From positions 1-23,562 of the IMG/VR virus record IMGVR_UViG_3300044712_000691: a stretch of 23,562 nucleotides of DNA. One strand, written 5' to 3'. The notes beneath the pieces were generated by a model. It had not been told where the DNA came from. It saw nothing but the letters and a program-made list of their open reading frames with translations, and made no database searches. Below, piece after piece: positions 1 to 23,562 of this stretch. Each line of letters opens with the position of its first letter. Position 1 is the stretch's first letter. Made by a program: the position numbers and the translations under genes. This stretch comes from a virus.

Positions 1-479
1 TCTGTTAATCCTTTTTTCACGCTTATCCATTCATCCTTCACGGGGGTTTCGGCTTGCATTGACTGACAATTAAGAATTTCAGTAGCAAAATCTTCCCAGA
101 AGAAAGGGCTGACTAAATCATCTGCAATCAAGTTCTTTACTCTCTTTTTAAGTATTTCCACTATTTGAAGTTTTGTACTTTCGGCTTGCGGTAACTTAAT
201 TATCGCACTACTTTGCGCCTGATAAATAGCACACACACCACAATTAGGGATAAGGCATTTAAGGCACTGTGAGCGATCTATCTCTGTGTTTTCTTCCTTT
301 GCACCACTATTGCCAGTGTCTTTGACGGGGTGAGGCTGTGAAGCGTATTCTTCCATCCAACTCACCGCTGTGCCTATGCTTATTGTTGTATCATTGGCCA
401 AATAATGCTCATACAAAGTTATTCCTTGACCTGTTTTCTCATTCAACTTTTCTTTTACAAAATCTTCTGCTGTTTTCAT
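1..479 (-). CDS. DUF551-like phage protein, 3' end beyond window
   Basis: An open frame starts at the ATG at 479 and runs off the left edge after 159 codons. Residues 149-158 read DEWISVKKGL, which matches the usual start of the DUF551 domain (WISVKDRLP-like), a small phage domain of unknown function. The preceding 148 residues are an extra N-terminal region: a helical stretch, then a Cys cluster (CLKCLIPNCGVC, residues 72-83) that could bind a metal, then a charged helix. It follows the DnaA-domain gene by about 20 bases in the same leftward operon. No function is known for DUF551. The domain call rests on one short motif because the rest is outside the window. Confidence 0.6.
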   Translation of the reverse strand, partial: MKTAEDFVKEKLNEKTGQGITLYEHYLANDTTISIGTAVSWMEEYASQPHPVKDTGNSGAKEENTEIDRSQCLKCLIPNCGVCAIYQAQSSAIIKLPQAESTKLQIVEILKKRVKNLIADDLVSPFFWEDFATEILNCQSMQAETPVKDEWISVKKGLT

Positions 480-499
480 ATCTCATTTCTTAATTTTGG

Positions 500-919
500 T
501 TATGCGATTTGAAGTAACATTTCCTCTCTCTTAGCCAGTGGCACCCTGTTTCTGATCCAGGTCTTAATGAGCGAAGTCCTGTCAATCCGAATTATGTGGT
601 CTTTAATCTTCCTCTCTATCTTCCTGTATGGTTCTGATATAGGAACGTAACCGGTATCAAGGGCATTACTAACAGCCTTGATTGCATGAATCACCGTTGC
701 ATGAGTCCTTCCCCCGTGCTTCTCTCCGATTGCCGTCTCGGAGAGTTTTGTATATTCTCTCGAAAAGATTATTGATAACTGACGGGCAATAACCCGATCC
801 GGTTCTCTTGCTCTTAGTGATCCGTCCGGTGCCAAAAATATGACGGGCGGTATCTTTGTAACATCTGATACAATAAACTGTATCTTTTCAACTGTTATGG
901 TTCTTTTTCTTGGTTTCAT
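500..919 (-). CDS. stand-alone DnaA domain IV (DNA-binding) protein
   Basis: This 139-aa protein matches the C-terminal DNA-binding domain of DnaA: residues 46-60 (RQLSIIFSREYTKLS) and 65-80 (GEKHGGRTHATVIHAI) correspond to the domain IV helix-turn-helix and its GGRDHTTV-type signature that reads DnaA boxes. There is no AAA+ ATPase region, so it cannot be a complete initiator. Residues 1-40 and the basic tail from about 100 are specific to this protein. In Bacteroidota phages such single-domain proteins occur in early regions. Inference: it could bind host or phage DnaA boxes and compete with or recruit the host initiator, or act as a regulator. Domain assignment is strong; role is unknown. 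Confidence 0.8.
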   Translation of the reverse strand: MKPRKRTITVEKIQFIVSDVTKIPPVIFLAPDGSLRAREPDRVIARQLSIIFSREYTKLSETAIGEKHGGRTHATVIHAIKAVSNALDTGYVPISEPYRKIERKIKDHIIRIDRTSLIKTWIRNRVPLAKREEMLLQIA

Positions 920-930
920 AGGTTTCAGGT

Positions 931-1071
931 TTAAATCTCGCTTGTATCAAATATCCTTATCAGATCAGGATCAGGCAGAAACTCTTCGTCTGTCTCGTCT
1001 GCGTGTCTTATTGCAAGTAGTTCAGCTGCAAACTGGATGTCGTCAGGGTCGGTTGTAATAGGATTGTTCAT
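931..1071 (-). CDS. small acidic hypothetical protein
   Basis: A 46-aa acidic protein starting MNNPITTDPDD. An in-frame ATG at 1137 would add 22 residues but would overlap the gene upstream by more than 60 bases. The ATG at 1071 lies 4 bases after that gene's stop (1076-1078), matching the tight packing of the operon, so it is preferred. The composition is rich in Asp and Glu with no membrane segment or Cys. I do not recognise the family. Confidence 0.5.
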   Translation of the reverse strand: MNNPITTDPDDIQFAAELLAIRHADETDEEFLPDPDLIRIFDTSEI

Positions 1072-1075
1072 GGGG

Positions 1076-1339
1076 TTACTTGTTTCTTTTATTAAACTTT
1101 TTAACTGCTGATTTATCATTAATAGCAAAACATTCAAAGACAGGCACTCCGTATTCCTGCCTATCCATGTGTCTGTTGATAGTGAATTTGCCGATAGAGT
1201 TAAACCGATAATGGTTACATCCTTTCGGGCAAACCTTGAACTTTTCTCCCGTTATTTCTGATACTTCCCTTGTCTGGGGCATTGAAGATCCCATCATCAA
1301 CATTGCTAAGGGGAGTACACTTGCTAATTTTCCATTCAT
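1076..1339 (-). CDS. small exported hypothetical protein
   Basis: An 87-aa protein with a short basic start (MNGK) and a hydrophobic stretch at residues 5-20 resembling a Sec signal peptide. The mature part has a CPKGCNHYRF motif (residues 37-46) and a further Cys, with a basic Lys/Asn-rich tail. It is the first gene behind a predicted promoter carrying the phage operator palindrome (1377-1391), about 22 bases downstream of the predicted transcription start. The family is not recognised. Confidence 0.55.
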   Translation of the reverse strand: MNGKLASVLPLAMLMMGSSMPQTREVSEITGEKFKVCPKGCNHYRFNSIGKFTINRHMDRQEYGVPVFECFAINDKSAVKKFNKRNK

Positions 1340-1367
1340 TTTGTTTAAGTTTTAAAAGACTAATTTA

Positions 1368-1391
1368 CAAATAAAAGTATTTTGGAAATAC
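1368..1391 (-). promoter_or_regulatory. leftward promoter with operator palindrome (site 1)
   Basis: GTATTTTGGAAATAC at 1377-1391 is a palindrome around a TGG centre and one of four near-identical copies in the window. On the minus strand it is followed one base later by TTTATTTG (1368-1375), a 7/8 match to the Bacteroidota -7 box TAnnTTTG. No good -33 TTG is seen at the right distance, so this is the weakest of the set. Predicted start is near 1361, just ahead of the gene at 1339. Confidence 0.5.
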
Positions 1392-1402
1392 GTTGAGACG
1401 AA

Positions 1403-1606
1403 TTATTTTAACAATTCTCTGAGTTCTTTGATCAGATCATGCAGTTTACAATCCTCCAGAAGCAGCTTTGAATATTCCTCTGCACGGTGAGTTATACCGT
1501 TACGGGCTCTTACATTGTCGGCTCGCATCATTGTGAGTTCAAAGATCCGATGTTCGATTTTCCGGCGAAGGGGGGACTTGAAGAAGTTCATAATTCTATA
1601 TTTCAT
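1403..1606 (-). CDS. small basic helical hypothetical protein
   Basis: A 67-aa, strongly basic protein predicted to be mainly helical (MKYRIMNFFKSPLRRKIEHR at the start, KELRELLK at the end). Its start overlaps the end of the previous gene by 11 bases, which supports translational coupling. No recognisable domain. Could be a small nucleic-acid-binding or structural protein, but this is only a guess from charge. Confidence 0.55.
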   Translation of the reverse strand: MKYRIMNFFKSPLRRKIEHRIFELTMMRADNVRARNGITHRAEEYSKLLLEDCKLHDLIKELRELLK

Positions 1607-1886
1607 TTTGCAGTCGGTCTATTTCGGCAGCAATTAAAGCTCCTGCAACTTTTAACAATTCTATTTCGCCTTCCTTGCTCGACATTGCCTTATAAATTTT
1701 TGACGATAACTTTAGATACCACTTATATTCCCATTCAGGAATATAATCTTTCACTCCTGTTAAAAGATAGGTGGCGGCCTTTCTGAGTTGCTTTGAATCA
1801 TTTTCAGAATCGTGTAGCTGATCAAATCCATGCTTTTCAATCTGTTCTTGCCTTTCGGCTGCGATTAATTCAATTCCTGTTTTCAT
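1596..1886 (-). CDS. conserved phage protein (GIELIAAERQEQIEKHGF family)
   Basis: A 96-aa protein of a type common in phages. It has an N-terminal GIELIAAERQEQIEKHGF block (residues 3-20), a central KAATYLL helix and a C-terminal LIAAEIDRL (residues 84-92). The all-helical layout with conserved acidic residues recalls MazG-type nucleotide pyrophosphohydrolases, but the paired EExxE motif of MazG is not clearly present. Function unknown. It sits between the transglycosylase gene and a small basic protein in the leftward operon. Confidence 0.65.
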   Translation of the reverse strand: MKTGIELIAAERQEQIEKHGFDQLHDSENDSKQLRKAATYLLTGVKDYIPEWEYKWYLKLSSKIYKAMSSKEGEIELLKVAGALIAAEIDRLQNEI

Positions 1887-1902
1887 AACTGAGTTTGTTT
1901 GA

Positions 1903-2340
1903 TTATTTTTTATTAAGTTCTTTTTGAATCCTCAAATAATATTTCTTCGTAGACTTCTTTCGCATGCCCTTGTCTCCCCCATTCCAACATCTTGTAATCT
2001 GTTCCGTTTCCCACGGCTCGTATAAACTGGCATAAAACATGAACACGCTCTTTGCCTTGACCGTATCGAACATCTCAACAGCCCGGTAGTATTTGCCCGT
2101 TTGCCTTGCATAATCGTCAAGCCGGGATTGTCTAATCTGCAGGATTCCGTATGACCATTCTTTCAGGTTAGTGTCGCCCACTGCAAACTGATTGCCGGAT
2201 GATTCTATCTGCTTAATGGCTTCCATCAGCTCAGCATAGGGGTTAATCCCTTCGATCTCCGCTACTGCTATGTAGTTTGTCGCAGGAGCGAATAAGAGAG
2301 AACTCAGCGAAAGGAATAGGGTTAGGAGGAGGGGTTTCAT
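1903..2340 (-). CDS. exported lytic transglycosylase / lysozyme-like protein
   Basis: A 145-aa protein with a signal peptide (MKPLLLTLFLSLSSLLFAPA) followed by an SLT-type lysozyme-fold domain. AIKQIESSGNQFAVGD (residues 42-57) carries the probable catalytic Glu (E46, IESSG), and SYGILQIRQSRLDDYA (63-78) is the conserved substrate-cleft motif. RCWNGGDKG (117-125) matches the YNxG block. It would cleave peptidoglycan in the periplasm. It lies in the early operon, about 20 kb from the holin/DUF5675 lysis genes, so it may serve DNA entry or another cell-wall task rather than final lysis. The domain call is firm; the role is inferred. Confidence 0.8.
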   Translation of the reverse strand: MKPLLLTLFLSLSSLLFAPATNYIAVAEIEGINPYAELMEAIKQIESSGNQFAVGDTNLKEWSYGILQIRQSRLDDYARQTGKYYRAVEMFDTVKAKSVFMFYASLYEPWETEQITRCWNGGDKGMRKKSTKKYYLRIQKELNKK

Positions 2341-2342
2341 GG

Positions 2343-3230
2343 CTATTTTGCTTTAACAACCCTTCCACGGCTCAGCTTGTAGTAAGTATCCGGCAATAGT
2401 TTTTTGCCATCTACCTTCACTGACCTTACATCTTTCAAAATCCACCCGTTGTTTTTCTCAATCCATTCGGATAGAACTATCCATGAACCTATCGAAGCTT
2501 TGGCCTTGTTTTGGATACCGAGACCGCAAGCAAATGAATCCTTTGCATTGGTTTCAGCAGATGAATAAGGGCCGACTGACATAGCGGCACCCCTGTAACC
2601 GGAATTGGAAGCGGCACCACTGTCACCGGAATTGGAAGCGGCACCCCTGTCACCGGAATTGGAAGCGGCACCACTGTCACCGGAATTGGAAGCGGCACCC
2701 CTGTAACCGGAATTGGAAGCGGCACCCCTGTAACCGGAATTGGAAGCGGCACCCCTGTAACCGGAATTGGAAGCGGCACCACTGTAACCGGAATTGGAAG
2801 CGGCACCCCTGTAACCGGAATTGGAAGCGGCACCACTGTAACCGGAATTGGAAGCTTGTTTTTTATCTTCCTTATTCGTAGTTTCTTTTGTCAGTGTTGT
2901 CCTCTCAAAAATGAACTTTACACCGGATTCAATAAGGTCGTGCAAACTAATTCTGGCTCCAATAGTAATTTTTGAAACCGCAATTTTTGTATCTGAGTTT
3001 TCTTTCCTGGATACATCTCCATCCCCATCAACTTCGTGATATAAAGAATCGGCGGGTGGATAATATCCAAATACATCAAGCGGGTTCTCACAGAAATGAA
3101 ATCCATTTTCCGTACATCGAACGGGTTTCTTTTTTGTTTCATACTCTTTGCCCTCTTCGTACTGAAAGCCACGGCACTTAAGGTCTTTATCAAAACCCTT
3201 AACGCCTTTAATTTTTTCTTCTTTTTTCAT
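2343..3230 (-). CDS. DUF7666-like phage protein with ten 9-residue repeats
   Basis: A 295-aa protein in three parts. Residues 8-115 (KGVKGFDKDLKCRGFQYEEG, then NGFHFCENPLDVFGYY) match what I recall as the DUF7666 domain found in many phages. Residues 126-215 are ten copies of ASNSGxxGA, with Y/D and S/R as the only alternatives at the two variable positions; this small-residue repeat probably folds as a beta-solenoid. Residues 216-295 (AMSVGPYSSAETNAKDSFACG onward) continue with degenerate repeats and a Trp-rich cap. The start lies 11 bases after the preceding gene. Function is unknown; repeat number probably varies between related phages. Confidence 0.75.
   Translation of the reverse strand: MKKEEKIKGVKGFDKDLKCRGFQYEEGKEYETKKKPVRCTENGFHFCENPLDVFGYYPPADSLYHEVDGDGDVSRKENSDTKIAVSKITIGARISLHDLIESGVKFIFERTTLTKETTNKEDKKQASNSGYSGAASNSGYRGAASNSGYSGAASNSGYRGAASNSGYRGAASNSGYRGAASNSGDSGAASNSGDRGAASNSGDSGAASNSGYRGAAMSVGPYSSAETNAKDSFACGLGIQNKAKASIGSWIVLSEWIEKNNGWILKDVRSVKVDGKKLLPDTYYKLSRGRVVKAK
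2586..2855 (-). repeat. 27-bp in-frame tandem repeat, ten perfect-length copies
   Basis: Ten head-to-tail copies of a 27-base unit (on the plus strand GGCACCMCTGTMACCGG then AATTGGAAGC). All copies are identical except at two bases: one switches Ser (AGT) and Arg (AGG), the other Tyr (TAC) and Asp (GAC). In protein order the pairs are YS, YR, YS, YR, YR, YR, DS, DR, DS, YR. Complete lack of silent changes shows recent expansion or ongoing homogenisation. Confidence 0.95.
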
Positions 3231-3241
3231 AAGTTTGATTA

Positions 3242-3583
3242 TTAGGATTTGGATATTGTCAATTCGGTTTTTAACTCATTCTTTTTCATAAACTCCGCTT
3301 CAAGGACTGACAGCCGTTCCCTATTATCCGCTTTTCGTGACGCAGGGTCCTTAGATATCTCAGCAAAAAGACTCATGACAAACTCTTTCGGGGCATCGGG
3401 CATATCGACCCAGCGTACCAGTTCGTTATACTGGTTATCGAAGATGATCTGCCGGTCTTTCTGTATTGCTTCAAGGATTTTATTTTTCCCGGGCCGTTTC
3501 AATTTTATGTAAACCACCAGGAATACCAGGCCCCAAAACAACAGGGTCAGGATCATTACGATTGATTCGGAATTGAGTTTCAT
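3242..3583 (-). CDS. single-pass membrane protein, unknown function
   Basis: A 113-aa protein with one transmembrane helix at residues 8-28 (IVMILTLLFWGLVFLVVYIKL) and a charged, mainly helical C-terminal part of about 80 residues that would lie in the cytoplasm by the positive-inside rule (KLKRPGKNK follows the helix). It sits between the SpoU-family methyltransferase and the repeat protein with short gaps. No family recognised. Confidence 0.6.
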   Translation of the reverse strand: MKLNSESIVMILTLLFWGLVFLVVYIKLKRPGKNKILEAIQKDRQIIFDNQYNELVRWVDMPDAPKEFVMSLFAEISKDPASRKADNRERLSVLEAEFMKKNELKTELTISKS

Positions 3584-3613
3584 ACTTTTATAGTTTTAAA
3601 TTATTTGAAAATA

Positions 3614-4060
3614 TTATAGTCGTTTCTGATTTCTGTCAAACAGTACAATGCTCCCGGCAACACTTACATTCATACAGAATGATCCCGGTAAAATGATAAG
3701 CTCATGACATTTATTTACAGCCTCGTTGCTTAGTCCTGAATCTTCTGCTCCAAGTAAATAGATACATCTTTCAGGATGCTTATATTCTACAATAGGAATG
3801 CTCGTATCTGTTAATTCTATCCCGACAAGCCGACAATCATAGGGCATTGCCTTATAAAATTCATCGAATGTTGGATAGTTGTAAAGCGGGATATGTCTCC
3901 AGCTTTCTGTTGTGTCGCCGGCCTGTCTTTTATAACGATTGCCAATTGTGAAAATAAACGAGGCTCCAAGAATAAAAGCACTTCTCCATAGCGTTCCGAT
4001 ATTCGCCGCTGTTTTGACGTTCTGTATGCCTATTCCATAATATCCTCTGTCTGCTTTCAT
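3614..4060 (-). CDS. SpoU/TrmH-family (SPOUT) RNA 2'-O-methyltransferase
   Basis: A 148-aa protein that is essentially one SPOUT catalytic domain. Motif 1 is at residues 14-28 (NVKTAANIGTLWRSA, with N20 and R26 as expected), motif 2 at 101-110 (YLLGAEDSGL) and motif 3 at 130-140 (MNVSVAGSIVL), which together form the SAM-binding knot. The family methylates ribose 2'-OH in tRNA or rRNA. There is no extra RNA-binding domain. Its ATG overlaps the stop of the 58-aa gene upstream (ATGA), so it belongs to the phage operon and is not a host gene at a boundary. Target is unknown; tRNA or rRNA of the host is a reasonable inference. Confidence 0.85.
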   Translation of the reverse strand: MKADRGYYGIGIQNVKTAANIGTLWRSAFILGASFIFTIGNRYKRQAGDTTESWRHIPLYNYPTFDEFYKAMPYDCRLVGIELTDTSIPIVEYKHPERCIYLLGAEDSGLSNEAVNKCHELIILPGSFCMNVSVAGSIVLFDRNQKRL

Positions 4061-4233
4061 ACTTTTATCGTATTAAATTGAAATAATCTTGTGCATATCG
4101 GCAGTCCCGGAAGCTGAACACCGCTCTTGAAATAGTGATAAACCCCCGTATCGATGCGGTGCTTCTCACAGCCACATTCACACCTCCACCAGTCGAAGGA
4201 TGTTTGGGTCCAGGTATGTCTTAGAATCCGCAT
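4057..4233 (-). CDS. 58-aa Cys/Trp-rich small protein, translationally coupled
   Basis: This short frame starts at the ATG at 4233 inside the end of dnaB (13-base overlap) and stops with a TGA that overlaps the ATG of the SpoU gene. It encodes MRILRHTWTQ, then FDWWRCECGCEKHRID (residues 13-28) and LPICTRLFQF near the end. The clustered WWRCECGCE could bind zinc. Both ends dovetail with the neighbours exactly as other genes here do, which is the main reason to call it real. Family unknown. Confidence 0.6.
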   Translation of the reverse strand: MRILRHTWTQTSFDWWRCECGCEKHRIDTGVYHYFKSGVQLPGLPICTRLFQFNTIKV

Positions 4234-5591
4234 TCTGCTATATCCTCTATTTTGGTTAATGATACATTGTGCTGCAGGTAGAATGATCCGGTTATTCCGT
4301 TACGGTTTTTAGCGACAATGACCTCCATGATATTCGAAGCTTCGACCTCCCTGCCGCTGTTTATTATTATGCTTTTTGCCCCAAACATGGCAGGACGAAA
4401 AAGAAACCAGACAACATCTGCATCCTGTTCTATTGCCCCGGAATCCCTCAGGTCCGAAAGCACCGGCCTCTTATCTGTTCTTTCCTCGCATTTACGGCTT
4501 AACTGAGATAATGCTATAACCGGAATATTAAGATCCTTTGCAAGTAGTTTCAGTCCTCTTGAAATTGCAGACACTTCCTGTTCTCTGGACTTCCCTTCTT
4601 CATCTACCAGTTGCAGATAATCAATGATGATTATCTTTATCTTGCCCTGCATTATCAATCTCCTGACTTTCGCCCGCAATTGCATCATGTTCACTTCTGC
4701 CGTTGCATCAACATAAATAGGCAGTCCCGCAATCTGTTCTGTCTTGCTATATAGGTCATCGACATCACAACTGCCTTCCTGAAGTTCCACGTTTGTCTTT
4801 CCTGTTACACTGGATATGCTTCTTTGTGCCAGGGACTCCCCGGACATCTCAAGCGAGAATACACCTACCGGAAATCCGGCGGCAGCGACATTCATAGCAA
4901 TCTGAATAGCAACGGCAGTCTTACCCACCGAAGGACGGGCAGCAATTATGATAAGCTCCCCGTCTTTTAGTCCACCGGTTTTAGAATCTATCTCACTAAA
5001 TCCCGACGGTTTTCCGACAAACTTTATTTCATGGTTAATGATCCGCTGAATATTCTTTATGACATCATCAATATAAATTCCGAGTCTTTGAGCCTCTTTC
5101 TTCTGTCCGACACCGGAAAGATTTAATAATTCTGTTTCGGCATAAGCAAACAAATCAGATATGTCATTCGTGTCATCGTATGACATTGTTAACATTGATG
5201 ATGATATTCTGATAAATTCTCTCTGGATATACTTCTGTGCAACAATATGGGCGTGATACTCCACATTAGCCGCTGAAACAATCTTTGAAGTAAGTTGGGT
5301 AATATATAACGGACCTCCGGCAGCGTCAAGTTCATTCTTTGACATTAAGTCCTGAGTAACCATAAACAGGTCTGCCGGGATGCCTTTCTGTGTCAGGCTT
5401 AAGATTGAACGGTATATTATTCCGTGTGATTCTTTATAAAAGCTTTCCGGTTTTAAAATATCAATAACCTTAATGATCGCATCCCTGTCAATAAGTAAGG
5501 CAGCAAGAACAACCTCTTCAATGCTCACTGCTTGCGGGGGAACCTGACCAAAGTCGGGAAGTGGTGCGATATATGACCGCTGTTCTTTCAT
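4221..5591 (-). CDS. dnaB: replicative DNA helicase, DnaB family
   Basis: A 456-aa protein with the full DnaB layout. The N-terminal primase-interaction domain spans about residues 20-125 (VSIEEVVLAALLIDRDAI at its start), then a linker helix, then the RecA-like motor with Walker A ARPSVGKT (218-225), Walker B IIIIDYLQL (320-328) and the SQLSRKCEERTDKRP block with the arginine-finger region DLRDSGAIEQDAD. As a hexameric ATPase it unwinds DNA ahead of the fork. A longer frame opens at 5672, but the ATG at 5591 overlaps the loader gene's stop as ATGA and aligns with the usual family start, so it is preferred. It forms a replication pair with the upstream gene. Confidence 0.93.
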   Translation of the reverse strand: MKEQRSYIAPLPDFGQVPPQAVSIEEVVLAALLIDRDAIIKVIDILKPESFYKESHGIIYRSILSLTQKGIPADLFMVTQDLMSKNELDAAGGPLYITQLTSKIVSAANVEYHAHIVAQKYIQREFIRISSSMLTMSYDDTNDISDLFAYAETELLNLSGVGQKKEAQRLGIYIDDVIKNIQRIINHEIKFVGKPSGFSEIDSKTGGLKDGELIIIAARPSVGKTAVAIQIAMNVAAAGFPVGVFSLEMSGESLAQRSISSVTGKTNVELQEGSCDVDDLYSKTEQIAGLPIYVDATAEVNMMQLRAKVRRLIMQGKIKIIIIDYLQLVDEEGKSREQEVSAISRGLKLLAKDLNIPVIALSQLSRKCEERTDKRPVLSDLRDSGAIEQDADVVWFLFRPAMFGAKSIIINSGREVEASNIMEVIVAKNRNGITGSFYLQHNVSLTKIEDIAECGF

Positions 5592-6325
5592 TTGGCATCT
5601 GGTAAAACAAGGTTCTTCGCCCGATAAGGAACTTCGGAATAGTCTGTCGGAGTGTTGTTGTTTTTCATCCATCCGGCCTCAAAACCGCACCAACTTTTTT
5701 CAACTGCTTTTTTGATACATTCATTAGGAGTTGACCCGGAAAGTTCAATCTGTTTTTTTATAGCATTGAAAGCAGTTTCGGTATTAGCCCCGTCTTTCTT
5801 CTTGCGGACAATGAGCCAGTCAGAAACTATCTTTTCTTCTATGCCTAAGTCGATAAGTGATTTTTTAAAATCAAAGGGCTTTGGTTTTTCCCCCACACCC
5901 CCTTTATCTTTACCTATACCTTTACCTTGTTCCTGACTTTCAGGAACATCTTTCGTAATATTTACGTAACTTTTAGGTAACTTTAATGTAAAATCTGCAT
6001 TTATAAGATCGTGTTTTTCAAGTATTTGACGAGCTTGGGCGACAATGAATTTTTGAGAAGAAAGGTCTTTATACTGCCATTCTATAAATTTTGGCATGAA
6101 GTATTTAGATGAATCATTCAAAGGAATTAGGTAATCTTCAGGTAAAAAATCAAGTGATTTTATTTCTTTCCCGATCCAAAAAGAAGCATCCTCCAGGTCT
6201 AAATCAATAATTCCACCGTTATCACATTTAAGCATGAGATAGATTAAAAATGTCTTCTTTTCAGGGGATAGTTTTCTTATCCATTTCTGCTCTAAAAAGC
6301 CGGTGTCTAAAAATCGCTTACTCAT
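5588..6325 (-). CDS. replication initiator / helicase-loader-like protein
   Basis: A 245-aa protein. Residues 1-110 (MSKRFLDTGFLEQKWIRKLS, then FLIYLMLKCDNGGIIDLD) look like the winged-helix N-terminal domain of phage replisome organisers. Residues 120-150 are a Gln/Gly/Lys-rich linker. Residues 150-225 contain WLIVRKKKDGANTETAFNAI (170-189) and AVEKSWCGFEAGWM (206-219), a C-terminal motif common in phage helicase-loader or DnaT-like proteins. It is fused by an ATGA overlap to dnaB downstream, the expected position for a loader. Inferred role: binds the phage origin and recruits DnaB. No origin iterons were clear inside the gene. Confidence 0.75.
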   Translation of the reverse strand: MSKRFLDTGFLEQKWIRKLSPEKKTFLIYLMLKCDNGGIIDLDLEDASFWIGKEIKSLDFLPEDYLIPLNDSSKYFMPKFIEWQYKDLSSQKFIVAQARQILEKHDLINADFTLKLPKSYVNITKDVPESQEQGKGIGKDKGGVGEKPKPFDFKKSLIDLGIEEKIVSDWLIVRKKKDGANTETAFNAIKKQIELSGSTPNECIKKAVEKSWCGFEAGWMKNNNTPTDYSEVPYRAKNLVLPDAK

Positions 6326-6328
6326 ATC

Positions 6329-6571
6329 TTAATTCCATTGACCTGTTAATAAATCTGCATCGCCATTCAGGTAATCTTCATCCTCCGGTTCACGAACAAT
6401 CTCGTTTTCATAACATCCTTTTTCATTATCCCAACCACACTTAGAACAGGATTGATAATCAAAATCAATGTCATCGTAACTTCTGCCACAACGAGGGCAT
6501 TCGTTTGATGGTTGATTCTCGTAATACTCATCATCATCATAATAATCTTCTGGATAAAAATCATCTTCCAT
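6329..6571 (-). CDS. acidic zinc-ribbon small protein
   Basis: An 80-aa, very acidic protein (Asp/Glu/Tyr-rich from residue 2 to 20). It has a zinc ribbon: CPRCG at residues 25-29 and CSKCG at 42-46. The acidic surface argues against direct DNA binding and could suggest protein mimicry or a partner role. It precedes the helicase loader by 3 bases. Not assigned to a family. Confidence 0.65.
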   Translation of the reverse strand: MEDDFYPEDYYDDDEYYENQPSNECPRCGRSYDDIDFDYQSCSKCGWDNEKGCYENEIVREPEDEDYLNGDADLLTGQWN

Positions 6572-6582
6572 TTTCTTAACTT

Positions 6583-6777
6583 TTAAGATTCGTAGATTTT
6601 AACCATACATTTGTCGAAAGAATCATAATGATCTTTGCATATTTTACATATGCAGGTCTTTCCCCATCCATCTTTAATAATCTCAGTATTTACCGGGACG
6701 CCGGACCAAAGGTCTTCGCCAATAACTTCATAAGTCATAGAAGCCTTACCGCATCTGCATTTTACAATATCACTCAT
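6583..6777 (-). CDS. small Cys-rich protein, first gene after leader
   Basis: A 64-aa protein with CRCGK (residues 8-12) and CICKICKDHYDSFDKC (42-57), giving seven Cys residues likely to hold zinc. It is the first full gene behind the promoter at 6920-6949 and the long structured leader. That position puts it, the zinc-ribbon gene, the helicase loader and dnaB under the same operator and attenuator. Function unknown. Confidence 0.6.
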   Translation of the reverse strand: MSDIVKCRCGKASMTYEVIGEDLWSGVPVNTEIIKDGWGKTCICKICKDHYDSFDKCMVKIYES

Positions 6778-6898
6778 GGCTATAATAGTTTAACCGCCCC
6801 AGCAACAAAAAATCCCGCAGGCAAACTTCCGGAGAGCCTTTGGGATTAAATGCACCAGGGCGGTGTATCTTAAATCGAATATTTATTAAACAGTTCAT
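6770..6898 (-). CDS. possible 42-codon leader peptide spanning the attenuator
   Basis: Starting at the ATG at 6898, about 15 bases into the predicted leader RNA, a frame of 42 codons (MNCLINIRFK to LNYYSHE) runs through the whole terminator hairpin and stops at 6770-6772, overlapping the start of the next gene (6777) by 8 bases. A translating ribosome would melt the hairpin, so this could be a leader ORF. The open frame may also be chance; the peptide has no obvious regulatory codon run. Confidence 0.3.
   Translation of the reverse strand: MNCLINIRFKIHRPGAFNPKGSPEVCLRDFLLLGRLNYYSHE
6793..6864 (-). terminator. leader attenuator: terminator nested in an outer stem
   Basis: On the minus strand the inner hairpin pairs AATCCCAAAGGC (6836-6847) with GCCTGCGGGATT (6811-6822), 10 of 12 positions, and is followed by six Ts: an intrinsic terminator. 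An outer 7-bp stem (ACCGCCC at 6858-6864 with GGGCGGT at 6793-6799) encloses it. The hairpin loop TCTCCGGAAGT (6825-6835) is perfectly complementary to ACTTCCGGAGA (6899-6909) near the RNA 5' end, so an alternative pairing is possible. The position between promoter and first gene suggests attenuation. Confidence 0.65.
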
Positions 6899-6919
6899 TC
6901 TCCGGAAGTAATTATGCAA

Positions 6920-6949
6920 CAAATATAGTATTTCCGAAATACAGTGCAA
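6920..6949 (-). promoter_or_regulatory. early promoter with operator palindrome (site 2)
   Basis: On the minus strand: -33 TTG (6947-6949), 19-base spacer, -7 TATATTTG (6920-6927), a perfect match to the Bacteroidota TTG / TAnnTTTG pattern. The spacer contains the perfect 7+1+7 palindrome GTATTTC-C-GAAATAC (6928-6942), directly abutting the -7 box, so a bound regulator would block polymerase. Predicted start near 6913. It would drive a leader and then the genes from 6777 leftwards (replication genes). Confidence 0.8.
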
Positions 6950-7026
6950 CAATATCAGAGTAATATTTTATTAACATTGTTATGTTTATCGAAGAAAAAG
7001 TTTCAAAATTCACACATTGCATGGGC

Positions 7027-7037
7027 AAAAAAAATTA
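7027..7037 (-). repeat. post-stop T8-RCCC motif, copy 1
   Basis: The TAA of the Dam gene is followed directly by eight Ts and then GCCC (minus strand; T run at 7027-7034). Two further genes in a row show the same arrangement. Confidence 0.6.
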
Positions 7038-7565
7038 AGGTAAAGAGGCAAATAGTTTATAATGTTCATCAGTCTTTATTTTCGGGAGTTCGTCAGGTCC
7101 CTCAAGCTTCTTTTTTGAGGTTTTTTTAAAGTCTTTTGGATCCAAAACAAAACAAGCAACATGCCTCCCGGTTCCCGGCCCCTCTGTTCCATCCTCAGTA
7201 GATCGCCAATGAATATCTCCCAGGTTTGTGACTTTTGCTCCCTCCATTAAAAGTTTCAACACCCATTTGTCAATCGGATATACAAGCACAACTCTTTTCC
7301 CTTTGCGATATTCCTTTATTGCCTTATTTGCCCAAGCCGTTGGGCCTTTCTTTTTGTGATCTGTCAGGTCTGTGTATGAACCAAAAGGAGGATTGACATA
7401 ATTGGATTCACCCCAGTCAGCCTTTAATCCGTCAAAATCTTCTGGTTTAGGAAAAGGACATGGATCAAAGTCAAATTCATATTGATAATTAAGTTCATCA
7501 AATAGCTTTTTTGGTGTGAGCCAGTAATGCTTTCCGTCTTTCCCATTTCCTTTTTCAAATGCCAT
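7035..7565 (-). CDS. dam: phage DNA N6-adenine methyltransferase (Dam, phage N6A type)
   Basis: A 176-aa protein of the phage Dam (PF05869-type) family: WLTPKKLFDELN (residues 15-26), FDFDPCPFPK (31-40), then DGLKADWGESNYVNPPFG (45-62) with the NPPF catalytic motif at 58-61. It transfers methyl from SAM to adenine in DNA, usually to protect phage DNA or alter regulation. The C-terminal 40 residues are Lys-rich. It is separated from the next methylase by 45 bases. Its stop codon is followed directly by a T8 tract, as in the next two genes upstream. Confidence 0.88.
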   Translation of the reverse strand: MAFEKGNGKDGKHYWLTPKKLFDELNYQYEFDFDPCPFPKPEDFDGLKADWGESNYVNPPFGSYTDLTDHKKKGPTAWANKAIKEYRKGKRVVLVYPIDKWVLKLLMEGAKVTNLGDIHWRSTEDGTEGPGTGRHVACFVLDPKDFKKTSKKKLEGPDELPKIKTDEHYKLFASLP

Positions 7566-7602
7566 GTTTATCTGTCTTATTTTTAATGATCACGGTTAGG
7601 GT

Positions 7603-7613
7603 AAAAAAAATTA
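7603..7613 (-). repeat. post-stop T8-RCCC motif, copy 2
   Basis: The TAA of the beta-class methylase is followed by T8 (7603-7610) and ACCC on the minus strand. Without gaps, the next bases also align with copy 3 (shared CCCTA, then ATCATTAARAA at offsets 21-31). Confidence 0.6.
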
Positions 7614-8276
7614 TAGGGCTAATGTCAGTTGTCTTTTATGTGTTTCAAATCTGAGCTTTGCAGCTTCAAAGTATTCTTTGTCTATTTCTGTTCCGACAAA
7701 CTCAGCAATGCCAAAGTCATAAGCTGCTATTGCGGATGAGCCGGAACCTAAATGAGTGTCGATGATTTTATATTCGGGTTTGGCGTAGTTCTTTAGGAGC
7801 CATTTATAAAGCTGAACGGGTTTCTGGGTGGGGTGAATGCGGTCTTCTTTGTCTTTCATGTTTCCTTGAATCATTCCCTGCCATTCAAATTCAAAGGATC
7901 TGACAGCGGTAGGAAATGAGGCAAAAGCAAGTTCACAATCTGCGAAGTGATTTTTATTACCGCTCAATACAGCTTTATTCCAAACAAGCCAGCAAGAAGA
8001 CTTTGCATTAAATAAGTCGGCTAAATGATTAGCACCCCAAATGATTTGATTATTTGAAATTCTCTGGAGTTCTGCAAAGTATTTTTTATCTGGTCTGCCT
8101 TGGTCCCATAAAGCGGCATGATATTTCTTTGATACGGCTAACTTTGACCTTGTTTGATTTTCTCTATGCCCGTCCTCTCTTATTCCATAAGGCGGGTCAA
8201 CAATAGCCAAATCAAAATACTTGTCCGGCACTGTTGCCATATATGTCATGCAGTCTATGTTCAGCAGTTCAATCAT
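7611..8276 (-). CDS. DNA adenine methyltransferase, DPPY type (beta class)
   Basis: A 221-aa methyltransferase. The catalytic motif DPPYGI is at residues 27-32 near the N-terminus, HPTQKP at 148-153, and the SAM-binding DTHLGSGSS at 173-181; this order (IV before I) defines the beta class of N6-adenine/N4-cytosine enzymes. There is a short target-recognition region between (about 40-140). With the second methylase and the HNH gene it forms a three-gene block with unusual intergenic gaps. Site specificity cannot be read from the sequence; no restriction subunit is evident. Confidence 0.88.
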   Translation of the reverse strand: MIELLNIDCMTYMATVPDKYFDLAIVDPPYGIREDGHRENQTRSKLAVSKKYHAALWDQGRPDKKYFAELQRISNNQIIWGANHLADLFNAKSSCWLVWNKAVLSGNKNHFADCELAFASFPTAVRSFEFEWQGMIQGNMKDKEDRIHPTQKPVQLYKWLLKNYAKPEYKIIDTHLGSGSSAIAAYDFGIAEFVGTEIDKEYFEAAKLRFETHKRQLTLAL

Positions 8277-8330
8277 TTTAATCTATATTTTATCAAATCT
8301 TAACCCGTTCTTAATGATTAGCTATAGGGC

Positions 8331-8341
8331 AAAAAAAATTA
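8331..8341 (-). repeat. post-stop T8-RCCC motif, copy 3
   Basis: The stop codon of the HNH gene is followed by T8 (8331-8338) and GCCCTA on the minus strand; see copy 2 for the aligned continuation. No GC-rich hairpin precedes the T run, so it is not a normal intrinsic terminator. Confidence 0.6.
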
Positions 8342-8602
8342 GTGTATGAATACCTTTCTGTTCCCGACAAGCACGTTGTTGTGAATAAATGCAAGTTCAC
8401 CTTTACTTATCTTTTCAGCATGTGCCAGGTCATGACATTTACGGCAGAGCGCAATCAAGTTTTTAATAGTGTTTGCCTCCGGTCCGATCCTTCCGTTGAT
8501 GTGGTGAATATCTACTGCCGGACGGGTACAGCACTCGCACATAACCTCCTCCTGGACGACATAATCGAAATGGTTGAAATAGACTTTTGCGTGTGGTGTC
8601 AT
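8339..8602 (-). CDS. HNH endonuclease domain protein
   Basis: An 87-aa protein with a compact HNH fold: Cys pair at residues 22-25 (CECC), HHING at 33-37, NLIALCRKCHDLAH at 48-61 with the second Cys pair C53/C56. The Cys pairs hold structural zinc; the HH is the catalytic centre. It could nick or cut DNA, or as in many phages act in recombination or packaging. Directly adjacent to two methyltransferase genes. Confidence 0.85.
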   Translation of the reverse strand: MTPHAKVYFNHFDYVVQEEVMCECCTRPAVDIHHINGRIGPEANTIKNLIALCRKCHDLAHAEKISKGELAFIHNNVLVGNRKVFIH

Positions 8603-8614
8603 ACGGCTTTAAGT

Positions 8615-8860
8615 TTAGGAAGCGACCTGGTCTTTTTCTAAGTGGTTCTTTTTAATCCATTTACAAGATGTGTCTCTATATATCTTTATCCACCTTCTCA
8701 TACTCCTCTCCGTTCCGATATTATTACAATCGAAATAATCTCCCTTGATATTTAAATGAGCAGTTGAATAGTAGCAATGTCGTTTAATAGGATTCCACCA
8801 GTTAGTTATGGTATCTCCGAACTGGTTGGTTAGTGTTGATAGAAGTCTTTCGTGATTCAT
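8615..8860 (-). CDS. small hypothetical protein
   Basis: An 81-aa protein (MNHERLLSTLTNQFGDTITN at the start; Trp-rich centre; KKNHLEKDQVAS at the end). Its ATG overlaps the stop of the 45-aa gene upstream as ATGA, which supports it as a real gene. No domain recognised. Confidence 0.55.
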   Translation of the reverse strand: MNHERLLSTLTNQFGDTITNWWNPIKRHCYYSTAHLNIKGDYFDCNNIGTERSMRRWIKIYRDTSCKWIKKNHLEKDQVAS

Positions 8861-8994
8861 ACCTCTCCGAATATTTCTTCCGGGCTAAACTCGTCCGATT
8901 CGATTTTCTCAATAAGGCATCCCATTCTTTGATATTCGAGAGCAGTCTTATAGTCTGTCTCAATGACTCCGGCGGGGGTGAAGACTTTATACAT
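8857..8994 (-). CDS. 45-aa hypothetical protein, coupled at both ends
   Basis: The frame starts two bases after the DUF1367 gene's stop (8997-8999) and ends in a TGA overlapping the next ATG. It encodes MYKVFTPAGV, a short helix (TALEYQRMGCLIEKIE) and an acidic tail ending EEIFGEV. Exact fit into the operon, rather than similarity, is the evidence. Function unknown. Confidence 0.6.
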   Translation of the reverse strand: MYKVFTPAGVIETDYKTALEYQRMGCLIEKIESDEFSPEEIFGEV

Positions 8995-8996
8995 GA

Positions 8997-9404
8997 TTAC
9001 ATGAATGATATTAGTTGTCGTTCAATTTCATCTTTTGTGCATCCTACATCCTTGATTACTTCATCAAGGACCCGTGAATAGATTTCCTTAAATTCAGCCT
9101 GGTTCTTATTGGAAAAACTGATTGATTCAGCTTCATACAAAACTCCAACATCGGTTTGAAATGCCTTGAAATATCCGGCCTTTATAAGCAGGAATTTCCG
9201 GTATGTATCAAATGGAAGTTGCAGGCTTGTATTCTCAAAACCGACATTCAGTAGTGCAAAGAACTTGCGATGAAACCCAACATTCCTGGGAAGTTTAAGG
9301 TCGGCCTCATAATCAACTCCGAGCTTCAGTTTACGTTTCTCGTCGTAATCTGAAGGATAGAGCGGTATGAGACCGGCCAGTGTATTTCTAAGAAAGATTT
9401 TCAT
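8997..9404 (-). CDS. DUF1367 family phage protein
   Basis: A 135-aa protein with the family core LPRNVGFHRKFFALLNVGFE (residues 38-57) and FRKF/LLIKAGYF and SISFSNKNQAEFKEIYSRV (94-112) segments. DUF1367 proteins are found beside phage recombination and SSB genes; function is not established, though several neighbours suggest DNA replication or recombination. Start overlaps the ssb stop as ATGA. Confidence 0.8.
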   Translation of the reverse strand: MKIFLRNTLAGLIPLYPSDYDEKRKLKLGVDYEADLKLPRNVGFHRKFFALLNVGFENTSLQLPFDTYRKFLLIKAGYFKAFQTDVGVLYEAESISFSNKNQAEFKEIYSRVLDEVIKDVGCTKDEIERQLISFM

Positions 9405-9841
9405 GCAAACGGATCAAAATCATTTGCACCAGGTAACTCGTTTATGTCCGAGTGTGATGCGATTACTTCATCATTTCGGGATGCAGATGTTTTCGCTGAA
9501 AGATCCAATGCTGTTGGTGATGATTCTTTCTTTCCGGCAAAATGAATCTCAGAACAGACAATTTCTGTAACGTTCCTTTTTACTCCGTCCCTGTCTATGT
9601 ATTCCCGGTAGTTGATTTCACCGACAACAATAAGGCTCGATCCTTTCTTTACAAACTTTTCGCATAGTTCCGCTATTTTGCCCCATGCAATAATGTTGTG
9701 CCAGTCGGATTGACGGTTGCCGTCTTTGTCCTTATATGTCCGGGTTGTTGCAAGGCTGAATTTCGCCACGCATTTACCGGATTCAAGATGTTTAACATCG
9801 GGATCTTTCCCAACATTGCCGTGCAAGATTGCTTTGTTCAT
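9401..9841 (-). CDS. ssb: single-stranded DNA-binding protein (SSB)
   Basis: A 146-aa SSB. The OB fold covers residues 1-105: MNKAILHGNVGKDPDVKHLE, FSLATTRTYKDKDGN, DWHNIIAWGKIAE, and KGSSLIVVGEINYREY are all typical. A flexible tail follows, ending GANDFDPFA. Most SSBs end in DDDIPF, the tip that recruits partner proteins; here the acid-Pro-Phe core is present but followed by an extra Ala. It coats single-stranded DNA during phage replication and works with the exonuclease directly upstream (ATGA overlap at 9838-9841). Confidence 0.93.
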   Translation of the reverse strand: MNKAILHGNVGKDPDVKHLESGKCVAKFSLATTRTYKDKDGNRQSDWHNIIAWGKIAELCEKFVKKGSSLIVVGEINYREYIDRDGVKRNVTEIVCSEIHFAGKKESSPTALDLSAKTSASRNDEVIASHSDINELPGANDFDPFA

Positions 9842-10443
9842 GCTACTTTATTTAATTGGTTAATACATTCAATCATTACTTCGGATTCCCTGATAGCATT
9901 CAACAAAGCCACTTCGATCGAAGCTATTACTTCCGGGTCAGGGAGTACCCGTACAACTACCAATGGTAATTTTGGATGGTAAGCAACGAAGTCACACCAC
10001 TTCCGGCCTGTTACAAATAATTGGCCTTGTACCTGGTAGAGATATTCGGACGGTAGTTTCTGATTGATCAGATAGTCTATAAAGGTCGAATAGGCCGGGC
10101 ATTTTATTTCAATCTGTCCGTCCTCACCTATCAGTCCGTCCGGGGAAGCTCCGGTCCATTCATTCATTTCAAAGAAGCCTCCGTTCTGGATAGTATCAAA
10201 TGAATAGTTCTCATATGCCTCACGTGCAAATGGTTCAAGTTCGTGGCCTCGGTCCATCCAGTCTGACTTGAATGATTCAGGACTTTCCCCGGTAAGCCTT
10301 TCAAAGACAACCTTCCTTATTGCGTTCCGGTATTTGGCGGTTGACTTTGTGGCGAATAGATCAGCGAAAGTGGAAGCCGTGAATTTGCCTAATCTCAAAG
10401 CTTCCCATTCTTCTGTGTTCTGTTGTATGTCGTGAAAGATCAT
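9838..10443 (-). CDS. YqaJ / lambda-exonuclease family recombination nuclease
   Basis: A 201-aa protein with the YqaJ nuclease layout: N-terminal QQNTEEWEALRLGKFTAS (residues 7-24), WMDRGHELEPFAREAYE (62-78), and the catalytic GASPDGLIGEDGQIEIKCP (98-116) with D102, E112 and K114 as the PD-(D/E)XK set. LYQVQGQLFVTG (about 136-147) is the last conserved block. Lambda Exo-type enzymes degrade the 5' strand of double-stranded ends to give 3' tails for annealing. A clear RecT/Beta annealase is not found next to it; the 165-aa gene upstream is a candidate partner. Confidence 0.88.
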   Translation of the reverse strand: MIFHDIQQNTEEWEALRLGKFTASTFADLFATKSTAKYRNAIRKVVFERLTGESPESFKSDWMDRGHELEPFAREAYENYSFDTIQNGGFFEMNEWTGASPDGLIGEDGQIEIKCPAYSTFIDYLINQKLPSEYLYQVQGQLFVTGRKWCDFVAYHPKLPLVVVRVLPDPEVIASIEVALLNAIRESEVMIECINQLNKVA

Positions 10444-10937
10444 GACAATACTGCCTCCTGCAGTTTGATTTCATTTTCAGGTGACAATTCGTATTTCTTG
10501 CGGACATCAGCAACGGTGCCGTTCTTTGCAAGGAACTCAACAGCCTTGCTCCAGTTTGGACTGGCAGGGGTTAATTCCGGCTTATTCATTTTGGGCTGTG
10601 TCGGTCTGATTCGTAATCCTTCAGTTGTTTCGCCAAAGGCCTTGATATCGTCTTTCACATAGATCTGAATCGGAACATTGTTCCAGTCATTTATGTAAGG
10701 TGTGCCGGTAAATTTCTTTACCGTTTTACAGTTCGTTGCATTCAGGATCATTGGTTTAATCTTCGGATCTGTAAAGGTTGCTACGTTACATTCCTGTGAC
10801 TTACCATCCGTTCCTTTTACTGTCTGGACTGCGACTGATTTGATCACAGCTTTCAGGTCCTTTCCGTCTTCCAGGTCACATGAACCCAGATAGTCGGAAT
10901 TGAATACCTTTTTCCAGTGGGTCTTCTTTGTTTCCAT
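10440..10937 (-). CDS. conserved phage protein beside exonuclease, possible recombination partner
   Basis: A 165-aa protein of a family I recognise from Bacteroidota phages without a known function: WKKVFNSDYLGSCDLEDGKD (residues 8-27), KPMILNATNCKTVKKFTGTP (61-80), then a DW.NVPIQIYV stretch with LRIRPTQP (about 108-115). It has beta-rich segments compatible with an OB fold. The C-terminal third (TVADVRKKYELSPENE) resembles a short helical module. Stop overlaps the exonuclease start (ATGA), so the two are probably made together; inference: DNA annealing or binding. Confidence 0.65.
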   Translation of the reverse strand: METKKTHWKKVFNSDYLGSCDLEDGKDLKAVIKSVAVQTVKGTDGKSQECNVATFTDPKIKPMILNATNCKTVKKFTGTPYINDWNNVPIQIYVKDDIKAFGETTEGLRIRPTQPKMNKPELTPASPNWSKAVEFLAKNGTVADVRKKYELSPENEIKLQEAVLS

Positions 10938-10965
10938 ACTAATTGATTTAAGGGGTTTTCAGAAA

Positions 10966-12186
10966 TTATAGTTTGTTCGCATTCTCAACTATGTAGTTAT
11001 TGAGTTTTACAAGCAAAGCATTGATGTTCGCCATTATCGGGGCTGCTTCAATTGATTTGATTTCAGGACGCGGAACATCGTTCAATGCCTGCCCGAAAGC
11101 AAGGATCTTCTGTTTATCCGGTGCTGTTTTAGCCTTCCGTTCAGCTTCTTTCTTTTTGCGTTCCTCGTCTTTTTTAGCCTTTTCCTCGGCTTCCTGCCTG
11201 GCTTTTATTTCAGCTTCAAGACGCTCCTTTTCCTTGCGTTCTGCTTCGGCTTTTGCAAGTAGTTCAGCGCGTTCTTTGTCAGCCTTAGCCTTTTGATCAG
11301 CAAGTATCTGAGCTTGTTTCTTACGCTCTATTTCAGCAAGACGTTCCTTTTCTTCCTGGTCTTTGCGTAATTTATCTGCTTTTGCCTTTTCGTATTCAAT
11401 ATGTTCTTTAGCAGCTCTTTTAATATCTATCAACTCTTTCTGATATTCATCTTCGGGGAGTGAAATCATATTGTCATAGTGTCGGATAAATATGATATAC
11501 GGGCGCAGTTCGGCATTCCTTTTGTCTTTAATTTCGGCCTCTTTTTTCAACCTTTCATTCTCCTGTTTGATCCTTTCCCTTTCGGCTGCATCTGCTTTTT
11601 CCTTTGCAATTCTTTCTTTTTCGGCTTTTAATTCGGCCTCGACTTTGGCAAGATAGGTTGATTCAATTCCTTTAAACAAAGCATTAAATTGATCTTCCGA
11701 CATTTCACCGAGTGGATAAATAGAAACATCCTCAGTGTATTTCAGAAGCAATTCTGATCTCTCAGCGCGAAGTAATTCTTTGCGTTTTTTCTCGGCAATT
11801 TCCCGGGCCTTCTCAACTCTTACAAATACCTCTTCCGCAAGCTCACAGGAGTGTTTTATAAGATTGTATGCGTCCTGTTCGAGATTGCCTCGGAGTAGAT
11901 AAATTCTTTTACGCTCATCCTTTAGCGCGGCTGATCCGGTCCTTATCTTGACTGTTTTTAACCTGAGTTCGCGGGCAATAGTCTCATCAATCTCAGTCGG
12001 ATTTTCGAAGTTGATCTTTGTTGCCTGAGACTGAATCTCTGCAAGCGAAGTAAGAAAAGGGAGATATGATTTCTTTATCTCTTCACCTTCCTGAATTGCA
12101 AGCCCTGAGTTTTTTACAACCTCTTCGAGCTGGGACGGTTCAATTTTTGCTAATCTTGTTTCTGTTTTAAATTCAATTGTTTCCAT
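10966..12186 (-). CDS. long coiled-coil phage protein
   Basis: A 406-aa protein. Residues 1-110 form a mixed N-terminal domain; about 120-220 and 265-355 are Lys/Glu/Ala-rich coiled coil (runs such as KAEAERKEKERLEAEIKARQ); 225-265 holds a conserved break, RPYIIFIRHYDNMISLPEDE. The C-terminal 50 residues (FGQALNDVPRPEIKSIEAAP onward) fold separately. Automated tools often label such proteins TolA-like because of composition, but there is no membrane segment and the context is recombination genes. It may scaffold the exonuclease/SSB set. Function not known. Confidence 0.7.
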   Translation of the reverse strand: METIEFKTETRLAKIEPSQLEEVVKNSGLAIQEGEEIKKSYLPFLTSLAEIQSQATKINFENPTEIDETIARELRLKTVKIRTGSAALKDERKRIYLLRGNLEQDAYNLIKHSCELAEEVFVRVEKAREIAEKKRKELLRAERSELLLKYTEDVSIYPLGEMSEDQFNALFKGIESTYLAKVEAELKAEKERIAKEKADAAERERIKQENERLKKEAEIKDKRNAELRPYIIFIRHYDNMISLPEDEYQKELIDIKRAAKEHIEYEKAKADKLRKDQEEKERLAEIERKKQAQILADQKAKADKERAELLAKAEAERKEKERLEAEIKARQEAEEKAKKDEERKKKEAERKAKTAPDKQKILAFGQALNDVPRPEIKSIEAAPIMANINALLVKLNNYIVENANKL

Positions 12187-12205
12187 TTTATGTATTATTT
12201 AGGGA

Positions 12206-12544
12206 TTATAGATTATACTCTTTCACAATCACGTCGCACCCGTCGATAGAGTCCTGATATTCGGGCTTCATAAAACAAGGGTTACATACATGCTCCTGCC
12301 TGGTACCCATGATTACCATCTTACCGGGATTCTCGTCGTTGATCTCACGGTCACAATACAGGCATGAGTCAATTCCATTCAGTCCGTGTGCGGGACGGAT
12401 GAACGGACGTGCCTGTTTGCCAAGTGACTTGATAAGCCCGGTCTGTTTCTCGGCCAGCTCTTCCATCTTCTCGCCAACCGTCTTTGGCTCCGGTCTGAAT
12501 ACTTCCATTGCGGCAAACACATCATCTTTAACTGCTGTTTTCAT
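12206..12544 (-). CDS. small zinc-binding hypothetical protein
   Basis: A 112-aa protein; residues 61-64 (CLYC) and 87-90 (CNPC) form a probable zinc site around a DREINDENPGK turn, recalling treble-clef proteins. A helix-rich N-terminus (FAAMEVFRPEPKTVGEKMEE) precedes it. No named family. It lies between the coiled-coil protein and another hypothetical gene. Confidence 0.6.
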   Translation of the reverse strand: MKTAVKDDVFAAMEVFRPEPKTVGEKMEELAEKQTGLIKSLGKQARPFIRPAHGLNGIDSCLYCDREINDENPGKMVIMGTRQEHVCNPCFMKPEYQDSIDGCDVIVKEYNL

Positions 12545-12549
12545 GATAA

Positions 12550-12807
12550 TTATTCTTGCGTAAAAAAGGACACATTAACAGAATCGTAAACGAACTTATG
12601 CAGAACTTCATCCTTGAAGTTGGTTGCATAGTATGAGTTACCAGAAAGCTCAATTTTCTGGATACAATTACTCGAATGCACGTGAGGTTTGTTGTTATCG
12701 GGGAATACAGAATAATCCATTTCCTTAGTACAAACCATCAATAAGATAGGCTCTCTTGAATATGCCTCTGATATTGATTTGATTCTTAATTCGTCTTCTG
12801 CTTTCAT
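12550..12807 (-). CDS. hypothetical protein
   Basis: An 85-aa protein (MKAEDELRIKSISEAYSREP start, mixed alpha/beta composition, two Cys residues). Its ATG overlaps the stop of the 42-aa zinc protein as ATGA and it ends 6 bases before the next gene. No domain recognised. Confidence 0.55.
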   Translation of the reverse strand: MKAEDELRIKSISEAYSREPILLMVCTKEMDYSVFPDNNKPHVHSSNCIQKIELSGNSYYATNFKDEVLHKFVYDSVNVSFFTQE

Positions 12808-12932
12808 GCTGCTTTTATTAGTGTTAATCTTCTCTTTCGTTTACAGTCAATTTCTGCACACTGTTCCATGTCGATGAAGCGGAACCATTTCTTTCCACAT
12901 ACAGGACAGGTGTATGAGGGGCGGGGCTTCAT
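12804..12932 (-). CDS. 42-aa Cys-motif mini-protein, coupled at both ends
   Basis: This frame starts at the ATG at 12932, which overlaps the preceding stop (ATGA), and ends in a TGA overlapping the next ATG. It encodes MKPRPSYTCPVCGKKWFRFI, with further Cys at 25 and 30, then a very basic KRKRRLTLIKAA tail. CPVCG and CAEIDC form a one-zinc knuckle. It could bind nucleic acid. Two exact 4-bp overlaps are strong support in so short a gene. Confidence 0.65.
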   Translation of the reverse strand: MKPRPSYTCPVCGKKWFRFIDMEQCAEIDCKRKRRLTLIKAA

Positions 12933-13210
12933 GGCATGGGACATTCAATTCCATCTAATTCAGACCGATAGTCACACCATGCCTTTAGAAATAGATTGGC
13001 CTCGCTTCTATCTAAATAGATGTTATTAGCCCAAATGTCAGTTTCATTATTCCAATAAGTATGACATGTGATTATTCGGATTCCGGCATAATTATCTCTT
13101 GTTCGTGGGTCTGACCCAATCCAGTGTTTTTCAATATGCTGTACGTCCGCCATTGGAATAATGGTTGTCGGTCCACTAAAGATGCTTTCTGATACTTTTC
13201 CTGTTTTCAT
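12929..13210 (-). CDS. conserved phage hypothetical protein
   Basis: A 93-aa protein with ADVQHIEKHWIGSD (residues 21-34), GIRIITCHTYWNNETDIWAN (43-62) and an EANLFLKAWCDYRSELDG block (69-86). The pattern is one I associate with small early phage proteins that have no assigned function. Stop overlaps the downstream mini-gene as ATGA. Confidence 0.6.
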   Translation of the reverse strand: MKTGKVSESIFSGPTTIIPMADVQHIEKHWIGSDPRTRDNYAGIRIITCHTYWNNETDIWANNIYLDRSEANLFLKAWCDYRSELDGIECPMP

Positions 13211-13212
13211 AT

Positions 13213-13512
13213 CTATGCTTTTTTAACTCGTTTAAACATTTCCCTTGATATCTCGACTATCTCAATACGTTCAAATAGCACCCGCGCACCTACCTTGATC
13301 TTTCTCCATCCAAGCTGTGACAGATTTTCGTCACTTAACTTGTCTACGCTGTCTGTTGAAATCTGATACATCTTCGCCATGTCATCGCGGGTGAGTCTCT
13401 TCTCAAACACCATTGCGGTGTACCGTTTAACACTTTCGTCAAGTGCTGACTTAAACTCGTCGGATTCGAGTATCCCTTTGCGAAGGATCGCTTCTATGCT
13501 GTCAAGTGGCAT
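13213..13512 (-). CDS. possible small HTH (excisionase-like) protein
   Basis: A 99-aa protein. LTRDDMAKMYQISTDSVDKL (residues 40-59) reads like a helix-turn-helix, and LGWRKIKVGARVLFERIEIV (67-86) resembles the wing of MerR/excisionase-type domains in which the last strand carries the gene's own position-reading residues. N-terminal 40 residues are helical. Possible roles are excision or regulation, but the fit is only moderate. Confidence 0.5.
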   Translation of the reverse strand: MPLDSIEAILRKGILESDEFKSALDESVKRYTAMVFEKRLTRDDMAKMYQISTDSVDKLSDENLSQLGWRKIKVGARVLFERIEIVEISREMFKRVKKA

Positions 13513-13514
13513 TA

Positions 13515-13874
13515 TTACAGGTATTGAGGATAAGTATTTCTGAGATGTTCGGCACGGTTGCGGAAAGCGGCTAAAAGTTCATCGGGAGTTTCGGCATCAG
13601 TCATGGAATGGTAGGTTTGTTTATTCTCGCTAAGTATGCAACGAACAAAATCACCATAAACACAATAATTACATTCTATTTCGGAACGAGCCGTTTTATT
13701 GACTGCCACACAAAGAGAGTAGGTATCAAAACCTCCAAGTCCAGTAATATTTTTCGCAGCATTAGAATAAGGACTTGGCTTAAGCCACTTCTCTTTTATC
13801 TCCTCGATTGTTATAGTTTCGTACCGCTCTACGAGTTTCCGAAACGCTTCGATGTTTTTAGGTTCTGTTTTCAT
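13515..13874 (-). CDS. hypothetical protein
   Basis: A 119-aa protein with a helical start (FRKLVERYETITIEEIKEKW), a CNYCVYGDFVRC cluster (residues 68-79) that could bind metal or form disulphides, and a helical C-terminus ending EHLRNTYPQYL. Its start overlaps the stop of the LuxR-type gene (ATGA). Family not recognised. Confidence 0.55.
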   Translation of the reverse strand: MKTEPKNIEAFRKLVERYETITIEEIKEKWLKPSPYSNAAKNITGLGGFDTYSLCVAVNKTARSEIECNYCVYGDFVRCILSENKQTYHSMTDAETPDELLAAFRNRAEHLRNTYPQYL

Positions 13875-14275
13875 AGTACAGGTATTGGATTAGGTTCTGT
13901 AAAATCAAAATTCTCACAGACAAATTCATATTCGTCTTTGCCCCGTCTTGATCTGCGAGCACGGAGGTCTGGGTTAATAGGTGAGAACTCCATGCTGATA
14001 ACAAGTGCCAAAAAGAACGCCGTCATAATGATCTTTCTCTTAGGCTGTGAAACATCTATCGTTGCGTTGACAAGCCTCGACCAGAACCAACTTGCTAATT
14101 CCGTAGCGTTACGGCATCCGGTTTTTTCATATACATTATGTATAGTATTCTCTATGGTTTTTTCACTACGAAAGAAAATCTGCGAGATCTCTTTTTTTGT
14201 GTGACCTAAAACATGCTGTTCAGTGTATTTTCTCTGACAGGGTGTTAAGTCTGAAATATCTACTGTGAAATTCAT
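13871..14275 (-). CDS. LuxR-type HTH regulator with C-terminal membrane anchor
   Basis: A 134-aa protein. Residues 9-65 are a LuxR/GerE-type HTH: LTPCQRKYTEQHVLGHTKKE, then SQIFFRSEKTIENTIHNVYE, KTGCRNATELASWF. Unlike normal LuxR proteins the HTH is at the N-terminus, and a hydrophobic segment follows at residues 82-97 (IIMTAFFLALVISMEF), then an Arg-rich tail. This suggests a DNA-binding domain tethered to the inner membrane. Known HTH family; membrane topology and targets are inference. Located in the early operon near the switch, so an early regulator is plausible. Confidence 0.75.
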   Translation of the reverse strand: MNFTVDISDLTPCQRKYTEQHVLGHTKKEISQIFFRSEKTIENTIHNVYEKTGCRNATELASWFWSRLVNATIDVSQPKRKIIMTAFFLALVISMEFSPINPDLRARRSRRGKDEYEFVCENFDFTEPNPIPVL

Positions 14276-14280
14276 AATGG

Positions 14281-14478
14281 TTAGTTTTGCTGATATAGTG
14301 CAAATGATATTATCAAAAAGGATTTATGAGCGGCAGAAATAAAATCCGGTCTATGAAACTTCTTAAAAGCATAGCTATAATGATCACGCATGTACCGCTT
14401 TATTTCATCAGCCATGCTGTCACTACATCCTGTAACTTCCAGAATGAGTTTAATGGACCTTGATTTTGTTCGTGTCAT
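14281..14478 (-). CDS. small hypothetical protein
   Basis: A 65-aa protein beginning MTRTKSRSIKLILEVTGCSD. A longer frame (from 14535) would overlap the homing endonuclease gene by 56 bases; the ATG at 14478 lies one base past that gene's stop and is preferred. Helical, with a basic N-terminus. No known domain. Confidence 0.5.
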   Translation of the reverse strand: MTRTKSRSIKLILEVTGCSDSMADEIKRYMRDHYSYAFKKFHRPDFISAAHKSFLIISFALYQQN

Positions 14479-14479
14479 C

Positions 14480-14965
14480 TTATTTGAAATTGAGATAAGC
14501 AAACTCACCGTACAACTCCTGCATAGCCTTATCAACTACCCTTGCAGCAACTTCTTCTGAATCATATACCCCTAAATTCTTTCCCTTAAATTGAGCCTTA
14601 TATTTTATATCTCCACTCATGTATATTTGCATGGAAACACCCTTGTATGGAGACCCAGTACTCCGCATTGCTTTCAATGATTTAGGGGTGTTCCTGCAAT
14701 TTTGAGATTGTGTGCAAACCCTTAAATTAGACTTCTGGTTGTTTAATCCCTGATTGTCGATATGATCAACGACCATGCCCTTGGGTGCATTCATTAAAAC
14801 CCTATGCATTTGCACCATTTTTTGTTTGCCATCTATAGTGGTATTTCTAATGGCATAAGGAGTAGACCCCGGACCTCCTGCATACCATTTCCACTGCATC
14901 AAAAATTCATAATCCTCGTCGTCAACAAGGGTTATATATCCTCGTGTTAAAAAGATTGCTTTCAT
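14480..14965 (-). CDS. HNH-AP2 homing endonuclease, free-standing
   Basis: A 161-aa protein with an HNH_3 nuclease domain (MHRVLMNAPKGMVVDHIDNQ at 53-72; SNLRVCTQSQNCRN at 79-92) joined to an AP2 DNA-binding domain (SPYKGVSMQIYMSGDIKYKA from residue 105, EEVAARVVDKAMQELYGEFA near the end). This is the classic phage homing endonuclease form. It is not inside an intron; no intron features were seen. Its start overlaps the stop of the Cro-like gene, so it has been captured cleanly into the early operon. Confidence 0.88.
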   Translation of the reverse strand: MKAIFLTRGYITLVDDEDYEFLMQWKWYAGGPGSTPYAIRNTTIDGKQKMVQMHRVLMNAPKGMVVDHIDNQGLNNQKSNLRVCTQSQNCRNTPKSLKAMRSTGSPYKGVSMQIYMSGDIKYKAQFKGKNLGVYDSEEVAARVVDKAMQELYGEFAYLNFK

Positions 14966-15216
14966 CCCCAGATTTGAGATTTCTTAATTCTGTGATCTGC
15001 AAATACCTTCTCAATGGCCTCCATTTGATCAACGGTCAGCGGTTTCCTGCCATAAAGAATAGCCGTCCAGAACGGGCGGGAATGATGCCCAAAAACGTCA
15101 AGGATTTCGTTTTTGACTACCTCCTTATCTCCTAGCGGTACCCTTAAATATCCTTTCTGAATTGAGTACCGACTTGCATTTTGAATGATTCTCCCTATTT
15201 GCATTGTGTTATCCAT
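14962..15216 (-). CDS. Cro-like small regulator, first early gene
   Basis: An 84-aa protein whose central and C-terminal part (EVVKNEILDVFGHHSRPFWT, then YGRKPLTVDQMEAIEKVF, ending IKKSQIWG) resembles small HTH proteins at the head of Bacteroidota phage early operons. A start at 15258 is possible on reading frame, but it would lie upstream of the predicted transcription start (about 15249); the ATG at 15216 gives a leader of about 33 bases and is preferred. It faces the repressor-like gene across the switch. Cro-like role is inferred from position and HTH character. Confidence 0.6.
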   Translation of the reverse strand: MDNTMQIGRIIQNASRYSIQKGYLRVPLGDKEVVKNEILDVFGHHSRPFWTAILYGRKPLTVDQMEAIEKVFADHRIKKSQIWG

Positions 15217-15303
15217 TTGTTTACATTTGCAACGTGTTGCGTTTACATGTTGGAACAAAGTAAAGAGAAATACTTGATATAAACAAGAGAAATACGTTAT
15301 TTT
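15217..15303. promoter_or_regulatory. divergent genetic switch with repeated operator elements
   Basis: Between the two opposed regulator genes are: two direct repeats AAGAGAAATAC (15263-15273 and 15285-15295), half-sites of the palindrome found elsewhere, 22 bp apart; two direct repeats GTTTACAT (15219-15226 and 15241-15248), also 22 bp apart; and the palindrome GCAACGTGTTGC (15229-15240) between them. The leftward promoter is TTG (15284-15286), N20, TTACTTTG (15256-15263), start near 15249. A possible rightward promoter is TTG (about 15251) with TACTTGAT (15271-15278). Confidence 0.65.
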
Positions 15304-15822
15304 TTGAAAAAAATTATTTCCAGTTCATTAATACCTGAGTGTGAGCGTTTTAAGGATGCCTACAATTATCTGATAGAAAACAAATTCATCAGAAATAAAA
15401 CCGAATTGGCAGATAAATTAGAGGGGAACCCCAAAAAGAGACAAAACATTTATGATATATTCAAATATTATCGGGCTCCATCAAGAGAAATGCTTGTAAA
15501 AATGGATCAATTGTTCGGCGTTGATAAGTGTTATCTCGCTTTTGGGGAAGGTGAATTGAAAAAAAAATCCAATAATAATACTGAAAATACAACACCAATA
15601 AAAAACGAAGACTCTTTTATGGAATTATTACTCAAGATGTATAATAACGGGGAAATATTTCCCGCAAAAGTTGTGAAGGAAAAGGACGAACAGATTATTA
15701 ACTTAAATAAGAAACTTGCAGTTTTAGAAGCACAAATCGAATCGCTAAAGAGCGTAAAGGCAGATGCCCCGCCGGGCGACAATGTCGGATGTGCAGATGC
15801 CGAACAATCTTCCGTTGTGTAA
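15304..15822 (+). CDS. phage repressor-like HTH protein, TTG start
   Basis: A 172-aa protein. Residues 12-80 form a XRE-type helix-turn-helix: FIRNKTELADKLEGNPKKRQ, NIYDIFKYYRAPSREMLVKM, then the typical FGVDKCYLAFGEGE. A Ser/Asn/Thr-rich linker follows, then a coiled coil at 124-150 (VKEKDEQIINLNKKLAVLEA) that would allow dimerisation, and a Gly/Ala-rich end. No ATG exists upstream in frame before a stop; TTG at 15304 is the only reasonable start. No Ser-Lys protease domain of LexA/CI type is present, so induction would need another route. First gene of the rightward lysogeny operon. Confidence 0.7.
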   Translation: MKKIISSSLIPECERFKDAYNYLIENKFIRNKTELADKLEGNPKKRQNIYDIFKYYRAPSREMLVKMDQLFGVDKCYLAFGEGELKKKSNNNTENTTPIKNEDSFMELLLKMYNNGEIFPAKVVKEKDEQIINLNKKLAVLEAQIESLKSVKADAPPGDNVGCADAEQSSVV

Positions 15823-15834
15823 AAATTCCACTAT

Positions 15835-16017
15835 ATGGATACCATTGAAATACCAGTAATTTATTACTATAGACAAGTCCTTCTCTACCCGCACATGACT
15901 GAAAGATTATTTAACATATTACATGATGCCTTTCTGAACAACCAGGAACGGATAAATGTTAATAAGGATGAGTTTCAGTCTATGCTCGAATCCTATTTCG
16001 CTACTCTAAAAAATTAA
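15835..16017 (+). CDS. small hypothetical protein in repressor operon
   Basis: A 60-aa protein (MDTIEIPVIYYYRQVLLYPH start, helical C-terminal half ending LESYFATLKN). It lies 12 bases after the repressor-like gene and 4 before the next regulator, so it is co-transcribed. No domain recognised; could be a partner of either regulator. Confidence 0.55.
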   Translation: MDTIEIPVIYYYRQVLLYPHMTERLFNILHDAFLNNQERINVNKDEFQSMLESYFATLKN

Positions 16018-16021
16018 TTAT

Positions 16022-16633
16022 ATGCGTAAGAAACCACTAAGTAAAACCGCTAAAGATATTCAAGGACGCTTCTTTGAAGCGATAAATGCGCTTATTAATA
16101 TTGGAATAATCCGGGGACTTCAGACCTTTTGCGAGCAATACGATCTTCTAAGGGAGAAATATGCTCAAGTTAAATCTGGGAAGAACGAAGATGATCCGAG
16201 ACTTGCGAAACACATAGACATTGAAGCATTAGCTTACCTTGTTCGGGATTACGGAGTGTCAGCCGAATGGCTGTTGTTAGGAAGGGGGGGCACATTTAGG
16301 CCCGGAACTATCTTGGAAAATAAAGACACGAATTTTGTGAAGATGCTCAGGAATGTCGATAAAGAGGATAATTGCTTGGCAAATCCTCTATACTTGGAAT
16401 CTTATAATCCTAGATACGGGAAAGAACATGAGCCAATACCGATTTATGATAGAATGTCGTTTCAGGAAGCATGTGAGTTGCTGAATAAATCGAAAAATCA
16501 TGTATATAATAATCTAGTTGTTAAAAGAAAGATACCCTATGGAAGGTTTGCTCATAAAATAGTATTTTCGAGATACGAATTACAACATTGGATGAAAACA
16601 CAGAAAGATCATAAAGCTGTGTTAATAAATTAA
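16022..16633 (+). CDS. two-domain regulator: XRE-like plus excisionase-like HTH
   Basis: A 203-aa protein. Residues 10-95 resemble the N-terminal DNA-binding region of XRE/CI-type repressors, including the common VSAEWLLLGRGGTF signature (79-92). Residues 143-193 (DRMSFQEACELLNKSKNHVY, then RKIPYGRFAHKIVFSRYELQ) form a HTH_17 / excisionase-type domain. The two DNA-binding modules suggest bivalent binding or a link between repression and excision. It precedes the promoter at 16634 by one base, so it could bind the operator there. Either this protein or that at 15304 is the probable reader of the palindrome. Confidence 0.65.
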   Translation: MRKKPLSKTAKDIQGRFFEAINALINIGIIRGLQTFCEQYDLLREKYAQVKSGKNEDDPRLAKHIDIEALAYLVRDYGVSAEWLLLGRGGTFRPGTILENKDTNFVKMLRNVDKEDNCLANPLYLESYNPRYGKEHEPIPIYDRMSFQEACELLNKSKNHVYNNLVVKRKIPYGRFAHKIVFSRYELQHWMKTQKDHKAVLIN

Positions 16634-16666
16634 TTTGGATAGTATTTAAGAAATACATTATATTTG
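16634..16666 (+). promoter_or_regulatory. rightward promoter with operator palindrome (site 3)
   Basis: -33 TTTG (16634-16637), 21-base spacer, -7 TATATTTG (16659-16666). The palindrome GTATTTAAGAAATAC (16642-16656) fills the spacer, two bases from the -7 box. Predicted start near 16673. It drives a leader with an attenuator and then the genes at 16763-17712. Confidence 0.8.
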
Positions 16667-16676
16667 TCCCCGTGTA

Positions 16677-16747
16677 GTCGAGGACACAATTAAGATATTG
16701 GTTTAAACCATAAAGCCTCTGGGTGTCTCGACCGCTCAGGGGCTTTT
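16677..16747 (+). terminator. leader attenuator with 5'-leader/loop complementarity
   Basis: The terminator hairpin pairs AAAGCCTCTG (16712-16721) with CAGGGGCTTT (16737-16746), ten pairs with one wobble, followed by TTTT and a second T run. Its loop holds GTGTCTCGAC (16723-16732), complementary, with one bulged G, to GTCGAGGACAC at 16677-16687, only about four bases into the predicted RNA. If these pair, the terminator would be hindered. A small self-pairing TGGTTTAAACCA (16699-16710) lies between. No ATG occurs in the leader, so this one is not translation-coupled. Confidence 0.7.
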
Positions 16748-16762
16748 AATTTTTAGGAGAAC

Positions 16763-17149
16763 ATGAAAGCAAGTGAATTAAGAATAGGAAACTATGTTCA
16801 GGCAAACTCAAGCTTTATTAAAGGCGAGCCAATGATGGTAACTGAACTTATAAGTGATGACGGAGAAACTAAAATACAAGCGTGGTGTATTTCTCCAAAA
16901 TGTAGGGCGTATGGCAATTCTAATAATGCAATTGATCCTATTCCCCTCACACATGATTGGATGATGCGATTTGAATGGGCCGGTCTTGATGGGGTTCGAT
17001 ATGTTTTTAAGGATAATGAATATTATTCGATAAGCGAAGACGGTAGTCTGTTTTTTGAAAGAACATATACGGCAACGGATGTCATGTACGTTCATCAGCT
17101 CCAGAACCTTTATTTCGCTTTAACCGGGAGCGAACTTGAAATAAAATAG
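16763..17149 (+). CDS. conserved Bacteroidota phage protein (MKASELRIGNYV family)
   Basis: A 128-aa protein with the family marks: MKASELRIGNYV (1-12), IDPIPLTHDWMMRFEWAG (57-74) and the C-terminal VHQLQNLYFALTGSELEI. Family members are frequent in Bacteroidota prophages and phages and have no established function. A good Shine-Dalgarno-like AGGAG lies 6 bases before the ATG, unlike most genes here. First gene behind the operator/attenuator at 16634-16747. Confidence 0.75.
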   Translation: MKASELRIGNYVQANSSFIKGEPMMVTELISDDGETKIQAWCISPKCRAYGNSNNAIDPIPLTHDWMMRFEWAGLDGVRYVFKDNEYYSISEDGSLFFERTYTATDVMYVHQLQNLYFALTGSELEIK

Positions 17150-17151
17150 TT

Positions 17152-17349
17152 ATGCTATACACGAAAGAGTTTTATGAAATAATGGAAGCGTTCGAAAAGA
17201 ACGCTAAGCAACTTGTCAGAATGGGATCACAGGGACTAAAAAGAGAAGATAAAGAAAACTGGACAAGGCAATATTATTACTGTGACGGAGAGGTAAATAA
17301 TGCTTTTAAATTATTTCTGTCCGGCGTTCAATTTGGAAAGATATTATAA
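17152..17349 (+). CDS. conserved small phage protein
   Basis: A 65-aa protein (MLYTKEFYEIMEAFEKNAKQ start; YYCDGEVNNAFKLFLSGVQF near the end). The Trp/Tyr pattern around residue 40-50 is one I associate with small phage accessory proteins. Starts two bases after the preceding stop, so the two are co-translated. Function unknown. Confidence 0.6.
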   Translation: MLYTKEFYEIMEAFEKNAKQLVRMGSQGLKREDKENWTRQYYYCDGEVNNAFKLFLSGVQFGKIL

Positions 17350-17358
17350 AAATCAGTC

Positions 17359-17712
17359 ATGAAAATATTATACCTAACATTAAAAAAGAAGTGGTTTGAT
17401 ATGATACTTTCTGGCGAAAAGAAAGAGGAGTATCGCGAGATTAAAGAATATTGGATTAGAAGATTGTTTGTTAATTGGAGGGAATATTTTCAGCTCCAAG
17501 AAAAGGGAAAATTTAAAGTTGCGGCATTTGATAGAATAATTTTCAGAAATGGGTATAATCCTGATTCACCCAAACTGGAAATTGAATGCACCGGGATAGA
17601 GATTGGTTATGGATTACAGGCATGGGGGGCCAGTCCTAATGTAAAATATTTTGTAATCAAACTCGGATCACTGATCAATAGCACGGCTAAACCACCTTCA
17701 ACCCCCGATTAA
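17359..17712 (+). CDS. ASCH-domain protein
   Basis: A 117-aa protein fitting the ASCH (PUA-like) domain: ILYLTLKKKWFDMILSGEKK (3-22), EEYREIKEYWIRRL (23-36), FDRIIFRNGYN (56-66), and GYGLQAWGAS with YFVIKLG. ASCH domains bind RNA; some have RNase or deacetylase-like activity. The family core ends at KLGSL (about residue 104); the last 13 residues (INSTAKPPSTPD) overlap the integrase remnant on the other strand and may be a new tail gained at a recombination joint. Convergent with the integrase. Confidence 0.8.
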   Translation: MKILYLTLKKKWFDMILSGEKKEEYREIKEYWIRRLFVNWREYFQLQEKGKFKVAAFDRIIFRNGYNPDSPKLEIECTGIEIGYGLQAWGASPNVKYFVIKLGSLINSTAKPPSTPD

Positions 17713-17773
17713 AATACGGATGTTCCGCGAGTTTTACAGCCGTCTCTTCCTCTGATACACGGATGTATTTCAT
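17687..17773 (-). pseudogene. 3' remnant of a second tyrosine integrase
   Basis: Just past the integrase stop (17780-17782) and in the same frame, a 28-codon frame ends in its own TAG. It reads KYIRVSEEETAVKLAEHPYF then NRGLKVV, which lines up with the integrase's own last residues (YIKTTKYETAEKLSQLPFF then NRNLKIV) at about 14 of 26 positions. It is too divergent to be a recent copy and too short to be functional, so it is best read as the tail of another, related integrase left after gene replacement. Confidence 0.7.
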
Positions 17774-17779
17774 GAAGCT

Positions 17780-19060
17780 CTACACAATCTTTAAGTTTCG
17801 ATTAAAGAACGGAAGCTGCGAAAGCTTTTCAGCCGTTTCGTACTTGGTTGTTTTAATATAATTCTCGGTTGTCTTAATTGACCTGTGGCCCAGAAGTGTA
17901 CTAATGTCCTTAATGTCAACTCCGGCCTTTTTTAAATTGGTTGCCATTGATCTGCGCCCGGTATGACAGGATATCAAGGACCATTTGGGTAGTCCCTTTT
18001 CAAGTTTCATCCCTTTCTCCTGCCCCATCCATGTTACCTTATCTGTTAGTCCCGCCCTGAATGCTATTGTCTTAATATACTCGTTAACATAATTCTCATG
18101 AATATACGGCACCACTCCATTGTATTTTTTCAGGATCTCTTTCATTCTTGACGTAAGCGGAATAACAACTTTCCCCGATGTTTTTTTCTGGTAAATATCA
18201 ATCATGTCGCCCCTGATCTCTATTTTCCGATAATCGCTAATCCGGAGCCCCGTTTCGCAAAGAACAACAAAACAATCCCGCGCGATCTCTTCCCGCTCAC
18301 CCTCACATTTATAATTCCAGATCTTATCTATTTCATCCAGGGTGAGATATATGGCATGAGATTCTGTGCTGACAACTGCAAAATCTTCATACTCCAGATT
18401 ATTATGTTTCTTCTCTCTTTTGGCTTGTCGCATGATGCGTTTTAGTTGCTTAATGAAACGACCTATTGTATTAACCTCATACTCTTCATCTGAGAGATAT
18501 TTCACGAAATCCCGGTAAAACCCCATATTTATATCGCGGAAATCAATCCGCTTATAACTGCGAAGCGTTTTCTTTAACTCATTATATTTTACTATCTCTT
18601 TGTCGGTATAAATCCCCTGATAGCGGTTAAACACTCCCTGAAAGCCCTTGAAGCTCCTCACCACACCCTTGACGTAGTTTATAGCCCCGATTGTCTTTAT
18701 CTCCCCTGAATCAATTCTTTTGATAAAATTAGAGATATATGAATTGATATCTTCCCCGTCCTTATCAATACCGTTAAACTTATCAATAAGGGTTTGCAAC
18801 CAGTCTTTCGACCTGGTTCCCGTAAATAGCTTTTCCTCTGAGATTAAAAAGGCCTTGAGCGCAGTTAGTTGTTCGACAAGTTTTGTGTCTGTTTTTGATA
18901 ATATTCTTTGCCGGATGGTTTCTGTATCATTACTCCATCGCGATGGTTCAATCATGAATCCGGTTTTAATCTTACAGTTAAAAGATCCATGATTATAACG
19001 GACGTAAATAGGGAGAAGTGACCGCTTTTCTCCCCTGACAATAAACTTAAAAGTTGACAT
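17780..19060 (-). CDS. int: tyrosine recombinase / phage integrase
   Basis: A 426-aa integrase. Residues 1-95 include an arm-type DNA-binding domain (YVRYNHGSFNCKIKTGF), about 105-225 the SAM-like core-binding domain, and 235-426 the catalytic domain. The catalytic residues are visible: R273 (CETGLRISD), H366 and R369 (SCHTGRRSMA), H392 (LLGHRS) and the nucleophile Y401 (TTENYIK). It carries out integration and excision at att sites. Typical of Bacteroidota element integrases. Possible own promoter TATCTTTC lies 20-odd bases before the ATG. Flanked on both sides by phage genes, which places attP nearby. Confidence 0.93.
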   Translation of the reverse strand: MSTFKFIVRGEKRSLLPIYVRYNHGSFNCKIKTGFMIEPSRWSNDTETIRQRILSKTDTKLVEQLTALKAFLISEEKLFTGTRSKDWLQTLIDKFNGIDKDGEDINSYISNFIKRIDSGEIKTIGAINYVKGVVRSFKGFQGVFNRYQGIYTDKEIVKYNELKKTLRSYKRIDFRDINMGFYRDFVKYLSDEEYEVNTIGRFIKQLKRIMRQAKREKKHNNLEYEDFAVVSTESHAIYLTLDEIDKIWNYKCEGEREEIARDCFVVLCETGLRISDYRKIEIRGDMIDIYQKKTSGKVVIPLTSRMKEILKKYNGVVPYIHENYVNEYIKTIAFRAGLTDKVTWMGQEKGMKLEKGLPKWSLISCHTGRRSMATNLKKAGVDIKDISTLLGHRSIKTTENYIKTTKYETAEKLSQLPFFNRNLKIV

Positions 19061-19457
19061 CGGGTTAGTTTTGTCAGGAAAGATAAAAAAATTTGGGCAG
19101 AATTTGAATGGGAAAAATACAAACTACTACTTTTCAGACCCGATTGAGTAATTGCAGAATGCTATATTTCCGAGCTCCATGTCCGTTCCGATCCGGTCCG
19201 TATGGTATTGTTTGAATCCCTTCGGGATCACAAATTAGAACAGATAAAATGATGCAATCAACTATAATACTGTTGGTTGCATTTTAATTTGATTTAAATC
19301 CGGTCAGAAATTGGACGGAGGGATGAAAAACTCGTCTTTTTGTAACTGCAAATTTACGGCAGCAAAAGGCTGTTTGCTGCCAATAATTTGAGATCACAGT
19401 TTGTGATATCCAAAGCATGATGTAACATTTCTGTTAGTAACGGGAATGTTTCAAATG
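19061..19457. other. non-coding probable attP/arm-site zone with hairpins
   Basis: No convincing protein gene here. Features: four 5-base steps TCCGN (about 19174-19193, GTCCGTTCCGATCCGGTCCG), a form expected of integrase arm sites; hairpin AATCCC-TTC-GGGAT (19217 region); an 11-bp stem ATGCAATCAAC / GTTGGTTGCAT (19252-19262, 19272-19282) followed by TTTTAATTT, a terminator candidate on either strand; a perfect 9-bp stem GGCAGCAAA / TTTGCTGCC (19358-19366, 19373-19381). Position behind int is the main reason to suspect attP; the core cannot be fixed without attL/attR. Confidence 0.4.
19252..19286. terminator. intrinsic terminator candidate beyond integrase promoter zone
   Basis: Eleven-base arms ATGCAATCAAC and GTTGGTTGCAT with one wobble, 9-base loop TATAATACT, then TTTT on the plus strand and AAAAT before it, so it could work in both directions and would separate the small-RNA units from int. 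Confidence 0.5.
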
Positions 19458-19668
19458 AAAAACCCTCAAATTGCTCTGAGGGCTTCATGCTTTGGGACAT
19501 CAACCTTTCCGCACCATGCATAGGCTGACTGATAACGTGGGTTTACAGTCACTTACCGGATCTCTGTCAGGTTCGCAGAGAGGGAACGCCCGCCTTCAAG
19601 GATAATCCCTTTAGTCCCAAATCGTTTTTAAAGTTTCATCTGCGTAAATGTTTTATTGCTTAAAAGCG
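19458..19668 (-). ncRNA. candidate structured small RNA, about 210 nt
   Basis: A promoter (19674-19705) and an intrinsic terminator (CCCTCA / TGAGGG, 19463-19468 and 19477-19482, followed by TTTTT) bracket about 210 bases with no usable ORF. In the RNA, an 8-bp closing stem TTTGGGAC / GTCCCAAA (19614-19621 with 19491-19498) encloses hairpins TCTCTG/CAGAGA (19561-19581) and TGACTG/CAGTCA (19526-19551). The closing stem's 3' arm also overlaps an 11-bp inverted repeat (19485-19495 with 19410-19420) that encloses the terminator. It does not match tmRNA, RNase P, SRP, 6S or any riboswitch I can recall. Confidence 0.5.
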
Positions 19669-19673
19669 TAGCA

Positions 19674-19705
19674 CAAAGATAAAGTATTACTCTGATACGA
19701 TCAAA
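19674..19705 (-). promoter_or_regulatory. promoter for small RNA, with degenerate operator
   Basis: -33 TTTG (19702-19705), 20-base spacer, -7 TATCTTTG (19674-19681): a perfect consensus match. The spacer holds GTATTACTCTGATAC (19684-19698), which keeps the GTAT...ATAC ends and the position of the operator seen at the other promoters but has a different middle (10 of 15 identical to site 2). Confidence 0.7.
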
Positions 19706-19722
19706 ATAATTTACAATAAATG

Positions 19723-19749
19723 AAAAACCCTCAAGATTACTCTCAAGGG
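19723..19749 (-). terminator. intrinsic terminator between the two small-RNA units
   Basis: On the minus strand CCCTTGAG (19742-19749) pairs with CTTGAGGG (19728-19735) with two wobbles, followed by TTTTT. The block AAATGAAAAACCCTCAA is shared with the terminator at 19458-19482, so the two terminators share descent. Confidence 0.7.
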
Positions 19750-19796
19750 ATTTTCGTAAGATTGGCCGGACAGAAATGACTATCCGGGATGAAGAT

Positions 19797-19929
19797 AAGA
19801 AAATCCCCGGATACTGATTCGCACCGGGGACTCTCTGATAAACCCTAAAACTAACCTAACCTATGAAAACTAAACCTTACTAATACATTTTTTTCATTGC
19901 CTGCAGTTTTTAATTGTTTAACATTAATG
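19797..19929 (-). ncRNA. candidate small RNA, about 130 nt
   Basis: A consensus promoter with the operator palindrome (19936-19967) is followed after about 100 bases by an intrinsic terminator: TCCCCGG (19824-19830) / CCGGGGA (19804-19810) with ATTTTCTT after it. The transcript has only a 5-codon ORF (MKKMY, then stop), so it is probably a small RNA or a decoy/leader. A G/T-rich stretch with GGTTTAG, GGTTAGG, GGTTAGT steps precedes the hairpin and could pair with C/A-rich mRNA starts. Confidence 0.5.
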
Positions 19930-19935
19930 CTGAAA

Positions 19936-19967
19936 CAAATATATGTATTTACGAAATACGCACCAAA
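19936..19967 (-). promoter_or_regulatory. small-RNA promoter with operator palindrome (site 4)
   Basis: -33 TTTG (19964-19967), 20-base spacer, -7 TATATTTG (19936-19943) on the minus strand. GTATTTACGAAATAC (19945-19959) lies in the spacer one base from the -7 box, as at sites 2 and 3. No protein gene lies immediately downstream. Confidence 0.8.
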
Positions 19968-19997
19968 TTATTTTGTGAACACAGAAATGAACAATGA

Positions 19998-20035
19998 ACC
20001 CGGACAGTTCCATATAATATGTAACATATCCGGGT
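19998..20035 (-). terminator. stem-loop after the late-gene operon
   Basis: ACCCGGA (20029-20035 on minus) pairs perfectly with TCCGGGT (19998-20004). There is only a weak T stretch after it, so it may be a terminator aided by other factors. It lies about 35 bases after the end of the last late gene. Confidence 0.4.
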
Positions 20036-20070
20036 GTGTGCGGTCCGCTGGCCTATTCTCGCGCGACCGA

Positions 20071-20415
20071 CTATTTAATTTTATATTTTGTTGCTTCGTA
20101 TGCCATGATGTTAAAAAAGACAGCTGCAGCATGATCTTCGTCTGTTTCTCCGTTGAACCATTGCATCATGTGACGCAAAGCAGATCCTTTAAATCTATCC
20201 ATTTCCTCTTTGCCGGCTGCTTTCTCCCAGTTTCGTCGAGTGTATTTTTCAGCCCCGCGAGCCATAAGTTCAGCGAACCTTGTTAACATTTGTTCTTTAT
20301 AGGGTACACCTTCAGGCAAAAGAAGGTCAAACCTTGCTTTCCCCTTGTCAGTATCTCGGACCATGCCAGAAGCATATTCAGCCCTTGCACCGGAGTCTTT
20401 TGTTTCAAATGCCAT
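20071..20415 (-). CDS. dATP/dGTP diphosphohydrolase-like protein (PF18909 type)
   Basis: A 114-aa all-helical protein matching the N-terminal domain of phage dATP/dGTP diphosphohydrolases: RDTDKGKARFDLL (20-32), RFAELMARGAEKYTRRNWEK (46-65), and the metal-site helix GETDEDHAAAVFFNI (89-103) with E90, D92, E93, D94. The family removes pyrophosphate from purine dNTPs, changing the pool for phage DNA. It overlaps the DUF4406 gene by 11 bases, so both enzymes are likely made together. No adenylosuccinate-like PurZ is present in the window, so base replacement is not implied. Confidence 0.75.
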   Translation of the reverse strand: MAFETKDSGARAEYASGMVRDTDKGKARFDLLLPEGVPYKEQMLTRFAELMARGAEKYTRRNWEKAAGKEEMDRFKGSALRHMMQWFNGETDEDHAAAVFFNIMAYEATKYKIK

Positions 20416-20752
20416 GATGATCGATTGCGTATTTTAATGTTTCAAAATCAAAGAATATCGGTATGCCGTTGGTTCCGGCCAGTTCAATTTCTTTCTTTGT
20501 CCCTTTCGATGATTCCCATCCTGGACAAACAAATACAAAATCGGATGCCAAAAGCCAGGGTTGTGAGTTCTTGAAGTAATCTTCATAGGTGAAATTACCG
20601 TCAACCAGTCCTTCAAGGAAGTCGTTGCAGGGAACATAAACAGAGATATCCATTTTCCGAAGTTGTCTGGCTGTTCGAATCATGACATTCATATTCCGAA
20701 TATACCCGACAGCATCATCATTGAGCTTACCGGCGACATAACATTTAAGCAT
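20405..20752 (-). CDS. DUF4406 / nucleoside 2-deoxyribosyltransferase-like protein
   Basis: A 115-aa Rossmann-type protein: YVAGKLND at the first strand (5-12), VYVPCNDFLEGLVDGN (38-53), YEDYFKNSQPWLLASDFVFV (56-75) and PGWESSKGTKKEIELAG (77-93). DUF4406 resembles nucleoside deoxyribosyltransferases and may cleave or transfer deoxyribose in nucleotide salvage. The active-site Glu is suggested by E88 of KKEIELA, as in the related family. Next to a nucleotide diphosphohydrolase, it suits a nucleotide-pool role. Confidence 0.75.
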   Translation of the reverse strand: MLKCYVAGKLNDDAVGYIRNMNVMIRTARQLRKMDISVYVPCNDFLEGLVDGNFTYEDYFKNSQPWLLASDFVFVCPGWESSKGTKKEIELAGTNGIPIFFDFETLKYAIDHHGI

Positions 20753-20758
20753 CTTTCT

Positions 20759-20989
20759 TTAATATTTGTATGTTATCAATCCATCCCTTTGGTATGTGCA
20801 TAATACCACAAGCCTTATTGTCTTCTTTCATCAAATCCCTGGCAATAACCAAACAGTTATCATTCTCAGTAATAAGGAATCCGATTTTGTTACATTTAGA
20901 GGCTGTGAACACCGGGCTATTGCAACATCAATATTGCATTGCTCATCATACGACCATACATCATGCCATTGTACTGAAACTATCTTCAT
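20759..20989 (-). pseudogene. small phage gene broken by a -1 frameshift
   Basis: Two overlapping frames together make one protein of about 76 residues. The first, from the ATG at 20989 (two bases after the exonuclease stop), reads MKIVSVQWHDVWSYDEQCNI then DVAIA. The second, ending at 20759-20761, reads PVFTASKCNKIGFLITENDN, then CLVIARDLMKEDNKACGI and MHIPKGLITYKY. The joined product resembles a phage family with an MKIV.VEW start and an IPKG end. Restoring one C in the CCC run near 20918 would rejoin them. Either a real mutation or a sequencing/assembly error; no slippery heptamer is seen. Confidence 0.65.
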
Positions 20990-20991
20990 AA

Positions 20992-21912
20992 CTATCTTGC
21001 AATCGGACTTAATAATACTTTCCTCTCCCTTATTTTAACATCATTTGTTCTTTGCCTTGAATAAGACCCACAGTTATTGCACTTGAATGAAATGAATCTA
21101 CTCACAGATGTATAGTAATATCCTTTCTCAGTTAAGTCCGGGGACCCGCAGGATGAACAGCATGGAACAGATGAATGATTATGCAGTGCAAAGTTGATAC
21201 CTGTTTTTATATATGGCCTGAGCTCAATAAACGCCTCCTCCAATGCTATACAATCACGCTTGCAATATTTCTCCATATATAAAAGTCTCTTTGCATTGCC
21301 GTTCTCACAGTCAATCCAAAGCTGATAATCCGTTCTTAGTTTTTCTTTCAATTCCATGTACTCACATACATACTGGAGTTTATTTGAAGAAAACCCAAGT
21401 GGTTTAATTGCTAAATATGTATCAAGTAATTGGTATGGTGACGGAGGGTCCATCTTATAAAAGATAAACCTGGTTGTGATCTTCGGGGCATCAAAGCCCT
21501 TTATGTTATGTCCTATTAAAATACTCGCATCATCAATCAGTTTCCATAAGGACTGCATAATCCTCTTGTCGTCCCTGTTTAGTGATTCTTCTGGGGTGAC
21601 AAAATCCGAAAACACTTCACTGTCGAAAAGCCACTTTGCAGACCATCCGAGAATAAACCAATCCTTTGTTATCTGTTCCATCCCGATTACCTGCTTACCT
21701 AGCCTCCAGAAGCGACCCTGCATTGATGCAGTTTCAATGTCAAGTAGCAACACCTTTGCCGTCTGCGTTCCGTATTCTTCTTTGGGATTTTTGTTAGGTT
21801 CCCGCCATCGATGTCTGCAATCTCTACATATGAATCTTTGACGGATACCGGACCCGCGGATATCATGTCCGTTCTTTTGCACGTTTGGAGACCCGCATTT
21901 TTTACAAACCAT
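20992..21912 (-). CDS. DEDDy 3'-5' exonuclease flanked by two zinc ribbons
   Basis: A 306-aa protein. Residues 3-32 are a zinc ribbon (CKKCG, later CRDC) of the transposase/InsA type. Residues 53-225 form an RNase H-like exonuclease: LLLDIET (D58, E60), GHNIKGFD (D141) and YCKRDC (Y216, D220), the DEDDy pattern. Residues 250-300 make a second ribbon (CCSSCGSPD, then CNNCGSY). This resembles the proofreading fold of family B polymerases but without a polymerase. Expected activity is degrading single strands from the 3' end; the ribbons may give DNA binding. It lies between lysis genes and nucleotide-metabolism genes. Confidence 0.8.
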   Translation of the reverse strand: MVCKKCGSPNVQKNGHDIRGSGIRQRFICRDCRHRWREPNKNPKEEYGTQTAKVLLLDIETASMQGRFWRLGKQVIGMEQITKDWFILGWSAKWLFDSEVFSDFVTPEESLNRDDKRIMQSLWKLIDDASILIGHNIKGFDAPKITTRFIFYKMDPPSPYQLLDTYLAIKPLGFSSNKLQYVCEYMELKEKLRTDYQLWIDCENGNAKRLLYMEKYCKRDCIALEEAFIELRPYIKTGINFALHNHSSVPCCSSCGSPDLTEKGYYYTSVSRFISFKCNNCGSYSRQRTNDVKIRERKVLLSPIAR

Positions 21913-21933
21913 GATTTGGTTTATTGGTGAATA

Positions 21934-22515
21934 CTACTTTACAAACTGATATTCCCTGACCTGAACACCTCCGCACTCAGTTGAGTCCCTCTGGAAATAT
22001 TTGAACTTACTGATACGGATAAACAGGAATCTTTTTGCCGTCCGGTAATGTGTTTCGGTTGCTTTGTTCTGATAAGAAAACAGCGTTCTGTTTACCTTTA
22101 AAGAATCATTTGATAAGGTTGCGATGCCTTCCCATACAAAGCACGGACCTACATCTTTAATCTTCCATGTGTTCTTTGATACCAGGCTGACAGGCACCGG
22201 CTTAATAGTTGTTATCTTCTCGTTTATGGTCCGGTACACAATTTTATCAACGTACTTTGGGCGTGTGCCGTACACTTTTGCAAGGCTATCCTTTTCATGA
22301 TAGAGCTTTTTATAATGCTCTTTATCCTTTCGTTCAGACAGTATCAGGGTGCGCTTCTTTGCCGTGTCCTGAACGAGCTGAGAGTTGTTATAACTCACGC
22401 GGTCAATCTCACTCCTGAGCTTTTCGATCTTGTTTTGCTGTAACCGATAAGCCGTTGCCAAACTTAAAAGGAATACGGCTGCAGCAATCAGGGCAATGTT
22501 CTTAAGCTTGTTCAT
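21934..22515 (-). CDS. membrane-anchored coiled-coil protein, Rz/i-spanin-like by position
   Basis: A 193-aa protein with an N-terminal transmembrane segment at residues 6-22 (NIALIAAAVFLLSLATA), a coiled coil from about 25 to 80 (KIEKLRSEIDRV, LSERKDKEHYKKLYHEKD), and a beta-rich C-terminal half. Its ATG overlaps the holin stop (ATGA). In many phages the gene after holin and lysin is an inner-membrane spanin of exactly this build, but 193 residues with a globular end is long for one. The role is inferred mainly from position. Confidence 0.55.
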   Translation of the reverse strand: MNKLKNIALIAAAVFLLSLATAYRLQQNKIEKLRSEIDRVSYNNSQLVQDTAKKRTLILSERKDKEHYKKLYHEKDSLAKVYGTRPKYVDKIVYRTINEKITTIKPVPVSLVSKNTWKIKDVGPCFVWEGIATLSNDSLKVNRTLFSYQNKATETHYRTAKRFLFIRISKFKYFQRDSTECGGVQVREYQFVK

Positions 22516-22757
22516 TTGTTATCTATTGATGGCATCTTGCTTATGATCTCCGTCTTATCATTACTCCCTTTGGATGATCCAAACCACCAGTTGAGTATCT
22601 GGGTCCAGCCTGAGCCAAGAAAGACACCAGCTGCAGTAGTTACTAAATCCCTGTTTTCCTCCGGGATAGCCTTGTACAGAAGCAAGGTGAACCATGCCAG
22701 TGTTGCAAGGATTATCAACGCTGAAAATATGTACTGAATAACATCTTTTGCTTTCAT
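22512..22757 (-). CDS. phage holin-like protein
   Basis: An 81-aa protein with two hydrophobic segments, residues 9-29 (YIFSALIILATLAWFTLLLYK) and 40-60 (TTAAGVFLGSGWTQILNWWF), and a charged hydrophilic C-terminus ending MPSIDNK. Size, topology and position beside the lysis enzyme fit a class II holin, which opens the inner membrane to time lysis. Start lies one base after the preceding gene's stop; stop overlaps the following gene (ATGA). Confidence 0.75.
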   Translation of the reverse strand: MKAKDVIQYIFSALIILATLAWFTLLLYKAIPEENRDLVTTAAGVFLGSGWTQILNWWFGSSKGSNDKTEIISKMPSIDNK

Positions 22758-22758
22758 A

Positions 22759-23199
22759 TTATTGAATCGTTATGAATACTTCTTCTTTGTTCTTTATTGC
22801 TTCCTGAATCTTCTGCGTGATCTGGAGGGCATAATAAGGACCGTTTTCAAGCTGTCCGATTTTAGTATTCTTCCCGACAAGGATACACCCTTCTGTATCT
22901 TTCTGAGTGACCCCTGAGTGGATAAGTATCCCAGTGAATCCAGGAACACCGTAAAGAATTGGAACATCTTTATGATGTTTCGGCCACCATGCAATCCCGA
23001 CCTTGTACCGTCCTGCAGGAATAGCCGTCTCTTTCATGATCTTCCCTTCACCCGGATCAGTAAAGTCACCGTCTTTATTATTATCCTTCAGGTCCCGGAC
23101 TTTATCTTCAAGGGTGTCACAGAAATACTGACTGTCGATGTAGAATCTACCGACTGTATAATTTGGTTTGAAAAACCGTCGCTGGATACCGAGTTCCAT
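22759..23199 (-). CDS. DUF5675 family lysis-module protein
   Basis: A 146-aa protein with the DUF5675 pattern: KETAIPAGRYKV (56-67), YGVPGFTGILIHSGVTQKDT (83-102) and EGCILVGKNTKIGQLENG (103-120). The H94 with the later C105 recalls the HxxxSxGC active site of L,D-transpeptidases (YkuD), so a cell-wall role is possible. In Bacteroidota phages this gene is regularly found beside the holin. No signal peptide, consistent with export through the holin hole. Confidence 0.8.
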   Translation of the reverse strand: MELGIQRRFFKPNYTVGRFYIDSQYFCDTLEDKVRDLKDNNKDGDFTDPGEGKIMKETAIPAGRYKVGIAWWPKHHKDVPILYGVPGFTGILIHSGVTQKDTEGCILVGKNTKIGQLENGPYYALQITQKIQEAIKNKEEVFITIQ

Positions 23200-23201
23200 T
23201 G

Positions 23202-23468
23202 TCAGGCAATTTTCAGTCCGGGGATCTGCTTTATTGCATCCTCCATGTTCTTGATCCGGGTTTCGTGATCCCGTTGTGTCTTTTCAATCCTATCAAGCCT
23301 TCTGTTTATCTTACCAAGCAGACTGAACATCTTTTCGAACTGCTCATCATATACAAGGTCCTGAAGTGAAAGCAATCTCCCGATAGCTGCGAGATCATCG
23401 ATAGTCAGAGTCATACCTTTCTTTGTTGCCTCTGAAATCGGAACTTTATCATAATCAACCTTTGTCAT
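23202..23468 (-). CDS. small coiled-coil phage protein
   Basis: An 88-aa protein with a charged N-terminus and a coiled coil at residues 40-80 (FEKMFSLLGKINRRLDRIEK, QRDHETRIKNMEDAIK). Position between structural genes (to the right, beyond the window) and the lysis gene, 2 bases from the latter, is typical of a small tail-associated or lysis-accessory protein. Start overlaps the partial gene's stop as ATGA. Function unknown. Confidence 0.6.
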   Translation of the reverse strand: MTKVDYDKVPISEATKKGMTLTIDDLAAIGRLLSLQDLVYDEQFEKMFSLLGKINRRLDRIEKTQRDHETRIKNMEDAIKQIPGLKIA

Positions 23469-23562
23469 ATCTTTTGGTGTTTTATTGTGAATTTGATGGT
23501 ATCTGCGATTTGTTTAATACGTATGGAATCATTGACGTACCGTTCACGTTTTTTTTTTCGAA
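23465..23562 (-). CDS. C-terminal end of an unidentified gene
   Basis: The last 31 codons of a gene enter from the right edge (RKKKRERYVNDSIRIKQIAD then TIKFTIKHQKI, stop TGA). The TGA overlaps the next ATG, and the other two frames hit stops, so this is the coding frame. It starts beside a run of ten A in the coding strand, a place where frame errors are common. Too short to name; neighbours suggest a structural or tail-linked gene. Confidence 0.55.
   Translation of the reverse strand, partial: RKKKRERYVNDSIRIKQIADTIKFTIKHQKI

Follow-up and report, generated by a model that had tools for sequence, protein, structure and literature searches.

A candidate attenuator in early-transcript leaders of Bacteroidota phages: complementarity between the RNA 5′ end and a terminator loop

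Two leaders in the window

The window (the whole 23,562-base stretch of DNA analysed) is a viral contig. It shows the promoter consensus of the Bacteroidota type and encodes an integrase and HTH proteins, and its minus strand carries a long early operon. The following minus-strand genes are relevant here.

6583-6777, minus: first gene downstream of leader 1, 64 aa, Cys-rich
5588-6325, minus: O-like replication initiator / primosomal protein
4221-5672, minus: DnaB-type replicative helicase

The product of 5588-6325 had been annotated as a helicase loader, a name replaced here on the basis of its PHROG profile matches. No relatives of the 64-aa protein were found among viral contigs when it was used as the query, searching phage nucleotide sequences with the window region gave no match, and no Rfam match was obtained within the window.

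Upstream of the 64-aa gene, the following parts of leader 1 were located.

6949-6920, minus: Bacteroidota-type promoter TTGCACTGTATTTCGGAAATACTATATTTG, with TTG at -33 and TATATTTG at -7
6928-6942, no strand: palindrome GTATTTCSGAAATAC / GTATTTCGGAAATAC between the promoter elements, putative operator
6909-6899, minus: segment A, ACTTCCGGAGA, at the transcript 5′ end and abutting the leader ATG
ATG 6898 to TGA 6770, minus: leader ORF of 42 codons, crossing into the ATG of the next gene
6793-6864, minus: outer stem, ACCGCC (6864-6859) / GGCGGT (6798-6793), enclosing the inner terminator
6847-6807, minus: inner intrinsic terminator, AATCCC-AA-AGGC[A′ loop]GCCT-GC-GGGATT-TTTT, hairpin and T-run
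6835-6825, minus: segment A′, TCTCCGGAAGT, in the terminator loop; cis duplex with A, -19.9 kcal/mol

The first-pass annotation had described an RNA 5′ end complementary over 11 bases to the loop of a terminator, itself nested in a second stem behind an operator-bearing promoter, and a 42-codon ORF ending on the next start codon. All of these parts were found as described. The A:A′ pairing is Watson-Crick at 11 of 11 positions, the terminator hairpin following A about 63 nt later, and a perfect run of at least 11 between the 5′ end and the remaining leader arose in five of 5,000 dinucleotide shuffles (P ~ 0.001). The stop codon of the leader ORF overlaps the next ATG (6777) as ATGAGTGA.

The promoter conforms to the TAnnTTTG/TTTG consensus of Bacteroidota (PMC7366714), and in a pattern search it was the only perfect match to TTG-N19-TAnnTTTG in the window. 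The exact palindrome pattern GTATTTNNNNAATAC occurs at four window sites (1377-1391, 6928-6942, 16642-16656 and 19945-19959), which may form the regulon of a single repressor; with up to two mismatches, 36 sites were counted against 12.2 expected. Three of the four exact sites lie upstream of TATATTTG -7 boxes. An A/A′ leader follows only two of the exact-palindrome promoters, and the second of these (leader 2, 16667-16760) comprises the following.

16642-16656, plus: second operator, exact palindrome
16659-16666, plus: -7 box TATATTTG
16672-16687, plus: 5′ hairpin GTGT[AGTCGAGG]ACAC
16677-16687, plus: segment A, GTCGAGGACAC
16712-16754, plus: terminator, its T-run preceding ATG 16763
16723-16732, plus: segment A′, GTGTCTCGAC, in the terminator loop

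The annotation had assigned both leaders the same design. The second leader does exist, but its A:A′ pairing, 10 bp long, contains a one-base bulge and is weak alone for that reason; its longest perfect run was equalled in 811 of 4,000 shuffles, which is not significant by itself. Relatives of the gene behind leader 2 (L006-L009) were too distant for use, and a match in L009 was set aside.

Relatives, leader types and further phages

A set of relatives selected independently of RNA features was obtained by a protein search with the product of 5588-6325, which returned L002, L003, L004, L005 and L151. All five keep a promoter-like sequence, an A segment, an A′-bearing hairpin and a start codon, and their leaders sit upstream of the replication gene or of a small gene preceding it. 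The 5′/loop match and the terminator were thus retained in close relatives, with different letters: the A segments in this set are TGTGATTAA, ACGAGTGAC, CAGAGCG, CAGAGCGAC and AGGAAGCGTTAC, compared with ACTTCCGGAGA in the window. The inner hairpin of L002 has no T-run directly after it; in L002_b a T-run comes after A′ instead. A scan by DNA pattern added L011, L013, L015, L017 and L023, whose leaders, where the following gene is complete, precede early genes for a DNA methylase, a ParB-like protein or a product of unknown function (named by eye from translations). The outer stem can also be read in L003, L004, L005, L013, L015, L017, L023 and L151.

The closest comparison was provided by L013 and L003, whose leaders are nearly identical. 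Their A:A′ pairings differ at three of nine pairs, and all three differences are compensated by double changes; A and A′ are also more changed than the remaining leader. The L003 record (phage G004) carries three leaders with three different A sequences. Since MAFFT misaligned A and A′ among divergent leaders, covariation was assessed from close pairs and leader by leader instead of with a covariance model. Each phage spells the A/A′ match in letters of its own, which indicates that the match is under selection. Just upstream of the L003 leader, positions 9220-9700 form a low-complexity region with many AAAGTTTGAA/AAAAGTATA-like variants.

Two types of leader were distinguished. In type I (leader-ORF), A abuts the start codon of a leader ORF, whose ATG is 8-12 nt from the start of A. 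Conservation of this ORF held in part: of the 15 sequences checked, 13 have an ORF of 27-44 codons, but in L151 and L003_c it ends ahead of the hairpins or within them. The ORF stop and the next start codon overlap in the window, L005, phi13:2 and phi19:3; in several others the stop comes 2-29 nt earlier. Between phi13:2 (L178) and phi19:3 (L179), two compensating one-base indels in T-runs restore the frame, a hint that the frame is perhaps selected; phi46:3 keeps only one T-run indel and its leader ORF ends 5 nt short of the next start. In type II (hairpin), there is no start codon near A, which is displayed in the loop of a 5′ hairpin. Members are window leader 2, BI-TP1, elemoA, phi18:3, L092, L103 and L154, with hairpins such as GTAATA[GTAGCAG]TATTAC in BI-TP1 (whose terminator carries the complementary loop CTGCTAC), GTTATTA[AGGTGAGAGC]TAATAAC in elemoA, GGTTC[...]GAACC in L092 and GGTCT[...]AGACC in L103.

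For further leaders, a detector requiring TAnnTTTG, an A segment close to the 5′ end and at least 8 nt long, a perfect A′ enclosed by a stem, and a T-run was used. Applied to 1.29 Mb, it identified eight distinct leaders and none in three shuffles. Two further promoter-anchored scans, of IMG/VR contigs and of named phages, gave no match in five shuffles each for A of at least 8 nt. When the promoter was relaxed, shuffles matched five times and once (two shuffles of 1.93 Mb). A promoter-free scan of 1.97 Mb yielded 12 unique matches, 10 of which are leaders behind TAnnTTTG-like promoters (shuffles, 3 and 0). A is only 7 nt long in some leaders, those of BI-TP1, elemoA, LoVEphage and L154, a length at which shuffles occasionally match.

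Named phages were covered by the detector scan and by homologous neighbours, and leaders turned up in cultured phages of Bacteroides, Phocaeicola, Cellulophaga and Flavobacterium; the observation is confirmed and extends far beyond the window. In Cellulophaga phi13:2, phi19:3 and phi46:3, A is CTCTCACAA before an ATG, and the leader precedes an operon with a DnaC-like gene. Cellulophaga phi18:3 has the promoter of phi13:2 followed by an entirely different leader of the same design (A, CTTCTGAC). The two lie at 3183 on the minus strand of L178 (phi13:2) and at 1610 on the plus strand of L181 (phi18:3), both before the replication operon, as if the leader module had been exchanged as a unit. The leader of Flavobacterium elemoA is ahead of the replication operon; those of Bacteroides BS-TP2 and BI-TP1 are divergent from S24 repressors, and leaders in BI-TP1 and LoVEphage are ahead of KilA-N/Rha antirepressor genes.

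In total, 25 leaders were curated. Most, including most of type II, were picked for having A:A′; the unselected evidence consists of the relatives found by protein similarity and the homologous neighbours. Single matches of 7-8 nt are not rare, and L002, L004 and window leader 2 were each weak alone in the shuffle test; for nine leaders combined, P was ~ 1e-9. In one DNA-pattern scan of GTDB genome contigs, zero true type I (nested leader-ORF) members were found. This type is therefore rare in GTDB genomes, and the host range rests on a few named phages.

Matches from the DNA-pattern scans were mostly chance and were removed by the A/A′ test and by eye. The match in P. gingivalis phage025a (TGTTGGACG) was rejected as repeat-driven, those in L044, L176, L084 and L115 were left out as unclear or chance, and no leader was accepted in P. 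gingivalis phage005a, Riemerella PJN03, MT835658 or MT835681. No Rfam match scoring at or above the gathering threshold overlapped any leader at the scanned loci. Downstream of the leader in BS-TP2 (L172) and still within that early region, positions 12753-12801 gave a strong Rfam match to a known motif, the DUF2693-FD RNA. No published description of such leaders was found in a search that covered few subscription journals.

Predicted folding and a probable conditional terminator

To place the two segments in the order of transcription, folds were predicted for the 25 leaders. In all 25, RNA cut just past A′ was predicted to fold with A:A′, because the 3′ arm of the terminator does not yet exist. 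Once the full terminator is present, the predicted A:A′ and A-free states differ by -8.7 to +9.4 kcal/mol, an arrangement expected of a bistable attenuator. The A:A′ state is predicted to be more stable by at least 1 kcal/mol in about half of the leaders, and the A-free structure in L154, L003_a, phi13:2_b, BS-TP2, phi18:3 and a few others. In most leaders, the cis A′ was the strongest partner of A among the 25 loops (-12 to -21 kcal/mol). Two features of intrinsic-terminator attenuators are thereby present: a terminator between the promoter and the first gene and, in the predicted folds of 25 of 25 leaders, an upstream pairing that competes with it.

These leaders are best read as promoter-proximal conditional terminators (attenuators) controlled by A:A′ pairing, with a probability of roughly 0.55. 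This reading leads because the architecture is kept in five of five relatives and because of the compensatory changes between L013 and L003. It builds on the parts themselves, their conservation with compensatory change, their place behind promoters and the predicted folding order, all established directly; from these we infer that the hairpin terminates transcription in vivo, that A:A′ opposes it, which competitor occupies A and in which direction the switch works.

The leader would then probably work as an on/off switch that takes up about the first 110 nt of an early phage transcript. The RNA 5′ end, A, is complementary to the loop A′ of the intrinsic terminator just before the first gene and, as A′ is transcribed before the 3′ arm of the terminator, A:A′ could pair first. 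Such pairing would postpone or block terminator formation, so that RNA polymerase could read through to the replication genes; were A occupied, A′ would be free and the terminator would fold. In type I, the likely occupant would be a ribosome starting at the abutting leader ORF. The other likely occupant, acting in trans, would be the A′ loop of a leader RNA whose transcription has already ended, which would make early expression self-limiting.

A ribosome on a type I leader would have two opposite effects: an initiating one would hide A, and one translating onward would melt the terminator. The latter effect had been suggested in the first-pass annotation. It suits the leader-ORF type only, as the hairpin type has no adjacent start codon, and in L151 and L003_c the ORF ends too early. 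The type II 5′ hairpin, which already displays A in its loop, is a point against the attenuator, being unneeded for a simple antiterminator. A nested-folding prediction has no means of scoring A:A′ and the terminator at once, and the two may coexist as a pseudoknot or kissing complex, so the direction of the switch is inferred.

Little is recorded of the control of early transcription in phages of this dominant gut phylum. A conditional terminator would add an RNA layer beneath the protein repressor and, with the leader rebuilt in new letters each time, it is directly testable by compensatory mutation. The natural variety of A/A′ would also supply Bacteroides engineering with orthogonal RNA switches that are ready to use.

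Alternative readings and known RNA systems

The strongest alternative, although clearly less probable than the attenuator, is an immunity RNA acting in trans: the A′ loop of a terminated leader would bind A of the same or an incoming phage, and A/A′ would encode immunity specificity. A in type I is the ribosome-binding region of the leader ORF (in every leader-ORF leader checked, the start of A is 8-12 nt from the ATG), so A′ binding would stop translation and transcription would end early. The P4 CI RNA offers a precedent: it derives from the replication-operon leader and, by pairing with seqA and seqC, ends transcription prematurely (PMC4825925). The leaders resemble P4 immunity (CI RNA, seqA/seqB/seqC) in belonging to a replication operon, in having a 5′ segment complementary to a site further down and, as proposed, in having premature termination as the output. 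However, A′ here belongs to the loop of an intrinsic terminator that immediately precedes the first gene, there is a single target segment, and several differently coded copies occur per phage. No convincing extra copy of A that could serve as a seqC-like second target was found in the phage sequences: in six of seven cases only A and A′ were present, and the seventh had one extra, chance-like copy of GAGAATGAC.

The C4 RNA of P1/P7 similarly has a loop that occludes the ribosome-binding region of an upstream ORF and a variable specificity loop (PMC5320573). The greater change of A/A′ between L003 and L013 and the three A sequences of G004 also speak for an immunity RNA. Against a C4 RNA, the leaders lack the C4 fold (no match to the C4 covariance model of Rfam), have another gene order and give no sign of RNase P processing. 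Hairpin-type leaders have no start codon beside A and, because the window promoter has an operator, its leader may be silent in the lysogen. Equally tentative is an extension to a widespread RNA specificity system of Bacteroidota phages, in which each early operon would have its own 7-12-bp A/A′ code, the terminated leader would be diffusible, and matching codes would decide superinfection immunity or self-limitation between phages, apart from the protein repressor.

Somewhat less likely again is translational control, in which A:A′ would block the start of the leader ORF, the ORF would feed ribosomes to the next gene by termination-reinitiation, as happens in the replication control of IncI/IncB plasmids, and transcription termination would be minor. 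The ORF stops that overlap or closely precede the next start, and the frame kept between phi13:2 and phi19:3, are consistent with this. It is countered by the hairpin-type leaders, which have the same A/A′ and terminator without an ORF, by the early ends in L151 and L003_c, and by the T-runs that end most hairpins. The rep leaders of IncI/IncB plasmids combine a leader peptide with a pseudoknot, the leader ORF overlapping the rep start. They share with the present leaders this overlap and a loop pairing with a distant segment, but that segment is here at the 5′ end by the leader-ORF start rather than at the rep start, and a terminator is present.

In a rather improbable reading, A:A′ would instead be a tertiary contact, either a pseudoknot or a pair of kissing loops, and would promote termination by stabilising the terminator or protecting the RNA that ends there. 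The loops of BI-TP1, elemoA, phi18:3, LoVEphage, L092 and L103 could kiss without opening either stem; a longer stem, however, would achieve the same more simply, and the predicted advantage of A:A′ over the A-free structure in about half of the leaders also argues against it. An ordinary leader and terminator with a chance match was already disfavoured and is very improbable: individual short matches are common enough, but the window and combined P values, the five of five relatives and the compensatory changes all oppose it.

For the attenuator itself, a close known parallel is pT181, in which a 5′ element acts as an antiterminator against an intrinsic terminator and pairing initiates loop to loop (PMC4878617). 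In pT181 it is the 5′ arm of the terminator that the antiterminator engages, whereas A pairs with the loop and not with the 5′ half of the stem. Furthermore, pT181 is driven by an antisense RNA; opposite-strand promoters were found by pattern in only two of 17 leaders, about the shuffled rate of 0.14 per leader.

Two other regions of the window were noted. Positions 2529-2906, within the gene 2343-3230, hold ten overlapping-register copies of a 27-nt tandem repeat encoding ASNSGYSGA/ASNSGYRGA repeats. On the minus strand of 19460-19700, adjoining the integrase, an operator-like palindrome GTATCAGAGTAATAC (19684-19698) and a TATCTTTG -7 box precede a stretch of ~230 nt that lacks any obvious ORF and has a terminator-like hairpin at its end; this region is possibly a separate phage small RNA.
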